A stretch of DNA of 64,000 nt from Caldifarciminota bacterium. GTDB taxonomy: Bacteria > Hydrothermota > UBA3072. The position numbers and the translations under genes were made by a program. Location of the stretch: the NCBI GenBank assembly GCA_016930175.1, contig JAFGHJ010000004.1:1-64000 (forward strand). Direction: 5' to 3'. The notes beneath the pieces are model-generated. The model saw only the letters and a list, made by a program, of their open reading frames with translations, was not told where the DNA came from and made no database searches. Below are positions 1 to 64,000 of this stretch, one piece after another (the first letter of the stretch is position 1; each line of letters begins with the position of its first letter).

Positions 1-95
1 CTTCAAAGCGAGGTCGCCGAGCGCCATCGTGCGAGGCGGACGAGCATAGCTGGTGGAGCGCGGGTGGTAATTGGTGTTCGAAAAATCTTAAAGAA
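1..95. other. unassigned GC-rich patch at the window edge
   Basis: The first ~80 bases are clearly richer in G+C than the rest of the window and read like neither a gene nor the AC/GT-rich arrays found elsewhere. They lie just 3' of the minus-strand tRNA-Gln. I see no tRNA fold or convincing ORF. The patch may be part of another repeat family or the end of something outside the window. Confidence 0.3.
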
Positions 96-169
96 TGGCT
101 GGGGTGCAGGGATTCGAACCCCGATAGCAGGATCCAGAGTCCTGTGCCTTGCCATTAGACGACACCCCA
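96..169 (-). tRNA. tRNA-Gln (anticodon CTG)
   Basis: On the minus strand the acceptor arms TGGGGTG and CACCCCA pair. The T-arm carries GGTTCGAATCC. The anticodon stem CAGGA/TCCTG encloses the loop CTCTGGA, giving anticodon CTG, which reads CAG (Gln). Discriminator G and the 3' CCA are encoded. It lies 9 nt downstream of tRNA-Glu and is probably transcribed with it. Confidence 0.95.
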
Positions 170-178
170 GTAAGAAAA

Positions 179-256
179 TGGTAGCCCCAAGGGGATTTGA
201 ACCCCTGTCACATGGCTGAGAACCATGCATCCTAGACCGGGCTAGACGATGGGGCC
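179..256 (-). tRNA. tRNA-Glu (anticodon CTC)
   Basis: On the minus strand the acceptor arms GGCCCCA and TGGGGCT pair with one G-U. The anticodon stem CATGG/CCATG holds the loop TTCTCAG, giving anticodon CTC, which reads GAG (Glu). The T-arm GGTTCAAATCC and an encoded 3' CCA are present. It is the upstream member of a Glu-Gln tRNA pair. Confidence 0.95.
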
Positions 257-324
257 AGCGCATAAAAGATATAAGAAATAGCAAGTTTGTCAAGATTGTA
301 ATCGTTAGAGAGTTGGAAGTAACA

Positions 325-660
325 GAGTGCGGAGTGCCGTGTACCGAGTGCTGAGTTTAAAAACAACTACATTTACTACATGTTTTACATGTGAGATGTT
401 GTTTTGGTTTATCGAGTTCGTAGGGTTCGTTGGGTTTATGGAGTTAGAAACAAATAAAAAATCTTGTGATGATCTGCTTGCCCTGTAGGGAGGAACAACC
501 GTTCAGGGTGTGCTCTGTGGTTCAATTACTTTAAAATAATTCGTGTAATTCCGGCTATTTGTTGTTTCTCTGTGTCTCAGTGTGCTTTGTGTGAAATTAT
601 TTTATTGTTGGGGACGAACCCCAACGCTACTTCTATTCCACAAGGGTGTTTTTGTTTTTA
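325..660. repeat. intergenic micro-array region (7- and 9-base units)
   Basis: No gene is visible between the tRNAs and the toxin-antitoxin promoter. Positions 325-359 are five 7-base units (GAGTGCG, GAGTGCC, GTGTACC, GAGTGCT, GAGTTTA). Positions 412-447 and 539-595 read as 9-base units such as ATTCGTGTA and ATTTGTTGT. Positions 608-627 contain a small hairpin, GTTGGGG/CCCCAAC with a 5-6 nt loop. The same word families recur in most gaps of the window. Confidence 0.7.
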
Positions 661-686
661 AACTGATTTGCTAGATACTTGTCGGC

Positions 687-714
687 TTGACTTTTACTTT
701 GAGTAAAGTAAAAT
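687..714 (+). promoter_or_regulatory. promoter and dyad operator of the toxin-antitoxin pair
   Basis: The -35 box TTGACT (687-692) and -10 box TAAAAT (709-714) are 16 nt apart, which predicts a start near 721, only ~6 nt before the ATG at 727. A perfect inverted repeat TTTTACTTT-GAGT-AAAGTAAAA (692-713) fills the spacer and covers most of the -10. It is well placed as an operator for autoregulation, although no helix-turn-helix is visible in either encoded protein. Confidence 0.7.
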
Positions 715-726
715 AATAGGTAAATA

Positions 727-1050
727 ATGGATAATCGAGTTTTAGACTTTATTAAATCCTGTGTTAGGCGTCGCAGAATATATTGGACATATCATGTGAA
801 TATGAGACTGAAAGGCAGATCTATTAAGAGAGAGAAAATAATATCTTCTGTAGATACTTACGAAATAATAGAAGAGTATCCAGAAGATAGATTCTTGCCT
901 AGTTATCTGATTTATGCTGAATATGAGAAAGAAGTTATACATGTACAGATAGGAACCGATTTGGAAAATGATAGTATAACGATTATTACAGCTTATAGAC
1001 CCTCTTTTGATAAGTGGGGAAAAGATTTAAAAACAAGGAGAAAGAAATGA
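727..1050 (+). CDS. DUF4258 family protein, putative toxin
   Basis: This 107-aa basic protein has a DUF4258-type fold pattern: a basic N-terminal helix, the YWTYHVNMRLKGRSI segment with its conserved His, the EIIEEYPEDRF segment, and a C-terminal beta hairpin with VQIGTDLENDSITIITAYRP. DUF4258 proteins are usually paired with a small zinc-finger antitoxin and are thought to be RelE/BrnT-like mRNA-directed toxins. Here the partner overlaps it by 4 nt (ATGA). The promoter lies immediately upstream with a dyad across it. Toxin function is inferred from family and context. No catalytic residue is certain. Confidence 0.75.
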   Translation: MDNRVLDFIKSCVRRRRIYWTYHVNMRLKGRSIKREKIISSVDTYEIIEEYPEDRFLPSYLIYAEYEKEVIHVQIGTDLENDSITIITAYRPSFDKWGKDLKTRRKK

Positions 1051-1268
1051 CTTGTAATAAATGTGGTGGTAAATTAGAAAGAATTGTTACTGATTTACCA
1101 TTTAAAATTGAAAATGATAGTATTGTTATTATTAAACAATTGCCCGTTTTGCAGTGCACGAATTGTGATGAGTATGTTATCGAAGATTCCGTCATGGAAA
1201 AAGTTGACGAGATTCTCGATCATATCGATAAAACTGCAGAAGTTGAAATCCTAAGTTACGCAGTTTGA
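1047..1268 (+). CDS. YgiT/MqsA-type zinc-finger antitoxin
   Basis: This 73-aa protein has two CxxC pairs (C3/C6 and C37/C40) that form the zinc ribbon typical of the N-terminal half of MqsA (YgiT). The C-terminal helix-turn-helix of full-length MqsA is absent. It ends in a short acidic helix (VIEDSVMEKVDEILDHIDKT) that could contact the toxin. I chose the ATG at 1047 because it is preceded by AAGGAGA and overlaps the toxin stop as ATGA. A start further upstream would lie wholly inside the toxin gene. It is likely the cognate antitoxin of the preceding gene, and a different protein may bind the promoter dyad. Confidence 0.8.
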   Translation: MTCNKCGGKLERIVTDLPFKIENDSIVIIKQLPVLQCTNCDEYVIEDSVMEKVDEILDHIDKTAEVEILSYAV

Positions 1269-1330
1269 TGGGGACTCTTTTGTTTTTTTATGGAAATTTG
1301 TAGTTATTGTACTGTAATTAATTGATTTTT

Positions 1331-1525
1331 TTATAAGGCTGCATACTCGAGGGCTTCTTTTATATCTTCTTCCTCCAGATAAGGATAAGATTTAATTATC
1401 TCTTTAAAGCTCATTCCGCCTGCAACCAATCTGACAATTATGGCTACGGTAATTCTTTTATTTCTGATGCAAGGTTTCCCCTCGCATATTTCAGGATTTA
1501 TAGTAATCCTCTCAAACATTTGCAT
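1331..1525 (-). CDS. DUF433 domain protein
   Basis: This 64-aa protein matches the DUF433 pattern throughout: ITINPEICEGKPCIRNKRITV, then the helix AIIVRLVAGGMSFKEIIKSYP and the LEEEDIKEALEYAA tail. DUF433 proteins are small helix-turn-helix-like proteins often paired with a PIN-like (DUF5615) toxin. No such partner is adjacent here, so this one is solitary or has lost it. The start is supported by AAAGGGGAA just upstream. It is convergent with the toxin-antitoxin pair. Confidence 0.85.
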   Translation of the reverse strand: MQMFERITINPEICEGKPCIRNKRITVAIIVRLVAGGMSFKEIIKSYPYLEEEDIKEALEYAAL

Positions 1526-1539
1526 TTCCCCTTTAAATA

Positions 1540-1569
1540 ATATTAAATAGAATACTCTAATTTAGTCAA
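1540..1569 (-). promoter_or_regulatory. putative promoter of the DUF433 gene
   Basis: On the minus strand, TTGACT (1564-1569) and TAATAT (1540-1545) are separated by 18 nt. A second TTGACT overlaps just upstream (1569-1574). Predicted transcription starts close to the Shine-Dalgarno sequence and the start codon at 1525. Confidence 0.45.
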
Positions 1570-1611
1570 GTCAAAAACTTATCTTGCGTTATCAATCTGT
1601 GCATCATTTGG

Positions 1612-1760
1612 AGTACGATTTAGGATTAGTTTAAAAGCCGACAGCTAACAGTACTCAAAAAAATCTCCGTGTTCTCTGTGGTCCAATTATTTTTTGGGGA
1701 TTTAGGGGTTGGAATTTAATTTCGACTCTGGACTCATGACTTTGGACTATCTTTTTTAAT
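1612..1760. repeat. intergenic 7-base-unit micro-arrays
   Basis: Units of 7 bases are visible at 1637-1660 (AAGCCGA, CAGCTAA, CAGTACT) and 1722-1749 (TCGACTC, TGGACTC, ATGACTT, TGGACTA), with GATTTAG-type words at ~1620 and ~1700. A CTCCGTGTTCTCTGTGGT word lies at ~1663-1682. No gene is seen. Confidence 0.6.
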
Positions 1761-1790
1761 AATTATTTTTATTAAAAAAGATTTTCGGGG

Positions 1791-1818
1791 TTGACTAAAT
1801 CAATATTTTTGGTATATC
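1791..1818 (+). promoter_or_regulatory. promoter of the ferredoxin gene
   Basis: TTGACT (1791-1796) and TATATC (1813-1818) are 16 nt apart. The predicted start near 1825 leaves a ~33-nt leader that carries AAAAAGGAG before the ATG at 1858, so this transcript has a conventional leader. Confidence 0.6.
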
Positions 1819-1857
1819 GAAATGTTACTTTAAAAATTTTAAAAAGGAGAAATAATA

Positions 1858-2043
1858 ATGCTAGTGAAAGTGGATAAAGAATTATGTATCGGTTGCGGCG
1901 TTTGTGTCCAGACCTGTCCTGAAGTATTTGAATTTGACGATGAAGGCAAGGCTCAAGTTGTAGACGATGGCGAATGCAATGGATGCGATTGTGAAGAAGT
2001 TGCGGATTCCTGCCCGACGGACGCAATTATTATTGAGGAATAG
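1858..2043 (+). CDS. ferredoxin, [4Fe-4S] type
   Basis: This small acidic ferredoxin of 61 aa is a soluble electron carrier. C10, C13 and C16 in CIGCGVC plus C52 before Pro form one cluster site, as in Thermotoga-type monocluster ferredoxins. C20 and C43 correspond to the pair that forms a disulfide there. C40 and C45 are extra, so a second partial cluster cannot be excluded. The length is normal for the family. It has its own promoter and a good Shine-Dalgarno sequence, and no obvious redox partner gene lies next to it. Confidence 0.9.
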   Translation: MLVKVDKELCIGCGVCVQTCPEVFEFDDEGKAQVVDDGECNGCDCEEVADSCPTDAIIIEE

Positions 2044-2059
2044 CAGATTCTTTAAATCT

Positions 2060-2215
2060 GAGTCGTGAGTCCTGTGCCTTGAGTCTTGAGTCAAAGAATA
2101 GGATTTAGGATTTGGGGATTGGGATTTAGTTAAATAATAAGAAAACTCTGTGCCCTCCGTGTGAGATTTTGTTTTTCTTTGCGACCTCTGCGTCTTTGCG
2201 GTGAATTAATCTTTG
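2060..2215. repeat. intergenic micro-arrays (7-base units; CGCAAAG-type words)
   Basis: Positions 2060-2094 are five 7-base units (GAGTCGT, GAGTCCT, GTGCCTT, GAGTCTT, GAGTCAA), the same design as 325-359, including the odd third unit that starts GTG. Positions 2101-2128 are four GGATTTA-like units. Positions 2143-2210 carry CTCTGTGCCCTCCGTGTG and TTTGCGACCTCTGCGTC-type words. No gene is seen. Confidence 0.7.
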
Positions 2216-2230
2216 GTATGGGTATAAGAC

Positions 2231-2258
2231 TTGACAAAAATAGAGGTATAAATATATT
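2231..2258 (+). promoter_or_regulatory. promoter of the tRNA-Gly/tRNA-Cys/rpsT unit
   Basis: A consensus TTGACA (2231-2236) and TATATT (2253-2258) are 16 nt apart. The predicted start (~2265) lies just before the tRNA-Gly 5' end at 2268, as expected for a stable-RNA promoter. Confidence 0.8.
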
Positions 2259-2267
2259 TAGCGAGGG

Positions 2268-2339
2268 GCGGGAATAGCTCAGTGGGAGAGCGTCACCTTG
2301 CCAAGGTGAAAGTCGCGGGTTCAAATCCCGTTTCCCGCT
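2268..2339 (+). tRNA. tRNA-Gly (anticodon GCC)
   Basis: The acceptor GCGGGAA pairs with TTCCCGC. The anticodon stem TCACC/GGTGA carries the loop TTGCCAA, giving anticodon GCC (Gly, GGC/GGU). The T-arm is GGTTCAAATCC and the discriminator is T. No CCA is encoded, unlike the Gln and Glu tRNAs at the left edge. Confidence 0.95.
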
Positions 2340-2350
2340 CTTTTTTTGTC

Positions 2351-2422
2351 GGCGGCATAGCCAAGTGGAAAGGCAACGGTCTGCAAAACCGTTATCCCCC
2401 GGTTCGAATCCGGGTGCCGCCT
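2351..2422 (+). tRNA. tRNA-Cys (anticodon GCA)
   Basis: The acceptor GGCGGCA pairs with TGCCGCC. The anticodon stem ACGGT/ACCGT carries the loop CTGCAAA, giving anticodon GCA. The discriminator is T, the known identity element of tRNA-Cys. CCA is not encoded. It lies 11 nt after tRNA-Gly and 29 nt before rpsT, so the three are probably one transcript that is processed. Confidence 0.95.
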
Positions 2423-2451
2423 TAAATATTAAAAATTTATCAGGAGGTTTA

Positions 2452-2703
2452 GTGGCAAATATAAAATCAGCAAAGAAAAGGGTTAGATTAGCAGAGGAAG
2501 ACAGAAAAAGAAATAAGGGTATTAAAACAAGGATCAAGAACATCACCAGAAAATTGAAGGAAGAAAAAGACCCTAAAAAGAAAGAAGAACTTCTAAAGTT
2601 AGCTTATTCAGTAGTAGATAAAGCTGTTAAGAAAAAAGTTATCCATAGGAACACGGCAGCAAGAAAAAAAGCTCAATTTACCAGATTAGTTAAGGCGAAA
2701 TAG
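2452..2703 (+). CDS. rpsT: 30S ribosomal protein S20
   Basis: This 83-aa, strongly basic, all-helical protein opens with the S20 hallmark ANIKSAKKR and ends RNTAARKKAQFTRLVKAK. It binds 16S rRNA during small-subunit assembly. I chose the GTG at 2452 because AGGAGG lies 4 nt upstream and the reading begins exactly at the family's conserved N-terminus; upstream in-frame codons lie inside tRNA-Cys. It appears to share the tRNA promoter. Its last 14 nt overlap the 3' end of the convergent comF gene. Confidence 0.95.
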   Translation: MANIKSAKKRVRLAEEDRKRNKGIKTRIKNITRKLKEEKDPKKKEELLKLAYSVVDKAVKKKVIHRNTAARKKAQFTRLVKAK

Positions 2704-3415
2704 CAAGAACTAGTCCGACGACTTTTTTAAAACCTGCTTCTTTTAGTCTTCTGGCGCATTCGTTTAGAGTGCCCCCTGTTGTTAAAACATCGTCAATAAG
2801 TATAATACCGTTTTCAGGATTGCCTTTAAAACTTTTTAATGCCTTTTCTCTTATTTTGTAAGCACCTCTAACGTTTATGAGTCTTTTTTCATAAGGCAAA
2901 GCTGTTTGAGAAGGAATATTAGCTGCTTTGCAAAGAATATTAGTACTTATGAGTGAAGAAATTTGCGAGAATTCTTCTGCCAAAAGTTGGCTCTGATTGT
3001 ATCCTCTTTCTCTTTTCTCGGGCTTTGTCATAGGTACCCAGGTCAAATAATTTATATTTCTTACGGCGCTCCGGGAACTGTAATGGGAATATAGTTTCCT
3101 TGCCAGCTTTTTGGAAAGTGAAGGTCTGTTACGGTATTTGAAGATTTTTATTATGTCCGAGAATGGAGGTACGTAACTGCCGCAGCTTATTACAAAATCA
3201 AAGAAAGGATTTTCTTTCCGGCAGCTCGCGCAAAATTTACCCGACTTTATTGGTTTTCCGCAAATTTTACATTTTTTCCGGGAAACAAAGTAAACTTTAT
3301 CGAAACATCTCTGGCATATTATATCTGTTCTTTTTAATTTGTTATCACAAATAGGACAAAAAGGGGGGAAGATAAAATTTTCTAAATCGCCCAGGAGTCT
3401 AAACAATGGATTCAT
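2690..3415 (-). CDS. comF: ComF family amidophosphoribosyltransferase-like protein
   Basis: This 241-aa protein has an N-terminal zinc-ribbon segment with four CxxC-type pairs (CPICDNKL, CQRC, CKICG and CASC), then a type I phosphoribosyltransferase domain with the PRPP loop IILIDDVLTTGGT near residue 208. ComF/GntX proteins take part in DNA uptake or phosphoribosyl chemistry; the exact substrate is unsettled. It is the last gene of the exbB-to-comF run and overlaps rodA by 17 nt. Its 3' end overlaps the convergent rpsT gene, so no spacer exists for a terminator between them. Confidence 0.9.
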   Translation of the reverse strand: MNPLFRLLGDLENFIFPPFCPICDNKLKRTDIICQRCFDKVYFVSRKKCKICGKPIKSGKFCASCRKENPFFDFVISCGSYVPPFSDIIKIFKYRNRPSLSKKLARKLYSHYSSRSAVRNINYLTWVPMTKPEKRERGYNQSQLLAEEFSQISSLISTNILCKAANIPSQTALPYEKRLINVRGAYKIREKALKSFKGNPENGIILIDDVLTTGGTLNECARRLKEAGFKKVVGLVLAISP

Positions 3416-4598
3416 TCTTAACTAAAATAAGGAGAGAAACCGAAACAATTGAAACTAAAAGCGAAGTGCCTCCGTAACTTAGAAACGGAAGAGGTAACCC
3501 CACGACGGGCAGAAGACCCACTGTCATCGCGATGTTTACCGTTATCTGTGATAGGAAATAAAAGAAAATTCCGTAGGCGAGATACCTCCCGAAAGGTCTT
3601 TGCGCGTGTTGTGCGATGTGAAGAATTCTTAAAAGAAATAGAGTGAATAGAATAATAATGGCAAAAGTTCCCAGAAACCCGAATTCTTCTCCTAAAACAG
3701 CAAAGATAAAATCTGTTCTGGTTTGAGGTAAAAAACCGAGGTTTTTGATTGACCCGCCGAGGTATCCTTTTCCGATTATTCCTCCCGACCCTATAGATAT
3801 TTTGGATTGCAGTAACTGCCATCCTGCTCCTGTCGGGTCCAGAGAGGGATTTAAAAAATTTAAAAGCCTGTCTTTCTGGTAAGGTTTCAGGAAAATATCG
3901 ATAATTGGTGTTGATGCTCCTATAGCTAAATTCAAAAGAAAAACGCCTATGGAAGATTGGAGATCCAGATCCGAGAGTATTATTGTCACTATGAGCATTA
4001 TCATAAATAATATCCAGGAAATCAGATGGAATCCGCATAAAAACGAAATGAGCGGAGATGCAAAAAGTATATACCGCGGTATAGTTATATTAAGAGTTCC
4101 CACCGTACCCAGAAAAATAAAAAGGAAAATTGCAGATGTTCCGATATCCGGTTCTATAAAAACAAGAAGTACAGGTATTGCTGTGATTATAATGGGTAAT
4201 CTGAGGTCTCGCATGTTTACCTTTTTATGTTCTATTTTTGATAGAATTTTTGCCATGAATATTATAAAGAAAAGTTTCGTTACTTCAGAAGGTTGAAACT
4301 GGAAACCCCCTATTTTTATCCATCTCCCATCGCTTTTAGGTAAGAAAGGAACAATAAGAAGGAGGGCTATGCCTATTAAGTATAGTATTAATGCTATATC
4401 CTTTAATCCGTTGAGGGGATAAAAAAGAATGAGAGAACCGACGAGTAGAGATATTCCAATCCACATTAGATGGTTTTTGAAGAACGTCTGGTCTCCCGGA
4501 TAATTAGCCGTATATTGGAGAAAAGCTCCTGCCACTAATAGCAGGGCGAGAAGAATGAGAAGATTTTTATCAAGTTTTATTCTTTTATCCATTCCCAT
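3399..4598 (-). CDS. rodA: rod shape-determining protein RodA (SEDS glycosyltransferase)
   Basis: This 399-aa polytopic membrane protein has about ten hydrophobic segments and the SEDS signature near the C-terminus (QITVNIAMTVGLLPVVGLPL followed by PFLSYGG). The middle LQSKISIGSGGIIGKGYLGG motif is typical of RodA rather than FtsW. It polymerises peptidoglycan glycan strands for side-wall elongation with a class B PBP, which is not in this window. It overlaps recJ by 22 nt and comF by 17 nt, which implies translational coupling. The MGMDKR start could be either Met; no strong Shine-Dalgarno sequence decides. Confidence 0.92.
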   Translation of the reverse strand: MGMDKRIKLDKNLLILLALLLVAGAFLQYTANYPGDQTFFKNHLMWIGISLLVGSLILFYPLNGLKDIALILYLIGIALLLIVPFLPKSDGRWIKIGGFQFQPSEVTKLFFIIFMAKILSKIEHKKVNMRDLRLPIIITAIPVLLVFIEPDIGTSAIFLFIFLGTVGTLNITIPRYILFASPLISFLCGFHLISWILFMIMLIVTIILSDLDLQSSIGVFLLNLAIGASTPIIDIFLKPYQKDRLLNFLNPSLDPTGAGWQLLQSKISIGSGGIIGKGYLGGSIKNLGFLPQTRTDFIFAVLGEEFGFLGTFAIIILFTLFLLRILHIAQHAQRPFGRYLAYGIFFYFLSQITVNIAMTVGLLPVVGLPLPFLSYGGTSLLVSIVSVSLLILVKNESIV

Positions 4599-6091
4599 CT
4601 TTTTAATGTTATTTCTCCTCCTTTTATTTCCAAATAAGCATTAACCTTTTTGGATGGAGGAGGCATTTCTCTTACCCCGGTGAGTTTTAGTTTCGTTTTT
4701 CCGTTGGAAAGAAAAAATTCTTCTCCCTCTTTTTCATAGTTTACGTTATCGATCTGGAAAACAGGCGGAGGATTACAATTGCCGAACGGTTCCATTTTAT
4801 TTATCAAATTTTTTAAATCTTCCGTTACTTCGCTCAAATTTAATTTTGAATCGTATGTATTCTTTGCCTTGTATTTTTTTAAAAGGACTTCGGTTCTTTC
4901 TTTAAATTCTTCTTCTTTGCCTTTTTTAAGTTCAAACCCGCATGCGCACTTGTGACCGCCGTAATCTATTAGTAAGTCTTTTACCTCATTAAGTACCGAA
5001 AGAAGGTCGAAACCCTCGGGACTTCTTCCTTCGCCTCTGATTTTAGAATCCACAGAGTAGATTATAAAAACCGGTTTTTTGCAGTAATCTTTTATTCTGC
5101 CGGCGACCCCGCCCGCAATTTTATAGTCGAGGTCACTTTTAAATATTACCAGATGTCCTTCGTTTAACTCGTTCTTTATGGAAGAGAATTCCCCCCGAGC
5201 GCGCTTACTCCAGCTTAGATTTTTACTTTTTAACAATGCGTAAATGTTTTCTGCTTCGTCTGCTGTCCGGGCAGAAAAAAACTCCCATGTAAGATTTTCT
5301 TTTCCGGCAGAAATAGGAATAATTGCTTTTAAGACGTTCGTTTTCGCAGAGAGGAAGGAAAAAGGAGGTTTTTCTGATTTATTTAAACATTTTAATCCTT
5401 CGATAAATATTATTCTATTTTCATCGAGTATGGGAACTTTGTCTATAAGTGTTCCTATGAATGCTAATGCCGGGATTTCAGGAGTTTCTGCTGACCATTC
5501 ATCGGTCGTTTTACCTGCATAATCAAGGAACATGCAATCCGCAAACTTAAATGCCACTCCCGCTCCGGATAAATATTTATATCCGAAAGAGTTCAACTTT
5601 GGGTTTACTATCGTTGCTCTGGGGAGCTTTTCCTTTAATTCGTGGTGGTCTGTTATAATCACATCCATGCCTTTTTTCTTAAGGTATTCTACTTCCATAA
5701 TACTGCTTGTTCCCGAGTCCACAGTTATTATAAGGTCTATGCCTTTTTTATGCGCTCTGTCTATCCCTGACCGTGAAAGCCCGTAACCCTCTTCTCCTCT
5801 GTTGGGAATGTAATGATGGACTTCAATATCAAAAGCTTTCCGGAATAGTGTTGTCATGATCAAAGTGGAGGTTATTCCGTCTACATCCTGGTCACCCCAG
5901 ATAAGAATTTTTTTGCGTTTTTTTATGAAATCCTGAACTTTTTCGACCGCCGCTTTTAAAGTTCCGTCCGCAGGGCGTAAATTTTCAAAAGTAGGAAAAA
6001 GAAAACGCTCTAGGGTCTTTTGGTTTGTTACTTCTCTTTTTTTTAGAAGGGTTTTTATGCCTTTTGATAAATATTTGTATTCAGTGTTCAC
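4577..6091 (-). CDS. recJ: single-stranded-DNA-specific exonuclease RecJ
   Basis: This 504-aa DHH-superfamily exonuclease degrades single-stranded DNA 5' to 3' in recombination and mismatch repair. Metal-binding motifs are visible: GDQDVDG (D67, D69, D71), VDSG (D125) and DHH (148-150). The DHHA1 nucleic-acid-binding domain follows, with GGVAGRIKDYCKKPVFI and the GGHKCACGF motif. A C-terminal OB-like domain is present. It is shorter than the ~560-580 aa typical of proteobacterial RecJ. It overlaps scpA by 4 nt and rodA by 22 nt. Confidence 0.93.
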   Translation of the reverse strand: MNTEYKYLSKGIKTLLKKREVTNQKTLERFLFPTFENLRPADGTLKAAVEKVQDFIKKRKKILIWGDQDVDGITSTLIMTTLFRKAFDIEVHHYIPNRGEEGYGLSRSGIDRAHKKGIDLIITVDSGTSSIMEVEYLKKKGMDVIITDHHELKEKLPRATIVNPKLNSFGYKYLSGAGVAFKFADCMFLDYAGKTTDEWSAETPEIPALAFIGTLIDKVPILDENRIIFIEGLKCLNKSEKPPFSFLSAKTNVLKAIIPISAGKENLTWEFFSARTADEAENIYALLKSKNLSWSKRARGEFSSIKNELNEGHLVIFKSDLDYKIAGGVAGRIKDYCKKPVFIIYSVDSKIRGEGRSPEGFDLLSVLNEVKDLLIDYGGHKCACGFELKKGKEEEFKERTEVLLKKYKAKNTYDSKLNLSEVTEDLKNLINKMEPFGNCNPPPVFQIDNVNYEKEGEEFFLSNGKTKLKLTGVREMPPPSKKVNAYLEIKGGEITLKRWEWIKE

Positions 6092-6771
6092 TTTTTTTCT
6101 ACGAATATTTCCTCGAAAGGCTTTTCCTGGAAAACCTTCGCTTTGCCTCTTCTTACTATTTCAAGAAGAGCAAAGAAAAGTCCGATTTTTTCTTTGCTTT
6201 CAGCGTTGGCGGTAATCTTGGAAAAAATGAACTTACCGAGTTCTTTTAGTTTTGTCATTAAATTTTCTATTAAGTGGTCAATATGAAATAAAATTGTAGT
6301 TGGCGGATTGAAAGGGTCTTTCTTTTTTATTTTTTCGAGCAAAAATTTTAAGCCTTTAATTGAAATATGGACTTCTTTTTCTGTGTCTGTATCGGGTCTT
6401 CCGAACATTGCGTTTGCCAATTTTAGTTCTTCTTCAAGATAGATGCCTATACCTTTGAATCTTTTATATTTGGTTAGTTTTTCAATAAGTGATTCTTTTG
6501 TTTCGAAATCTCCCTCGCCGGAGTCAGGTTCTTCCTCTTGTGTAATTCCCTTTGCCTTTATGGCGAGAAGAGTGGCAGCGTACCTTATAAATTCTCCTGC
6601 TCCGTCGAAGTCTATTTCTTCGAGGTCTTTTACGAATAGCAGGTACTCTCTTGTGATTCGTGAAAGAGAAATATCTCTTATGGCGACTTCTTGTTTCCTT
6701 ACAAGATAAAGTAAAAGATCAAGGGGTCCTTCAAATTCTTCGCAGGATACAAGGTGGTCTTCGGCAATCAT
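6088..6771 (-). CDS. scpA: segregation and condensation protein A
   Basis: This 227-aa kleisin subunit bridges the SMC dimer in chromosome condensation. The conserved N-terminal block FEGPLDLLLYLVRKQEVAIRDI and the AGEFIRYAATLLAIKAK helix are diagnostic, and a winged-helix C-terminus (FFALLEIVRRGKAKVFQ) is present. The usual partner scpB is not adjacent. It overlaps both neighbours by 4 nt inside the exbB-to-comF run. Its regulation must follow that operon's promoter unless internal promoters exist. Confidence 0.93.
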   Translation of the reverse strand: MIAEDHLVSCEEFEGPLDLLLYLVRKQEVAIRDISLSRITREYLLFVKDLEEIDFDGAGEFIRYAATLLAIKAKGITQEEEPDSGEGDFETKESLIEKLTKYKRFKGIGIYLEEELKLANAMFGRPDTDTEKEVHISIKGLKFLLEKIKKKDPFNPPTTILFHIDHLIENLMTKLKELGKFIFSKITANAESKEKIGLFFALLEIVRRGKAKVFQEKPFEEIFVEKK

Positions 6772-8630
6772 AATTTACCCATTATGGCTTTTGAGATATT
6801 GTATATATGGTAGTTAATCCTGTCAAAATCATTCAATAGGTCGAGATGTATCGCACTTGTATCGATGCTTTCACGCTTCCCTTCTTTTAAGCGATTGATG
6901 TGGTTCTCTCTGAATTTTTTTAACTTTTCCTCAGTTTCTTTCTGACCCAAAAGTAAATCGCTTGCTATATCCCTGTCCATCGAGGAAAGAGCGGCTTCTA
7001 CTTCTTTAATGTTTAAGAGAATGGTTTCGTGGTATTTTTTTATTTCATGAAATCCTTCTTTAGAGAAAAAATAGGATTCTTTTATTTTCTTTTCGGCGTA
7101 ATTCATAATATTTTTACTTATTAAATCTCCTATATGTTCTATCTCGTTTGATATTTTTAGTATTGTAACGCATTTGGCGCTTTCTCTGTTTGATAATTCC
7201 TGACCGAGGAGTTTGGAAGTGTAAGAGACCAGTTCTTCGTGGTTTTTGTCGATGATATTATCTTTGGAAATTATAATCTTTCTTAGTGCGTCATTATTTT
7301 GTTTGAATACATCAAGTGTATCCTCAAACATGATTCTTGTGATTTCCATAGATTCGCGGATGACCGTATAAGATTTTGATATGGCAACAGTAGAAGAAGA
7401 TAAAAACAGAGGATCGAGTTTAAGTTTGGATCTTTCCACACCGAATATTTTATTTAAGAATTTCGCGAGAGGAAAGCAGAAAGGAATTAAAATAAGTCCC
7501 CAGATATTTACCATGGAATGTAAGTTCGCGATATTTCTTGCTGTTACGCTAAAGCCTTTAGGCAGGAAAATAAAATAGAAGGATAATCCTACAAATAATA
7601 TTTTAAGAATTACGTATCCAACTCCCATTGCTCTATCCCTGGAGGAAGAAAAACGAGTGGAACCAAGCAATATCGAGAATGATGTTCCTATATTTACTCC
7701 CAGCACTACGGGTATTACTGTGGACAAATCCAGAACTCCCACGAAGGCTATCATTAATCCAAGGACTCCCGCACTTGAATGAAAAAGAAATGTTAGAATA
7801 ATCGACGAGAAAAACAGTAAAATAGGATTTATGTCAGGAGTGAATATATTTCTTAGCGGTTGCATATTGTCTCTTATTAGCCATATTGAGAAGAATATTA
7901 GTCCGAACCCCAGTAGAATTCTTCCTATGTAGCTCAGTTTTGTTTTCGTTTGCCAGAGTATGAAACCAATTAAAACTATAACAGGGCTAAACTGGATTAC
8001 ATCGGTTGCTATTATCTGTACTGTAAAAGTGGAACCGAGAGATGCGCCCGAGAGCACAATAAGCGCTGTCGAAAGTTTGATGAGAGAGGATTCAAGTAAA
8101 CCAAGTAACATTAATCCCGTTAAAGTGCTGGATTCAAATAGCACGGCAAGAATTATTCCCGAAAGGTAAGCGAGAATTGGGTTTTTTGTCATCTTCCAGA
8201 GCATCTGTTTTGTCTTCTCGCCGCTCAACCGGGAAAAACCTTTATTTGTGTGGTCAAGTCCCATCAGTATAAGCACAATTCCGATTATTACAGATAATAT
8301 TAATTTGATGAGTTGTTGTTTTGGTATAACATTAGGTTTAATAACTATAGATTCCCCGTTTGTCTTTGCTTCAACCCATCCCTCTTCTCCCGGTGTAAAT
8401 CTAATACTTGCAAATCCGGCATTATCCGTTTTAGCCGAATCCTGAGAAATTTTACCATTGTGAGGAATAAATTTAATCCACTTATCTGCTAAAGGCTTAT
8501 CTCCTTCGGTTGCCTGAACTGCGATATGTAGAGACTTTCCGGATAGAATGCAGCAGTTATGTCCCGAGATGTCTCTTCCAAGAGGATCTTTGGCAAGATT
8601 TAATGAAAGAGACAGGAAGATGAGAATCAT
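6768..8630 (-). CDS. Na/Pi cotransporter family protein with N-terminal Ig-like domain
   Basis: This 620-aa protein has a short signal/TM segment, then ~80 residues that read like an extracytoplasmic Ig-like (Big-type) domain (KPLADKWIKFIPHNGKIS to GFASIRFTPGEEGWVEAK). A Na/Pi-cotransporter core with two inverted repeats follows (GIILAVLFESSTLTGLMLLG; FLFHSSAGVLGLMIAFVGV). The C-terminal ~200 residues are a PhoU-like helical domain. NptA-type transporters import phosphate with sodium. The Ig-like extension is unusual. It overlaps tonB and scpA by 4 nt each. Phosphate as substrate is inferred from the family. Confidence 0.85.
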   Translation of the reverse strand: MILIFLSLSLNLAKDPLGRDISGHNCCILSGKSLHIAVQATEGDKPLADKWIKFIPHNGKISQDSAKTDNAGFASIRFTPGEEGWVEAKTNGESIVIKPNVIPKQQLIKLILSVIIGIVLILMGLDHTNKGFSRLSGEKTKQMLWKMTKNPILAYLSGIILAVLFESSTLTGLMLLGLLESSLIKLSTALIVLSGASLGSTFTVQIIATDVIQFSPVIVLIGFILWQTKTKLSYIGRILLGFGLIFFSIWLIRDNMQPLRNIFTPDINPILLFFSSIILTFLFHSSAGVLGLMIAFVGVLDLSTVIPVVLGVNIGTSFSILLGSTRFSSSRDRAMGVGYVILKILFVGLSFYFIFLPKGFSVTARNIANLHSMVNIWGLILIPFCFPLAKFLNKIFGVERSKLKLDPLFLSSSTVAISKSYTVIRESMEITRIMFEDTLDVFKQNNDALRKIIISKDNIIDKNHEELVSYTSKLLGQELSNRESAKCVTILKISNEIEHIGDLISKNIMNYAEKKIKESYFFSKEGFHEIKKYHETILLNIKEVEAALSSMDRDIASDLLLGQKETEEKLKKFRENHINRLKEGKRESIDTSAIHLDLLNDFDRINYHIYNISKAIMGKL

Positions 8631-9202
8631 TTTATTTCGAAATATATTGTTACAATTCCGGTTTGTATTGTTTGTTTGACGTTAGGAGCTAAAGGTTGGA
8701 AGCGCCATTCCCTTACCGCTTCCATCGCAATGTTGTCGAAAGATAAACCTCCTGTTTTTACGATCCTGACAGTCTTTATTGTCCCGTCGGGATTTGCTTC
8801 TATTTCTAAATTTACCTGAGTATTTTCGCTTTCGTTCTCAGGATACTCTGGTTTTTTGAAATGTATTATTTTTCTTTTCGAAAGTTCACCGGCTAATCTG
8901 TAACCCTCTCTTTCTCCGCTTTCCGTTTCGCCTCCTTCGTAGGGCGGTTTCTCAAGAGGAGATAAGCTTTTCTTTATTCTCCCGGTACTCACGGGAATAT
9001 CTCCTTCAAGAGAAAAGATATCTTCGGTTCCTCCTATTTTTGCCAGAGCTCCCATTTCTTCGATATCTTCTATTGTTTGAAAACCAAGAGTGACAAATTC
9101 TTCCCCGGGATATTTCAGATTGACTGAAACGAGAAAGAAGAATATGATAAGGACAGCGTATATAATTATTGTATATACCAGAGAAACTATTTTCTTATTC
9201 AC
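8627..9202 (-). CDS. tonB: TonB family energy-transducing protein
   Basis: This 191-aa protein has one N-terminal membrane anchor (residues ~8-27), a periplasmic linker and a C-terminal TonB domain: YPENESENTQVNLEIEANPD, then the IKTVRIVKTGG, FDNIAMEAVREWRFQP and VTIYFEIK elements. It transmits ExbB/ExbD-derived proton-motive energy to outer-membrane receptors. The linker is short and lacks the usual Pro-rich repeats. It sits directly after exbD with a 4-nt overlap. No TonB-dependent receptor is in the window. Confidence 0.9.
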   Translation of the reverse strand: MNKKIVSLVYTIIIYAVLIIFFFLVSVNLKYPGEEFVTLGFQTIEDIEEMGALAKIGGTEDIFSLEGDIPVSTGRIKKSLSPLEKPPYEGGETESGEREGYRLAGELSKRKIIHFKKPEYPENESENTQVNLEIEANPDGTIKTVRIVKTGGLSFDNIAMEAVREWRFQPLAPNVKQTIQTGIVTIYFEIK

Positions 9203-9591
9203 TCTATTTCCGGTGTGGTAGCAATTACAAATTTGCTTGCCCCACTTTTTTTGACCATTTCCATAACCTTTACGGTCATATCGATAGTAACATCGCGGTC
9301 GGCTTTTATCAATATAACTTTGTCGCCGGCATCTTTAAGAAGGTAAGGAAAGTTGGAAATTTGAACAGGTTGATCCTCAAGATAAACTGCTCCGCTTTTA
9401 GTTATCGTTATCGTTACTTTTTCCTGTGTTACTGCTTCCTTTGTAGCCGTTCTTGGTAGAAAAACCTTTATTCCTGGTTGGACAAGATATGTGGAGGTAA
9501 GCAGAAAAAATATTAAAAGAAGAAGCACTATATCTGCCATCGAAATGACGGGGAATGTGATTTTTCGTTTGAATCTCGATTCCATAGACAT
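9199..9591 (-). CDS. exbD: biopolymer transport protein ExbD/TolR
   Basis: This 130-aa inner-membrane protein has one TM segment near residues 12-32 (SMADIVLLLLIFFLLTSTYL), whose Asp corresponds to the proton-channel Asp of the family. A periplasmic domain follows with VTITITKSGAVYL, VILIKADRDVTIDMTVKVME and FVIATTPE. It works with ExbB and TonB. Gaps and overlaps (5 nt after exbB, 4 nt into tonB) indicate one operon. Confidence 0.92.
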   Translation of the reverse strand: MSMESRFKRKITFPVISMADIVLLLLIFFLLTSTYLVQPGIKVFLPRTATKEAVTQEKVTITITKSGAVYLEDQPVQISNFPYLLKDAGDKVILIKADRDVTIDMTVKVMEMVKKSGASKFVIATTPEIE

Positions 9592-9596
9592 CTCGA

Positions 9597-10184
9597 TTAC
9601 TCTATAAATGCTGCTATTTCGGAAGTTACCCTGTTGATGTCATTAATTATCCCATTCATCCTGTCGGAAAGAGCATTATATATCAGGAGAAATATTATTC
9701 CGACTGCAAGACCGGCGGCTGTTGTTACAAGAGCTTCCCATATTCCGCCTGCAAGTCGGGAAGGGTTAACCCCTCCGCCCAGCACTTCGATTTGCATAAA
9801 AGCTTTTATCATGCCCAAGACTGTGCCGAAAAAGCCGAGCATGGGTGCGATGGAACCCATAGAAGCAACTATCCCTAAACCGCTTTCCAGTTTTTTTAAT
9901 TCGCATGAAGCACTTGCGTTCATAGCTTCTTTTTCTCCGGAAATAATTCCCTTAATCATTACTCTTGTAACAGGAGTGTCCTGTCCCCGGATTTCTTTGA
10001 TAGCATCTTCGGGGCTTTTTTCTTTTAACCAGGCACAGACTCTTTTCAGTAAATCTTCTATCGGGCTCTGACTTCTTTTATAATATATAAATCTATCTAT
10101 AGCAAAGTAGATACCTACGAATAATGAAATGCCTATCGCAATCATTGTCCATCCGCCTTTAGCGAGAATCGACATTAAACTCAT
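9597..10184 (-). CDS. exbB: MotA/TolQ/ExbB proton channel family protein
   Basis: This 195-aa protein has three TM segments: one near the N-terminus and two flanking the conserved GSIAPMLGFFGTVLGMI and LVTTAAGLAVGIIFLLIYN blocks that define the family. It forms the proton-conducting stator with ExbD. I chose the ATG at 10184 because AAAGGAGGT precedes it at good spacing; the reading frame extends upstream only into micro-array sequence. It is the first gene of an eight-gene minus-strand run. Its promoter at 10327-10355 leaves a leader of ~135 nt. Confidence 0.93.
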   Translation of the reverse strand: MSLMSILAKGGWTMIAIGISLFVGIYFAIDRFIYYKRSQSPIEDLLKRVCAWLKEKSPEDAIKEIRGQDTPVTRVMIKGIISGEKEAMNASASCELKKLESGLGIVASMGSIAPMLGFFGTVLGMIKAFMQIEVLGGGVNPSRLAGGIWEALVTTAAGLAVGIIFLLIYNALSDRMNGIINDINRVTSEIAAFIE

Positions 10185-10326
10185 TTGACCTCCTTTATAA
10201 AACTTATTATTCTCACACAAAGTACACAAAGACCACAAAGTTTATTGTTTTTATTATTCTTCTTTTCTATTTGTTTTTTCTCTTTTAAGCCCATTTTCTC
10301 TTTAACCCACCTGCTTAATTTTTTAT

Positions 10327-10355
10327 ATTTTATGTAATAGGGCTTATAAAGTCAA
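10327..10355 (-). promoter_or_regulatory. promoter of the exbB-to-comF operon
   Basis: On the minus strand, TTGACT (10350-10355) and TAAAAT (10327-10332) are 17 nt apart. The transcript would begin near 10320 and carry a ~135-nt leader containing CACAAAG-type repeat words before the exbB Shine-Dalgarno sequence. Confidence 0.7.
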
Positions 10356-10369
10356 GGAGGAATAAATAC

Positions 10370-10440
10370 GTTGGTCCGTGGGTCTGTTAGTCCGTTGGTC
10401 TGTTTTTTAACCAACCAACACACCCACGCACTAACGCACC
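10370..10440. repeat. 8-base-unit inverted array (4 + 4 units)
   Basis: Four GT-rich octamers (GTTGGTCC, GTGGGTCT, GTTAGTCC, GTTGGTCT; 10370-10401) are followed by a 7-nt T-rich loop and four AC-rich octamers (AACCAACC, AACACACC, CACGCACT, AACGCACC; 10409-10440). The two 32-nt arms can pair imperfectly into a long hairpin. It lies between two divergent promoters. The same design recurs near 57.5 and 58.8 kb. Confidence 0.8.
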
Positions 10441-10457
10441 AACAAGTTTTTAAAGTC

Positions 10458-10485
10458 TTGACACCTTGATATTTTTTTATATACT
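10458..10485 (+). promoter_or_regulatory. promoter of the cmk operon (near-leaderless)
   Basis: TTGACA (10458-10463) and TATACT (10480-10485) are 16 nt apart. The predicted start near 10492 is only ~7 nt before the cmk ATG (10499), and no Shine-Dalgarno sequence is present, so the mRNA should be essentially leaderless. Confidence 0.75.
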
Positions 10486-10498
10486 AGTATATTGATTT

Positions 10499-11170
10499 AT
10501 GGGATTTGTAGTTGCTATAGATGGTACATCCGGTTCAGGTAAATCAACGACAGCCAAAAAAGTTTCGGAGCTACTGGATTGGTTATATCTTGATACCGGA
10601 GCGACCTATAGGGCAGTAGCTTATTTTGTTTTGCAAAAGGGCATAAATCCCAATGATGAGAGAAAGGTTATCCAGATTTTAGATGAATTGAATATTGAGA
10701 TTAAGAAAATTAATGGTGAACAGAGAACGATAGTTAATGGTGAAGACGTAAGTGATAAGTTGCGTACAGAACAAGTCAATAGGGCTGTTACTCCTGTTTC
10801 TAAAATAAAGGAAGTTAGAAAATACCTGGTAGGTATTCAGAGAAAAATAGTGGATGATAAAAACGCAGTAATTGAAGGCAGAGATATAGGTACTGTGGTT
10901 TTTCCTGATGCAGATATAAAATTTTTTATGGACGCCGATATAAGTATTAGAGCGAAGAGGAGAAAACAACAGGACGGAATGAACGATCTGGAAAAGGTAA
11001 AAAAGGACCTGGAAAGAAGAGACTATCATGATTCAAAAAGAAAAGAGAGTCCGCTAAAGAAAGCTGATGATGCGTCTTTGCTCGATACAAGTTCACTGAC
11101 CATTGATGAGCAGGTGAACATTGTTGTTGCTAAAATAAAAAAACTTCATGAAGGCGTCAATTCAATATAA
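10499..11170 (+). CDS. cmk: cytidylate kinase
   Basis: This 223-aa P-loop kinase phosphorylates CMP and dCMP. The Walker A GTSGSGKST starts at residue 9. The LYLDTGATYRAVAY substrate block, the IEGRDIGTVVFPDADIKFFM motif and RRKQQDG are diagnostic. It heads the plus-strand run cmk-plsC-ispH-rpsA-pyrG-ecfT, a gene order also known, in part, from Clostridia and Thermotogae. The start at 10499 fits the promoter, with no ribosome-binding site. It overlaps plsC by 23 nt. Confidence 0.95.
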   Translation: MGFVVAIDGTSGSGKSTTAKKVSELLDWLYLDTGATYRAVAYFVLQKGINPNDERKVIQILDELNIEIKKINGEQRTIVNGEDVSDKLRTEQVNRAVTPVSKIKEVRKYLVGIQRKIVDDKNAVIEGRDIGTVVFPDADIKFFMDADISIRAKRRKQQDGMNDLEKVKKDLERRDYHDSKRKESPLKKADDASLLDTSSLTIDEQVNIVVAKIKKLHEGVNSI

Positions 11171-11747
11171 AGCAGGGCGGTTTCTTTTTTACTGGTTTTA
11201 TAGAATCTTTGGCCTCCGAATAGAAGGTGTGGAAAACGTTCCGCGGGAGGGCGGAGTTATTATTGCTCCTAATCATCGTTCTAATTACGATCCCCCTTTA
11301 GTAGGATGTGGTGTTGCGAGCCGTCCTATTTATTTTTTGGCTAAAAAAGGACTTTTTATAAATAAGGCTGTTTCGTGGATTTTGAGAAGTGTTTGCGCTA
11401 TACCTGTGGATACGGATAATCCGGGTATCAAAACCATGAGAGTTTTTATCGATCTTTTAAAAGAAGGAAAGGCTGTAATGGTGTTTCCTGAGGGGCAAAG
11501 GTCCAAAACCAATGAATTTCTTCCCCCGTATCCGGGAGTTGGATATCTTTCTATAAGGACTAAAGTTCCGGTAGTACCTGTCCTTATTACAGGTACTCAT
11601 GAGTCCATGCTAAAGCATTTTTTGAGAAAAAAGCCGCTTGCTTTAAAGTTTGGCAGTCTTGTTTATCCCGGCTATGATAAACCTACCAACGAAAATGCTA
11701 AAGAATTAACAGAGAAAATAATGGAAAGAATAAAGGGTTTGGCTTGA
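11148..11747 (+). CDS. plsC: 1-acyl-sn-glycerol-3-phosphate acyltransferase
   Basis: This 199-aa acyltransferase makes phosphatidic acid from lysophosphatidic acid at the inner membrane. The catalytic HX4D motif is H43-RSNY-D48, and the substrate-binding block FPEGQRS and the VPVVPVLITGT strand follow. An N-terminal hydrophobic segment (RFLFYWFYRIFG) suggests membrane association. The start overlaps the cmk 3' end by 23 nt and the gene overlaps ispH by 4 nt, so translation is probably coupled. Confidence 0.93.
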   Translation: MKASIQYKAGRFLFYWFYRIFGLRIEGVENVPREGGVIIAPNHRSNYDPPLVGCGVASRPIYFLAKKGLFINKAVSWILRSVCAIPVDTDNPGIKTMRVFIDLLKEGKAVMVFPEGQRSKTNEFLPPYPGVGYLSIRTKVPVVPVLITGTHESMLKHFLRKKPLALKFGSLVYPGYDKPTNENAKELTEKIMERIKGLA

Positions 11748-12625
11748 TGGAGATTAAACTCGCAAAAAATATGGGTTTTTGCTTTGGAGTGAAAAGAGCT
11801 ATAAGGATTGCCAGACAGGTCAGGCGAGAAACAAAAGAAAAAGTCTGGACGCTTGGTCACATAATACACAATCCTCAGGTTGTAAGAAAATTAGAAGAAG
11901 AAGGTATAATCGCAGTTGATGACCTCTCCGAAATAGATACAGGATATGTCATTATCAGATCGCATGGCGTTCATCCGGATATATTAAAAAGAATCAGAGA
12001 AAGAAATCTTAAAGAAGTTGATGCGACCTGTCCTCTTGTTAAAAAAGCTCAGGAGAGAGCAAAACAGCTTATCTCTGAAGGGTATGAGACTTATGTTATA
12101 GGAGAGAGGGCACATCCCGAAGTAATAAGTATTGTGGGGGAAACGGAAGGGAAAGTTCGTGTTATAGATTCTGCCGACGATTTGAAAATAAAAAATAGTA
12201 AAGTAGGACTTGTTGTACAAACAACACAATCTCAAGATAATCTGAATAAAGTTGTAGATTATCTTTTGCCCAGAATTCTGGAAATTAAAGTTTTTAATAC
12301 AATATGTGATGTGACAAGTAAAAGGCAAAAGGAAGTTAAAAAACTTGCGAAAAAATCAGATGTTGTAATAGTAGTTGGTGGTAAGAGAAGTGCTAATACA
12401 TCCAGACTGGCTGGAATTGCGAGAGAGGAAGGTTGTGTTACTTATCATATAGAAGAAGCAAGCGAAATTAAAAATAAATGGTTCACCGATGTAGAAAGGG
12501 TAAGCATAGCATCAGGAGCTTCAACCCCTGATTGGATTATTAAAGGAGTAATAAAAAAACTAAAAGAAATTGATGCTAATAAGGAGGAAGTACTTCATGA
12601 GCGAAGAGTTAAGTTCTGTAATTGA
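11744..12625 (+). CDS. ispH: 4-hydroxy-3-methylbut-2-enyl diphosphate reductase
   Basis: This 293-aa iron-sulfur enzyme performs the last step of the MEP isoprenoid pathway. The three cluster cysteines are in NMGFCFGVKRAI, DATCPLV and TICDVTSKRQ, and the RSHGVHP and SANTSRL motifs bind substrate. The C-terminal ~10 residues (VLHERRVKFCN) are read through the start of rpsA, which begins 29 nt before the ispH stop in another frame. In Clostridia these two proteins are fused; here they overlap out of frame. Confidence 0.94.
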   Translation: MMEIKLAKNMGFCFGVKRAIRIARQVRRETKEKVWTLGHIIHNPQVVRKLEEEGIIAVDDLSEIDTGYVIIRSHGVHPDILKRIRERNLKEVDATCPLVKKAQERAKQLISEGYETYVIGERAHPEVISIVGETEGKVRVIDSADDLKIKNSKVGLVVQTTQSQDNLNKVVDYLLPRILEIKVFNTICDVTSKRQKEVKKLAKKSDVVIVVGGKRSANTSRLAGIAREEGCVTYHIEEASEIKNKWFTDVERVSIASGASTPDWIIKGVIKKLKEIDANKEEVLHERRVKFCN

Positions 12626-14561
12626 ACCTATAAGTGAAGAAGATGCAACCAAACTGCTTGATAAAAGCCTGAAGAACGAATCACCGGGAATTGGTTTGGT
12701 TAAAGGAAGAATTGTTAAAATTACCGATAATGAGGTTTTAGTTAATGTTGGTTTGAAATCTGAGGGGATTATCCCTATAGATGATTTTGATGCCGTCTCG
12801 AAGTTTTCTGTTGGAGATGTTATCGATGTTTATCTTGATGATATAGGCGGCAATCAAGGGCTTGCCACCATTTCAAAGAAAAAGGCAGATTTTATAAAAG
12901 TCTGGGATCATGTGAAAGAGGCGCATAAGGAGGATACCTCTGTAGAATGTGAAGTTGTGAGAAGGGTTAAGGGCGGATTTATGGTAAAAGTTTTTGGTAC
13001 AGAGGCTTTTCTCCCCGGTTCTCAAATCGATTTGAAACCTGCAAGAGATCTGGATATTAATGTAGGTGACAAGTTTGATGTTAGAATAATAAAAGTGAAT
13101 TTTAAAAGAAGAAATATAGTGGTGTCACGAAGGGTTCTGTTGAGCGAGAAACAGGAAGCCAGGGTTAAGGAGTTCCTCGAGGGGATAAAAGAAGGAGATG
13201 TGGTAGAGGGAACCGTTAAAAATATTACAGAGTTCGGCGCTTTCATAGAATTGGATGGTATAGACGGTCTCCTCCATATAACGGATATGTCCTGGAGAAG
13301 AATCGGTCATCCTTCCGAGATGCTTTCTATAGGCGACACTATTAAAGTTAAAGTGAAAGAAGTGGATGAGGATACCAAAAGAGTATCTTTAGGACTGAAA
13401 CAGTTGAAACCAGATCCCTGGAAAAATGTACAGGAACGTTACCAGATTGGGAATCAAGTTAAAGGGAAAGTTGTTTCTCTTACTGATTATGGCGCTTTTA
13501 TCGAGCTTGAGACAGGTATCGAAGGACTTATACATGTTTCCGAGATGTCATGGACAAAACATATAAAGCACCCGTCTGAAGTAATGAAGGTAGGGCAAGA
13601 AGTAGAAGCTATAGTTCTGGAAGTGGATGAGAAAGCCCGTAAAATATCTCTGGGATTACGCCAGGCAATTCCGGATCCATGGGAGAATGTAGAGGAGAAA
13701 TATCCGGCAGGTTCAATGGTTAAAGGGAAAGTCGTCAACCTGACATCTTTTGGTGCTTTTATTCAATTGGAGGAAGGAGTTGAAGGTCTTCTCCATATAT
13801 CAGATATATCCTGGACACAGAGAATAAATCACCCGCGGGATGTTCTAGATAAAGGAAAGACTGTCAAGTGTCAGGTTCTTTCAGTCGACGTAGGGGAGAG
13901 ACGTATTTCACTTGGTTTGAAACAGCTTAAAGATGATCCTTTGAGAATCTTTGCTGAGAAGTACCCCGTGGATAGTAACATTATCGGTACAATTTTTGAA
14001 TTGCTTCCAAGAGGAGTAATTGTTTCTCTAGGTAAAGGATTAAAAGGTTTCGTTCCTTTTTCTCATCTTGCGAAGAAGAATATCAAGAAGCCGGAAGAAG
14101 GATATTCGCTGGGAGGGAAATTAAAATTAAAGGTTATAGAGATCGATGTTGACAGAAGAAATATAGTTCTTTCGGAACGGGAATACTTAAAGGAACAGAA
14201 GATAAAATACGAGGAGTTGCAAAAGAAAAAAGGAGAAAACGGAGGAAGTGAAGAAATGATGGAAGAAATGGGAGTTGTTCCTGAAGTCTTGTTAGATGAT
14301 GAAGAAAAGGTTCCAACGGTGGAAGAAGAATTAGTTGATATTGAGGAAGAATACGAAGAAGAGGAAGAAGGGGGACCTGATTTTGAGGAGGAGGAAGAAG
14401 AAGAGGAGGAAGTTGAAGAAGAACCCGAGGTTGAAGAGGAAGAAGAAGAAGAAGAAGAAGAAGAAAAAGAAGAAGAAGAAGAAATAGACGAAGACGAGGA
14501 AGAAAAGGAAGAAAACGATAACGAAGAAGAGGAACCCGAAGTAGAAGAAGAAAATGAGTGA
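12597..14561 (+). CDS. rpsA: 30S ribosomal protein S1 with long acidic tail
   Basis: This 654-aa protein has six S1 (OB-fold) domains starting near residues 27, 113, 197, 283, 370 and 455. The best conserved read VKNITEFGAFIELDGIDG, VVSLTDYGAFIELETGIEG and VVNLTSFGAFIQLEEGVEG. S1 helps mRNA bind the 30S subunit. I chose the ATG at 12597 because AAGGAGGAAG lies just upstream. The last ~100 residues are an almost continuous Glu/Asp run encoded by a purine tract, which is not standard for S1. In a genome with many leaderless genes, S1 dependence of initiation is a natural question. Confidence 0.93.
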   Translation: MSEELSSVIEPISEEDATKLLDKSLKNESPGIGLVKGRIVKITDNEVLVNVGLKSEGIIPIDDFDAVSKFSVGDVIDVYLDDIGGNQGLATISKKKADFIKVWDHVKEAHKEDTSVECEVVRRVKGGFMVKVFGTEAFLPGSQIDLKPARDLDINVGDKFDVRIIKVNFKRRNIVVSRRVLLSEKQEARVKEFLEGIKEGDVVEGTVKNITEFGAFIELDGIDGLLHITDMSWRRIGHPSEMLSIGDTIKVKVKEVDEDTKRVSLGLKQLKPDPWKNVQERYQIGNQVKGKVVSLTDYGAFIELETGIEGLIHVSEMSWTKHIKHPSEVMKVGQEVEAIVLEVDEKARKISLGLRQAIPDPWENVEEKYPAGSMVKGKVVNLTSFGAFIQLEEGVEGLLHISDISWTQRINHPRDVLDKGKTVKCQVLSVDVGERRISLGLKQLKDDPLRIFAEKYPVDSNIIGTIFELLPRGVIVSLGKGLKGFVPFSHLAKKNIKKPEEGYSLGGKLKLKVIEIDVDRRNIVLSEREYLKEQKIKYEELQKKKGENGGSEEMMEEMGVVPEVLLDDEEKVPTVEEELVDIEEEYEEEEEGGPDFEEEEEEEEEVEEEPEVEEEEEEEEEEEKEEEEEIDEDEEEKEENDNEEEEPEVEEENE

Positions 14562-14594
14562 AATCCTTTTTCTTTTAAAAGGAAAAGACGTTAA

Positions 14595-16304
14595 ATGGCT
14601 TCAAAATATATAATAGTAGTTGGAGGAGTATTAAGCGGTATTGGTAAGGGGATAGCTACCTCTTCTATAGGTAGAATAATAGAAAATTATGGATATTCGA
14701 CTACTGCTGTAAAGATTGATCCTTATATAAACTACGATGCCGGAACTTTAAGACCGACCGAACATGGTGAGGTGTGGGTAACCGATGATGGAGGGGAAAT
14801 AGATCAGGATCTCGGAAATTACGAGAGATTTCTCTCGAAAGATATTCCAAAGGAAAATAATATTACCACAGGTCAGGTTTATAAGAGCGTTATAGATCGG
14901 GAACGAGCCGGCAAATATTTGGGCCAGACTGTTCAGTTTATCCCTCATATTCCTGATGAAATTATAAGAAGGATAAAGAAGGCTTCGGAAGGTTTTGATG
15001 TCGGTGTTGTAGAAATAGGCGGGACAATAGGAGATTATGAGAACATGCCTTATCTCTTTGCTGTAAGAAGCCTTATACGAATGGAGGGCAAGGAAAATTT
15101 AGCTATAGTGATGCTTTCCTATCTCCCAATTCCATCACATATTGATGAAATGAAAACCAAACCGACTCAGCAGGCTATCAGACAACTTTCGGAGCATGGG
15201 ATATTCCCCGATATTATACTCTGCCGTGCCAAGACTTCTCTTGACCCTGTGAGAAGAAAAAAGATTGAAACTTACGCCAATATTGAAACTGATTGCGTAA
15301 TTTCCGCTCCCGACACCAATTGTATATATGAGGTTCCTATTAATTTTGAAAAGGAAAACCTGGGGGCAAAACTGCTTGACAGATTGAAACTCCCTATCAA
15401 GAAAAAACCTGATTGGAGCAGATGGACCGAATTGTTGGACGGAATGATGAATCCTAAGGTAAATATTAACGTGGCAATGGTGTGCAAATATCTGGATATA
15501 GGCAAGTTCTCTTTGAGGGATTCTTATATTTCTGTATCCAGAGCTCTTATCGATGCGGGAGCGGGAGATAAAGTAGGAGTAAATATCAAGTGGATTGATT
15601 CCAAAGATATCGAGAAGGAAGGAGTGGGTGTTCTTGAAGATGTGGATGGTATAATTGTCCCCGGAGGTTTTGGCGAAGAAGGGTTTGAAGGCAAAATCGA
15701 AAGTATTCGCTATGCAAGGGAAAATAAAGTTCCTTTCCTCGGTTTGTGTCTCGGTATGCAGCTTGCTCTGGTTGAGTATGCAAGAAATGTTATGGGGCTT
15801 GCTGAGGCAAATACTATAGAAGCAGATCCTTCTACTCCGCACAAAGTGATAAATTTTTATGGCATGCAGGAAAAACTTCTCGAGGAGAAAAAAATAGGTG
15901 CAACTATGAGATTGGGTGCTTATGCAGCACAGTTAAAGAGAAAATCAAAAGTTTTCGAGTGGTATGAAAATACAGGAAGATTAAAATATGACGGGAAAAG
16001 ATTGAAAGAGATAAAAGAAGACTTCAGGTTGGGTGTTTTGGCTAAAGGGGAGCCTGTGGTTCTTGAACGACACCGGCACAGATACGAGGTTAATCCTGAA
16101 TATATAAAAGATTTCGAAGAATCCGGGGTCATTTTTAGCGGATTCCATCAACCGCTCAGCGGCGAACCGCTTATGGAATTTATGGAATTACCAGATCATC
16201 CGTTTTTTGTCGCCACACAGGCTCATCCGGAGTTCAAAGCTCGTCTTGAGAATCCTTCTCCGCTTTTCCTGGGTTTAATAAAAAGCATACTTAATAATAA
16301 GTGA
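14595..16304 (+). CDS. pyrG: CTP synthase (glutamine hydrolysing)
   Basis: This 569-aa enzyme makes CTP from UTP. The N-terminal synthetase domain has GVLSGIGKGIATSSIG, KIDPYINYDAGT and EIGGTIGDYE. The C-terminal class I glutaminase has the nucleophile C385 in GLCLGMQ and the His-Glu pair in AHPEF. It is ~30 aa longer than usual because of an insertion after the MRLGAYAAQLK block (WYENTGRLKYDGKRLKEIKE), before RHRHRYE. It follows rpsA after 33 nt and overlaps ecfT by 4 nt (GTGA). Confidence 0.95.
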   Translation: MASKYIIVVGGVLSGIGKGIATSSIGRIIENYGYSTTAVKIDPYINYDAGTLRPTEHGEVWVTDDGGEIDQDLGNYERFLSKDIPKENNITTGQVYKSVIDRERAGKYLGQTVQFIPHIPDEIIRRIKKASEGFDVGVVEIGGTIGDYENMPYLFAVRSLIRMEGKENLAIVMLSYLPIPSHIDEMKTKPTQQAIRQLSEHGIFPDIILCRAKTSLDPVRRKKIETYANIETDCVISAPDTNCIYEVPINFEKENLGAKLLDRLKLPIKKKPDWSRWTELLDGMMNPKVNINVAMVCKYLDIGKFSLRDSYISVSRALIDAGAGDKVGVNIKWIDSKDIEKEGVGVLEDVDGIIVPGGFGEEGFEGKIESIRYARENKVPFLGLCLGMQLALVEYARNVMGLAEANTIEADPSTPHKVINFYGMQEKLLEEKKIGATMRLGAYAAQLKRKSKVFEWYENTGRLKYDGKRLKEIKEDFRLGVLAKGEPVVLERHRHRYEVNPEYIKDFEESGVIFSGFHQPLSGEPLMEFMELPDHPFFVATQAHPEFKARLENPSPLFLGLIKSILNNK

Positions 16305-17053
16305 AACTTGCTTTTTATCCACGGGATTCTTTAGTTCATTCTCTAGACCCGAGAAGTAAATTGCTTTTTGTTTTTACGTGTTTTATAGCTGTTTTGTTCG
16401 TCAATGGTCCTGTTTCTTATGTTTTACTTTCTTTATTGATAGCAATACCCTTTTTATTTTCCAAACTGCCGCCCGGGAAAGTTTTTAAAGGGTTAACTCC
16501 TTTTTTGATATTATTCCTGTTGACCTTTCTTTTTCATTTATTTTTAACCCCTGGAAAAATCTTATTCAAATTAGGGGGATTAAATGGTACGCTGGAGGGT
16601 CTTTACAAAGGACTTTTTTATTCCGTGCGTATTTTTCTGCTCGTTTTAAGCGCTATTCTTTTTGGATTTACAACTTCTCCATTCGACCTTGCCGATAGTT
16701 TGTCTAACTTTTTTTTCCGTTTCAAATCTGAAACTTTAAGGGAAATTCCCATGATTATGATTTTCGTTTTTCGTTTTATCCCTTTTATGTTCAGAGAAGG
16801 TAAAAGAGCTGTAATGGCTCACAAAGCGAGATGCGGTTATGTAAGGTTAGGAAGAGATATTTTTTCTTTAATTTTTCCGGTTATACATTCTTCTATTAGA
16901 AGAGCAGAACAATTGGCTTTGGGATTACACGCTAAAGCTTACCAGGTAGGAGAAAAGAGAACCACTATTAAGGAATTCCGTTTTTCTTCTAACGATTACT
17001 ATTTTATGGGCTACTCCATTCTTCCCTTGATTGTCGTAATTTTTGTACGTTAA
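16301..17053 (+). CDS. ecfT: energy-coupling factor transporter transmembrane protein EcfT
   Basis: This 250-aa membrane protein of the CbiQ/EcfT family has several TM segments, and a coupling helix region (AHKARCGYVRLGRDIF to LALGLHAKAYQVGEKR) carries the two short Ala-Arg-Gly-like motifs that touch the ATPases. It is the transmembrane scaffold of a vitamin or metal-ion ECF importer. The GTG start overlaps the pyrG stop. Its likely partners, two ECF ATPase genes, lie ~17 kb away. No S component is visible here. Confidence 0.88.
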   Translation: MKLAFYPRDSLVHSLDPRSKLLFVFTCFIAVLFVNGPVSYVLLSLLIAIPFLFSKLPPGKVFKGLTPFLILFLLTFLFHLFLTPGKILFKLGGLNGTLEGLYKGLFYSVRIFLLVLSAILFGFTTSPFDLADSLSNFFFRFKSETLREIPMIMIFVFRFIPFMFREGKRAVMAHKARCGYVRLGRDIFSLIFPVIHSSIRRAEQLALGLHAKAYQVGEKRTTIKEFRFSSNDYYFMGYSILPLIVVIFVR

Positions 17054-17280
17054 CCACTTAGTCCACAACCCACAACTTATTTTTTAGCAACAAATAGCAC
17101 AAATTACACAAATAAATTATTATTTTTTTATAATATATTAAATTAAATCTATTTTTAAATATTCGTGCTATTTGTGTAATTTGTTGTTCCTCTTGGTTTT
17201 GGTGGTGTGTTGGATTTAAACAAAATAAATATAATTTGTTGTTTTCTCTGTGTTCTTTGTGTACTTCGTGGTTAGATTGG
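17051..17280. repeat. 9-base-unit inverted array and other micro-arrays
   Basis: Arm 1 (17087-17113: GCAACAAAT, AGCACAAAT, TACACAAAT) and arm 2 (17161-17187: ATTCGTGCT, ATTTGTGTA, ATTTGTTGT) are each three 9-base units and are reverse complements at 21 of 27 positions. They flank a 47-nt loop of almost pure A+T. Short 7-base words precede (17051-17078), and GTTTTCTCTGTGTTCTTTG-type words follow (17238-17275). The region lies after ecfT and could form a long hairpin at the operon end. Confidence 0.75.
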
Positions 17281-17321
17281 TTTTTTTGGGGTAGTGAGGG
17301 GGAATCGGAGCCCCATAACAC

Positions 17322-17350
17322 TTGACTTTTTTGTTTAAATTGTTTATTTT
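17322..17350 (+). promoter_or_regulatory. promoter of the TPR/ATPase operon
   Basis: TTGACT (17322-17327) and TATTTT (17345-17350) are 17 nt apart. The predicted start near 17357 leaves a ~43-nt leader with AAGGAGG before the TTG start codon. Confidence 0.6.
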
Positions 17351-17399
17351 AGTATATAGAGGATTTCTATAGAGGTTTATAGAAAAAAGGAGGATATTT

Positions 17400-18359
17400 T
17401 TGGGAGAAGAAACCGTTAACTTAGTAGTTAATGCAACGAAGCGGTATAAAGAAAGTGGAAATTTAGAAGAAATTCTTAACATTATAAGGGGATATTCTAA
17501 ATTGGGTTTCTATGGAGATGTTAGAAAATATACGCAAGAATTTATTGAAAAAGGTGGAAGTTTGGCCGATCTTTCGGCTGTTTCTGAAGATATGCCGGAA
17601 CAAATCAAAAATATAATTTCTTCTGGGGGTGTTGAAGTAGAAGGCGAATTTGATGCGGACTCTTTTCTTGAAATGGGCGAGCTGCTTTGGGAAATAGGTT
17701 CTCCTGATGAAGCAAAAGAAAATTATTTAAAGGCTTTCGAATATTATTCTCTTCTGGCGAATAAGGAGTCTGCAGAGCAGGTTCTGAAAACTCTGAAAAA
17801 AAATTATCCTGAAGATAGAAATATTCAATCGCTGGTACTTAAAGATAAAAGAAGCGAGGTGGTTTCCAAGCTAAAAACTTTTGTCGCAAAGCCCCCTAAA
17901 GATGAAGTGGATTTGCGTTATGCTCTCGGGAGGGATTTTCATGGCGAGAGTATGCTTTCGGAGGCAGAAGCTAACTATAGAAGAGTTTTAGAATTGGATA
18001 ATTCACATAATTGTAAAAGGTTATTAGTTGCCTTATTAAGACAGAAAGGTGCTCTTGGGGATTCTCTCAATTTGGCGAGAGGACTAAGATTGGAAGAGAA
18101 ATTGGAAGAATTATACTCTATATACGAAGCTTTCAGAGATTCGGGTAAATCTAAGATAGGTGAAGACGTGCTAAAGGAAATATATGGCATTGATCCGAAT
18201 TTTAAAAATGTTAAAGAACTTCTTGGGATAGTATCGGGGAAAGAAAAGTTAGAGAAGGTTTCTGTCGATTTTTCCTTTGAAGAAGAAAAAGAAGTAAAAA
18301 CAGGAGATGTGAGTTCAAAAGGTGAAGATTTTGGGGATAAAAAAATTGTTTTTCTGTAG
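17400..18359 (+). CDS. TPR-repeat protein
   Basis: This 319-aa soluble, acidic, helical protein has TPR-like helix pairs, e.g. FLEMGELLWEIGSPDEAKEN and YALGRDFHGESMLSEAEANY. It has no signal peptide or TM segment. It starts at TTG (17400) with AAGGAGG six bases upstream. It forms a unit with the GspA/ExeA-like ATPase and a second TPR protein. I do not recognise a specific family; an adaptor role for the ATPase or for a secretion/pilus machine is a guess from context. Confidence 0.75.
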   Translation: MGEETVNLVVNATKRYKESGNLEEILNIIRGYSKLGFYGDVRKYTQEFIEKGGSLADLSAVSEDMPEQIKNIISSGGVEVEGEFDADSFLEMGELLWEIGSPDEAKENYLKAFEYYSLLANKESAEQVLKTLKKNYPEDRNIQSLVLKDKRSEVVSKLKTFVAKPPKDEVDLRYALGRDFHGESMLSEAEANYRRVLELDNSHNCKRLLVALLRQKGALGDSLNLARGLRLEEKLEELYSIYEAFRDSGKSKIGEDVLKEIYGIDPNFKNVKELLGIVSGKEKLEKVSVDFSFEEEKEVKTGDVSSKGEDFGDKKIVFL

Positions 18360-18369
18360 GAGATAATAG

Positions 18370-19194
18370 ATGAATTACGAAGCTTTTTACGGATTGAATA
18401 AAGAGCCTTTCCGTGATATCCCTGACCCAAATTTGTTTTACAGTGGTCCTGAACACACCCGGGCACTTGTTAAATTATTACATGTTATAAAAAAGAGCAG
18501 AGCACTAGGTTTATTAACCGGAGATGTTGGATGTGGTAAAACAACGATTATTAGGAAAATTTTTGCGGAGCTTGACGAGGATGAAGATTATTCCGGCAAC
18601 CTTATGACGCTTACGCAGCCGGATTTTTCCGCTATCTGGTTTAATAAAAAGTTAGGCGAGTTGCTTGGCCTCCGGCTTGACTCTAAAGGCCGTACAGAAA
18701 TGAAATTGGAGTTGATCGGCGAGCTTGAACGCAGACATAAAGCTAATAAGAAGACAGTGATTCTTATTGATGAAGCAAATAATATTACAAATCCGGAAGT
18801 AATGGAAGAAATAAGAGGGTTTTTGAATTTAGAACTTCAGGGGTACCGTTTGGTAACCATTATTTTGAGTGGAATGGGAGATATGTATGAAAAGGTAAAA
18901 GATAATGTTTCTTTAAGGCAGAGAGTATCTACGGTTGTTAGTCTTCCGCCGCTTACTCTTACTTCAACAAGAGAATACATAAATTATAGATTGGAACAAG
19001 CAGGCGCAACAGGAAGAATATTCAGTGATGAATCGTATAAACTAATATATGATTTTACTTCAGGTGTTCCTCGATTGATTAATGTTATTTGCGATAATGC
19101 TCTTTTGGAAGGCGCTCTACTTAAAAAGAAGGTACTGGAAGAATCAGTGATAAAAAGAGTAGGGGAAGAACTCATGCTTAATAGGGACAGGTGA
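18370..19194 (+). CDS. GspA/ExeA-like AAA+ ATPase
   Basis: This 274-aa ATPase opens with MNYEAFYGLNKEPFRDIPDP, the standard N-terminus of ExeA/GspA and of transposition ATPases of the same group. Walker A is GDVGCGKTT, Walker B VILIDEANNI, and sensor residues lie near GMGDMYEKV and LRQRVS. It lacks the C-terminal peptidoglycan-binding region and TM segment of full-length ExeA. ExeA moves secretin subunits through peptidoglycan; here the TPR partners on both sides suggest an assembly or regulatory role. The exact process is unknown. Confidence 0.85.
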   Translation: MNYEAFYGLNKEPFRDIPDPNLFYSGPEHTRALVKLLHVIKKSRALGLLTGDVGCGKTTIIRKIFAELDEDEDYSGNLMTLTQPDFSAIWFNKKLGELLGLRLDSKGRTEMKLELIGELERRHKANKKTVILIDEANNITNPEVMEEIRGFLNLELQGYRLVTIILSGMGDMYEKVKDNVSLRQRVSTVVSLPPLTLTSTREYINYRLEQAGATGRIFSDESYKLIYDFTSGVPRLINVICDNALLEGALLKKKVLEESVIKRVGEELMLNRDR

Positions 19195-19201
19195 GATAGT
19201 A

Positions 19202-21211
19202 ATGCCAAAAGGTAGCGAGATAGCAGCTTTAAGAAACGAAGCAAATAAAGCAAAGATCCAAGGGGATACTAATAAGGCAATTGAATATCTTGAACGCATT
19301 TACGACTTTGAACCTGGTGATGCAAATAATTTAAAGGAGCTGGGTAGCCTTTATAACAAATTAGGAAAAAAGAAGAAAGCAGTAGAGTTTTATTGGAAAG
19401 CTCTCGAAAATTATAGAGAGGCAGAGTATTATCAAAATGCTACGGCTATAGCTCAGATGTTGCTGCGATTCGGAGAAGATGAGTTGTTGGTTAAGCATGA
19501 ACTTGCTTTTTTATATGAAAAACAGGGTTTGCTGGGAGATGCGGTAGCTTCATACGAGGAATTAGCTGAGTTATACAAAAAGGAAGGAGATATAGAAGGA
19601 GTTCTTGAGAACCTAAAGAAGATTGTTAATATTACTCCTAAAAAGTTAGGTATTCGGCTGAAACTGGCAGAGATTTACGAAAATCAAAGTAAGTTTAACG
19701 ATTTGGTTTCAGAATTGGAAGAGATAAAAGGTATATTCAAGGAACAAGGAAGGGTTGAGGAGGTTGAGGCGATAGAACGTAGAATTGCATCTTTGGCTTC
19801 TAAGGTTGATAAAAGCGTAGAACCAGATGTAGTTAGAGAAACGGAAGTTAAAGAAAAGAAAGTTAAAGAAGCGGAAGTCCCGGAAGAGATGATTGTAGAA
19901 TTTGAACAGGAAGGAATTAATCTTCTTGAAGCAGTCGAGGAAGAGGTCTCCGAGGCTGAAACTCAAGAGATAGGAGAGCCTCTTTTCGAAAGTCTCGAAA
20001 GGGCAAGCGAAAGTCTCGAAAGTACAAGCACTGAGGGTCTATTCGATATGGAAGAGGAAGTGATGGAAGGAGAAGAACCGCAAGAGGTGGAATTTGTCGA
20101 GAAAGCAACCACCACTGCAGACAAAAAAGACATAGAAGTAGCGGTTACAGGATGGGAAGACTGGATGAACTTGGCTGAACTCTATGAATCTGTCGGTTCG
20201 ATAGAGGAGTCCCTGGAATACTACAATAAGGCTGCGGACGCTAATTTTAACAAGAAGAATTATGAAGCAGCGTATAAGCTTTTTAGTAAGATGGCGGAAT
20301 TAGATACTTTAAATATAATTTCGCGCCAGAAGATGATCCAAAGTGCCTTAAAATTAAATAGCAAAGAGAAAGCCGTAGAGTCGTATTTTTCTCTTTATGA
20401 GTGTTTGAAGGAGAAAAAAGCTGATTCTGAGGCAGAAAAAATTCTGGATAAAATCGAAAATATAGATCCGGGTTCTGTAATTCTTGAGGAAGTTCGAGGT
20501 AAGAAGAAAAAGAGAAAGAAAGAAGAAGTGCCGGCGGGAGAGAATCTGGATTTTGAAGGGTTGTTTGAGGCTGAAGTGAGTGAGCAGATGACACTGCAGG
20601 AAGAGCCTGAACTAAAAGCTCCGACACTTGATACTTTGTTGGAAGAATTTAAAAATAAAGCAAAAGAGGAATTAGATATTACTGATTATGCCGCACATTT
20701 TAATCTTGGCATCACATACAAGGAAATGGATCTTATTGAAGAAGCAATAGATGAATTTAAGAAAGCAATGAAAGAGAAGTCCTGGAGGCTGAAGTCGCTC
20801 GAGATGTTAGGGGTTTGTCATGAACTTTTAAACGAAATAGAGAGAGCGGAAGATATTTACAAGTTAGTTATTAACAACAAGAGTTTCAGGGAAGATCAAA
20901 AAGCGGCGTTTTACTATCATCTTGGCAATTTGTATGCCAGACAGGGTACTTATGGGGATGCTCTCGACCAGTATAAAAAAATAGTTAAAATAGATCAAGA
21001 ATTTGCAGATGTGAAGACAAAAATAAGAATTCTCAGCAAAAAAATGGCTGGTGAGGAAGTAGAGGAGGAAATTTCTTTACATTTTGGGGATGCTCTTTCT
21101 GAAGAAAGTTCTGATCTTTGGGATTCTGTGTTGACCGGGGGAGAAAAGGGGCAAGAACCTGGGGGGAAAACCACCGCTAAAAGACAAAAAGGTAAAATTT
21201 CGTATATCTAA
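19202..21211 (+). CDS. large TPR-repeat protein
   Basis: This 669-aa soluble protein has TPR clusters at roughly residues 5-170 (ANKAKIQGDTNKAIEYLERI), 315-420 and 495-620 (AAHFNLGITYKEMDLIEEAI), separated by long acidic, probably disordered linkers (~210-310 and 430-490). No signal peptide is seen. It follows the ATPase after 7 nt and is likely its scaffold partner. One linker contains a 21-bp tandem duplication at 19987-20028. Function unknown. Confidence 0.8.
   Translation: MPKGSEIAALRNEANKAKIQGDTNKAIEYLERIYDFEPGDANNLKELGSLYNKLGKKKKAVEFYWKALENYREAEYYQNATAIAQMLLRFGEDELLVKHELAFLYEKQGLLGDAVASYEELAELYKKEGDIEGVLENLKKIVNITPKKLGIRLKLAEIYENQSKFNDLVSELEEIKGIFKEQGRVEEVEAIERRIASLASKVDKSVEPDVVRETEVKEKKVKEAEVPEEMIVEFEQEGINLLEAVEEEVSEAETQEIGEPLFESLERASESLESTSTEGLFDMEEEVMEGEEPQEVEFVEKATTTADKKDIEVAVTGWEDWMNLAELYESVGSIEESLEYYNKAADANFNKKNYEAAYKLFSKMAELDTLNIISRQKMIQSALKLNSKEKAVESYFSLYECLKEKKADSEAEKILDKIENIDPGSVILEEVRGKKKKRKKEEVPAGENLDFEGLFEAEVSEQMTLQEEPELKAPTLDTLLEEFKNKAKEELDITDYAAHFNLGITYKEMDLIEEAIDEFKKAMKEKSWRLKSLEMLGVCHELLNEIERAEDIYKLVINNKSFREDQKAAFYYHLGNLYARQGTYGDALDQYKKIVKIDQEFADVKTKIRILSKKMAGEEVEEEISLHFGDALSEESSDLWDSVLTGGEKGQEPGGKTTAKRQKGKISYI
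19987..20028 (+). repeat. 21-bp tandem duplication inside the large TPR gene
   Basis: Two adjacent 21-bp copies that share CGAAAGTCTCGAAAG encode two similar heptapeptides (ESLERAS and ESLESTS). The duplication is in frame and lies in a disordered linker. Confidence 0.85.
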
Positions 21212-21219
21212 AACTCATC

Positions 21220-21445
21220 CCCACCAACATAATCTCACACAAAGTCACAAAGACCGCAAAGAAAAACAAAAAAGTATTTATTTTGTTTAAAACCCACCTT
21301 TCCTCACCAAACAAATTGGAACCACGAAACACACGAAATGCACTAAACCCACACCCTTTTTATATTTGCGTTAAAAAAAACGAAAAAATTGTTATATAGT
21401 TTTCCTATTTAACTATTTTACGATTCAACTATTCAACTGATTCGT
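21220..21445. repeat. intergenic micro-arrays between convergent genes
   Basis: CACAAAGTCACAAAGACC-type words (21234-21265), AACCACGAAACACACGAAAT-type words (~21321-21350) and TATTTAACTATTTTACG-type words (21404-21440) fill the gap between the convergent TPR and glycoside hydrolase genes. No gene or classical terminator is seen. Confidence 0.6.
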
Positions 21446-21463
21446 AGTATATGAATTGCTAAG

Positions 21464-22723
21464 TTAGTTTCGGTTCAATAGGTCTATAAGATCGATTGCG
21501 AGAGTAGACCACCCGAAATTTTTCATTGCTTTTCCCGGGTGTCCGTCAAAAGGGTCATAATATTCGCAGAATCCGAATTTTAATATAAGTTCAATTGTTT
21601 TTCTCGCAATTTTTTTCCCAAGAGTTGTATATCCCTGTTTTTCTAATCCGTTTGCCAGAAACCAGTTTGTGTTGACCCAGGTTGTTCCTCTCCATATAAG
21701 ACGCGTATCCGTCAGGGGCCCAAATGAGGATTCACTGAGGGACACAGTCGATATAGGATAAGGACTCCAGAACTCCTTTTCGTTCTTTAAATGTCCGACT
21801 AAATGATTAACGTGAAAAGTTGGAATAGATAGAGTTAACGGAAATAGCGAAGAAATTGTTTTGACTTCCATTGGGTTTTCTGAACCATCCCGGTGAAATA
21901 AACTAAAATATATTTGTTGGTCATCGAACCATAATTTCTCTATTATACTTTTTCTTACCGCATCAGCCCATCTTTCGATTTCTTTCTCTTTTACTTTATC
22001 GAATTTTCCGTATAGTTCCGCGAGTGCATATAAGCCAAGACAATAAATTGTATTAAAGGAAACATCTTCGACATCGAAAAGCGAAGATTCGAAAATCTTA
22101 TTTAAATCCCAGTCCCAATCTTTGTATTGGCTAAGTATTTCGGCTATGTGCTTTTTGGTCAGCAGAGGGTCATGTCCTTTATTCCCAAAAGGTATATCGT
22201 AATGGGGGCAGAGGTCCATTCCCGATTCCATAGGGGTTATTATAGAAACGAGTCCGTCCTCATCAGGGTCTCTTTTTTCTTTGAGGTACAGATAATATTG
22301 TTTTACTTTTTCGATATTTCTCTTAACAAATTCAAGGTCGTCTGTATTCTTATAAATCTCGAGTAGCGAAATACCGATGACCGGGGGTTGGATTTCGGCG
22401 GAAAGGCAGCTAGTTTTTGAAGTGTTTACCTCTTTCTGCCACCATTTCTGAAAGCGGTCTCTTAATCTCCATTTCCAGAAAATAATATGCGGTATAAAGC
22501 CGTCTTCCTGCTGAACTGAAATTAGAGTTTCGAATTCTTTTTTTGCTATGTCTGGTTCCGATTTTGACATAACTATTATGTGGAAACAGGAGTCCCAGAA
22601 CCACTGGTGAAAGTGAACCGAATCGGGAGATAGATAAAAATAATTTTTTTTTAGGTTTTTGCTGTATCCCTTTTTTATATTACTTTTTAAAAGAGAGAAA
22701 GCCTTTTCCTGTAAACTTTGCAT
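21464..22723 (-). CDS. MGH1/GH63-like glycoside hydrolase
   Basis: This 419-aa (alpha/alpha)6-barrel enzyme resembles glucosyl-/mannosylglycerate hydrolases and trehalase-like GH63 proteins. Diagnostic parts are FHQWFWDSCFHIIVMSK (likely substrate-contact Asp), EDGFIPHIIFW, RGTTWVNTNWFLANGLEKQG and the C-terminal FCEYYDPFDGHPGKAMKNFG block. It has no signal peptide, so it should be cytoplasmic and act on compatible solutes or short alpha-glucosides. It starts 2 nt after the LVIVD gene stop and is probably cotranscribed. The exact sugar is not determinable here. Confidence 0.8.
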   Translation of the reverse strand: MQSLQEKAFSLLKSNIKKGYSKNLKKNYFYLSPDSVHFHQWFWDSCFHIIVMSKSEPDIAKKEFETLISVQQEDGFIPHIIFWKWRLRDRFQKWWQKEVNTSKTSCLSAEIQPPVIGISLLEIYKNTDDLEFVKRNIEKVKQYYLYLKEKRDPDEDGLVSIITPMESGMDLCPHYDIPFGNKGHDPLLTKKHIAEILSQYKDWDWDLNKIFESSLFDVEDVSFNTIYCLGLYALAELYGKFDKVKEKEIERWADAVRKSIIEKLWFDDQQIYFSLFHRDGSENPMEVKTISSLFPLTLSIPTFHVNHLVGHLKNEKEFWSPYPISTVSLSESSFGPLTDTRLIWRGTTWVNTNWFLANGLEKQGYTTLGKKIARKTIELILKFGFCEYYDPFDGHPGKAMKNFGWSTLAIDLIDLLNRN

Positions 22724-22725
22724 TT

Positions 22726-24888
22726 TTATCTAATAACTACGGCTTTGCTCTTAAAGATATTATCACCGATTTTTAATCGTACAAAATAGATACCCGGTTT
22801 GCTTTCCCATTCAAGAGAATGATATCCATTTGTTTGCATAGTATTCACAGGTGTAGCAATTTTTTGTCCCAGTATGTTAAATATATCCATTCTGACATCG
22901 CTATCGTTTTCGAGTATATAGTTTATTTTTATTCCTCCGGATAAAAATTGAATAGAAATTCCTTCTTCGCTAACTTTTTCCGTGCTTATCCCGGCTCCTT
23001 CTCCTGTATATTTAACGATGTAGAATCCCCTATCTGTATTTGCTACATATATAAGTGAATCGCGTAGAAAGAATCCCTCGGCTTGACCTTCCATATCATA
23101 GAACGCAATCTCAGATGGGTTTGTGGGGTTGGATATTGTAAGTATTCGTAATCCATTTGCTTCATTCGTTACAAAAACCAGGGAGTCGCGCGCAAAAATG
23201 TATGATGCCTCGAAATCCCTATTTTCATAACGTCCAATTTCATAAGGATCTGAAGGATTCGAAACGTTTATTACTCGTAGCCCATTTGTCATATCTGCCA
23301 GAAATGCAAGAGAATCCTGGACATATACATCTTCTACACCTTTTGAGGAAACATCTGTAATAGAACCGATTTCTGATATATTGATTGGATCTGATATGTT
23401 TAATATTCTTAATCCTGCGAAGTCGCATGCTAAAAATGCCAGTGAATCAGTAATATATATTCCTTGGATAATGTCTTGGATACTGCTTTCGATATTATAG
23501 TGGCTAATTTCAGTTGGTTCCGCAGGGTTTGATATGTTTATCATATAAAATACGCCATGAAAGTCACCTACAAATGCTATTGAATCAACCAGACATATCT
23601 TGAACCCAAGAGATGAAGTGCTACAGGCGCCTATTTCATAAGGATTGGTAGGATCTGATACATTTAATATTTTTAATCCGGTTGAGGGACCAACATGCCC
23701 AACGATATATGCTAGAGAATCACGTATGTATATATCTCGAATATTGCTTCCATAATAGTAATATCCAATTTGGTAGGGATCTGTGAGGTCAGATATATTT
23801 AATATTTTAACCCCATCCCTTGGGTCTGCTAAGTATGCCAGGGAATCTTTAACGAACAGGTTTACAACGAAACCTTCAGTGTCATAGAAGCTTAATTCAG
23901 AAGGATTCTCCGGATCCGATACATCTACTATCTCAAAACCTGATTTGTCTTTTGCCAGGAAGGCCAGCGAGTTGCAAACATGAATGTCACAGGAACTACT
24001 GTTGTATTCCGATATTTTTGATGGATTTGCCGGATCTGATATATTTAATATTGACATTTCATCTCCCGTGTTTAAAAAAGCAAGTGAATCATCTATGTAA
24101 ATGTTACTGCAGCTAGGATAATAATAAGGTAGCTCAGTTGGGTTTGTTGGATCTGAAATATTTATTATATGGAGATGGTCACCCGTTAAAAATGCTATAG
24201 AGTCCCTGACGAAAATATCTCTTGAAAATCCCCAGGTGTCATAGAATCCAATTTCGGAAGGGTTTGTGGGATCTGCTATATTTAAAACAAATAGGCATCC
24301 TTCGTCAGTTGCTACAAAGGAAAGTGAGTCTCGGACATATACCGAAATAACGTAATATCCCACGTCATGGAATCCAACTTCAGAGAGATTTGAAGGATCG
24401 GATATATCGATTATTCTTAGTCCGCCTCTACGACCAGCTACAAACATCAAAGAGTCGAGGACAAAAAGCTTTCCCGTGTTACCCCCGTTAGAGAGAGTCC
24501 CTATTAAGTAAGGGTTTGAGGGGTCTGATATACTTATTGTAGAGAAACCACTATCTCTAATTGATACATATGCTAAAGAGTCCTTTACGTAAATGTCTGT
24601 TAATTCATCAGAAAATTCAATATTACTCAGGTAAGATGGATTAGTAGGATTTGATACATCGAATATTTTCAAGCATTTTCCAGCACCTGCGAATACAAGA
24701 TTGTCTTTTGAAAAAACTGTATAGCATCGTCCCGTAAGCCATTTGCCCACAAGAGTACAGTCTAATGAATCTGCTCGAGTTTTTATTCTTGTATTAGAAT
24801 ATTTTATATTATTTGTAGGTTCGGCATGTAGTAAAATTGAACATAAGAAAATTAATAGAACAAAGATTTTTAATAATTTTTTACTCAT
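22726..24888 (-). CDS. secreted LVIVD-repeat protein with C-terminal sorting-like domain
   Basis: This 720-aa protein has a signal peptide (KLLKIFVLLIFLCSILLHAE) and about thirteen ~43-residue LVIVD-type repeats of the form DSLAFLA...GLRILNISDPTNPSEIGFYD, which fold as a beta-propeller-like array. The last ~70 residues (VRMDIFNILGQKIATPVN to PGIYFVRLKIG) are a Por-type C-terminal sorting domain with the GIYFVRL signature. It should be exported and displayed on the surface. A good Shine-Dalgarno sequence (AAGGAGG) precedes the ATG. It is likely cotranscribed with the hydrolase gene. Ligand unknown. Confidence 0.88.
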   Translation of the reverse strand: MSKKLLKIFVLLIFLCSILLHAEPTNNIKYSNTRIKTRADSLDCTLVGKWLTGRCYTVFSKDNLVFAGAGKCLKIFDVSNPTNPSYLSNIEFSDELTDIYVKDSLAYVSIRDSGFSTISISDPSNPYLIGTLSNGGNTGKLFVLDSLMFVAGRRGGLRIIDISDPSNLSEVGFHDVGYYVISVYVRDSLSFVATDEGCLFVLNIADPTNPSEIGFYDTWGFSRDIFVRDSIAFLTGDHLHIINISDPTNPTELPYYYPSCSNIYIDDSLAFLNTGDEMSILNISDPANPSKISEYNSSSCDIHVCNSLAFLAKDKSGFEIVDVSDPENPSELSFYDTEGFVVNLFVKDSLAYLADPRDGVKILNISDLTDPYQIGYYYYGSNIRDIYIRDSLAYIVGHVGPSTGLKILNVSDPTNPYEIGACSTSSLGFKICLVDSIAFVGDFHGVFYMINISNPAEPTEISHYNIESSIQDIIQGIYITDSLAFLACDFAGLRILNISDPINISEIGSITDVSSKGVEDVYVQDSLAFLADMTNGLRVINVSNPSDPYEIGRYENRDFEASYIFARDSLVFVTNEANGLRILTISNPTNPSEIAFYDMEGQAEGFFLRDSLIYVANTDRGFYIVKYTGEGAGISTEKVSEEGISIQFLSGGIKINYILENDSDVRMDIFNILGQKIATPVNTMQTNGYHSLEWESKPGIYFVRLKIGDNIFKSKAVVIR

Positions 24889-25004
24889 AGCATCCTCCTT
24901 AAATACTTTTAATTTTTATTATAATCTGGACCGGAATTAATTTTATATTATGATAGTTAAGATACAGATTTTTTTATTTTTGACAAGATAGTTTTGAAAC
25001 TAAT

Positions 25005-25350
25005 TCTCACACGGAGACACTGAGAAAAATTTTATTAAACCACGAAACACACGAAATATACTAAGCCCCACACCGCCTTTTTAATCTGAGTTTAAAAAAA
25101 TACACGAAAAAATTTGTCATTGCGAGCTCATCTTCCTGCTATGCGCACGCGAAGCAATCTAAAGGGTAATTCGTGTTATTTGTTGTTTCTTGTTTGGGGT
25201 GGAGAGGGTTTTAAATAAACATATAAGTTTTGTTTTTTTCTTTGTGTTCTCTGTGGTTCAATCAGTTTTTTTTAGAGATGGGTGTGGTTTTTAATCAACA
25301 ATGCCAATTTTGTTGTTTTTCTTTGCGGTCTCTGCATCTTTGCGGTGAAT
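25005..25350. repeat. long intergenic tract of micro-arrays plus a CATTGCGAG repeat
   Basis: The divergent gap holds CTCACACGGAGACACTGAG words (~25003-25025), AACCACGAAACACACGAAAT words (25039-25065), a 9-base-unit arm near 25168-25190 (ATTCGTGTT, ATTTGTTGT), CTTTGTGTTCTCTGTGG (~25241-25258) and TTTGCGGTCTCTGCATC (~25321-25345). At 25114-25165, CATTGCGAGCTC and GCGAAGCAATCT bracket a GC-rich core, a known widespread intergenic repeat type. No gene is seen. Confidence 0.65.
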
Positions 25351-25376
25351 TCCCCCCTTGCGGTTTTTTAGTTTTT

Positions 25377-25382
25377 TATAAT
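25377..25382 (+). promoter_or_regulatory. -10 box of the M48 protease gene (leaderless)
   Basis: A perfect TATAAT lies 9 nt before the ATG at 25392, so transcription should start within ~4 nt of the start codon. No convincing -35 box is found at the right distance, and there is no Shine-Dalgarno sequence. Confidence 0.45.
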
Positions 25383-25391
25383 CTTCCTTAG

Positions 25392-26552
25392 ATGGAAAAT
25401 ATAATAGGAGAAATTCATCCTTTATTGGATAAAGAGAAACAAGAGAAAGCAAAAGTATACGAATGGACGGGTCGGAAGATAGCCCTCTGGGGAATATTTC
25501 TGTCAGCCATTTTTAATCTAACTTTTTATTTCTCCGGACTATCTTCTGGGATTGCAAATTTGAATTTTTTTTCATCCGTAATAATTGTTTTTATTGTTTA
25601 CATGTTTGTTTACGCAAGCTTGCAGGAGATTATCGGTATTCCTTTGTCTTACCTTTCGGGTTTTGTTATAGAAAAAAAGTATGGGTTCTCTAATCAAACC
25701 AGAGGTGAATGGTTTAAGGAGCATTTAAAAAGTTTTTTGGTATCTCTGGTTCTTAGCTTAATAATATTCGGAGCACTTATATATATATTTCAAAGATTCG
25801 GAAATTTATGGTGGCTTTTGGCATCCTGTTTTATGGTTTTCTTTTCCGTTGTTATATCTATAATTTTTCCGGTGTGGATTATGCCTATATTTCATAAATA
25901 TGAGCCCATTGAAGACGAAGGATTAAAAGATTCTTTGTGTGGTATCCTGGAAAAAGGAGGGCTTAAAATTAAAGGATTTTTCAGAGAAGATACAAGCCGG
26001 AAAACCACAAAGGAAAATGCTATGCTCGCTGGTTTGGGGAAAACTAAAAGGGTTATTTTGACGGATAATATTATAAACAACATGAAAGCGGATGAAATAA
26101 GGACTGTTCTTGCTCATGAAGTAGGGCATTACAAAAGAGCACATATGCCTAAGATGATTTTTACCGGCCTTTTTTTTAATTTGTTTTCTTTTTATTTATT
26201 ACATTTAACCTTTACCGCCTTATTCCCGAAATTTTTGAGCGGTGTAAGAGCAAATATTACACTGCTTCCAATGTTTTTAATGTTCCTCAGTCTTATGGAT
26301 TTAACGTTCTTGAAGATTCTGCAGAATGCGCTTGTTCGTCTTTTTGAGAATCAGGCTGACGATGAAGCGCTTGAATTAACAGAAGACCCCGAAGCCTTCA
26401 AAAAGGCAATGGCGGGTCTGGCGAATAGAAATCTTTCCAACGCGTATCCGAATTTCTGGGTCAAGCTTATTTATTACAGTCATCCGCCTATAGGGGAGAG
26501 ACTTGAGAGAGCAGAGGCATTCAACTTAAATTCTCGAATCCAGGTTAAATAG
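25392..26552 (+). CDS. M48 family metallopeptidase (Ste24/CAAX protease 1-like)
   Basis: This 386-aa polytopic membrane protease has N-terminal TM segments in the Ste24 arrangement. The zinc motif HEVGH is at residues 242-246 (LAHEVGHYKRAH), and the third ligand is the Glu in ENQADDEALEL near residue 319. The NAMLAGLGKTKRVILTD and YYSHPPIGERLERA blocks are typical of CAAX prenyl protease 1 homologues. It likely acts in membrane-protein quality control. It stands alone, with a -10 box so close that the mRNA is probably leaderless. Confidence 0.92.
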   Translation: MENIIGEIHPLLDKEKQEKAKVYEWTGRKIALWGIFLSAIFNLTFYFSGLSSGIANLNFFSSVIIVFIVYMFVYASLQEIIGIPLSYLSGFVIEKKYGFSNQTRGEWFKEHLKSFLVSLVLSLIIFGALIYIFQRFGNLWWLLASCFMVFFSVVISIIFPVWIMPIFHKYEPIEDEGLKDSLCGILEKGGLKIKGFFREDTSRKTTKENAMLAGLGKTKRVILTDNIINNMKADEIRTVLAHEVGHYKRAHMPKMIFTGLFFNLFSFYLLHLTFTALFPKFLSGVRANITLLPMFLMFLSLMDLTFLKILQNALVRLFENQADDEALELTEDPEAFKKAMAGLANRNLSNAYPNFWVKLIYYSHPPIGERLERAEAFNLNSRIQVK

Positions 26553-26575
26553 TTGATTGGTAAAATTAAAATTTA

Positions 26576-26695
26576 GTGTTTCGGGTTACGGGTTTCGAGT
26601 AAAAAAACAATAAAAAAATCTTGAGTTAATCTTGTGTAATCTTGCGGTTAATATTTGGGTTGTGTGGTTGGATTCTGCGTACTTTGCGTCTCTGC
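26576..26695. repeat. intergenic micro-arrays between convergent genes
   Basis: Four 7-base units (AGTGTTT, CGGGTTA, CGGGTTT, CGAGTAA; 26576-26603) are followed by TTGAGTTAATCTTGTG and TGCGTACTTTGCGTCTCTG words up to the glycerate kinase stop. No gene is seen. Confidence 0.65.
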
Positions 26696-26697
26696 GG

Positions 26698-28059
26698 TTA
26701 TTTTGAAATTCCTAAAATTCTCAGGTCATTAACGTTTGTTCCTGTTTCTCCGGTTATAATTCCTCCGCCTGTTTTTCGGAAGAAGTTTGATGAAGAGTGG
26801 TTTTTCAACGCTTCTTCAATTTCTTCCCGGTTTATTCTTATCTTATTCCCGCCGATAATTCCGCCGGCAAATTTCGAGTATCCGTCTATCCCGTCGGTAT
26901 CGACAGAAAGAAAAGCAGCTTCCTTTAGGTAACTCATTTTCTCTGCGAAACCGAGTACGCATTCCTGATTAGGTCCTCCCTCTTTTTCCCCAATCTTGTC
27001 GAGAGTTACAACACATTCTCCTCCGGATAGAACTATTGCGGGAGGCTTTATCGGAATTCCGGAAAGGGAAATTTCTTTTGCTATTTCACCGTGAAAAATA
27101 CCGGCATCTCTCGATGGACCTTCTATTTTTGAAGAAAGAATAGATGTGTTGTAGCCAAGTTCAATGGCTTTCTTTTGCGCGTTTTCTAACGCTTTGTCAT
27201 TGCTTAGTATAATTTTGTTAAGGGTCTCGGATAAAACCTCATCATCAGGAGAAGGGGTTTCCGGGATTTTACCTTCGATACCCTCTTTAATAGTATGTAA
27301 TACCGAAATAGGGGCTTTTTCTATTAATTGATATTGTTCTAGGATATTATATGCGTCTTTGAAAGTGGTGCTGTCTCCCACGGTTGGTCCGGAAGCTATG
27401 GTAGATAAATCATCTCCGACTACATCCGAAATAATAAGGGAGATTAAACTGGCGGGATAAGCAGCCCCTGAAAGCTTTCCGCCTTTTATCTTTGAAATGT
27501 GTTTTCTAACCGTGTTTATTTCTTTTATGGAAGCACCCGAGGCTAACAATAATTCATTTGTTTTTTGCATGTCCGGAAGGCTTATGCCATCAGCAGGTGC
27601 TGCAAGTAGAACCGATCCGCCTCCTGATATAAGAGCTATTATAAGGTCTTTTTCTTTAGCTTCTTTCGCAAGGGATAAAATCTCGTTCGCTCCTTTTATT
27701 CCTTTCTCGGTGGGTAGTGGATGCCCGGCCTGTATTACTTTAATCGGTCCTATATCTTCCTTTGAAACTTTGTTTGTTGTAATAATACCTCTTGTTATTT
27801 TTCCCCCCAGAATATCATATAATGATTTAGCCATCCTGTAAGTTGCCTTTCCGCTGCCTATTACAAAAATGTTGTTTATTTCCGATAAGAATAACTTCTC
27901 ATTGGTTATTTTTAGCTCGTTACCTTTCAATCTGACAGATGCTTTTATGGCTGATTCTGGTAGAGACTTTTCCAGGGCGTATTCAAGAATTTTTAAAAGG
28001 TCTTTTCTTATTTGGTTTGAATCTTTGGTAAGTTCCTCGAAATTTTTAATTATTTTCAT
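26698..28059 (-). CDS. glycerate 2-kinase (MOFRL family)
   Basis: This 453-aa protein is a GckA/TtuD-type glycerate kinase with an N-terminal DUF4147 domain (FVIGSGKATYRMAKSLYDIL, IQAGHPLPTEKG, LISGGGSVLLAAP) and a C-terminal MOFRL domain (GPNQECVLGFA, SVDTDGIDGYSKFAGGI, TGGGIITGETGTNVNDLRI). It phosphorylates D-glycerate to 2-phosphoglycerate, linking serine or glyoxylate breakdown to glycolysis. It is convergent with the M48 gene and lies downstream of clpC on the same strand, separated by an inverted micro-array. Its start has no Shine-Dalgarno sequence. Confidence 0.92.
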   Translation of the reverse strand: MKIIKNFEELTKDSNQIRKDLLKILEYALEKSLPESAIKASVRLKGNELKITNEKLFLSEINNIFVIGSGKATYRMAKSLYDILGGKITRGIITTNKVSKEDIGPIKVIQAGHPLPTEKGIKGANEILSLAKEAKEKDLIIALISGGGSVLLAAPADGISLPDMQKTNELLLASGASIKEINTVRKHISKIKGGKLSGAAYPASLISLIISDVVGDDLSTIASGPTVGDSTTFKDAYNILEQYQLIEKAPISVLHTIKEGIEGKIPETPSPDDEVLSETLNKIILSNDKALENAQKKAIELGYNTSILSSKIEGPSRDAGIFHGEIAKEISLSGIPIKPPAIVLSGGECVVTLDKIGEKEGGPNQECVLGFAEKMSYLKEAAFLSVDTDGIDGYSKFAGGIIGGNKIRINREEIEEALKNHSSSNFFRKTGGGIITGETGTNVNDLRILGISK

Positions 28060-28067
28060 ATATATTA

Positions 28068-28178
28068 GCCACTAAGACACCAAGGCACTAAGTTTATAAT
28101 AGTGTTTTGCTTTTATTTCTTGTTTTTTTAAATTTCATTTCTTTTTTTTGTGTCTTAGTGCCTTTGTGGCAAATATAG
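28068..28178. repeat. inverted micro-array upstream of the glycerate kinase gene
   Basis: Arm 1 (~28069-28093) reads GCCACTAAGACACCAAGG then CACTAAG. Arm 2 (~28150-28172) is the reverse complement of the same words (GTGTCTTAGTGCCTTTGTG). A T-rich loop of ~57 nt separates them. The arms can form a long imperfect hairpin between clpC and the kinase gene. Confidence 0.65.
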
Positions 28179-28183
28179 TTTCA

Positions 28184-30553
28184 CTATTTTTTCTTTTTGA
28201 AAACAAATTCCTTATCTTTTACGTCGATAAGGATTTTTCCTTTGGAGATTTCTCCATCTATTATTTTAAGTGACAGAGGCGTTTCGATAAATTTTTGAAT
28301 GGTTCTTGCCAGGGGTCTTGCTCCGAAAGATTTATCGTAACCTTTTCCCGCGAGTAAATCTCTCGCCTTTTCTGTTATCTCCAGTCCTATGTCGGATTCC
28401 TTCAGGCGTTCAGAAAGGTCCTTTATCATTATGTCCACAATTGCTTTTACCTGTCCAAGATTAAGTGGTTTGAAGATGATTATATCGTCTATTCTGTTTA
28501 GGAATTCGGGTCTCATTTTTAGCCTCAACTGTTCGGTAACTTTTTCTTCGAGGAGATCATAGTTGTCCGCGAGATTTTGAATCACGTCGGACGCGATATT
28601 GGAAGTCATTATGTTGACCGTATTGGTGAAGTTTACAGTTCGCCCTTTTCCGTCAGTGAGCCTTCCGTCGTCCAAGATTTGAAGTAAAATATTGAAGGCT
28701 TCAGGATGAGCTTTTTCTATCTCGTCATAAAGAATTACGCTGTAAGGTCTTTTCCGTACAGCTTCCGTTAAGTATCCACCTTCTTCATATCCCACGTACC
28801 CCGGAGGAGCGCCGATGAGTCTCGCAATCGAATGTTTTTCCATGAATTCACTCATATCCACTCTTATGAGAGCATCTTCCGAGTCAAAAAGAATCCATGC
28901 AAGGACTTTTGCCAGTTCTGTCTTTCCAACGCCCGTTGGGCCTAAAAATATAAAAGAACCTATTGGCCTGTCAGGATTAGAAATGCCCGAACGGGCTCTT
29001 CTTATGGAATCTGCGACTGCTTTTACCGCATATTCTTGATTGACAATCCTTTTATGTATTTCTTCTTCAAGATTGGTGAGTTTATGTTTTTCTTTTTCCA
29101 GCATCTTGCTGACAGGAATGCCGGTCCAGTCTGAAACTACGACTGCTATATCCTCTTCACTTATGGGTTTGTCACAGGGATGACATTCCGTCCATTTTTC
29201 CTTTTCTCTTTTGTATTCCTTTCTCAATTTTTCTTCTTCTTCAATCATCTTATGCGCGCCGCGGTGGTCTCCTTCTCCCGCGAGTTTTTTTGCTTCTTCC
29301 TGGAGGTTTTTGATTTTTTCTTCCTTCTTTTTTAGATCTCCGGGAATATCGGCTTTCTCAAGTTGAAGTTTTGCACATGCCTCATCCAGCAGGTCGATTG
29401 CCTTGTCCGGAAGGTGCCTGTCCGTTATATAACGCTTAGATAATTTTACAGAGGCTTCGATTGCGGAATCATCTATTTCGACCCCATGGTATTTTTCGTA
29501 TGCGTCTTTAAGTCCTCTTAGTATCTCTACAGAGTCGGCTACTGATGGTTCATTGACCCAGACAGGTTGAAACCTTCTTTCGAGCGCGGGATCTTTCTCT
29601 ATGTGTTTCCTGTATTCGGAAATAGTCGTGGCTCCTATAGTTTTCATTGCACCTCTTGCCAGAAAGGGCTTCATCATATTGGAAGCATCCATTGCCCCTT
29701 CTGCTGCGCCGGCTCCTACTACCGTATGAATCTCATCGATGAAAAGAATGAGTTCGTCTTTTCTCTTTTCCAGTTCGCCCATAATTGCTTTAAGGCGGTC
29801 TTCGAATTCTCCTCGGAATTTTGTTCCCGCTATAAGACCGGCAAGATCAAGTTCGAGGATTCTTTTGTTCTTCAATAATTCGGGGACTTTTTCACTCTTT
29901 ATTCTTTGTGCGAGCCCTTCGACGATTGCGGTTTTGCCGACGCCTGCTTCACCAATAAGCACCGGATTGTTTTTTGTCTTTCTAATCAAAATTTGCATCA
30001 CCCTCTGGATTTCTTTTTCCCGATTAATAACAGGATCTCCTTCTTCTTCCGTAAGATCCCTGGTATATCTTTCCAGTATTTTGTATTTGCTTTCGGCGTC
30101 CGGGTCTTCGATTCTTCCTTCGCCTCTTACTTTTTTCAAAGAAGAGAAAATTCTTTCTTTGTTTATTCCGAAATCTGAAAGGATTGCTCCGGCTTTTCCT
30201 GTATCGTCGGTCAACGATAGCAGTATATGTTCGGTGCCAATATATTTATCGTTTAATCTGCGTGCTTCTTCCCAGGCATTGTCAAGAGCTTTATTTGCCT
30301 GCGACGATAAGTAGACCTGTACTGTGCCGTAGGCTTTCGGAATCTTTTCCAGCTTGTCTAACACTTTATTCTTTACTTTATCCGTATTCAAAGCCATATT
30401 TTCGATTAATTTTGGCACTACTCCTTCGGGGTCGTCTAGCAATCCGTATAGTAGATGCAAAGGAGTCATTTCGGAATGATTGAATTTTGAAAGAGAAGAC
30501 TGCGCTATTGAGAGAGCCTCTTTTGCCTTCTGAGTAAATTTATCTTCTCTCAA
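28184..30553 (-). CDS. clpC: ATP-dependent Clp protease ATP-binding subunit ClpC
   Basis: This 789-aa HSP100 unfoldase has an N-domain with two Clp_N repeats (residues 1-145), AAA1 with Walker A GEAGVGKT and Walker [10 protein letters not shown], and a short UVR-like middle region ([20 protein letters not shown]). AAA2 has GPTGVGKTE and [16 protein letters not shown]. The short middle domain makes it ClpC/ClpA-like rather than ClpB. It feeds substrates to ClpP, which is not in this window. The start is TTG with GGAGG upstream. It follows osmC by 15 nt and probably shares its promoter. Confidence 0.93.
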
Positions 30554-30568
30554 TTATACCTCCGGGTT

Positions 30569-30988
30569 TTATTTTTTCTTAATCACTTCAAGGCTATCTG
30601 ATATTGAAGCGCTTTTAGCCAGCATTGCATGGATGGAGCAGTACTTTTCGGTTGATAAATCAATCGCTTTTCTGATTTTTGATTCATCGGGATTTTCCCC
30701 GTAAATTGTGTATTTGATTTCAATGTTCTTGAAAGTTTTTGGATGTTCATCACGTCTTTCACCCGTTACTTTGACCTTTATATCATCATAATCCACTCGC
30801 ATTTTATCTAAGAGAGAAATCACATCCATCAAAGTACAGCTGCCAAGGGAAAGAAGGAGAAGTCTCATTGGACTGGGTGCGGAATCATGCCCCCCTAGTT
30901 CTTTTATTGTGTCGATCACAATTTCATGCCCGGTATCGTCCTTCCCTTTTAATTTTAAACCATCTATTTTTCTTATTTCAACTTCCAT
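30569..30988 (-). CDS. OsmC family protein
   Basis: This 139-aa protein is of the OsmC/Ohr fold. One redox Cys lies in SLGSCTLMDV and the second in EKYCSIHAML, as in thiol peroxidases that reduce organic hydroperoxides. The N-terminal beta-hairpin IRKIDGLKLKGKDDTGHEIV is typical of the YhfA-like subgroup. It is the first gene of a unit with clpC, so stress-linked expression is plausible. A consensus promoter places the transcript start only ~3-5 nt before the ATG. Confidence 0.9.
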   Translation of the reverse strand: MEVEIRKIDGLKLKGKDDTGHEIVIDTIKELGGHDSAPSPMRLLLLSLGSCTLMDVISLLDKMRVDYDDIKVKVTGERRDEHPKTFKNIEIKYTIYGENPDESKIRKAIDLSTEKYCSIHAMLAKSASISDSLEVIKKK

Positions 30989-30998
30989 AATCTTATAA

Positions 30999-31027
30999 AT
31001 TATAAGAATAATAACGTTCTATGTCAA
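30999..31027 (-). promoter_or_regulatory. promoter of osmC-clpC (near-leaderless)
   Basis: On the minus strand, consensus TTGACA (31022-31027) and TATAAT (30999-31004) are 17 nt apart, with the ATG 10 nt beyond the -10 box. No Shine-Dalgarno sequence lies between them. Confidence 0.8.
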
Positions 31028-31118
31028 CTATTGTCTTTTTTGCAACCACGGAACACACTAAATACACGAAATCTCACCAATACTTTTGAATTTACTTAAA
31101 AAAACGAGGAAATTGATT

Positions 31119-32792
31119 TTATTTGCTTAGTTCCTCAATTATGCGGATAGCTTCTCTGGGTATATTTACTTTACCTGTTTTTGGAGCATATACAACAATT
31201 CCTTTTAATTCGTAAGTTTTGTCTTCCGCAATAAGTAAATTTTTGTTTATAGGAAGATTTACTTCATTAATTTCTAAAACAGGATTTGCGGTATCTGTTT
31301 TATCTAGACAATAATCGGAAAAGATTTCTCCGACATCAACAAAGAGTTCGTGATTTATTTCCTTGAGATTAAAACCTAAAGCAGAGGCTGTAATTTCTGC
31401 TAATTCGGTATTATCATAGAGTCCGACGGGTCTATTGGGTCCGTAAGCCCAGAGTGGTACATCTTCACCGGTGTGACTATGAGATGTCCATCCCAGGACG
31501 GTGTAGTTTTTGCTTATTACTTCGCTTATAGAATAGCTTAAAGGGAAACCTTTATCCATAAGTTCTTTTATTTCTTTATAATCCTCTCTGGTTATATTTA
31601 TTTCCCACCATTTCTTTATTTGTTTGGAAACATTAGTATAGGAGAGGTCGGTTCCTATTTGCTGATATTCTAAAGCTCCCGCTGTTATTTTCATTCCTTT
31701 TAACGGGGAAATAAGATCTTCCACTCTGGTTTCGGAACATGGCTTTTTAGTATTACCGTGACCAATGCTCAGAGCACCGCAGTTATGATCCGGAAAAGCT
31801 AATACAAGGGTTTTCTTGTCATTTCTTGCGAAATCGACAGCTACTTTTACAGCCTCGTCAAAAGCCAGGAAATCAGTTACCATATATATAGGGTCGTTTG
31901 CATGACCTGCCCAATCTATCTGGCTTCCTTCTACCATCAGGAAAAATCCATCTTTGTCCTGGGAGAGCAGTTCGATGGCTTTAGCTGCCATTTCGGCAAG
32001 AGAAGGCTGATTGGGAGAGAAATGCGGGCGGTCTATATCTGCACTCATATGATGTTCAGCAAAAAGACCCCACACTTTGCCCGATACAACTTTTGACATT
32101 TCTTCTTCCGTTTCTACGAATTGATAACCCCTATCAAGAAGGACCTTTAACAGATTTTCTCCATCAGTTCTTTTTCCTCCTTGGGATTTCGGCAGGAGAT
32201 AAGATTTCCCGCCGCCGAAAGCAACATCTATGTTTTCGTAAACCATCTGTTCCATAATTTCATTGTAGTTATTTCTGTTGTCAACATGGCAGGCGAAACC
32301 CGCGGGTGTTGCATGGCTTATATTGCTGGTTGCCACCAGCCCTGTGGATTTACCTTGTAGCTTTGCCCCTTCCAAAACCGTAGCTAAGGGGTGATATTCC
32401 ATTTCCGGGCCGGGATGTTCGAAAGTGGTTAAAACATCTTCGGCTCTCGGTCCCACACTTAAGAAACCGCCAGTAGTTTTATATCCGGTAGCAAAAGCAG
32501 TAACAGCCGCGCCTGAACCCGTGATAACGGAATTCGCCATGTAAGTTTTAACCGCCCCAACTAATATGCTGTCGAGAATAAGCGCATCACCTTTTTTCCA
32601 TCGCGCCAAAGTTTGTATACTGTTAGAGCACCCGTCCGGTACCATCATTATTACATTCTTTACCGGATAATTATCGGATAAACTACAAAAATAACCTTTC
32701 TGCCATGGTTTATTTATAGCTAAAAATACAAAAATTAGTATTAGAATTACTACTGAGCCTATTTTTATTGCATTTTTTACAGGTTTATTCAT
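31119..32792 (-). CDS. alkaline phosphatase (PhoA family), membrane-anchored
   Basis: This 557-aa phosphomonoesterase has an N-terminal signal anchor (residues ~9-26). Conserved catalytic parts are visible: the metal Asp D53 in MMVPDG, the nucleophile S93 in VITGSGAAVTAFATG (the Asp usually before the Ser is Gly here), SQIDWAGHAND, FPDHNCG and SHSHTGEDVP. It should act outside the cytoplasm to release phosphate. It follows a Shine-Dalgarno-like GGAAG. It lies downstream of osmC-clpC in opposite-of-operon spacing with a repeat between, so is probably transcribed separately. Confidence 0.9.
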   Translation of the reverse strand: MNKPVKNAIKIGSVVILILIFVFLAINKPWQKGYFCSLSDNYPVKNVIMMVPDGCSNSIQTLARWKKGDALILDSILVGAVKTYMANSVITGSGAAVTAFATGYKTTGGFLSVGPRAEDVLTTFEHPGPEMEYHPLATVLEGAKLQGKSTGLVATSNISHATPAGFACHVDNRNNYNEIMEQMVYENIDVAFGGGKSYLLPKSQGGKRTDGENLLKVLLDRGYQFVETEEEMSKVVSGKVWGLFAEHHMSADIDRPHFSPNQPSLAEMAAKAIELLSQDKDGFFLMVEGSQIDWAGHANDPIYMVTDFLAFDEAVKVAVDFARNDKKTLVLAFPDHNCGALSIGHGNTKKPCSETRVEDLISPLKGMKITAGALEYQQIGTDLSYTNVSKQIKKWWEINITREDYKEIKELMDKGFPLSYSISEVISKNYTVLGWTSHSHTGEDVPLWAYGPNRPVGLYDNTELAEITASALGFNLKEINHELFVDVGEIFSDYCLDKTDTANPVLEINEVNLPINKNLLIAEDKTYELKGIVVYAPKTGKVNIPREAIRIIEELSK

Positions 32793-32905
32793 TTTTCTTC
32801 CATAAATAGATTATATAAAAAGCCTCAAAAAACAAGGGTAAAGCGGTTCCTATGTATATTAATTCTCGATTTAAAAATTATAAAAAAATCCGATAAAAAA
32901 ATACC

Positions 32906-32934
32906 TTGACAAAATGCCCTAAAATCATTAGAAT
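32906..32934 (+). promoter_or_regulatory. promoter of the M23-ecfA unit (leaderless)
   Basis: TTGACA (32906-32911) and TAGAAT (32929-32934) are 17 nt apart. Transcription should start near 32941, ~3 nt before the ATG at 32944. No Shine-Dalgarno sequence is present. Confidence 0.75.
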
Positions 32935-32943
32935 ATATGAGCA

Positions 32944-33846
32944 ATGAAGAAATGGACGTTACTCTTTATTACAGATAAAGGGCGAGTGAGGGGAATTCCT
33001 TTAAACGAGAGGGTAGTATTCTACACAATCGTATTGTTAAGTACATTCCTGGGGGCCTTCACCTATATTACTATTGAGGGTAACAAAAGGAAAGCTCTAT
33101 TAGATGAGTGCGTTAGATTGGAGCTCAAAAGGCAGGAGTATTTTCAGAAACTTACTAAAATAAGAGAAGACGTTTCGGTTCTTCAGAAAAGTCTATTTCG
33201 TGTTGGCGAAAACAATGAGATTTTAGCTCTGACAAGCAGAATAGAGCCTGTAAATAAATCGACGAAGCTAATGGGTGTGGGTGGTTTTCCTCAAAGCAAA
33301 GAATTTTATTCGTTAGAATTAGATTCCAGTGTAAAAGGATTAGAAAGACAAATTGACAGAATTTACAATCTTGTGGAGCTCGAGAAGCAATCCCTGGAGA
33401 AGGCAGGTGGCAAGTTAGGAGAATTACAGGATAAGCTTTCCCGCGTTCCGTCGATATGGCCCACACAGGGGTATATCACAAGTGGTTTTGGTTGGAGGAG
33501 GCATCCTATTACAGGTAAACGTGAATTCCATAAAGGGTACGATATAGCCAACAGACCTTATACCACTGTTATGGCTACCGCAGATGGTGTTGTTTCCTCT
33601 GTTAAAAGATGGGGTGGCTATGGAAATACAATAGAAATTGATCATGGGTATGGTTTCTCGACCAGATATGCCCATCTCGCTCGAGTTTACGTACAAAAAG
33701 GCCAGAAGGTTAAGAGGGGACAAAAAATTGCTGCAATGGGTTCTACGGGTTTTGTAACCGGAACACATTTGCATTACGAGGTTAGAGTTTTAGGTCGTGC
33801 CGTAAACCCCATGAATTATTTTGATACTTTTTCCTATACTTACTAA
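32944..33846 (+). CDS. M23 family metallopeptidase (LytM domain)
   Basis: This 300-aa protein has an N-terminal TM anchor (VVFYTIVLLSTFLGAFTYI), a coiled-coil periplasmic region (~40-165) and a C-terminal LytM domain. The zinc motifs are HKGYDIA (HxxxD) and HLHYEV, with the TSGFGWRRHP entry typical of murein DD-endopeptidases. It cuts peptide cross-links or activates amidases. It is followed after 9 nt by two ECF ATPase genes. The promoter puts the transcript start almost on the ATG. Confidence 0.9.
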   Translation: MKKWTLLFITDKGRVRGIPLNERVVFYTIVLLSTFLGAFTYITIEGNKRKALLDECVRLELKRQEYFQKLTKIREDVSVLQKSLFRVGENNEILALTSRIEPVNKSTKLMGVGGFPQSKEFYSLELDSSVKGLERQIDRIYNLVELEKQSLEKAGGKLGELQDKLSRVPSIWPTQGYITSGFGWRRHPITGKREFHKGYDIANRPYTTVMATADGVVSSVKRWGGYGNTIEIDHGYGFSTRYAHLARVYVQKGQKVKRGQKIAAMGSTGFVTGTHLHYEVRVLGRAVNPMNYFDTFSYTY

Positions 33847-33855
33847 TATTTCCAA

Positions 33856-34611
33856 GTGATAAAAACCTACTCTTTAACTTTAAAAAGAGACGAAAAAATC
33901 GTCATCCAAAATTTTGATTTTACCTGGAATAAAGGTGAAAAAGTTGTGTTAGTTGGGCCAACAGGTGGAGGGAAGACAACTTTAGCGCTGGGTCTTTCTG
34001 GTATAATACAGTGTGAGCCTGGAAATATTGTTATAGATTCTATGGATATTGTAGATTTCGATTTGAGTTCCTTACGAAAAAAAATAGGTATTATCTTTCA
34101 GGATCCTGAAACTCAATTTGTAACCACAGACGTCGGGAGAGAAATTGGTTTCGGTCTGAGTAATATTAATAAGGAACGTTCAGAAATAAAGGATAGGATC
34201 GCTGCTGTTGTCGAAGATTTCAACTTAAAACACATTTTGAATAGGGATCCTTCTTCGCTATCGGCAGGTGAGAAACAGATGGTTGCTATAGCTAGTGTTT
34301 ATGCTATGCAGCCGGAATATTTGATATTTGATGAGGTTACTTCTTTTTTAGATAGAAAATCAAGAGAAAGGATATACGAGCTGTGGGAAGATACGGGCTC
34401 TTCTATTTTGATTATTACTCAAAACTTTCAGGAAATAAATTTCGGAGAAAGGGTGATTCTTTTGGAAGATGGGAAAATAAATTTTGATGCTAAAACCGGG
34501 GATCTTGAGGGAAGCTCTCATTTTGCGTATGATTCCGCTTTTTTTAATTTATTGAGAAAGAACAAGGATGATATTCCTCAATATGAGCGGATTTTGGAGC
34601 TGCTGAAATGA
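33856..34611 (+). CDS. ECF transporter ATP-binding protein (first)
   Basis: This 251-aa ABC ATPase has Walker A GPTGGGKTT, Q-loop IIFQDPETQFV, signature LSAGEKQ and Walker B YLIFDEV. The DPETQ pattern is typical of EcfA/CbiO ATPases. It pairs with the next gene, with which it overlaps by 4 nt (ATGA), as a heterodimer that drives EcfT. The GTG start has no strong Shine-Dalgarno sequence. The Glu after the Walker B Asp is present. The transmembrane partner at 16.3-17.1 kb is distant. Confidence 0.88.
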   Translation: MIKTYSLTLKRDEKIVIQNFDFTWNKGEKVVLVGPTGGGKTTLALGLSGIIQCEPGNIVIDSMDIVDFDLSSLRKKIGIIFQDPETQFVTTDVGREIGFGLSNINKERSEIKDRIAAVVEDFNLKHILNRDPSSLSAGEKQMVAIASVYAMQPEYLIFDEVTSFLDRKSRERIYELWEDTGSSILIITQNFQEINFGERVILLEDGKINFDAKTGDLEGSSHFAYDSAFFNLLRKNKDDIPQYERILELLK

Positions 34612-35393
34612 TTGTGTTAAAGAATATTTGTTTTGGCTATGAAGATGTAGAGGTTATTAAAAACTGCTCTATTTCTTTTGCTTCTGATGAAATCCATCTC
34701 CTTGTAGGTCCAAATGGAGCCGGGAAAACTACTCTTGCTATGATACTAAAAGGTCTTGTTAAACCGAGTCATGGTAGAGTTTTTTCTCCGGTCGGGAACA
34801 TTGATATATTTCGTAGAAAGATGGGATTTCTTTTTCAGTTTCCCGAGGATCTTTTTTTTAATGATACCGTATATGAAGAAATAGCTTATGGTGCAAAGAA
34901 ATTTGAAGTTGAAGATGTTGATAGAAAAATCAATAATATTATTGATTTTTTGGGGTTGGATCCGGAGATTCTAAATTTTTCTCCGTTTGATCTTTCTTAC
35001 GGTGAAAAGAGAATAGTGGCTTTTGCTTCTATACTTATATGGGACCCTTCCTATTTGATACTTGACGAACCTTTCTCAGGTTTAGACTGGCAATTCAGGA
35101 ATAGACTTGCGGAAGTTGTTGAGAGTTTAACAGGTAGGGTTGGAGTGGTAATAATTTCACAGGAACTCGATAATGTGATTTCTTTTGTGGATAGAGTCAG
35201 TTTGATGGTGGGAGGCGAATTGGTCTTTTCTTCCCCGATAGAAGAAGTGGATTGGGATGAAATATACGAAGCGGGTTGCGACATTCCTTCTGCTGTAAGA
35301 CTGGCAAATAAGCTGAAGAGAAATGGAATAAAACTCGATACGAATGTTTGCCCTTATACTCTTGAAAGGTTATTGAAAGCTCTAAAAAATTAA
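34608..35393 (+). CDS. ECF transporter ATP-binding protein (second)
   Basis: This 261-aa ABC ATPase has Walker A GPNGAGKTT, Q-loop FLFQFPEDLFF, signature LSYGEKR and Walker B YLILDEP with SGLDW. The FQFPE Q-loop is typical of the EcfA' partner. It overlaps the first ATPase gene by 4 nt. Together they would power vitamin or ion uptake with EcfT and an S component encoded elsewhere. It ends before a convergent response regulator gene, with a ~30-nt gap. Confidence 0.88.
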   Translation: MIVLKNICFGYEDVEVIKNCSISFASDEIHLLVGPNGAGKTTLAMILKGLVKPSHGRVFSPVGNIDIFRRKMGFLFQFPEDLFFNDTVYEEIAYGAKKFEVEDVDRKINNIIDFLGLDPEILNFSPFDLSYGEKRIVAFASILIWDPSYLILDEPFSGLDWQFRNRLAEVVESLTGRVGVVIISQELDNVISFVDRVSLMVGGELVFSSPIEEVDWDEIYEAGCDIPSAVRLANKLKRNGIKLDTNVCPYTLERLLKALKN

Positions 35394-35425
35394 CTCACTT
35401 GACCTGGTCGACAAAGAAATATAAA

Positions 35426-36184
35426 TTATATCGCAACTTCGATAGCGTTAAGTAAAAAGCTCAAATCATAAGGTTTTTCGATATAATATTTAACACCAGC
35501 TTCCATCATTTTTTGTCTGTATTCTTCGTCTTTTACCGCTGTAAGTACAATTACGGGTATGTTTTGAGTATAGACTAAGTTTTTGAGATTTTTTAAAAAG
35601 GTAAAGCCTCCCCCTCCCGGAAGTAATAAATCAAGAATAATTAAAGCGGGCTTTTCCTCGCGGGCGAGACGCATACCCTGATCTACATCGTATGCGACGA
35701 AGGTTGTATAATTCGCTCTGTGTAAATCCAGGGACAGCTTTTTTACGAAATCGGTATCATCGTCGACAATTAATATTTTTCCGACGCTTCCGGCTTCTTC
35801 TTGGGCCTTATCCGGTTCTACTATATGTTCCTCAACACTTCTTAATAATTCCTGTGCATTGTAAGGTTTTTCTAAATACTCGATTGCGCCTGCTTCCAGC
35901 ACTTTTTTCTTCATTTCTGCATCATGTATGCCTGTAAGAACTATAATGGGTATGGATTGAGTCTCAGATAATCGGTTCAATCTCTCAAGAACGTTTAAAC
36001 CGCCGCCGCCGGGTATCATTAGATCAAGAATAATTAAATCCGGGATTTCTTTTCTGGCAAATTGAACTCCTTGGATCGCATCTCCGACGTTTAGGACATT
36101 ATAGTCGGACGAATGCAAATGTCTTATCATCAAAGCCGAAAGGTCATAGTCATCTTCGATTACTAATATTTTCTTTTTTTTCAA
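35426..36184 (-). CDS. tandem-receiver response regulator without output domain
   Basis: This 252-aa protein has two complete REC domains: residues 4-120 with phospho-acceptor D54 and EYLEKP, and 133-252 with D184 and YYIEKP. The two share near-identical ILDL(M/L)(I/L)PGGGG motifs, which points to internal duplication. No DNA-binding or enzymatic domain follows, so it would act by protein contact. It is the last gene of a five-gene operon otherwise made of exported proteins, 20 nt after the beta-barrel gene. No kinase is in the window. Confidence 0.88.
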   Translation of the reverse strand: MKKKKILVIEDDYDLSALMIRHLHSSDYNVLNVGDAIQGVQFARKEIPDLIILDLMIPGGGGLNVLERLNRLSETQSIPIIVLTGIHDAEMKKKVLEAGAIEYLEKPYNAQELLRSVEEHIVEPDKAQEEAGSVGKILIVDDDTDFVKKLSLDLHRANYTTFVAYDVDQGMRLAREEKPALIILDLLLPGGGGFTFLKNLKNLVYTQNIPVIVLTAVKDEEYRQKMMEAGVKYYIEKPYDLSFLLNAIEVAI

Positions 36185-36204
36185 AATTTCAAGTCATTGA
36201 GGAT

Positions 36205-37851
36205 TTACCAGCTGCTTGAAATGCTTCCTATTAAGCGCCACTCGTCGTAATCTTCTGTTTCCTCTTCATCATCGTAGAAATTCCTCTCTATATCGAAATT
36301 CATATTGGCGAAAGAACTCAAATATAATGAAGAGTTACAATATATGCCTTTTTTAGAGCTTTCTTCTCCTTCCGAAGATGTGATAAAACCGACGCCGTTT
36401 GTCCATCTTTCAAAAAAAGTATAATACGCCCCGACATCAAACGATAAGATATCTTCACTCATATCCGGATAATTCGTCTCCGAATAATCAACGGCTAGAG
36501 AAAGACTAAGAGGAATCATAAAGTTAATTTCATCGCTTACCGATATAGCTGTGCCGGAATAATTATTAGAGTTGTCCAGATCTGTATAATCCTGATAGGA
36601 GAAGAAAAGACTTATATAGTTGCTGATGTTGGAGAAAGCGAAATCATAACCGGTATTAACGGAATACATTTTACTGCTCCGCTCCAGCAGAAGAGAATCG
36701 TTTCTTTCGGTATAAGGGCTGTAGCTGAAATCTAAATAAGGTAAGTTGGCAAAGTTAAATCCGATTCCAAACTCATAAGCATTAAAAGCGGTCGTGGAAC
36801 CTTTTAGTCCGAGAATGTTATCTGTTTCCTTTTCAAGAGAACCATATAGAAAAAAACTGTTATTAAACAAGTTTTTCTTTATACCCGCTTCGTAAGCGAA
36901 GAGATCGCTTCTCAAGTAGGGATTTCCAAAAGATTCAAAGCCCGGTCCCACCATACCAAATGAACCGAAAATTTCCGTTTCATAAATATTAAGAGCGGAG
37001 TTGACAGTAAAGGCAAAATCAAAAGAACTGCTCATCCTCGGATGGAAAATATCGGTAAGAAAGGAAGGAATTTCTTCAAAATCCAGCTCGGGCATGCGTA
37101 TGTCTCTTGTTACTTCGGTGCCGACGAGCTCTGATTCTATGTAGAATCTGTTGTCTAAAAGTGAAAGTTTTAAGTCGATTCCCGCGATATAATTTTCCAT
37201 GGGTTTTGTAACTTCCACGCTGTCCGTATCGGTAACGGCCGGGATAAAGTATGGTGATACGGAACTTGAATCGTCTCCTGCATGTAGAAAAATAAAATGG
37301 AAGTGGGAGGTTTCTCTTCTGCCGACACCTACGTTAAAGGCGTATAAGTTTCTCTCGTAAGCATAGTCGGTATAAGTTGTATCGGACCAGTCTACGCTTC
37401 TCTGTAAATTACCCATAGTTCCTTCTAAATGGATGAATCCCGGGTTAAGTTCGACTACTCCCCCTGAAACAGGTACACTCGAAAGAGTATAAGGAGAGAA
37501 GTACGGATAACAGGTTCCAAATTCAACATTAGAGATAGACAGAACAAAACTCGGGACGTTGACCTTGTCTCTCAGCATCTTTTCCGGCTGTATGCTTATT
37601 CGGTATTTATTGAGAGCCTGACGATATTTTGATTCCAGTGAACTTAACTGAAAATCAAAAGTTATAGGCAAAGTGGCAATAGATATAGTCGGACTTAATG
37701 TGAACCGGACCTGAGAACTCGGTTCTATCAGAGAATCCCCTCCCTCTATGTTATCATACTCGCCGTATAAATTTGCGGAACCGGAGAAATCAACTATCCC
37801 GGCATAAGAAACAAACGCAAGAAATAAAATAAGTAATGCTACCTTTTTCAT
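36205..37851 (-). CDS. putative outer-membrane beta-barrel protein
   Basis: This 548-aa protein has a signal peptide (KKVALLILFLAFVSYAG) followed by alternating hydrophobic/polar strands rich in aromatic residues throughout, e.g. LYAFNVGVGRRETSHFHFIF and INFMIPLSLSLAVDYSETNY. It ends in a final strand LIGSISSSW, with a C-terminal aromatic as expected for BAM-inserted barrels. I do not recognise a named family. It lies between the papain-like protein and the tandem receiver gene in the same operon, with gaps of ~20 nt. Confidence 0.7.
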   Translation of the reverse strand: MKKVALLILFLAFVSYAGIVDFSGSANLYGEYDNIEGGDSLIEPSSQVRFTLSPTISIATLPITFDFQLSSLESKYRQALNKYRISIQPEKMLRDKVNVPSFVLSISNVEFGTCYPYFSPYTLSSVPVSGGVVELNPGFIHLEGTMGNLQRSVDWSDTTYTDYAYERNLYAFNVGVGRRETSHFHFIFLHAGDDSSSVSPYFIPAVTDTDSVEVTKPMENYIAGIDLKLSLLDNRFYIESELVGTEVTRDIRMPELDFEEIPSFLTDIFHPRMSSSFDFAFTVNSALNIYETEIFGSFGMVGPGFESFGNPYLRSDLFAYEAGIKKNLFNNSFFLYGSLEKETDNILGLKGSTTAFNAYEFGIGFNFANLPYLDFSYSPYTERNDSLLLERSSKMYSVNTGYDFAFSNISNYISLFFSYQDYTDLDNSNNYSGTAISVSDEINFMIPLSLSLAVDYSETNYPDMSEDILSFDVGAYYTFFERWTNGVGFITSSEGEESSKKGIYCNSSLYLSSFANMNFDIERNFYDDEEETEDYDEWRLIGSISSSW

Positions 37852-37869
37852 CTTTCAGCCTTCCTCTTA

Positions 37870-39519
37870 TTATTTCTTCTTCTCAATCGGGTCGACCGGC
37901 ATCTGCTTCTTGTCTAAAGGATCCGGAGGTATCTGCGTTTGTAGTTTATTTACCTTTATGGTTGCTCCATTCAATTTGTTCCAGTTATCCGGAGTAACTT
38001 TCTGCCACTCTTTTCCCGGAACGTTTAATGTTCTTGCCGGCATCTTTGTTATTTTACCATCCGCAACCTGAGTGATTTGAAGATTACAGCTAACAGGACC
38101 TTTTTCACCTATAAGAAGAAGAGCATCGCGGCCTTCTGCCAATCGGAGCCTGACCGGTGAAGAACTCGGAGCTTGAAGGTTTGTCACTTTAAATATCCTT
38201 GACGTTTCGGAGCCTGGGACCGTTTGATGCAGTTCCACTTCGAATTTGGCAGTTCCCCTTTTGCTGCTTAATTTTAATTCCTGATTGTTGGTGGAGAGTT
38301 TTGTTACCTCAAAATTATCTCTGCCGCTTGAACCACCGGGCGCAGAAAGTCTTATTATATTATCCGTTCCCGCCATTTCGAATTTGTATTTCTTGCCTGT
38401 CGCAGCGATTTCAAAGTTGAGATTTTTTCCTTCCGAGCCGATTGCGAAATAAATCTCGGGAGGGTTCGCCGGCTTTCTTACTGTTTTTCTTACACTTCTA
38501 GCCGGGGCGGCAAAAGTCATCGGCATTCTTATTAAGTTTTTCATTTTAAGTGACGGGTTATCTTCAATATCGGATAATTTATTATGCGAGTTTGCGCTTG
38601 TCTTGTAGAATTTATGACCTTCGTCGTCCGAAATCTGAGAAATATTAGCGCCGGTGAGAAAAACGTGGTTCATCGCGTCGGTAATCCCTCCGAGCTGGAG
38701 AGGATTACGGGAAGAGGCTTTTACAATGGACATGGGTGTGGCGAAGATAAAGCCATCTGGGGAGCCCCAGGTAGTAGAAGCGTCCCACTGATATTTCCAA
38801 TTGCCGTTGCTCTTTGTTACCTCGATATAATTATCGTGGTCATCGTAGAAGAGAGAATCGGGCGGATACCATTTATTTGAGTCATATATGTAAATGTATC
38901 TTTTTGAGCCTGATTCCTCCACTTTGTAAGGTATCAATGTGTGTCCGACAAGACTTGTGTTCTGAACTATTGTTAGTACAGGCAGGTCTCCCATGGAAAG
39001 ATAGTATTCCACCTGTTCGTAAGCATAATTCCCGTCTTTTATGTGGGTGCCTGTTATATTCTCAGCCATCCACATTATACCCGCGTGACTCCATTCATGA
39101 CACTGCATAACCGTTATGACAGTACACAATTTTGCTGATGCAGGGCCATCGAAATCGCCCGAGTAAGTGTATACGGGCTTGCAGAACCCCATGTGTCCTT
39201 CTTCTTTGTAGATTATATTGGCGAGCAAACTCATGCCGAAACAATTACCCGCCGCAACCGCGAACGCGGCGTTGTAAGCATGGTAGAACGCGTAATCCAG
39301 AGGGCATAAAACTTTAGCTTGATTTGAATCCGGACAGATTCCTATAAAACTCCTTACGTATATTTCCCATGGAAGGATAGTATTATCTCCTGCATCTTTA
39401 AAATAAGTTGCGTTTTCAAAACCCCAGCAATGCTGTTCTACGAATTCGTCCCCGGCATATAAAGGAATTGCCAGGAAAACAACAATCAACAGAGTTAAGA
39501 TTAATGTTATTTTTCTCAT
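37870..39519 (-). CDS. secreted protein with papain-like Cys-His-Asp arrangement
   Basis: This 549-aa protein has a signal peptide (ITLILTLLIVVFLAIPLYAG). In the N-terminal half, GNCFGMS (C93), VGHTLIPY (H193) and YIYDSNKW (D213/N215) occur in the order and sequence style of C39/papain-like or transglutaminase-fold proteins. A region of beta-strands (340-500) follows, then a Pro/Lys-rich tail. It may be a secreted cysteine peptidase or a peptide-binding relative. It sits in the five-gene exported-protein operon, 12 nt from the FecR/FN3 gene. Function is inferred. Confidence 0.6.
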   Translation of the reverse strand: MRKITLILTLLIVVFLAIPLYAGDEFVEQHCWGFENATYFKDAGDNTILPWEIYVRSFIGICPDSNQAKVLCPLDYAFYHAYNAAFAVAAGNCFGMSLLANIIYKEEGHMGFCKPVYTYSGDFDGPASAKLCTVITVMQCHEWSHAGIMWMAENITGTHIKDGNYAYEQVEYYLSMGDLPVLTIVQNTSLVGHTLIPYKVEESGSKRYIYIYDSNKWYPPDSLFYDDHDNYIEVTKSNGNWKYQWDASTTWGSPDGFIFATPMSIVKASSRNPLQLGGITDAMNHVFLTGANISQISDDEGHKFYKTSANSHNKLSDIEDNPSLKMKNLIRMPMTFAAPARSVRKTVRKPANPPEIYFAIGSEGKNLNFEIAATGKKYKFEMAGTDNIIRLSAPGGSSGRDNFEVTKLSTNNQELKLSSKRGTAKFEVELHQTVPGSETSRIFKVTNLQAPSSSPVRLRLAEGRDALLLIGEKGPVSCNLQITQVADGKITKMPARTLNVPGKEWQKVTPDNWNKLNGATIKVNKLQTQIPPDPLDKKQMPVDPIEKKK

Positions 39520-39531
39520 TTCATCCTCCCT

Positions 39532-42500
39532 TTAAGGCGTTGCCTTACCATTTTTGGCAGTTGAAACGAGTGAACGGTTACCATTTTTGGCAAAGTACTG
39601 CACTTTGTAGTAATAATCTTTATTGCCAATGACCTTATCATCGAGGAACTTACTTTCTTTTAGAATAGGACTAATCTGCCGGAAACCAGTATTTGGATCG
39701 GAACTTCGAAATACAACAAAGCCGGCATATTTTTTGTCATAATCGGGCTTCCATTCGATTAATAGAGCACACAACTTCGAATGCTTAGTTACTTTAAGAT
39801 CTGTCGGTGTAGGCGGAGGTCCAATATTATATGTGTATGTCTCTATGGGAACGGAAGGTTTCCCGATGTTTCCGCCGTAATCTGCGGCTTTCACTCTGTA
39901 GTAGTATACCTTCTTTTCTTCAACGGTAGTATCTATAAATGAGAAGACGGAATCAGCCGCCCATATATTGGTTGCAGGTATATCGTCACAGTCTATAGCG
40001 GTAGGGAATATAAGAGAATCGCTCACTCTCTTGTAGGGCCCGGCCTCTTTTTCCGCTCTCTCAACTATGAAGCCGAACAAATCCTGTACCGGGGAAGAAA
40101 CCCACTCGACTTTTATCGCCCTGTCTCTCGCCTTTAGACCAGCAAGAACTGGAGGAGCGGGCGGCGTCTCTTCTCTCAACTTCTGGCAAACGGTTCTGGA
40201 AGTGTCGCTTAAATTTTGACTTTTATCGTAAGCTTTTATCGTATATCTGTAACAGATAGGCGAACCAGGCGGTACGGTATAGTCTTTGTACTTAAGACTA
40301 TCGGGATGATCCTTATTTCCTACAAGATGCATCGGATAAGGCACAAGTTCCCACTTTGTACATATTTTTTCTTTTCGTTCATTGTAAGTAAATTCGACAC
40401 ATACGGAATCGTAACCGCAAACCCCTCTGTATATATTGTAACCCGCAAGGTCTGACGGAACGGGATTTGGCTTGTCCCAATCCAGTGCGATATGGTCGGC
40501 GTGGCTTTCCGCTTTTAGATTCCGTGGTGGTTCCGGAGGTGTCGTATCCGGCAGGTTATTTCCGGCTGAAGGAGAAAGACCGCTTATATTTCCCGCGCCG
40601 TCGATACTCCTGACTCTGTACCAGTAGGTTTTTTCGCCGTATGCCGAGAAAAGTGATGGGTCAGTATCCTTAAAGAACGGAAAAGCTCCGAATGTATCGG
40701 GCAGCATAGATTTGACCACAGTGCTGTCGGCGAGAGAATCTGCCGAATTAAAACGGTAAACCTTGTAGCCCTGTATTCCCGAGAGTTCGACGTGTCCTAA
40801 TTCATCGTGGGTGACCTGATACCATATAGGCTGTAAGCCGTCCGGATAGGCTTCTACGGTAATTCCATACGGAACAGCAGGCGGTGTTTCATCCTCTGGG
40901 GTAGCAGGAACATTTGAACTGAACATACCCGGTCTGCCAAGAGCGTCATACGCCCTCACTTTATATTGATAAGTTGTACCGTTATAAGGACCGTAGATGG
41001 AATCGGGCGCTACAACCTCATGCAAAGCAGGGTAGCCCGCTTCGTCCCAGCGCATGAAATCTATAAAGCAGTTTTTCTCTGAAATTTTATTTCCTTCTAA
41101 ATCGAGAGTACATTTTTCCACTATGTCGGCTCCGTTTATCTTAACAGGCGATGCAGAAGCCGAACTTCTGTAAACGTCGTAGCCCGAAGCGGTTCCCATC
41201 TCATTCCACCTCACCATAACTTTATTATCTCCCTCAATCGTACTGACTCCGGAAGGAGCAGGTAAAGGAAGAACTTTTCCGGCTACTACTATAGCGGTAT
41301 CTATTGCTTCGATTTTCTCCGTCCCGATACCGGTGCCGGTTTTTCTAGACGAGGCAGGAGTGATTGCATACATATACTTTTTACCCGGGACGACGTCATC
41401 ATCGACATAAGCCTGACCTATAACAACACCGACCTTCCAGTACTTGCCCGCTAGAGCATGTAAATCCTCGTAAGCCTTGCTTGTATCGGACAGGGTTGAA
41501 ATAGCGCAGGGGCTGAGTTTGGCGAGTACAGTTGGAACTGCAAACATCTCTGAAGCTGGTTCCTTGGGAGCTATTAATGAAGAGCCCTTAGTAGAGCTTC
41601 CTTTTATTATGTCTCTCTTAGTTCTAGGTTTTGGAGGTCCGTTAATAACATTCGTAATAGCCTGCCACTCTTCGGAACCTTCAGGTATAACTGCCTTAAT
41701 GTCATTACAGTTACTCATCATAGCTATCGGTTTGGAGTTAATCGGAGTCGTGGGAATTCCCGGGGAAGGAATTTCCTTCCTGTAAAGGTTAAAGGCTTTA
41801 ACTCCTTTCATTTGCGGCCATTTTAGCAATATAAAAGTTTTTCGCCCGAGGTTTTCGCTGCTTATTGCATAGAGAAAGCCGGTTTCGGTAGGAGCGAAAA
41901 GACCTTCGAACATCGAAGTACCTTTAACTTTCATAAGTTCATTTAGTTTGCTTTCATACTCTTTTTCTAAACCCAATTTGCCGGCAACTGCCTTTACCTG
42001 GGAGGCAAGAAGCATTAAATCCTTTCCGGCGGCGCCATCTCCATGCTCGCCATCGTCATAAGCTTGTTTTAGTTTACCTAGGACAAAATCGGCATCACCT
42101 TTTGTCCATTTATACCATTGTTTCACCTGGTCCTTTTTGAATTTTCCGAACTTTGCAGCCTTGCCCTTTTCCAGAGATGCCGTCTCTCCTTCTCCCAACT
42201 TTTTCTCTTCTCCGCTTTTCTTATCTTTGAAGTTTAGGTTTCCTCCAAACATCTTACAATCCACTTTTTCTGCTATAAAAGATTGTTCGAATTCCGTACC
42301 CGTAATACCGGAGATGGAAACAGGAGTAACAACTTCCAGAGATTCGCCTTTCACGAGCTTTTTGACTTTTGCCCAGATTCTTCCAAAGGAAAGAAAGATA
42401 GATCTTTTTTTCTCATCGCTTGTAGTCGCAATCCTGGTATTGGCGTCCAAATACAGCATGGAACTGTCGGCATAAAGAATCTCGGCTTTAGAACTATCTC

Positions 42501-42630
42501 CAGCTATAACTGTATCGTTGTCCATTAATTCCATACCTATTGTAGGAATAATAGTAGTATCTGCTCTTTTTACTACCACATCGTTAGTGTAAACATTTAA
42601 TACTGTTCCCAATAATATTAATATTAACAT
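39532..42630 (-). CDS. secreted FecR-domain protein with FN3 repeats
   Basis: This 1032-aa exported protein has a short signal peptide and a FecR-like beta domain at ~15-150 (AEILYADSSMLYLDANTRIA to VTPVSISGITGTEF). At least five fibronectin type III modules follow between ~475 and the C-terminus, recognisable by the DTTPPEPPRNLKA and YYYRVKAADYGGN strands. FecR domains of this kind in exported proteins are thought to bind glycan or protein, not to act as sigma regulators. AAGGAGG precedes the ATG. It is the second gene of the operon. Ligand unknown. Confidence 0.85.
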   Translation of the reverse strand: MLILILLGTVLNVYTNDVVVKRADTTIIPTIGMELMDNDTVIAGDSSKAEILYADSSMLYLDANTRIATTSDEKKRSIFLSFGRIWAKVKKLVKGESLEVVTPVSISGITGTEFEQSFIAEKVDCKMFGGNLNFKDKKSGEEKKLGEGETASLEKGKAAKFGKFKKDQVKQWYKWTKGDADFVLGKLKQAYDDGEHGDGAAGKDLMLLASQVKAVAGKLGLEKEYESKLNELMKVKGTSMFEGLFAPTETGFLYAISSENLGRKTFILLKWPQMKGVKAFNLYRKEIPSPGIPTTPINSKPIAMMSNCNDIKAVIPEGSEEWQAITNVINGPPKPRTKRDIIKGSSTKGSSLIAPKEPASEMFAVPTVLAKLSPCAISTLSDTSKAYEDLHALAGKYWKVGVVIGQAYVDDDVVPGKKYMYAITPASSRKTGTGIGTEKIEAIDTAIVVAGKVLPLPAPSGVSTIEGDNKVMVRWNEMGTASGYDVYRSSASASPVKINGADIVEKCTLDLEGNKISEKNCFIDFMRWDEAGYPALHEVVAPDSIYGPYNGTTYQYKVRAYDALGRPGMFSSNVPATPEDETPPAVPYGITVEAYPDGLQPIWYQVTHDELGHVELSGIQGYKVYRFNSADSLADSTVVKSMLPDTFGAFPFFKDTDPSLFSAYGEKTYWYRVRSIDGAGNISGLSPSAGNNLPDTTPPEPPRNLKAESHADHIALDWDKPNPVPSDLAGYNIYRGVCGYDSVCVEFTYNERKEKICTKWELVPYPMHLVGNKDHPDSLKYKDYTVPPGSPICYRYTIKAYDKSQNLSDTSRTVCQKLREETPPAPPVLAGLKARDRAIKVEWVSSPVQDLFGFIVERAEKEAGPYKRVSDSLIFPTAIDCDDIPATNIWAADSVFSFIDTTVEEKKVYYYRVKAADYGGNIGKPSVPIETYTYNIGPPPTPTDLKVTKHSKLCALLIEWKPDYDKKYAGFVVFRSSDPNTGFRQISPILKESKFLDDKVIGNKDYYYKVQYFAKNGNRSLVSTAKNGKATP

Positions 42631-42640
42631 CGATACCTCC

Positions 42641-45600
42641 TTATTCTACGTAGAAGCCGCGGACTGAGTTCATTCCCGCAGTAATTTCTATTTCACCGCA
42701 AATGACCCATAGTACGCATCCTCTAAGACCAAAAGTGCCTTCGAAACCCATCGGGTGTCCAAAGTACATTTCTAACTCTCCCCAGGCTGATGCGGAAACA
42801 AGGCCCCAGAGTATTTCTCCGTATATGTAAACACCGACTACACCAACTACATAAAAGCCGGCGTTTTCAGTCGCACTGCCGTCACTATTATTGTAGCTTC
42901 CGCCCACAAAGGCTCCGACACCAGCATATATCTCGACACCGCCTTCTATTATTCCGGCGACTCCCACAGATATTTCTACATCTCCAAAAATGTAAACGCC
43001 TGTGACAGGGTCGGCTATATTAGCCATATTAATACCAAACCGTCGGCTTCCGCTGCTTCCCTCTCTAATAACCCATACTTGATCCTTAGGAGCGTTGAGA
43101 CCGATAAATAGACCTCCGGAAAGACCGGCTCCTAAGGTTATGCTGCATATATCAACTGCCAATCTTCCCTGTATATAATTTGCGGTTGGGCTAAAGAACC
43201 AGTTAGCCTGCCCATCCGCAGAGATATCCACACCTATGGCGCTCAAATCAAAAGCTCCTTTTATTTCCCCTTCTACGCTTCCGGCAGCGCGGTCTGTTTT
43301 AAGGAATACGCTTCCTGTCATTTCAAGATCAGTGCCAAAGACATAAAGATACATCATGCCGTCAGCGGCAAAGCTTGATATAGTCGGGGTAATAGCCATC
43401 TTCACCTCTATCCCCACTCCGGCTTTAGGAACGAGTAAGTCAAAACCGCCTCCGACAGTCGATTCGAGCCTGCCTCCGATTGCGATTCGCTCGAGTTCGT
43501 CCCCTTTGATGACCGCACATCCCCAGATTTCACCTAAACTGGCTAATTCTACATGTAAGAGAGACACATCCAGTACGCTGGTCTCTAAAACACAGATTTT
43601 TATATACAAACTATCAAGTTCTATTTCGGCATTAACTGGAGCTGAATGACCACTAGTTGAAAAGAAGTCAAAGTCGACTTCCCCTGTACCTATAAATCCG
43701 TTCTGGTCAGTCGCATCATAACCAATCTTATCAAAATCCATATCCGCAGTACCGGAGCCCCAGTTTCTGAACAGAGCGAATGCCGCCGGATCTATTTTAA
43801 CGAGACGTCCGTAGAAAGGAACGCCGTGTTCAGTATGTTTTGCATCGTGTATGGTAATAAAATTGTCCGGTTCTCCGAAGAAATTAAAGTGAATGCCGCA
43901 TCGAACCACAAGCTCTCCCGGTTTTGACGCAACATATGGTGAGAGTGCAGCGGAATCCAGTGTAATCGGGAATCCATCGAATTTCTGATGAGCCGCGTTG
44001 TGGTTGAAATAAAATTCTCCCAGATTCCCGTCGGCTAACATTTCTCCCCAGAGTATGTTGAATCCTTTGCTGAAATGTACCGGTTCGTGAATATCGGCAT
44101 TTGTGTAGAGAATTTCTCCTATCCTAACACTTATAACTCCTCTTTCTGAAGTTAATCCAACTCCCCAGTATTCGAGAGTAAGTGTATCGTCGGGGAAGAA
44201 AGCGTTTCCACCGGCGAAACTGGCGGTAGAAGTAACTCCGACTTCTCTGAATGGAGGTTTTATGTTTGAAGGATAGGGAATTTGAAATTGTCCTCTTAAA
44301 TCGGTATTAAAAGAGGAATTACCAACGAACCAGAACTTCATGAATTTTAAAGATGTACTATCACTTTCATCGTGAATGAATGTCGTATTGAAAGAGCTGG
44401 TAGCCAAATATCCTGGTTTCCCTGGTTTCCCGATATGAACGTTCATATCGGGAGTTTCTACATCCGAAGATAAAAATCCTCTCATTCCCTGCATTTCCAG
44501 ATTGAACCAGCCCTGGTTTTTCCGTGGTTTTTCAGTTCCATGGGTTTGTTTTGGCGTCCCGCAGCTTGCCATTTCCCCAAATTTTAAAGGATTGTTTGCG
44601 TCTCCTGAATAAACAGTCAAAATGTCATTTTCTCTATTAAGACACGGCACGACTAAACCTATCAAGGTGTCCACTGCTACATATCTGAAGGTGTCTCCCT
44701 TTACAACCGTATGATAAGCATAGGGTTTTGAGGGAAACTTAACGAATGTATATGAGGCATTTAATCCGAACCCGCCCCACTTCATTTCGTCTGTTATGTC
44801 GACAGCAGCGTGTAAATCCAGAAGTGAATCCACAAGAAGCGAGTCGTAAGCCGCCCTAACAGGTTGTCCTGCGGGATCAAGGACTCCATTACTGTCGGAA
44901 GGAAGTACTATATATCCGTTTGCAAATTTTCCTTTCTTTACTTTGCACTTCTCAATCTCTAGCTGTCCATTTGTCAAGTTAATTTCGAACCCCATTGGAA
45001 TTAAAGAATGAAATTTCCACGGGTTGGCAAGCTGTAATGTAGCGTTAAAACCGGTTGTAGAAAGTACGCCGTTATTGAAGAAGTATTTACCGTAAAGGTA
45101 ACCCGTATTACAGGTATCCATGCCTGGCTGTTCTACAGTTTCGCCTCTATTCATTTTTATTTCTACCTTAGCGGGAGTAATCGTTCTGCTTAAATCAACC
45201 AGAACTTCTTTCTTGGACATGATAATAATTCCGGTTTCCCCTATCCTGTAAGGACCTCTATCTGCTACTGTGAGTTCTTTGTGAATATCGGGAAGAGGTG
45301 AAAGCCTGGAAATGAAAGGTCCAAGTTCGGCTGGTTCGCAGCCTGTAGTATCATAAAGACATCTAAGTCCGACTCCAACATATCCGCTTGCTGAATCCGG
45401 CCACATGTGTATATCGTGCACTAAAACGTGGTAACCTTCGACCGGAACAAGTAGGGGAGAAGAAAAACTTTCCTGGATTTCTCCGGAGGTAACATATGCA
45501 GTGTCTTCACCGGCTGTCCAGTTCACCTGCAAGTTCTGGAAATCGACATCGAATTTAATCTCTATATAAACATACATCGGGCCGCCAAAGTGTGGCGGAG

Positions 45601-46522
45601 GTCCTTTCTTTAAGAAATAAGATTCACCGCTTCCGGAGAGCGAATCAACCGAAGACGAAGTATACGATATGTTCTTTATCACAAAATCACCTATTTTTAT
45701 ATAGGAAGGTGTTAAGAAAGGTTTAATTCCTTCAATAATTCCGGGTTTTAGTTCCCATATTTCACTCATACCCCTGTTCGTGCCGAGGGGAAAACCCCCA
45801 TCATAAAAAGACTGAACCTGCCAGGCGTAGTTTTTATCGGGGTCTAAATCTTTCGCTTTCAGAGGATACGGAAAACTTGTCCTGGTAATTCTGTCTTCTT
45901 CATACCAGGGAGGATTTGACCTCATTGCTTCTTCTTTTGTCTGCCCTTTGTAGACCTCGACTATTTTGAATTTGTAAAAAACTCTTTCGCCTGCCGGCAA
46001 CGGAGCGGGTTTAGTCCAGGTAAAAACAGGTCGTTTAACTTCTGTGCCTTTGCCTGCCTTTGGAGAAATTAATCGCGGAGGGCCAGCAGGGCGAACCTCT
46101 ATGTGTATACATTGTTTTGCAAGTTCTTGGCCTGTGGACGCATCCATTAAAGACAAACAAACATCATAACTGCCTGCCGGAACAGAGCCTGTTCTAAGTA
46201 TGAGCTCTTTGTCTTCCTCTGCGTACCATTCATCTCTTACGTCTCTTATATCTCTTGAGGTTATTCGTTTCTTTCCCGGAGGGGATTCAAATTCATTTGA
46301 ATTAGCTCTAAATAGCGGTCCTTTTCTGGCTTCGTCAATTTCCCCGTGGAAATAGACCATACGAGGTTCACGCGTGTTATTTGTTACATCGACTTTCCAG
46401 AGGTCTTCTACCCTTAATTGATTTGGCGGTGGTGGATAAATTCGTAACGTAAACTGGGCTCGGGCTGGGAGGCTTAAGAGAACAAGAAACAAAATAAAAA
46501 GCACAACACTCCGACACTTCAT
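42641..46522 (-). CDS. very large exported protein of unknown function
   Basis: This 1293-aa protein has a signal peptide (VVLFILFLVLLSLPARAQ). The first ~280 residues hold two Ig/FN3-like domains, including an FN3-like module (PVFTWTKPAP to YAWQVQSFYDGG) of a type common in Bacteroidota surface proteins. A long all-beta region follows. The C-terminal third is rich in Gly and Val with repeated VGVYIYGEI-like strands that could be a beta-helix or barrel. It is the first gene of the five-gene operon and has AAGGAGG and a consensus promoter. No named family is recognised. Confidence 0.75.
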   Translation of the reverse strand: MKCRSVVLFILFLVLLSLPARAQFTLRIYPPPPNQLRVEDLWKVDVTNNTREPRMVYFHGEIDEARKGPLFRANSNEFESPPGKKRITSRDIRDVRDEWYAEEDKELILRTGSVPAGSYDVCLSLMDASTGQELAKQCIHIEVRPAGPPRLISPKAGKGTEVKRPVFTWTKPAPLPAGERVFYKFKIVEVYKGQTKEEAMRSNPPWYEEDRITRTSFPYPLKAKDLDPDKNYAWQVQSFYDGGFPLGTNRGMSEIWELKPGIIEGIKPFLTPSYIKIGDFVIKNISYTSSSVDSLSGSGESYFLKKGPPPHFGGPMYVYIEIKFDVDFQNLQVNWTAGEDTAYVTSGEIQESFSSPLLVPVEGYHVLVHDIHMWPDSASGYVGVGLRCLYDTTGCEPAELGPFISRLSPLPDIHKELTVADRGPYRIGETGIIIMSKKEVLVDLSRTITPAKVEIKMNRGETVEQPGMDTCNTGYLYGKYFFNNGVLSTTGFNATLQLANPWKFHSLIPMGFEINLTNGQLEIEKCKVKKGKFANGYIVLPSDSNGVLDPAGQPVRAAYDSLLVDSLLDLHAAVDITDEMKWGGFGLNASYTFVKFPSKPYAYHTVVKGDTFRYVAVDTLIGLVVPCLNRENDILTVYSGDANNPLKFGEMASCGTPKQTHGTEKPRKNQGWFNLEMQGMRGFLSSDVETPDMNVHIGKPGKPGYLATSSFNTTFIHDESDSTSLKFMKFWFVGNSSFNTDLRGQFQIPYPSNIKPPFREVGVTSTASFAGGNAFFPDDTLTLEYWGVGLTSERGVISVRIGEILYTNADIHEPVHFSKGFNILWGEMLADGNLGEFYFNHNAAHQKFDGFPITLDSAALSPYVASKPGELVVRCGIHFNFFGEPDNFITIHDAKHTEHGVPFYGRLVKIDPAAFALFRNWGSGTADMDFDKIGYDATDQNGFIGTGEVDFDFFSTSGHSAPVNAEIELDSLYIKICVLETSVLDVSLLHVELASLGEIWGCAVIKGDELERIAIGGRLESTVGGGFDLLVPKAGVGIEVKMAITPTISSFAADGMMYLYVFGTDLEMTGSVFLKTDRAAGSVEGEIKGAFDLSAIGVDISADGQANWFFSPTANYIQGRLAVDICSITLGAGLSGGLFIGLNAPKDQVWVIREGSSGSRRFGINMANIADPVTGVYIFGDVEISVGVAGIIEGGVEIYAGVGAFVGGSYNNSDGSATENAGFYVVGVVGVYIYGEILWGLVSASAWGELEMYFGHPMGFEGTFGLRGCVLWVICGEIEITAGMNSVRGFYVE

Positions 46523-46604
46523 AATCCCTCCTTATACAAAATTATAAAGTTAATAAAAAATTAAATATTTACTGTAAAATCTTTAAAGCAAAACCTTAAT
46601 AGAC

Positions 46605-46633
46605 ATACTACCCATTTTTATACCTTTTGTCAA
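46605..46633 (-). promoter_or_regulatory. promoter of the exported-protein operon
   Basis: On the minus strand, TTGACA (46628-46633) and TAGTAT (46605-46610) are 17 nt apart. The leader is ~75 nt and ends with AAGGAGGG before the ATG at 46522. Confidence 0.75.
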
Positions 46634-46717
46634 GAATGAAAATTGTTGAATTTTTAATTAATAATGGTCAATAAAAGTATTAGAATTTGCTTTTGGAATT
46701 TGGGGTTAAGCTGGAAA

Positions 46718-46747
46718 GTCAACAGCCGTCTGCAGACGGCTGTTGAC
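46718..46747. repeat. perfect 30-bp palindrome
   Basis: GTCAACAGCCGTCTG and its exact reverse complement abut with no spacer. It lies ~40 nt after the stop of the upstream minus-strand gene and ~85 nt before the promoter of the next operon. No T-run follows on either strand, so it is not a standard terminator; a protein-binding dyad or RNA hairpin stop are both possible. Confidence 0.9.
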
Positions 46748-46787
46748 AATAAAAAGTTAGTTCGTTAATGTATTAATTCTATGGTTT

Positions 46788-49067
46788 TTATTCAAATAGT
46801 ACACATTTTTTGCAATCTGAATCTTTTCCTGCTTTGAGATTCAAAAAGTAAATACCCGAAGGTAAGGAAGGTTTTATTTCTAAGGTATGTTCTCCGGCAT
46901 TCTGGCTTTTATTAGAAAGGAATTCTTCTACACATCGTCCGCTTATATCGAACATAGATAGAGTAACAGGAATACTTTCGGATATGGTATATTTTACTAC
47001 TAAAGACTTCGAAAAAACAGAAGAAGATATTTTTAACCCTTTGAAGGAAGGTATTTGGACTTCAATCCCTGCTGGTTCCCAACAGTCCTCGGGCATCATA
47101 GTCAGATAAATTCCGCTTTCTATACCATAATCATTTAAAGCGGTTATTGCATAATAGTAATCAACACCTTCTAAAACAAATGAATCAATATAACTCGATT
47201 CAAGAGGGCCTATGCTATCTAGAAGAACCCAGTCACCGATTGCGCTATCTCCTGCAGGCCAGTAATCTGTTGCGCCTATAGCTCTGTATATTTTAAATCC
47301 TGCAAGATCGGAAGGCTGGTACCCCGGTTCGTATTCCCAGCTAAGATGGATTTTATTCGTTCCAGAATCGATTCTAAAAACCGAAGGAGGAGGAGAAGAA
47401 GCGGGAATATTATAATTCGTATTGAAGTTACGCTGTGCCGCCATACCGTTCGCGAAAAGAGAATCCCTACCTGTTGATATCACATAATCTGTTGCAATTT
47501 CGTTTAATCCGCCCCCCAGATAAACCTGGTCTCCGTATAATCTAGCTACAGGGTCTCTTTTCTCGTATTCTTCTCGAATGTCGGCTGAATCCATACCGGC
47601 GAGCCATTCGTAATTACGGGCATTATTATCAGCCCCCATATCGCTGAGAACGTAGGTTGTTTTTCTGCTCACTGAACCAGCTACAACCGCATAAACGAAT
47701 CTTAAAGTGTCTCCGTATTCCATATCATAAGGTCCTACAGAAAATTTAGGATTGGCAGAGAAGGGATAATAATCCCAGTCTCTGGGGAAAATCTTTCCAC
47801 GGTACAAGCTCAACTCTCCCATTCTATCCTGGGGTTGGTCGTAATAAGTAGGTGCGCCTGTGGATGTTGTGTCGTATATGTCATACATGACACTCATATC
47901 GTAAACATTCAAGCATTCCGATATTGTGGTATCATCATAGCCATGTATTCCCATCCTCATACACCTGTATGATTTTCGGTGGTCAGCAGTATCAACAAGG
48001 TCTTCCATATCATTTAAAATACCAGTAAGATCTTCTATTGTGCTGTGCATGCTTGGTTGGGCAGGGTCGTTACTTGCGGCGACATCCACAATCGGATAAC
48101 TTTGCGGAACATCGTTGTTTTTTGGCGCAAATAAAATCGCGTGTCCGGTCCAGCAGCATCCATCCTCGAGGTCCAGGTCTCCTCCCCAATCTTTCTCGCA
48201 CCTGTCACCGTAAGAATCATGAGTAAAATCTGATTTTCTTGCGAGAGCAACATAACTCATCCGAAGAGAATCATCATCCTGGGGATAGCTAAGTCTCGTA
48301 TCATGGTCTACGGTTACTCCAGCCCAGCTACCAAAGGGATAAAGCCCTGAGTTTGGCATTGCCTGGTAGTGTTTCATAATAATCACAGATTCCAAATTTT
48401 GTCCCGGAAGCTCGATATCGTCATCTATATCAGTGTTCCCGGTATTTACAAATGTCAAGTCCCATACCACATAGTCATCATGGCCTTTTTGGCTCCAGGC
48501 AAGATTTCTCTGGTAAACGTCCATACCGTTCGAAAGCCTGTAGTGGCATTCAACCATCATATCTGCAGTTCCCCATATTTTCTCAGGAGCTATCTCGTCT
48601 CCCGGTGAACCAAATGGTGGTTCGCAATGCTTTCCGTTAACTATTATTTCGGGTGGGGGATATCTAAAGTATCTATGAATAGTATATCCCTCTCCATCAG
48701 GAATCGTAAATTGATAAGGATTATTACTAAGAGTTGAGGAATCGGCACAATGTCCTGTGACATGATATGGCCAGACATTGTCGAGCGTATCCGTCCAGTT
48801 TTGGCTTCCCACATAAGTGCCGGCGTTTCTAAGAATTCCTCCTGGCCAGCTTGTCACCTGATTTGTATCCCACTCCACGGTATAGGTGCCCCTGCAGTAG
48901 GTGGCATAACCAAGGCCATACAGATTGCTACTACTTTCTATCCCATCTTCGAAAATTTTTGCCTGCAGTTTTCCTACATCAATCCTTCTCATTTCTTGAG
49001 CATATGCAACACTAATGATACACAAAGTAATGAGCAACAACACCAGCTTACTGATTTTACTTTTCAT
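46788..49067 (-). CDS. secreted protein with FN3-like and C-terminal sorting-like domains
   Basis: This 759-aa protein has a signal peptide (KLVLLLITLCIISVAYAQ). A large N-terminal beta-rich region holds WDLTFVNTGNTDIDDDIELP. An FN3-like module lies near 570-660 (IHLSWEYEPG, LAGFKIYRAIG). The last ~75 residues (VTLSMFDISGRCVEEF to LPSGIYFLNLKAG) form a Por-type sorting domain. I chose the ATG at 49067 because AAAGGAGGT lies just upstream; the frame extends 9 codons further without support. It is monocistronic, with a strong promoter. The substrate is unknown. Confidence 0.82.
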   Translation of the reverse strand: MKSKISKLVLLLITLCIISVAYAQEMRRIDVGKLQAKIFEDGIESSSNLYGLGYATYCRGTYTVEWDTNQVTSWPGGILRNAGTYVGSQNWTDTLDNVWPYHVTGHCADSSTLSNNPYQFTIPDGEGYTIHRYFRYPPPEIIVNGKHCEPPFGSPGDEIAPEKIWGTADMMVECHYRLSNGMDVYQRNLAWSQKGHDDYVVWDLTFVNTGNTDIDDDIELPGQNLESVIIMKHYQAMPNSGLYPFGSWAGVTVDHDTRLSYPQDDDSLRMSYVALARKSDFTHDSYGDRCEKDWGGDLDLEDGCCWTGHAILFAPKNNDVPQSYPIVDVAASNDPAQPSMHSTIEDLTGILNDMEDLVDTADHRKSYRCMRMGIHGYDDTTISECLNVYDMSVMYDIYDTTSTGAPTYYDQPQDRMGELSLYRGKIFPRDWDYYPFSANPKFSVGPYDMEYGDTLRFVYAVVAGSVSRKTTYVLSDMGADNNARNYEWLAGMDSADIREEYEKRDPVARLYGDQVYLGGGLNEIATDYVISTGRDSLFANGMAAQRNFNTNYNIPASSPPPSVFRIDSGTNKIHLSWEYEPGYQPSDLAGFKIYRAIGATDYWPAGDSAIGDWVLLDSIGPLESSYIDSFVLEGVDYYYAITALNDYGIESGIYLTMMPEDCWEPAGIEVQIPSFKGLKISSSVFSKSLVVKYTISESIPVTLSMFDISGRCVEEFLSNKSQNAGEHTLEIKPSLPSGIYFLNLKAGKDSDCKKCVLFE

Positions 49068-49156
49068 TATTACCTCCTTTGTAATATAGAACAAGTTATA
49101 TTTACGTTTTCTCTTTTGGCGACCATTCTAAATCAGAGTACTTTGTTTATTAAAGC

Positions 49157-49184
49157 ATTATATTTATTTTTTTGATTTTGTCAA
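49157..49184 (-). promoter_or_regulatory. promoter of the 759-aa secreted protein gene
   Basis: On the minus strand, TTGACA (49179-49184) and TATAAT (49157-49162) are 16 nt apart. The leader is ~80 nt and carries a Shine-Dalgarno sequence, like that of the neighbouring exported-protein operon. Confidence 0.8.
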
Positions 49185-49443
49185 CCCCTTTTATTTTTTT
49201 AGTAATTTTTTTTGCTATGTTATAATCTTAAGCGCCGCTTTTGGTCTATTGCAATAAATGTTTCCTTTGTGTAAAGGCAAATTTTGTATCTATATTTAAT
49301 GTTTTTAAATTCCGAAAGAGCAATAAAGCATGTTTTTGTCTTTATATTTCTGTATTTTTGTTTGATGTTAATTTAGGATTATGGGTTAGGTTTTAAGTAA
49401 TAAAAAATTTGTGGTAATCTTATTTAATCTGATGGTTGATAAC
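49185..49443. other. intergenic stretch without a gene
   Basis: This is an AT-rich divergent gap between the secreted-protein and ftsK promoters. The only pattern I see is a TTTAGGATTATGGGTTAGG-type micro-array word near 49372-49400. No RNA gene or ORF is supported. Confidence 0.5.
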
Positions 49444-49471
49444 TTGACAGACTAAACCAGAGATGTATTAT
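49444..49471 (+). promoter_or_regulatory. promoter of ftsK (leaderless)
   Basis: TTGACA (49444-49449) and TATTAT (49466-49471) are 16 nt apart. The expected start (~49478) coincides with an in-frame ATG at 49478. Confidence 0.75.
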
Positions 49472-49477
49472 TCAAAT

Positions 49478-51799
49478 ATGAAGATACTGAATTTTTTGAT
49501 TATAGCGTCCCTTGGAGGACTAATAATAAGATCTCTTATTGTTACCGTAAAGGACATGGAGGTGAGAAAAAAGATGGTAATGAACGGGATAATAATTCTC
49601 TTTATATCCGTTCTTATTTTATTATCGCTTTTTTCGTATTCTCCAAGAGAAGATTTAGCCGAAAATTTTGGTGGGATTGTAGGTGCTGTAATATCGAGAA
49701 GCATGTTCGAAACTTTTGGGATTCTTTCCTATTTTCTGCCTATAATATTTGTTATTGCTGCTATTGCTCTTTTTGCAGATAAAGTTAAATACATATTCTA
49801 CCGCATCGGCGGTTTATTTCTCTGGTTATTTTTTATATCTATTACGATTGTGTCTTTAAATCGAGGGCTCCCTGACGAGAAAAAAGGAGAAATCGGAAAA
49901 GTAATAGGTTCTATTCTTATATCGAAGTTAAGCTTCGGCGGAAGTATAACATTGGTTTCTTTTCTGGTACTATTAATTCTTTATGTATACCTGCAGCCTT
50001 CTCCGAAGAAAGTAAATATTAAACCTTTTATCGGTAAACTTAAAAGCCTTTTACCTGAAAAGAAAGAAAGGATTACTATAGTAGAATCCCCGGAGCGTGG
50101 CACTCGAAAATTCGGAAGAATAAGAGAAATAAGGAAAGAGAAAAGAAAAGAAGTAAAAGAAGAAATAAAAGAAGAAAAAATCCAGAAGGTTGATTTATCC
50201 CAAAAGAGTACCGATTCATTCAGAAAAGACTTTCTTGATGCGCTTAAAGACCCGGTTCCAGTCGAATGGATGTCTACGGAAACCATAAATGATTATAAAA
50301 GTATAATAGAGAGTAAATTAGCAAGTTTCGGTATAACGGGAAACATAACAGGAGTTTTGAGAGGACCGGTGGTTAGCCGGTTCGAATTCAAACCCGACCT
50401 TGGGATAAAATTATCGAAGATATCAAACCTCGCCAACGACCTGGCACTGGCACTTCATGCGGAGAAAATAAGAATTATAGCTCCCATACCCGGCAAAGGA
50501 GTTGTTGGTATAGAAGTACCAAATAAGAATAGGGAGACCGTATTTTTAAAAGATCTTTTAGTTAATGAATCTTTCCGGAATAACAGTTCTATAACTTATG
50601 TGCCCATAGGTAAAAATATAACCGGGAATCCTTTCTATTATTCTATTTCTTTGATGCCTCATATTCTTATCGCCGGAGCTACAGGCTCAGGTAAATCTGT
50701 TTTTATAAACGCTGTAATAACTTCCCTGTTGTACAAGACGACGCCCAAGGAAATGCGTTTTATAATGATAGATCCGAAGAGAATAGAACTTTCGGTGTAT
50801 AACGGAATACCTCACTTAATTAGAGGCGTTATAAGCGATCAGTCTACAGCGTTGCAGTACCTACTTAAAAGTCTTGAATGTATGGAACAAAGGTATAAAG
50901 AATTTGCTCGTGTGGGTGTGAGAAATATTCAGGGGTATAACAGTAAAATAAAGGATAAAAAACCATATATCTTTATAATTATAGATGAACTTGCGGATTT
51001 GATGATGCGAAGCGGAAAAGATGTAGAGAATGCGGTAATAAGGCTTGCCCAGATGAGCAGAGCAGTGGGTATACATCTAATATTGGCTACCCAGAGACCT
51101 TCGGTAGATGTAATAACGGGGTTAATAAAAGCTAACTTTCCTGCAAGAGTTGCTTTCCAGGTTGCTTCCGGTCACGATTCCAAAACAATTCTGGACTCGA
51201 AAGGTGCCGAAAAGCTTCTTGGTAACGGCGATATGCTTTTTGTCCCCCCGGATGAAGGTGTAGCTAAGAGACTACACGGACCTTTTATAACCGTAGAAGA
51301 AGCGAAAAAAATAGTTGCAATGATAGGGCTCAATCATTTAAAAAGTCTGCTGAAAAGTCATTTTAAAAATCCGGATGAAATATGCGCATTAGCAGAAGAG
51401 GAAGATGTTCTTGATGTGCTTGCAGACAGAACCCTGCCCGGAGCGGCAGAGCGGATAGAACAGTTTAGTAAATTGCTCGATATCCGTCTTGGTATAGATG
51501 AGAACGCATTCACGGAATTTGTTGATAAGCTGGATTATTATCCTCCTACGGAGGAAATTGAGGAATTTCTTTCGATAGAGGAAGGTTCCGAGGAAATAGG
51601 AGAGCTTGACGAACTTTACAGTGAAGCAAAAGAAATTATAATCGATCAGCAGACAGCTTCAGTATCCCTTTTGCAGCGTAAATTGAAAATCGGGTACGCA
51701 CGCGCGGGAAGATTAATCGACCAGCTGGAAAAAACAGGCGTTGTGGGTAAATTCAAAGGGTCTAAGCCAAGAGAAGTTTTAATGAAAAGGGAGAGATAG
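49478..51799 (+). CDS. ftsK: DNA translocase FtsK/SpoIIIE
   Basis: This 773-aa septal DNA pump has N-terminal TM segments, a basic linker rich in Glu/Lys (~200-255), the motor domain with Walker A GATGSGKSV and Walker B IFIIIDELADL, and a C-terminal winged-helix gamma domain (VSLLQRKLKIGYARAGRLID). I chose 49478 because the promoter puts transcript +1 there. The alternative ATG at 49574 has a strong GGAGGTGA and would give 741 aa without the first hydrophobic segment. An in-frame ATG at 49463 lies inside the promoter and is unlikely. lolA follows, as in E. coli. Confidence 0.92.
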   Translation: MKILNFLIIASLGGLIIRSLIVTVKDMEVRKKMVMNGIIILFISVLILLSLFSYSPREDLAENFGGIVGAVISRSMFETFGILSYFLPIIFVIAAIALFADKVKYIFYRIGGLFLWLFFISITIVSLNRGLPDEKKGEIGKVIGSILISKLSFGGSITLVSFLVLLILYVYLQPSPKKVNIKPFIGKLKSLLPEKKERITIVESPERGTRKFGRIREIRKEKRKEVKEEIKEEKIQKVDLSQKSTDSFRKDFLDALKDPVPVEWMSTETINDYKSIIESKLASFGITGNITGVLRGPVVSRFEFKPDLGIKLSKISNLANDLALALHAEKIRIIAPIPGKGVVGIEVPNKNRETVFLKDLLVNESFRNNSSITYVPIGKNITGNPFYYSISLMPHILIAGATGSGKSVFINAVITSLLYKTTPKEMRFIMIDPKRIELSVYNGIPHLIRGVISDQSTALQYLLKSLECMEQRYKEFARVGVRNIQGYNSKIKDKKPYIFIIIDELADLMMRSGKDVENAVIRLAQMSRAVGIHLILATQRPSVDVITGLIKANFPARVAFQVASGHDSKTILDSKGAEKLLGNGDMLFVPPDEGVAKRLHGPFITVEEAKKIVAMIGLNHLKSLLKSHFKNPDEICALAEEEDVLDVLADRTLPGAAERIEQFSKLLDIRLGIDENAFTEFVDKLDYYPPTEEIEEFLSIEEGSEEIGELDELYSEAKEIIIDQQTASVSLLQRKLKIGYARAGRLIDQLEKTGVVGKFKGSKPREVLMKRER

Positions 51800-51800
51800 A

Positions 51801-52316
51801 ATGATATTTTTATTAATTTTTATTTCTTCGATTTTGACGGAAGTTTCGGAAAAGCTCAAAGCGGTAAATTCCCTTGAATGTGAATTTTCGGAGGTTCTTC
51901 TTTTCGGGGGAGATACATTAAATTTTACTGGCGTCGTTTACGCATTGAGAGACAGAGCTAGAATAGACGTTTATGAACCTGAAAGAGAGATTATGATTTT
52001 TGAAGGTGATTCTATTTTCGTCTGGAGAGAACAGACCGGTCAAATTTATCGCAGGGTAACTCCGATGATTTTTTACGGTGTTTTGTTTTCGCCCGCCGCC
52101 AATTACAAAGTAGATTCGACAAGCTCAAACTGGATACACCTTTCGCCCTTAAAAGCGGAGCTCGGTTATCCTATTTCTGTAAGGCTCAATAAAAATCTAC
52201 TGCCGGAGAAAATGCGCTTTGTTCAGGAATCGGGAATGGGCATATTCACTTTTAAGTCGTACAAGCTTAATAATATATATCCTGAGAATTTGTTTTCCTT
52301 AGATTCCCTAAGGTAA
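51801..52316 (+). CDS. lolA: outer-membrane lipoprotein carrier protein LolA
   Basis: This 171-aa periplasmic protein has a short signal peptide (IFLLIFISSILTE). The LolA-type beta fold reads VNSLECEFSEVLLFGGD, VYALRDRARIDVYEPEREIMIFEGDSIFVW and YPISVRLNKNLLPEKM. It ferries lipoproteins from the LolCDE complex to the outer membrane. The ATG starts immediately after the ftsK stop, with GGGAGAG upstream. The ftsK-lolA order matches that of Gammaproteobacteria. A lipoprotein that could be a client is encoded at 59.0-59.4 kb. Confidence 0.87.
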   Translation: MIFLLIFISSILTEVSEKLKAVNSLECEFSEVLLFGGDTLNFTGVVYALRDRARIDVYEPEREIMIFEGDSIFVWREQTGQIYRRVTPMIFYGVLFSPAANYKVDSTSSNWIHLSPLKAELGYPISVRLNKNLLPEKMRFVQESGMGIFTFKSYKLNNIYPENLFSLDSLR

Positions 52317-52322
52317 TTCATA

Positions 52323-53108
52323 ATGAGTCTGCCCGGAAATGATAAACTTACATTCCTTAAACAAATTGCAGAGGAAGCTGGTAAAGTACTTATGAGGTTT
52401 TTCCGGGGGGATTTTGAAATTGAGAGTAAGGAAGGGAGCGAGCTTCTGACTACGGCGGATAAGAAATCAGAGGAGTTAATCATTTCCAAAATGAGAAAAA
52501 AGTATCCTGAAACAGCAATAATAGCGGAAGAAACTAAGCCGGGTAACTGGCAGGAAAAAGAAGCTTTTATCATCGATCCCCTTGATGGAACCAACAATTT
52601 CTCTTCGGGTATACCAATTTTTACTGTTTCTCTTGCGTATCAATTAGACGGTGATTTGAAAATCGGCGTTGTATACGACCCAGTACATAAAGAATTGTTT
52701 TATGCCGAGAAAGGGAAGAAAGCTTTTTTGAACGATTCTATTATCTCTGTTTCTAAAAGGAAAAAACTCAGCGATTCGATTCTTGCGACCGGATTTCCTT
52801 ATATTAAAAAAACCGAAAAAGATTCTAATGTGCCGGAGTTTTCGGCACTTCTGATGAAGTCGAGAGGACTGCGACGGCTTGGTTCGGCAGCCCTCGATCT
52901 TTGTTATGTTGCCTGCGGACGTCTTGACGGTTACTGGGAAAAAAGCCTTAAGATATGGGATGTTGCAGCAGGTGGTTTAATTGTATCCGAAGCAGGTGGA
53001 AAAATAACGAATTTTTTTGAAGATAACTGGAATCATCTGTCTGATAACGTTATCGCTTCAAACGGGTTAATCCATTCTGAAATACAGGAGGTAATAAAAA
53101 AATTATGA
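52323..53108 (+). CDS. inositol monophosphatase family protein (SuhB-like)
   Basis: This 261-aa metal-dependent phosphatase has the IMPase motifs: the EE of IIAEETKPG, then [17 protein letters not shown], and the second signature [21 protein letters not shown]. Possible substrates are inositol-1-phosphate, 3'-phosphoadenosine 5'-phosphate or NADP, and the sequence does not decide. It starts 6 nt after lolA and overlaps the deaminase by 4 nt (ATGA), so it is part of the ftsK unit. Confidence 0.9.
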
Positions 53109-53587
53109 GCAGACCTTCCTGGCATGAGTATTTCATGCAAATAACGGAACTTGTAAGTACCAGAGCCACCTGCCTCCGAAGGAAAGTCGGGGCGGTAATT
53201 GTGAGGGATAGGCGTGTATTAACTACCGGTTACAACGGTCCTCCCGAGAATATAAAGCATTGCGAAGAAAGAGGAGGATGTCTTCGGGATGAGCTCAAAA
53301 TTCCTTCCGGGGAGAGGATGGAACTTTCAAGAGCGATACATGCTGAGCAGAATGCAATAATTCAGGCAGCTAAAACAGGAATCTCAATACAGGATTCTAC
53401 TCTATATGTAACGACCCATCCGTGTTTTACCTGCGCTAAAATGTTGATAAATGCGGGAGTTAAAGAAATTATTTACAAAGATGGTTATCCCGATGAGTTC
53501 GCAAAAGAAATACTTAAAGAAGCAGGGGTTGAAGTTATTAAGTTTGATGAACTTATAAAAGAAGAAAAAGAAAGGAACAACGAATAA
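53105..53587 (+). CDS. dCMP deaminase (ComEB type)
   Basis: This 160-aa zinc-dependent deaminase converts dCMP to dUMP for dTTP synthesis. The zinc site is H79-A-E81 with C107 and C110 (HPCFTC). The N-terminal [16 protein letters not shown] and the extra Cys/His region [12 protein letters not shown] match the ComEB subgroup. It ends in a 9-base-unit array: the last codons (GAA AGG AAC AAC GAA) run into the repeat at 53576-53677. Confidence 0.92.
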
Positions 53588-53677
53588 CACTAATAGCACA
53601 AATACAAACAAAATATTTTTTTATATTAATGAAATGATTTTCTTTAATAAATTCGTGAAATTTGTGCAATTTGTTGT
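53576..53677. repeat. 9-base-unit inverted array after the dCMP deaminase gene
   Basis: Arm 1 (~53576-53603: ACGAATAAC, ACTAATAGC, ACAAATACA) and arm 2 (53651-53677: ATTCGTGAA, ATTTGTGCA, ATTTGTTGT) are reverse-complementary, with a T/A-rich loop of ~47 nt. It has the same design as 17087-17187. It enters the deaminase coding end, and reading frames that run through it upstream of the next gene are probably spurious. Confidence 0.75.
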
Positions 53678-53771
53678 TAATAATTTAGTTGAAATTGTAG
53701 GGGGTTGGATTGTTGGGAGTTTACGACAAAAGGCCCTTCTCATTTGTGTTCATCTATTTTCTATAATTGGG

Positions 53772-55268
53772 TTGGGTTTAGGTGGGTTTTTTCTTTTGAT
53801 GGTTTGCAGTTTAAGTTTGCATTCCCAGGATTTTGAGGAACTTTCGTACGGAAAATTCATAGACGTGGATGTAAAGATAAGAACTTTTCTCGGAAATTTC
53901 GAGAGAAATTATTATGGAAATAAAGCTCCCTCGAGACTCGATATCCTCTGGAAAAAATTTCTTGGCAGCGGTTATACCGTTGCTTCCCGCGAAGAAGGTC
54001 CGGTTAAATGGTCGGGATGCGGTTGGACGGGGCAACCTCTTTTGGTGGAAGAGGATGGGGAATACTATTTGATACAGGGAGCATACGACCATAAATTAAA
54101 AAAGCTCGAGGCGAATACGGGAAAGACCATCTGGGAATATGAATATGATGACGTACTCAAAGGTACCGGTACAATCTGGTCTAACAGGCATGCTCGAAAT
54201 TTCGGCAAAAGCCTAATAATACTTCAGGGGAGCAGAAGGGGTACAGAGAATTCTCTTTACTCGGTTAAGATTCCCAGTTTCAGGGCAATATCATATTTCT
54301 ATGGGATAGACTATTGGAAGTTAGATGTGAAGAAAACGGCAAGTTACAGCAGAGATACGGATGCCTCAGCTCTTATTTTTAATGATACTGTTTACATTGG
54401 TCTGGAGAACGCGATTTTTATGGTGCTGAACCCAAATCCCGATAGCGTCGTTATGAAGGATGGGATGAAACAGCCGAAAATATATCAGGAATTAAATCTT
54501 TATAATAACAAAGATATATCTAAACACAGGGGGAATCTAGTAATAGAATCTTCACCGTGTCTTTTAAACGACCGTATTTACATAACCGCGGGTTCCGGTC
54601 ATGTGTACGGCTATAATCTTAAAACAAAAAAGATAGATTGGGATTTTTATATAGGTTCGGATCTGGATGGTACACCGGTGGTTACCGAAGACAGCTGTAT
54701 ACTTGTTACTGTCGAGAAGCAGTACATAGAAGGAAAAGGTGGCGTATTCAAACTGGATCCTTCGAAAAATGAATCCGAAGCGGTTGTTTGGTATTTCCCG
54801 ACGGGCAACGCCACATTGGCGGAGTGGAAAGGAGGAGTCATAGGTTCTGCGAGTATAAATGACAGAACGAGGCTTGAAACGCATCCTTACCTTGCCGCGT
54901 TTTCAGCAATCGATGGATATCTGTATGTTGTCAATCATAAAGAAATTGATGAAGCAAAGGGAAAAGTTTACGGTCCGAACAACAAGGAAACTTATCCTGC
55001 GCCGAAGCTCGTATTTAAGAAAAGAATAGGCGGTTCTATTTCTACGCCGATTATTGTCGGTAATAAACTGATTGCCGCGGGATACGGCGGGATATATCTA
55101 TTTGAATTTGACGAGAAAGGGAATTTTGAGTTACTCGATAATAAAAGCCCCGGAGTATTCGAGGCAACACCTATTGCGTGGGATGGAAAAATTTATGTCG
55201 GTTCAAGAAACGGATATTTGTATTGCTTTGGGGAATTTGAACCACAGAAAAATACAGAAGAAGAATGA
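53772..55268 (+). CDS. PQQ-like beta-propeller repeat protein, secreted
   Basis: This ~498-aa protein has propeller blades of the PQQ/BamB type: KLEANTGKTIWEYEYDDVLK, DRIYITAGSGHVYGYNLKTK and AWDGKIYVGSRNGYLYCFGE. A signal-like segment (LGGFFLLMVCSLSLHSQ) precedes. The start is uncertain: the open frame runs back to 53634, but there it crosses the repeat. I prefer the region after TATAAT (53762-53767), where TTG 53772 or ATG 53799 can start. It has no obvious operon partner. It may bind a ligand or act as a scaffold; an enzymatic role is not supported. Confidence 0.72.
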   Translation: MGLGGFFLLMVCSLSLHSQDFEELSYGKFIDVDVKIRTFLGNFERNYYGNKAPSRLDILWKKFLGSGYTVASREEGPVKWSGCGWTGQPLLVEEDGEYYLIQGAYDHKLKKLEANTGKTIWEYEYDDVLKGTGTIWSNRHARNFGKSLIILQGSRRGTENSLYSVKIPSFRAISYFYGIDYWKLDVKKTASYSRDTDASALIFNDTVYIGLENAIFMVLNPNPDSVVMKDGMKQPKIYQELNLYNNKDISKHRGNLVIESSPCLLNDRIYITAGSGHVYGYNLKTKKIDWDFYIGSDLDGTPVVTEDSCILVTVEKQYIEGKGGVFKLDPSKNESEAVVWYFPTGNATLAEWKGGVIGSASINDRTRLETHPYLAAFSAIDGYLYVVNHKEIDEAKGKVYGPNNKETYPAPKLVFKKRIGGSISTPIIVGNKLIAAGYGGIYLFEFDEKGNFELLDNKSPGVFEATPIAWDGKIYVGSRNGYLYCFGEFEPQKNTEEE

Positions 55269-55269
55269 A

Positions 55270-55470
55270 AGGAACCACAAGATTACACAGATTATCACAA
55301 GAAAAATGCACCGCAAAGACGCAGAGATCGCAGAGAAAAATATGTTGTTTAAAACCCACCCCCCAACACCGAATTAATCTCACACAAAGACACAGAGAAC
55401 ACAAAGAAAAAATCAGGGAAATCGGGGAATTGGTAACTAAGAACTATGAACCAGGAACGACGAACTAAGG
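55270..55470. repeat. intergenic micro-arrays, including a 35-nt heptamer array
   Basis: CACCGCAAAGACGCAGAG words (55310-55340), CACACAAAGACACAGAG words (55380-55408) and a 5 x 7 array at 55435-55469 (AACTAAG, AACTATG, AACCAGG, AACGACG, AACTAAG). The same heptamers, in frame, are found inside rmlB at 62107-62141. No gene is seen. Confidence 0.75.
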
Positions 55471-55491
55471 ACATTTAACAGGGAGGATATT

Positions 55492-56094
55492 ATGCCAATT
55501 GAAAAACTTTTAGAAAACTTAGATATACCTACAATTATTGTATTCGCTATAGTTGGAGTATCATTATTAACATATATTGTAGTAAAGATTTCCGGGATGG
55601 TGGTTAAGAAGAAACTTGTTCCTCTTGCCGAAATGCTTAATGCCGAAATAAAATCATCTTTTTTGGGAGGGACTTATATCAATATAATGAATTACGGACC
55701 GGAGATTCATTTAAAGTTGACCCTCGGAGGGAAAGACAATCCGTCATTTTTAATTTTGGAGCTTTTAAATCCGGTTGGATTCAATTTCAGAATTATGAAA
55801 AGACAGGCTTTAAATCAAATCCTTTTCAGGTGGGGAGAAGAAGTGCGGTTCGGAGATGCTTCTTTAGACGAAGATTATATACTACGTTCCGATAAGCCTG
55901 ATGAAGCGAATTCATATCTGATGTATTCGAGACGCCTGGATGCCATAAAGTATTTTTTTGAAAACAATTTTGCCTCAGTTGAAGCGAACGCAAAAGGTGT
56001 ATATGTAAAGAAGGCGAACTATACCGAGGAAGACCTGGCTCCGGGGAAAGTAGGGGCTTATCTGGATAATCTAAACAGTTTTTCCCGAATGTAA
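55492..56094 (+). CDS. hypothetical membrane-anchored protein
   Basis: This 200-aa protein has one TM segment (TIIVFAIVGVSLLTYIVVKI), followed by a soluble alpha/beta domain with no motif that I recognise (SSFLGGTYINIMNYGPEIHL, SFLILELLNPVGFNFRIM). AGGGAGGAT precedes the ATG at good spacing. It stands alone, between repeat tracts. A role at the membrane is all that can be said. Confidence 0.75.
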   Translation: MPIEKLLENLDIPTIIVFAIVGVSLLTYIVVKISGMVVKKKLVPLAEMLNAEIKSSFLGGTYINIMNYGPEIHLKLTLGGKDNPSFLILELLNPVGFNFRIMKRQALNQILFRWGEEVRFGDASLDEDYILRSDKPDEANSYLMYSRRLDAIKYFFENNFASVEANAKGVYVKKANYTEEDLAPGKVGAYLDNLNSFSRM

Positions 56095-56099
56095 CTCTG

Positions 56100-56195
56100 A
56101 CCACAACCTCAATTTGAACCACAAAGAACGCAAAGAGCACAAAGTTTTTATTTTTGTTTTTAAGCTAACAGCCAAGGGCGAAAAGCTAAAATCTT
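56100..56195. repeat. intergenic micro-arrays between convergent genes
   Basis: AACCACAAAGAACGCAAAG-type words (56117-56143) and 7-base units (AAGCTAA, CAGCCAA, GGGCGAA, AAGCTAA; ~56162-56189) fill the gap between convergent genes. No gene is seen. Confidence 0.65.
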
Positions 56196-56198
56196 TGT

Positions 56199-56492
56199 TT
56201 ACGCGGGTTTAACCTCTGGGGCGATAAAACCTTTAGGGGCTTGAGCTTCCTTTATTTTTCCGAATTTATCTTCGTATTTATTCACGTTGTCCTGCAGCGC
56301 GTTGATTATTCGTTTCATATGTCCGGGACTTGTGATAACCCTGGCTGTAACACTTCCTGCGGGAGGCGATGCCATTATAAAGTCCATAATGAATTCCTCT
56401 TTCGTGTGCAGAACTATCATGTGGTTTGCGTATGAACCACCCATCAATTTTTCCGGAAACCTGACTTTAATTTCCTGGTCCTTTTTTTCCAT
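56199..56492 (-). CDS. DUF3467 family protein
   Basis: This 97-aa protein matches DUF3467: IKVRFPEKLMGGSYANHMIV, the EFIMDFIMASPPAGSVTARV core and the HMKRIINALQDNVNKYEDKFG helix. Members are widespread small proteins of unknown function, often in archaeal and bacterial genomes with sparse context. Its own promoter lies upstream and a GAGG sits before the ATG. Confidence 0.88.
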   Translation of the reverse strand: MEKKDQEIKVRFPEKLMGGSYANHMIVLHTKEEFIMDFIMASPPAGSVTARVITSPGHMKRIINALQDNVNKYEDKFGKIKEAQAPKGFIAPEVKPA

Positions 56493-56513
56493 TAATTACC
56501 TCACTTTTTTTAA

Positions 56514-56541
56514 AGTATATATATGGCGCAGAATTAGTCAA
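56514..56541 (-). promoter_or_regulatory. promoter of the DUF3467 gene
   Basis: On the minus strand, TTGACT (56536-56541) and TATACT (56514-56519) are 16 nt apart. The leader is ~15 nt with a GAGG ribosome-binding site. Confidence 0.65.
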
Positions 56542-56569
56542 GCGGATTTCCGCAAAAGTTTGAGCCCCC

Positions 56570-56598
56570 TTGACTACTCAGCTGTTTTACGTTAATAT
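56570..56598 (+). promoter_or_regulatory. promoter of the AbiEi-like gene (leaderless)
   Basis: TTGACT (56570-56575) and TAATAT (56593-56598) are 17 nt apart. The predicted start (~56604-56605) coincides with the ATG at 56604. No Shine-Dalgarno sequence is present. Confidence 0.7.
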
Positions 56599-56603
56599 TA
56601 TAT

Positions 56604-57332
56604 ATGTCACTTACTAAGAGATTGATAATGTCTAGTTTGAGAAAAGGTGGGATGAATTATTTTACTATTTCCGATATATGTGATTTATTTGATATTTCCA
56701 ACAATTACGCTTCTCAAATGGCATACCAGCTTAAAATGGACAAAAAGATAGAGGAAATTGAAAAAGGTAAGTATACCTTACCTGAAGGTTCCGAATATCC
56801 TTTCCTCATTGCTTCGAGAACCGTTCAACCCTCTTATATTTCTTTTAAAACCGCCTTATCTGTATATATAACAAATAAGGTTCCGGACACTAAAGTTTAT
56901 TATGTGGCAACTCCCAAACGTAAAAGACCTATAGCATTTAAAAAATACAATTTTAAGTATATTACACTTAAACCATATAAATTCTTCGGATTTTGCCAGT
57001 TAAATATTAACGGAAACGAAGTTGCAATGGCGGAACCTGAGAAAGCAATTTTAGATTGCCTGGAAGAAACAGAATACGGTCCGGATTTAATCAAGCTTAG
57101 AGATATTCTAAAAGATTTCCTCGGTTTTATTTCAATTAAGAAACTAATAAGATATGCCATCAGGTGTCAAAATAAAAGTTTGTTGGCTCGTTTGGGCTAT
57201 TTACTTGAAACCTTGGATATTGAAGCTCCTATAAGGGAGAAAGATTTGCCTAAAGATTACGTAAAATTCGACCCGGCAGGCGACAGACAGGGAAGATGGA
57301 TCGCCAGATGGAATATTATCGATAACATTTAG
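56604..57332 (+). CDS. AbiEi-like antitoxin/transcriptional regulator
   Basis: This 242-aa protein has an N-terminal winged helix (FTISDICDLFDISNNYASQM, KGKYTLPEG) and a C-terminal AbiEi-type domain with the YISFKTALSVY, AEPEKAILDCLE and LARLGYLLE patterns. AbiEi is the antitoxin and repressor of type IV abortive infection systems and usually precedes the nucleotidyltransferase AbiEii. No AbiEii follows; the next gene is convergent. It may be an orphan, or a stand-alone regulator. The promoter gives a leaderless transcript. Confidence 0.8.
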   Translation: MSLTKRLIMSSLRKGGMNYFTISDICDLFDISNNYASQMAYQLKMDKKIEEIEKGKYTLPEGSEYPFLIASRTVQPSYISFKTALSVYITNKVPDTKVYYVATPKRKRPIAFKKYNFKYITLKPYKFFGFCQLNINGNEVAMAEPEKAILDCLEETEYGPDLIKLRDILKDFLGFISIKKLIRYAIRCQNKSLLARLGYLLETLDIEAPIREKDLPKDYVKFDPAGDRQGRWIARWNIIDNI

Positions 57333-57560
57333 TAGCCACAAAGACACTAAGACACAAAGAAAAGATTTATTAAACCACAAAACACACTAGACACACGAAA
57401 TATTTTTTGTTTTAACATCCTAACCTCCTAACATTCTAACTTTTTTAATAACGAATTACACAAATAGCACTAATTACATAAAGATTTTAATTTGTTTGGT
57501 CTGTGGGTCGGTTGGTCGGTTACAAAAACAGACTAACACACCCACCCACTAACACACTAC
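57333..57560. repeat. intergenic micro-arrays and 8-base-unit inverted array
   Basis: ACCACAAAGACACTAAGAC words (~57334-57360), octamers AACATCCT, AACCTCCT, AACATTCT (57414-57440), 9-base units near 57448-57480, then an inverted octamer pair: GTGGGTCG and GTTGGTCG type units (57494-57521) against AACAGACT, AACACACC, CACCCACT, AACACACT (57527-57558). No gene is seen in this convergent gap. Confidence 0.7.
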
Positions 57561-58819
57561 CCAATTCTCCTATTAACTTCCTTAGTCAGTTTTTTTACTT
57601 TTACCATTTCTTTTTCTTTCTTTTTGTAATGATAATAAACGGTATTGTTGGTAAGAAGAGGGTCAGGTAGATTTTCTTCCATTTTTGTCTTAGGAATGGG
57701 GGAGAACTCCGCGAGAGATATTTTTACTCCGGTTTTAGCAACGTAAAGAATCGATTGTTCTACAGATTTAAAACTGATTCCCGGCGCTCCCGCAAGTAGA
57801 TAAGTGTAAATATTTTCTTTTCTGTATCCCGCGCTTTTAAGGTTTTCTACGGCTCTTTCGAATTCATAATTTGAGGTTTTCGTAGAAAGTTTTTCCTGTA
57901 TTTTCTCATCGGCTGTTTCGAGTGAAATTCTTGGTTCTTTAAATCCGGTTTTAAACATGAAATGGGCGACCTCCGCAGAAATAAATCTTGAATGAAGCCC
58001 GTTAGGAGTAAAGAAAGAAGCGCTTATTCCTTTTTCTCGGATTTTTTCGCATAAACTGATAAGTCTTTCCTGTGTGATTAAAAGAGCATCATCGTAAAAG
58101 GCGAATCTTTTTATGCCTTTTTTGTATAAATGGTAAATTTCTTCTGCAATTTGTTCTTCTTCTTTGTCCTCTTTGATTTTACAAAAATAAGAGGAGGAAC
58201 AGTAAGGGCAATTAAAAGGGCACCCTATTGAAGTAGACAGGCAAGCATAGCTTAAATTGGAATAGTGAGAGTAATCCGGAGGCGGAAAGGAACTGAAATT
58301 TTCCGGTATTTCAAGGTCTATTTCTTCGATATAATTTTCTTTTTTCGAGTAAACCCTATCGAATCCAAGTTTTCTTGCGTGCTCGCCTAAAAGTGACGCA
58401 TAAATACCGCCAAGAAGTAAAACAGGTTTTATCCCAAGTGATTTTATTATCTCTTTAATTTCAATTAATCCCGGATACCAGTAAGTCATACTGCAGGTTA
58501 GCATTACAACTTCAGGGTTGAAATCCCGTATTCTCTCTCTTATTACTTTTTCAGGTATCCCGTACCTTTTAAATTTTCCCGGCATATCTTTTAATATTTC
58601 GGGTTTCGGCACCTTCTGAGATTGGATTTTGCCTCTGCCGAAGGAGTCGCTTTTAGTATTTTTAAAGTAGGGGTCAAATCGGTTTGGAACATCCAAAAGA
58701 CCCACCTTGTGTTTCTCCTTCTTTAAAAGACTTGAAAGATACAATAAGCCGAGAGGTTTCATCCAGAAATCATACACTGCAAAATCATATATAGGTGGAT
58801 TTATGAGCAGAATATTCAT
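57557..58819 (-). CDS. B12-binding-domain-like radical SAM protein
   Basis: This 420-aa protein has an N-terminal cobalamin-binding-like Rossmann domain (ILLINPPIYDF, WMKPLGLLYLSSLLK, EVVMLTCSMTYWYPG) and a radical SAM core. The cluster cysteines are C200, C204 and C207 (CPFNCPYC), and FAFYDDALLITQERL and EPRISLETADEKIQEKLST follow. The family performs methylations or complex rearrangements; the substrate is not evident. It lies between two octamer arrays, with no operon partner. Confidence 0.85.
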   Translation of the reverse strand: MNILLINPPIYDFAVYDFWMKPLGLLYLSSLLKKEKHKVGLLDVPNRFDPYFKNTKSDSFGRGKIQSQKVPKPEILKDMPGKFKRYGIPEKVIRERIRDFNPEVVMLTCSMTYWYPGLIEIKEIIKSLGIKPVLLLGGIYASLLGEHARKLGFDRVYSKKENYIEEIDLEIPENFSSFPPPDYSHYSNLSYACLSTSIGCPFNCPYCSSSYFCKIKEDKEEEQIAEEIYHLYKKGIKRFAFYDDALLITQERLISLCEKIREKGISASFFTPNGLHSRFISAEVAHFMFKTGFKEPRISLETADEKIQEKLSTKTSNYEFERAVENLKSAGYRKENIYTYLLAGAPGISFKSVEQSILYVAKTGVKISLAEFSPIPKTKMEENLPDPLLTNNTVYYHYKKKEKEMVKVKKLTKEVNRRIG

Positions 58820-58833
58820 AAAAGAATAAAATA

Positions 58834-58905
58834 GTTGGTCTGTTGGTCTGTTAGTCTGTTAGTCTGTTTTTGTAACGCACCAGCACACCAACCCACTAAC
58901 TCACT
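58834..58905. repeat. 8-base-unit inverted array (4 + 4 units)
   Basis: Arm 1 (58834-58865) is GTTGGTCT twice and GTTAGTCT twice. An 8-nt T-rich loop follows. Arm 2 (58874-58905) is AACGCACC, AGCACACC, AACCCACT, AACTCACT. It has the same design as 10370-10440. It lies just upstream of the radical SAM start. Confidence 0.8.
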
Positions 58906-59002
58906 AACAAATTTTAACATATTTTTAAATTTTGTAAGCTTTGCTATGAATAAGAACCGAATTTTGTTAGAGCGATATTATTGCTTGTTTTCAGATAACA
59001 GG

Positions 59003-59404
59003 TCAGTCTTTCCAGTCTTCCAGCCTTCCGTTCTTAAAATGCAGATATCTGTAACTATGACCCTGTGAGTCGACGCCGTATAACCACTTTTCAGTTGTTC
59101 CCCATGAACCTTCCCTTGCGTCTATGTCATCGGGTCTTCCCCAGCTGAATAAAGCCTGTTCTGTAGTCATACCTCTAAAAATTTCACCGTTTATAATTTT
59201 ATCTATTACCACGTCGGGATAGAAGTAATATTCCTTTAAATATCTACGCTTTGCCTGATCCGATAATTGAGAGTATTCCGAAGCCCCGTATCTCTCAGGG
59301 ACCCTGAGACCCTGGTACCTGACATTACCTGATTCACACGAAACCAGTAAAATCGCCAAACACAATATAAATAACTTATTAATTAACCTCATAAAACTCC
59401 GCAT
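59003..59404 (-). CDS. small lipoprotein, SmpA/OmlA-like
   Basis: This 133-aa protein has a lipobox (ILLVSC, Cys23) after a hydrophobic signal, so it should be lipidated and sorted by Lol proteins. The mature part contains IFRGMTTEQALFSWGRPDDI and SWGTTEKWLYG, which resemble the SmpA/OmlA (BamE-like) fold. The first ATG (59404) is favoured because the promoter places the transcript start ~2 nt before it; a Met at residue 5 is the alternative. It stands alone. Confidence 0.75.
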   Translation of the reverse strand: MRSFMRLINKLFILCLAILLVSCESGNVRYQGLRVPERYGASEYSQLSDQAKRRYLKEYYFYPDVVIDKIINGEIFRGMTTEQALFSWGRPDDIDAREGSWGTTEKWLYGVDSQGHSYRYLHFKNGRLEDWKD

Positions 59405-59412
59405 AATTGATT

Positions 59413-59441
59413 AAGGTATAAAGTTCTTAAGCATTTGTCAA
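59413..59441 (-). promoter_or_regulatory. promoter of the lipoprotein gene (leaderless)
   Basis: On the minus strand, TTGACA (59436-59441) and TACCTT (59413-59418) are 17 nt apart. The expected start is ~2 nt from the ATG at 59404. The -10 box is weaker than others here. Confidence 0.6.
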
Positions 59442-59463
59442 GGGTGGGCGAGATATTGGCTTT

Positions 59464-60423
59464 TTATATCCCGAGTTCTTTTTTGAAATAATCGAGAACT
59501 TTTTTAAGACCTTCTTCCCTCGAAACTTTTGGTTCCCAGCCAAGAAGCTCTTTTGCTTTACTTATATCAGGTCTACGGACTTTTGGATCGTTAATTGGTA
59601 ATTCTTTAAAAATAATTTCGCTTTTGCTTTTTGTTAATGCTAATATTTCTTTAGCAAAATCCAGGATACTGATTTCGTTCGGATTTCCAATATTGACCGG
59701 ATAATTGATATCGGACATCAATAATTTAAAAATTCCGTCTATTAAATCGTCCACGTAGCAAAAAGAACGGGTTTGAGAGCCATCTCCAAAAACGGTTATA
59801 GGCTTATTTTTTAATGCCTGACACATAAAAGCGGGAAGAGCTCTTCCATCATTAATTCTCATCCTGGGACCATAGGTGTTGAATATGCGAACGATTTTGA
59901 CGTCAATTTTATGTACGTTATGATAAGCGGTTGTTATTGCTTCCGCATAGCGCTTGGCTTCATCATATACGCTTCTCGGACCGACAGGATTTACGTGTCC
60001 CCAGTATTCTTCGTTTTGAGGGTTCACTTCAGGATCTCCGTACACTTCGGACGTAGACGCCAATAAGAAGACGGCTTTTTTATCTTTTGCCAGACCGAGA
60101 GAATTATAAGTTCCTAGAGCACCAACTTTTAACGTGTGTATTGGGTGTTTATGATAATCTATAGGACTTGCCGGACTTGCAAAGTGCATAACGTAATCCA
60201 GACTGCCTTTAACCTCTATATAGGTTGTAACGTCGTGCTTTTTAAAAGTAAAACCAGGTTTTCCTAAAAGGTGTTCGATATTTTCCATCCTTCCGGTTAG
60301 GAAATTATCCATGCAGATAACTTTGAATCCTTCGTTCATTAATTTCTCGCAAAGATGAGAGCCTAAAAATCCTGCTCCCCCTGTAACTAAAACTTTTTTT
60401 GAATCTTTATCTTGTTTCAACAT
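59464..60423 (-). CDS. NAD-dependent epimerase, UDP-glucuronate decarboxylase-like
   Basis: This 319-aa extended SDR has the NAD-binding [11 protein letters not shown], then the [20 protein letters not shown] block that is typical of UDP-glucuronic acid decarboxylases (UXS). [15 protein letters not shown], the YDEAK catalytic Tyr/Lys and [10 protein letters not shown] follow. It would make UDP-xylose from UDP-glucuronate for surface polysaccharide. It is transcribed separately from the rml genes, with a leaderless promoter. UXS assignment is probable and not certain. Confidence 0.88.
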
Positions 60424-60429
60424 GGATTT

Positions 60430-60458
60430 ATTTTATCAACCTAAAGGAAATAAGTCAA
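60430..60458 (-). promoter_or_regulatory. promoter of the epimerase gene (leaderless)
   Basis: On the minus strand, TTGACT (60453-60458) and TAAAAT (60430-60435) are 17 nt apart. The ATG begins 7 nt after the -10 box, so transcript +1 falls on the start codon itself. Confidence 0.75.
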
Positions 60459-60469
60459 GGGGCGATTCA

Positions 60470-60650
60470 GATTCTCCGAATCTCAATCGGGGCACAAGTC
60501 TTGAGTTCTGCGTCTTAAGTCAAAAAAATGAAAACAATAAAATGATTCGCTCCTTTGACTATTTTCTGACTTAATTCGTGTATTTAGTGGTCTAATATAT
60601 TTTTTTACTTTTTTGCAAAATGCGAGGGATTTTTCAAAAAATGAAGATTC
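60470..60650. repeat. intergenic micro-array in the divergent gap
   Basis: Four 7-base units (AAGTCTT, GAGTTCT, GCGTCTT, AAGTCAA; 60496-60523) and a 9-base-type word (AATTCGTGTATTTAGTG; ~60574-60590) are present. No gene is seen. Confidence 0.6.
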
Positions 60651-60654
60651 CCAG

Positions 60655-60682
60655 TTGACTAAAATGAGTTTTTGAGTATATT
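60655..60682 (+). promoter_or_regulatory. promoter of the cold-shock gene with a ~146-nt leader
   Basis: TTGACT (60655-60660) and TATATT (60677-60682) are 16 nt apart, giving a start near 60689. The leader to the ATG at 60835 is ~146 nt, close to the long leaders of cspA-type mRNAs that fold in a temperature-dependent way. Confidence 0.7.
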
Positions 60683-60708
60683 TATTCCATTAATTATTGA
60701 GAGGGGAT

Positions 60709-60816
60709 ATGCTTAAAGCAAGGTTTCTAGTAGTAAAAGATCCCTTTAAGTCTCCCCGAAGAGTTGATTGTTTTTTGACAGCTTGTATTTGTTTGGTTGA
60801 ACAGTTAGTAACTTAA
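60709..60816 (+). CDS. possible 35-aa leader ORF upstream of the cold-shock gene
   Basis: This small ORF (starts MLKARFLVVKDP, ends EQLVT) lies wholly inside the long leader and stops 18 nt before the cold-shock ATG, just ahead of its AGGAGG. GAGGGG precedes its ATG but only 2 nt away, which is short. It may be a translated leader peptide that affects downstream initiation, or chance. No family is recognised. Confidence 0.3.
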   Translation: MLKARFLVVKDPFKSPRRVDCFLTACICLVEQLVT

Positions 60817-60834
60817 AGTAGGAGGTTTAGTAAA

Positions 60835-61038
60835 ATGCCAGAAGGTAAAGTAAAATGGTTCAGTCAGAGGAAAAACTACGGCTTTATTGAAGTCGAAGGC
60901 GAAGATGATGTGTTTGTCCACGCATCTGCACTTGCAGACGGCACTGAAATGCTGAATGAAGGTGACCAGGTGGAGTTTGACATTGTGGAAGGGAAGAAGG
61001 GAAGAAAGGCTGAAAACGTTAAACGATTAGAGCAATAA
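60835..61038 (+). CDS. cold-shock protein (CspA family)
   Basis: This 67-aa single cold-shock OB-fold domain has the RNP1-like KNYGFIEV and RNP2-like DVFVHASAL motifs and the WF of VKWFSQ. It binds single-stranded RNA/DNA and melts mRNA structure. AGGAGG lies at good spacing to the ATG. The long leader suggests post-transcriptional control. Note that the first RNP motif lacks the usual KGFGFI Gly-Phe, having Asn-Tyr. Confidence 0.95.
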
Positions 61039-61051
61039 TTACTGAGATAAT

Positions 61052-61070
61052 AAACTTTTAAAGTTTTTAT
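61052..61070 (+). terminator. weak possible terminator after the cold-shock gene
   Basis: AAACTTT and AAAGTTT can form a 7-bp, mostly A-T stem followed by TTTAT. The stem is weak and the T-run short, so this is only a possibility. Confidence 0.25.
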
Positions 61071-61157
61071 ATAAGATAGTTAATCAGGAAACAGTTCCAA
61101 TAAAGAAGCTTGTAGTCTGATGAATATTGTCTACTACACGGGATGATTCCGTAGATT

Positions 61158-62348
61158 CTATTTATATATCTTTTTATAGTATTTCTGATATTCGCCGGTT
61201 ACGACTTTCTTTACCCAGTTTTGATTGCTTAGATACCAATCGATTGTAACTCGGAGACCTTCCTCGAACGAAATGGTGGGTTTCCAGTTAAGGTCTTTTT
61301 TGATTTTGGAACAATCGAGGGAGTATCTAAAATCATGGGCTTTGCCGCGAGGGTCGGCGATGTGTTCGGTCTTAAGTCTTAGGTTTTGGGTTTTAGGATT
61401 TGTATGCAGGATTCTGCAAATAAGTTTTACGACTTTCCTGTTTTCCATCTCGTTTTCTCCGCCTATATTGTAAGTTTCACCTGGTTTTCCTTTCCTTAAC
61501 ACGAGATCGATAGCGCGGCAATTATCTTCCACATGCAGCCATTCCCTGATATTCATTCCCCTTCCGTAAACGGGCAATGTTTTTCCTTCGAGGGCGTTTT
61601 TTATCATCAGGGGTATTAACTTTTCAGGGAACTGATACGGTCCGTAATTGTTCGAACTTCTTGTAATTATCACAGGAAAAGAATATGCATTGTAATATGA
61701 ACGGCAAATTAAATCCGCTGCAGCTTTACTCGCAGAGTAAGGACTATTAGGTGAGAGAGGATAGCTTTCCGTAAACTTACCTTTTTTTCCGAGTGAACCG
61801 TAGACTTCATCTGTAGAGATATGGATGAAAACTTTAGGTCTTGGGTCCTGGGTTTTAGGTTTTAGATTTTGCCAGCTACTTCGTGCGGCTTCAAGTAAAA
61901 CCTGAGTGCCTTTGATATTGGTATCTATAAAAGGTTCGGCGTCAAGAATACTTCTATCTACATGAGATTCGGCAGCAAAGTTGACAACTATATTAGGACT
62001 TAGGTTTTGGTTTTTAGTTTTTAGCCTACCGCCCTTCCAGTATTTTCCTGAGAGAAGGGAATCTACAATGTTCCTGTCGCATATGTCTCCCTTAACGAAA
62101 AAATATCGTGGTTCTTGGTTCGTAGTTCCTGGTTCGTAGTTTCCGGAAGAAATGCCGTATTTTTTTTCAACATCTTTCAGGCTTTCAAGATTGCCCGCAT
62201 AGGTAAGTTTATCTAAATTTATAATTATAACATCATCGTAATTCTCGAGTTCATGACGAATAAAATTACTTCCTATGAATCCAGCTCCGCCAGTTACAAG
62301 AATTGTCTGAAGACAATTCTTGTAATTTTCAACTTTTTTTAAGCTCAT
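61158..62348 (-). CDS. rmlB: dTDP-glucose 4,6-dehydratase with four in-frame repeat insertions
   Basis: This 396-aa SDR makes dTDP-4-keto-6-deoxyglucose. NAD motif TGGAGFIGSNF, NFAAESHVDRS, HISTDEVYG and YSASKAAAD are intact. It is ~50 aa longer than usual (~330-350). The excess lies in four segments that the family lacks: NYEPGTTNQEPR, GRLKTKNQNLSPN, NLKPKTQDPRPK and NPKTQNLRLKTEH. Each is encoded by a 5 x 7-nt array at 62107-62141, 61996-62030, 61837-61871 and 61368-61402. All fall between conserved strands or helices, so the enzyme may tolerate them. It overlaps rmlC by 20 nt. Confidence 0.92.
   Translation of the reverse strand: MSLKKVENYKNCLQTILVTGGAGFIGSNFIRHELENYDDVIIINLDKLTYAGNLESLKDVEKKYGISSGNYEPGTTNQEPRYFFVKGDICDRNIVDSLLSGKYWKGGRLKTKNQNLSPNIVVNFAAESHVDRSILDAEPFIDTNIKGTQVLLEAARSSWQNLKPKTQDPRPKVFIHISTDEVYGSLGKKGKFTESYPLSPNSPYSASKAAADLICRSYYNAYSFPVIITRSSNNYGPYQFPEKLIPLMIKNALEGKTLPVYGRGMNIREWLHVEDNCRAIDLVLRKGKPGETYNIGGENEMENRKVVKLICRILHTNPKTQNLRLKTEHIADPRGKAHDFRYSLDCSKIKKDLNWKPTISFEEGLRVTIDWYLSNQNWVKKVVTGEYQKYYKKIYK
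61368..62141. repeat. four 35-nt heptamer arrays inside rmlB
   Basis: Plus-strand units: 61368-61402 (GGTCTTA, AGTCTTA, GGTTTTG, GGTTTTA, GGATTTG); 61837-61871 (GGTCTTG, GGTCCTG, GGTTTTA twice, GATTTTG); 61996-62030 (GGACTTA, GGTTTTG, GTTTTTA twice, GCCTACC); 62107-62141 (CGTGGTT, CTTGGTT, CGTAGTT, CCTGGTT, CGTAGTT). Coordinates span the set. The last is the reverse complement of the type seen in the gap at 55435-55469. Confidence 0.85.
62294..62325. repeat. perfect 14-bp inverted repeat at the rmlC/rmlB junction
   Basis: TTACAAGAATTGTC and its exact complement are separated by TGAA. One arm encodes the start of the conserved Rossmann strand of rmlB (TILV) and the other the non-conserved N-terminal extension, so it looks like an inverted duplication. 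An mRNA hairpin here would lie ~25-50 nt after the rmlB start codon. No T-run follows. Confidence 0.9.
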
Positions 62349-62901
62349 ACCTGAAATCTTCTCCTATGTCTTTCAGCAAGGGAAGTTTCTTGTCCTTATC
62401 CGATAAAATAGGCTTTCCGTAAAGAGGCCATTCTATTCTTACGGTCGTATCTTTCCAGAAAATGCCTCTATCATGTTCTTTTGAGTATTCCTTGTTTACC
62501 TTGTAAGAAATATCCGCTTCTTCGCTCAAAACGAGATAACCATGCGCAAAACCCGCAGGAATAAAAATCATTTTTCTGTTTTCTTCTGAGAGGTAATCGC
62601 CAGCCCATTTCCCAAAATAAGGAGAACCTTTTCTTAAATCGACAGCAACATCAAATACTTCTCCTTTTATACACCTTACAAGTTTCGCCTGTTCCATCGG
62701 AGGTATTTGATAATGTAGTCCTCTGAGCACGTTTTTTTTGGAACTCGAATGATTATCCTGTATGAAGTTTTCCTTAATTCCCACTTTTTCGAAGGCTGAT
62801 TTTTTATAAGTTTCCATAAAAATACCTCTTTCGTCATTAAAAACTTGCGGAGTTACAATAATTAAATCCGGTATAGAAAGTTTCTTGAATTTAAAGTCCA
62901 C
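62329..62901 (-). CDS. rmlC: dTDP-4-dehydrorhamnose 3,5-epimerase
   Basis: This 190-aa cupin epimerase has the family signatures FIQDNHSSSKKNVLRGLHYQ (catalytic His) and FVDVAVDLRKGSPYFGKW-like FDVAVDLRKGSPYFGKW, plus IPAGFAHGYLVLSEEADISY. It converts the 4-keto-6-deoxyglucose product of RmlB into the L-rhamnose configuration. The length is normal and, unlike rmlB and rmlD, no array insertion is seen. It lies 11 nt after rmlD and overlaps rmlB. Confidence 0.94.
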   Translation of the reverse strand: MDFKFKKLSIPDLIIVTPQVFNDERGIFMETYKKSAFEKVGIKENFIQDNHSSSKKNVLRGLHYQIPPMEQAKLVRCIKGEVFDVAVDLRKGSPYFGKWAGDYLSEENRKMIFIPAGFAHGYLVLSEEADISYKVNKEYSKEHDRGIFWKDTTVRIEWPLYGKPILSDKDKKLPLLKDIGEDFRYELKKS

Positions 62902-62912
62902 TTTTTATTCTC

Positions 62913-63851
62913 CTAAGTTTTCAATGTATCCAGAAAAGAAGCCAGAGATTCTTTCCAATGCGGCATTATATCAAGGTTCTGTAACTTTAGCATATAATTC
63001 TCGAGCGCCGAGTTTTTGGGTCTCCTTGCCGGGTTTTTCAATTTGTTGCTTTCGATTGCTAAAAGCTTAAAATCTTTTTGGATTCCTGGAATAAAGCTTT
63101 TTGTCTTCAATTTAAAATTTAAAGATTTGCAATCCTTGACTTCTGCCACGTATCCGATATTCTTGAAAATTTCACACGCAAATTCAAACCATGAGCAGGA
63201 ACCCTGGCAGGTAGCATGATAAGTTCCATAGAAGTCCGTCGGCATCAATTTTTTTATCTGTTCAATTACATTGAAAGTCCAGGTAGGAGAACCAAATTGG
63301 TCATTTACTACTTGAATTTTTTTCTTCTTTTTGGCCAAATCTATCATCTTCTTTATAAAATTTACACCATTCGTACCGTAGAGCCAGCCTATCCTCATTA
63401 TGAAAAATCTATTTAATTGTTCTCTTACAAAGTTCTCTCCAAGAAGCTTTGACATACCGTAAATCGTTTTAGGATTCGGGGCATCGTATTCATAATATAC
63501 TCCGTCTTTCTCCCCGTCAAAAACGTAATCGGTACTTATATAGAAAAATTTGGCGTCTACTTTTTTTGCTGCTATAGCTAGATTTCTTGTTCCAATCGCG
63601 TTGACTTTAAAAGCCTTTTCTTTTTCTTTTTCACACTTGTCCACATCGGTAAAAGCCGCGGAATGAATTATTCCATTTGGCCTTGTGTCCATTATAAAAC
63701 TGTTTACGGCTTTAAACTTTGAAATATCGAAATCTTTCTTGTCTACAGCAATGACCTCATACTCTCCCGCCAGCGAGTCAGCCAATTCCGACCCGAGTTG
63801 GCCTTCCGCTCCTGTAATTAGTATACGTGGCGACCTTATATCTTCAAACAC
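62913..63851 (-). CDS. rmlD: dTDP-4-dehydrorhamnose reductase with one repeat insertion
   Basis: This 312-aa SDR performs the last step to dTDP-L-rhamnose. The motifs TGAEGQLGSEL, FYISTDYVFDG, YGMSKLLGE and the C-terminal ARRPKNSALEN are present. The GTG start at 63851 is chosen because the promoter's transcript +1 falls there; the frame extends to ATG 63878, which lies inside the promoter. Between EVKDCKS and the NPARRPKNS block it carries ~25 extra residues (NFKLKTKSFIPGIQKDFKLL), encoded in part by a 35-nt heptamer array at 63101-63135. rmlA is not in the window. Confidence 0.9.
   Translation of the reverse strand: MFEDIRSPRILITGAEGQLGSELADSLAGEYEVIAVDKKDFDISKFKAVNSFIMDTRPNGIIHSAAFTDVDKCEKEKEKAFKVNAIGTRNLAIAAKKVDAKFFYISTDYVFDGEKDGVYYEYDAPNPKTIYGMSKLLGENFVREQLNRFFIMRIGWLYGTNGVNFIKKMIDLAKKKKKIQVVNDQFGSPTWTFNVIEQIKKLMPTDFYGTYHATCQGSCSWFEFACEIFKNIGYVAEVKDCKSLNFKLKTKSFIPGIQKDFKLLAIESNKLKNPARRPKNSALENYMLKLQNLDIMPHWKESLASFLDTLKT
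63101..63135. repeat. 35-nt heptamer array inside rmlD
   Basis: Units TTGTCTT, CAATTTA, AAATTTA, AAGATTT, GCAATCC. The pattern is more degenerate than in rmlB but coincides with a segment missing from other RmlD proteins. Confidence 0.55.
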
Positions 63852-63856
63852 CTTTA

Positions 63857-63885
63857 AAGATAAGGGCAAAAAAAGCATTTGTCAA
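63857..63885 (-). promoter_or_regulatory. promoter of the rmlDCB operon (leaderless GTG)
   Basis: On the minus strand, TTGACA (63880-63885) and TATCTT (63857-63862) are 17 nt apart. The GTG at 63851 begins 6 nt after the -10 box, so the transcript should begin at or next to the start codon. Confidence 0.7.
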
Positions 63886-63907
63886 TAGGTTTAAATCGGG
63901 GAGGCTA

Positions 63908-63965
63908 TAAATTGGTTGGTCTGTGGGTCCGAACATCCCTACATCATATCTCCTAACTTTACCCC
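63908..63965. repeat. octamer-type micro-array at the window's right edge
   Basis: GGTTGGTCTGTGGGTCC words and AACATCCC/ATCTCCTA-like words occur here. The partner arm may lie outside the window. Confidence 0.5.
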
Positions 63966-64000
63966 AGTCCCTTTAAATGCCTTTGAAAATAATGTGGAAT

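Follow-up and report, generated by a model that had tools for sequence, protein, structure and literature searches.

Five closely spaced genes form a conserved set

The question raised by this locus is whether five closely spaced genes from an uncultured bacterium make up one system and, if so, of which kind. The window, by which the whole analyzed stretch of 64,000 nucleotides is meant, belongs to the phylum Ca. Stahlbacteria. The reading that we prefer, and to which we give an even chance, is that genes 1-4 encode a modular outer-membrane surface-display cassette, in which an N-terminal module of gene 1 (N-module) and a barrel would form a base, and the remainder of gene 1 a head with its own Cys-protease-like partner.

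The five genes are located on the minus strand between 46522 and 35426 and are separated by intergenic gaps of 10, 12, 18 and 20 nt in order of transcription. The following features were recognized:

46605..46633, minus strand: promoter-like site 5' of gene 1, TTGACA-17-TAGTAT, 10/12; shuffled DNA has such sites about as often
42641..46522, minus strand: gene 1, exported protein of 1293 aa with a signal peptide, the N-module (residues ~23-260) and an all-beta head (~261-1293)
45743..46456, minus strand: N-module of gene 1, residues 23-260, common to proteins with wholly different heads beside the same barrel family
42641..45742, minus strand: head of gene 1, residues ~261-1293, with a conserved C-terminal GFY-x-E; found only with the papain-like family
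39532..42630, minus strand: gene 2, exported FecR and FN3 protein of 1032 aa
42283..42516, minus strand: FecR domain of gene 2, residues 39-116; the fusion is specific to the genus
37870..39519, minus strand: gene 3, exported papain-like protein of 549 aa with C93, H193 and D213 and a C-terminal beta domain
36205..37851, minus strand: gene 4, predicted outer-membrane barrel of 548 aa with a C-terminal Trp
35426..36184, minus strand: gene 5, cytoplasmic tandem receiver of 252 aa with a TTG start, D54 and D185, and no output domain

The N-termini of genes 1-4 resemble signal peptides, as judged by eye. A gap of 265 nt lies upstream of gene 1, and the 3' flank of gene 5 is occupied by convergent transporter genes that end at 35393. 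All five genes were scanned against Pfam and NCBIfam and matches above the cut-off were counted. For genes 1, 3 and 4 no family exceeded the cut-off in either collection. Gene 2 matched FecR (PF04773, 8.4e-11) and fn3 (1.9e-6), with at least one recognizable FN3 domain, and gene 5 contained two receiver domains (5.3e-48, in two stretches) and no output domain. The initial annotation, made from the DNA letters alone, had described five genes with gaps of 10-20 nt at this place, a FecR/FN3 protein and a protein of two receivers without output; the ORF coordinates and the Pfam matches bear this out.

In another species of the same genus (genome G001) the same five genes are found in the same order with about 60-73% identity, and the set is therefore not due to chance. 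The wider survey covered 147 genomes of the phylum, mostly fragmented and incomplete MAGs, and E-values and counts rest on profiles built in this analysis.

The head of gene 1 and the papain-like protein share one distribution

The head of gene 1 was identified in only 8 of the 147 genomes (G000, which is the source genome, G001, G060-G063, G066 and G069); these 8 are also the only ones in which the papain-like gene 3 was found. A complete locus in G061 (L089) has the order papain-like protein, gene 1, FN3 protein and barrel. The same order is present in G066 (L079), where the barrel is truncated by the contig end, and G060, G062, G063 and G069 contain portions of the gene set on broken contigs. 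The cassettes of these two further families (L089, L079) encode an FN3 protein in which FecR was not recognized, and a receiver gene was not seen alongside. The heads are homologous across their whole length, with about 33-38% identity.

The proposal that the four exported genes belong together thus stood up, as they co-occur in re-ordered form in two other families and head and gene 3 have the identical 8/147 distribution. A chance operon was rejected for genes 1-4 on their co-occurrence in G001 and the two other families. That unrelated exported proteins are merely packed together is, on the same grounds, very improbable; it is disfavored for genes 1-4 and possible for gene 5.

In gene 3, C93, H193 and D213 are invariant in 6 sequences with 22-65% identity and follow the Cys-His-Asp order of clan CA, in agreement with the catalytic residues suggested earlier; the same holds for CFGM, which surrounds the Cys, and for YD at the position of the Asp. 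The AlphaFold model of gene 3 has a mean pLDDT of 61, and in its mostly poor catalytic half the Cys is placed at the start of a helix and the His at the start of a strand, as would be expected of such a peptidase. A fold search with this model, weak in the catalytic half, gave no PDB match with E <= 0.001, and a PDB sequence-profile search with the papain-like alignment gave no significant match. The conserved residues point to a papain-like, Cys-protease-like enzyme that would serve this head, with both its activity and its substrate being predictions. Since no other head is accompanied by gene 3, this head is its likely client, rather than proteins in general. This bears on the possibility that the operon serves nutrient acquisition, the head and the FN3 protein binding a polymer, gene 3 digesting protein outside the cell and the barrel importing the products. 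The papain-like residues of gene 3 would suit such a role, as would the C25 peptidase and laminin-G domains on other heads (see below), but the operon contains no TonB-dependent receptor, SusD-like or transporter gene, and the restriction of gene 3 to a single head speaks for a client rather than for digestion. We regard nutrient acquisition as improbable.

For the head itself, the AlphaFold model was unusable (mean pLDDT 38), and a PDB sequence-profile search with the head alignment gave no significant match.

The N-module carries many different heads

The N-module, i.e. the first 260 residues of gene 1, was matched in 58 of the 147 genomes, strongly in 37. It is probably a pair of beta-sandwich-like domains, the second of which weakly resembles Ig_Rha78A_N and DUF928; a PDB sequence-profile search with the N-module alignment gave no significant match. 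The sequence that follows the N-module is wholly different between proteins. Recognized head domains are:

Peptidase_C25: loci L013, L059 and L067
RTX repeats, SdrD_B and Laminin_G: locus L014
PKD: locus L097
GEVED: locus L063
InlB-type repeats: locus L072

Other N-module proteins, of up to 3138 residues, have unnamed stretches in place of recognized head domains. The N-module protein of L014 (2160-10427) is 2755 aa long, combines RTX calcium-binding repeats with SdrD_B and laminin-G domains, and is encoded immediately 5' of its own barrel. In L067 (11589-12971 and 15250-16650) and L059 (5719-7230), genes for PKD-tailed proteins of ~450-500 aa come after those for N-module proteins with C25 or other heads; by analogy with the FN3 and papain-like proteins of the window, they may be partners of those heads. 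Large N-module proteins at L091 and L166 are accompanied by an FN3 and a TPR protein instead of a papain-like one (the TPR of L166 was recognized by eye only), and L165, from a Neomarinimicrobiota genome, encodes an N-module protein of 2209 aa, an FN3 protein and a barrel. At the other end of the size range, almost headless N-module proteins of ~330-360 aa are also paired with a barrel (L019, L020). Several N-module proteins have no barrel alongside. One of them is the second N-module protein of the source genome (G000:C24:75854-76582; L016 8807-12013), which has 1068 aa and a Cys-rich, charged middle part.

The N-module is linked to the gene-4 barrel

The family of gene 4 was found by profile search in 31 of the 147 genomes, with a strong match in 30. 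A strong N-module is also present in 29 of these 30 (Fisher p about 3e-22, treating related genomes as independent). Where a barrel and a strong N-module share a contig, 23 of 24 barrels lie on the same strand within about 12.5 kb, the lone exception being the second barrel of G131. For another 14 barrel matches the contig carries no strong N-module, and many of these are on short contigs or are truncated at a contig end. Since the paralogue on contig C24 has no barrel and genome G105 has a barrel without a recognized N-module, the pairing is strong but not absolute. As far as the alignments go, gene 1 belongs with the barrel through its N-terminal 260 residues alone, the rest being an exchangeable head, a division that the initial annotation had missed.

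The assignment of gene 4 as an outer-membrane beta-barrel is based on the strand pattern and the C-terminal aromatic residue, and the family is accordingly called barrel-like. In alignments its members have a signal peptide, amphipathic strands and, for the most part, a C-terminal W, F or Y. Gene 4 has 24 amphipathic segments compared to 17.4 in shuffles (z 2.4), and homologues gave weak matches to outer-membrane protein profiles, the best being OMP_b-brl with an E-value of 0.0012. A PDB sequence-profile search with the barrel alignment gave no significant match. For the 14 predicted strands at the C-terminus of gene 1, 14 amphipathic segments were counted compared to 9.5 in shuffles (z 2.3). 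These strands might form a second barrel; the soluble domains at the C-termini of other N-module proteins speak against a general requirement for one.

The linkage also allows for a secretion pair, in which the barrel would export gene 1 and the N-module would be the export signal, as in two-partner secretion with unrelated proteins. Indeed, the N-module is the sole part common to all proteins encoded beside the barrel, very different heads are tolerated, and gene 1 has no T9SS tail though the genome encodes SprA. Against this, no POTRA/ShlB or TPS match was obtained for genes 1 and 4 (Pfam, NCBIfam) or for 19 barrel homologues (Pfam), near-headless N-module proteins have a barrel as well, and the related barrels beside cyclases in a sister branch (see below) fit docking or signalling better than export. 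A secretion pair is thus quite unlikely.

Heads are combined with different N-module and barrel lineages

In the N-module tree the sequences from the window and G001 are nearest to those of G002 and G110, which carry C25 peptidase heads, with a weakly supported join (81/32). The N-modules of the remaining carriers of the head and the papain-like protein form a separate group (100/100), and a single clade for the N-modules of the two cassette lineages was rejected (AU p 1.5e-6). The barrel tree agrees in placing the window nearest to G002 and rejects a single clade more weakly (AU p 0.026). The trees had already been viewed when these clade tests were formulated, and one alignment method was used. 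Since the heads are homologous over their full length and the N-modules and barrels fall into split clades, the head, FN3 and papain-like proteins have been combined with different N-module/barrel lineages. On this phylogenetic evidence, head, FN3 and papain-like protein are shown to assort separately from N-module and barrel.

The FecR domain is related to a CHASE2-linked FecR, and a sister branch resembles a sensor

The fusion of FecR to the FN3 protein was seen only in this genus. In the FecR tree the gene-2 domain is sister (96/93) to a free FecR of the same two genomes, where a CHASE2-cyclase gene adjoins it; in the source genome this pair lies on contig C27 (L017). Because of this grouping, the FecR domain of gene 2 was probably copied from the CHASE2-linked FecR. 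The domain had been proposed as a binding module of a surface complex; given the genus-only fusion and this kinship, it is not a constant part of such a complex.

The barrel family with an extra N-terminal part was matched in 170 of 245 Neomarinimicrobiota genomes (the phylum of L060), many of the matches being weak or partial. There, an operon encodes an N-module protein, a FecR protein, a barrel and a CHASE2-cyclase (L146, L150, L151, L152, L153 and L156-L159); among these loci Pfam confirmed the cyclase domain for L146 alone, the others being assigned by their match to the CHASE2-cyclase query. A receiver protein comes next in L150, L156, L157 and L159, with the REC-PglZ architecture of PorX shown for L150, and L158 has a similar protein downstream. 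Smaller N-module/FecR/CHASE2 sets occur in Stahlbacteria (L019, L098, L100). This sister signalling branch, which had escaped the initial annotation, looks like the FecR/CHASE2-cyclase type of system. In Neomarinimicrobiota the operon may encode a sensor with a link to PorX, the T9SS regulator; a literature search for PorX together with CHASE2, which most subscription papers lay outside, found no paper with both. The barrel tree, in which some branches are long, separates the sensor barrels (100/99) from the display barrels of the two phyla, the L165 barrel (L145) being among the latter.

The window operon could itself be a trans-envelope sensor, in which the barrel together with the N-module and FecR would perceive an external ligand and relay the signal through the periplasm, the cytoplasmic output being given by the tandem receiver or by the CHASE2 cyclase encoded at another locus. 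Apart from the sister operon and the related sets in Stahlbacteria, this is favored by the FecR domain of gene 2 and the phospho-receiver encoded by gene 5, and an analogue is known from S. meliloti, where the NsrA barrel is required for signalling to the CHASE2 cyclases CyaK, CyaD1 and CyaD2 (PMC7529298, PMC13001267). However, genes for a cyclase, a kinase and a sigma factor are all missing from the operon, FecR and the receiver are absent from the other families' cassettes, the display barrels form a clade of their own, and a sensor has no need for heads that are 1000-3000 residues long and contain protease, RTX or PKD portions. We consider a sensor unlikely.

The tandem receiver was found with the cassette in one genus only

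Both receivers of gene 5 are intact in the ED/DD acidic pair, the phospho-acceptors D54 and D185, LT and EKP, and they are 45% identical to each other. A PglZ domain was not found by Pfam. A tandem receiver adjoining the cassette was found only in this genus and therefore looks like an add-on. Of the co-occurrence in related genomes on which the initial annotation had staked the five-gene unit, the part concerning genes 1-4 was confirmed, whereas gene 5 did not follow outside the genus.

A model for the surface-display cassette

In the surface-display cassette, the gene-4 barrel would be seated in the outer membrane as the base, with the N-module of gene 1 docked onto it, and the ~1030 remaining residues of gene 1 would be the outward-facing functional part. 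The FN3 protein would be a binding or scaffold partner dedicated to the head, and the papain-like enzyme would process, mature or cross-link this particular head. FecR domains work in the periplasm in signalling in other systems. The addition of a FecR domain, related to the FecR/CHASE2-cyclase pair of the cell itself, to the FN3 protein would be a gain specific to the genus, and the tandem receiver would have been added at the end of the operon, most simply to serve in the cytoplasm as a phospho-switch or phosphate sink that is produced along with the cassette. The G105 barrel without an N-module, the N-module proteins without a barrel and the absence of a T9SS tail from gene 1 speak against the model.

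A broader proposal, which we consider rather unlikely, is that this is a general platform of candidate phyla: one N-module and its dedicated barrel would carry interchangeable heads of up to ~3000 residues, each with its own servicing proteins, the barrel would share its ancestry with the FecR-CHASE2-PorX sensor, and the barrel or the N-module would act as a surface address without a T9SS tag. 

The design of the cassette itself recurs in at least two candidate phyla. If the cassette model is correct, it would represent an unnamed modular route by which uncultured phyla present large surface proteins, head modules would move between bases along with their own protease-like partner, and the display barrel would be tied by descent to a FecR-CHASE2 sensor adjoining the T9SS regulator PorX. 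It would also allow many large proteins of Stahlbacteria and Neomarinimicrobiota that are listed as 'hypothetical exported' to be annotated at once.

Comparison with known systems

CHASE2 adenylate cyclases are clustered with FecR outer-membrane proteins and TPR proteins in Campylobacterota (PMC9239204). The window operon resembles these clusters and the NsrA system in that FecR and an outer-membrane barrel are part of one unit, and its sister branch has FecR and CHASE2-cyclase genes. It differs in that a FecR protein (gene 2) but no CHASE2-cyclase is found among the five genes, and in the additional exchangeable head, FN3, papain-like and tandem receiver parts. The Burkholderia BiofilmReg operon, which controls biofilm, encodes a response regulator, a LysM-FecR protein and a CHASE2 histidine kinase (PMC5192318). 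As in the window, an exported FecR-domain protein and a response regulator share an operon; however, the Burkholderia operon encodes a regulator with DNA-binding output and also a kinase, and barrel, head and papain-like protein are lacking. A FecIRA system was rejected, as the operon gave no match to a sigma factor or a TonB-dependent receptor.

Two-partner secretion (TpsA/TpsB) shares with the window operon a large exported protein, a conserved N-terminal part and an adjoining barrel. It was rejected as a family because POTRA and TPS domains are missing; the barrel is not of the POTRA/ShlB type, and the N-module is instead a predicted beta-sandwich-like domain pair. Similarities to T9SS cargo and PorX are the C25 (gingipain-like) heads, the very large exported proteins, PorX beside the sister branch and SprA in the genome. 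T9SS cargo was rejected since genes 1-4 contain no Por_Secre_tail or TIGR04183, gene 1 thus lacking the C-terminal sorting domain, and a PorX-like regulator because gene 5 consists of two receivers only, without PglZ. Among the named systems compared, none accounts for the five-gene cassette, and no name for it appears in the literature searched, as had been surmised at the outset. On Stahlbacteria/WOR-3 with type IX secretion and a peptidase, that search, which most subscription papers lay outside, returned two metagenome surveys only.

SprA is encoded in the source genome (contig C30) and in 13 other genomes tested, so that T9SS export of other surface proteins is likely. In the window, T9SS sorting tails are present on two exported proteins, encoded by the upstream neighbor of the operon (46788-49094) and by a gene at 22726-24888; the latter protein also contains LVIVD repeats.
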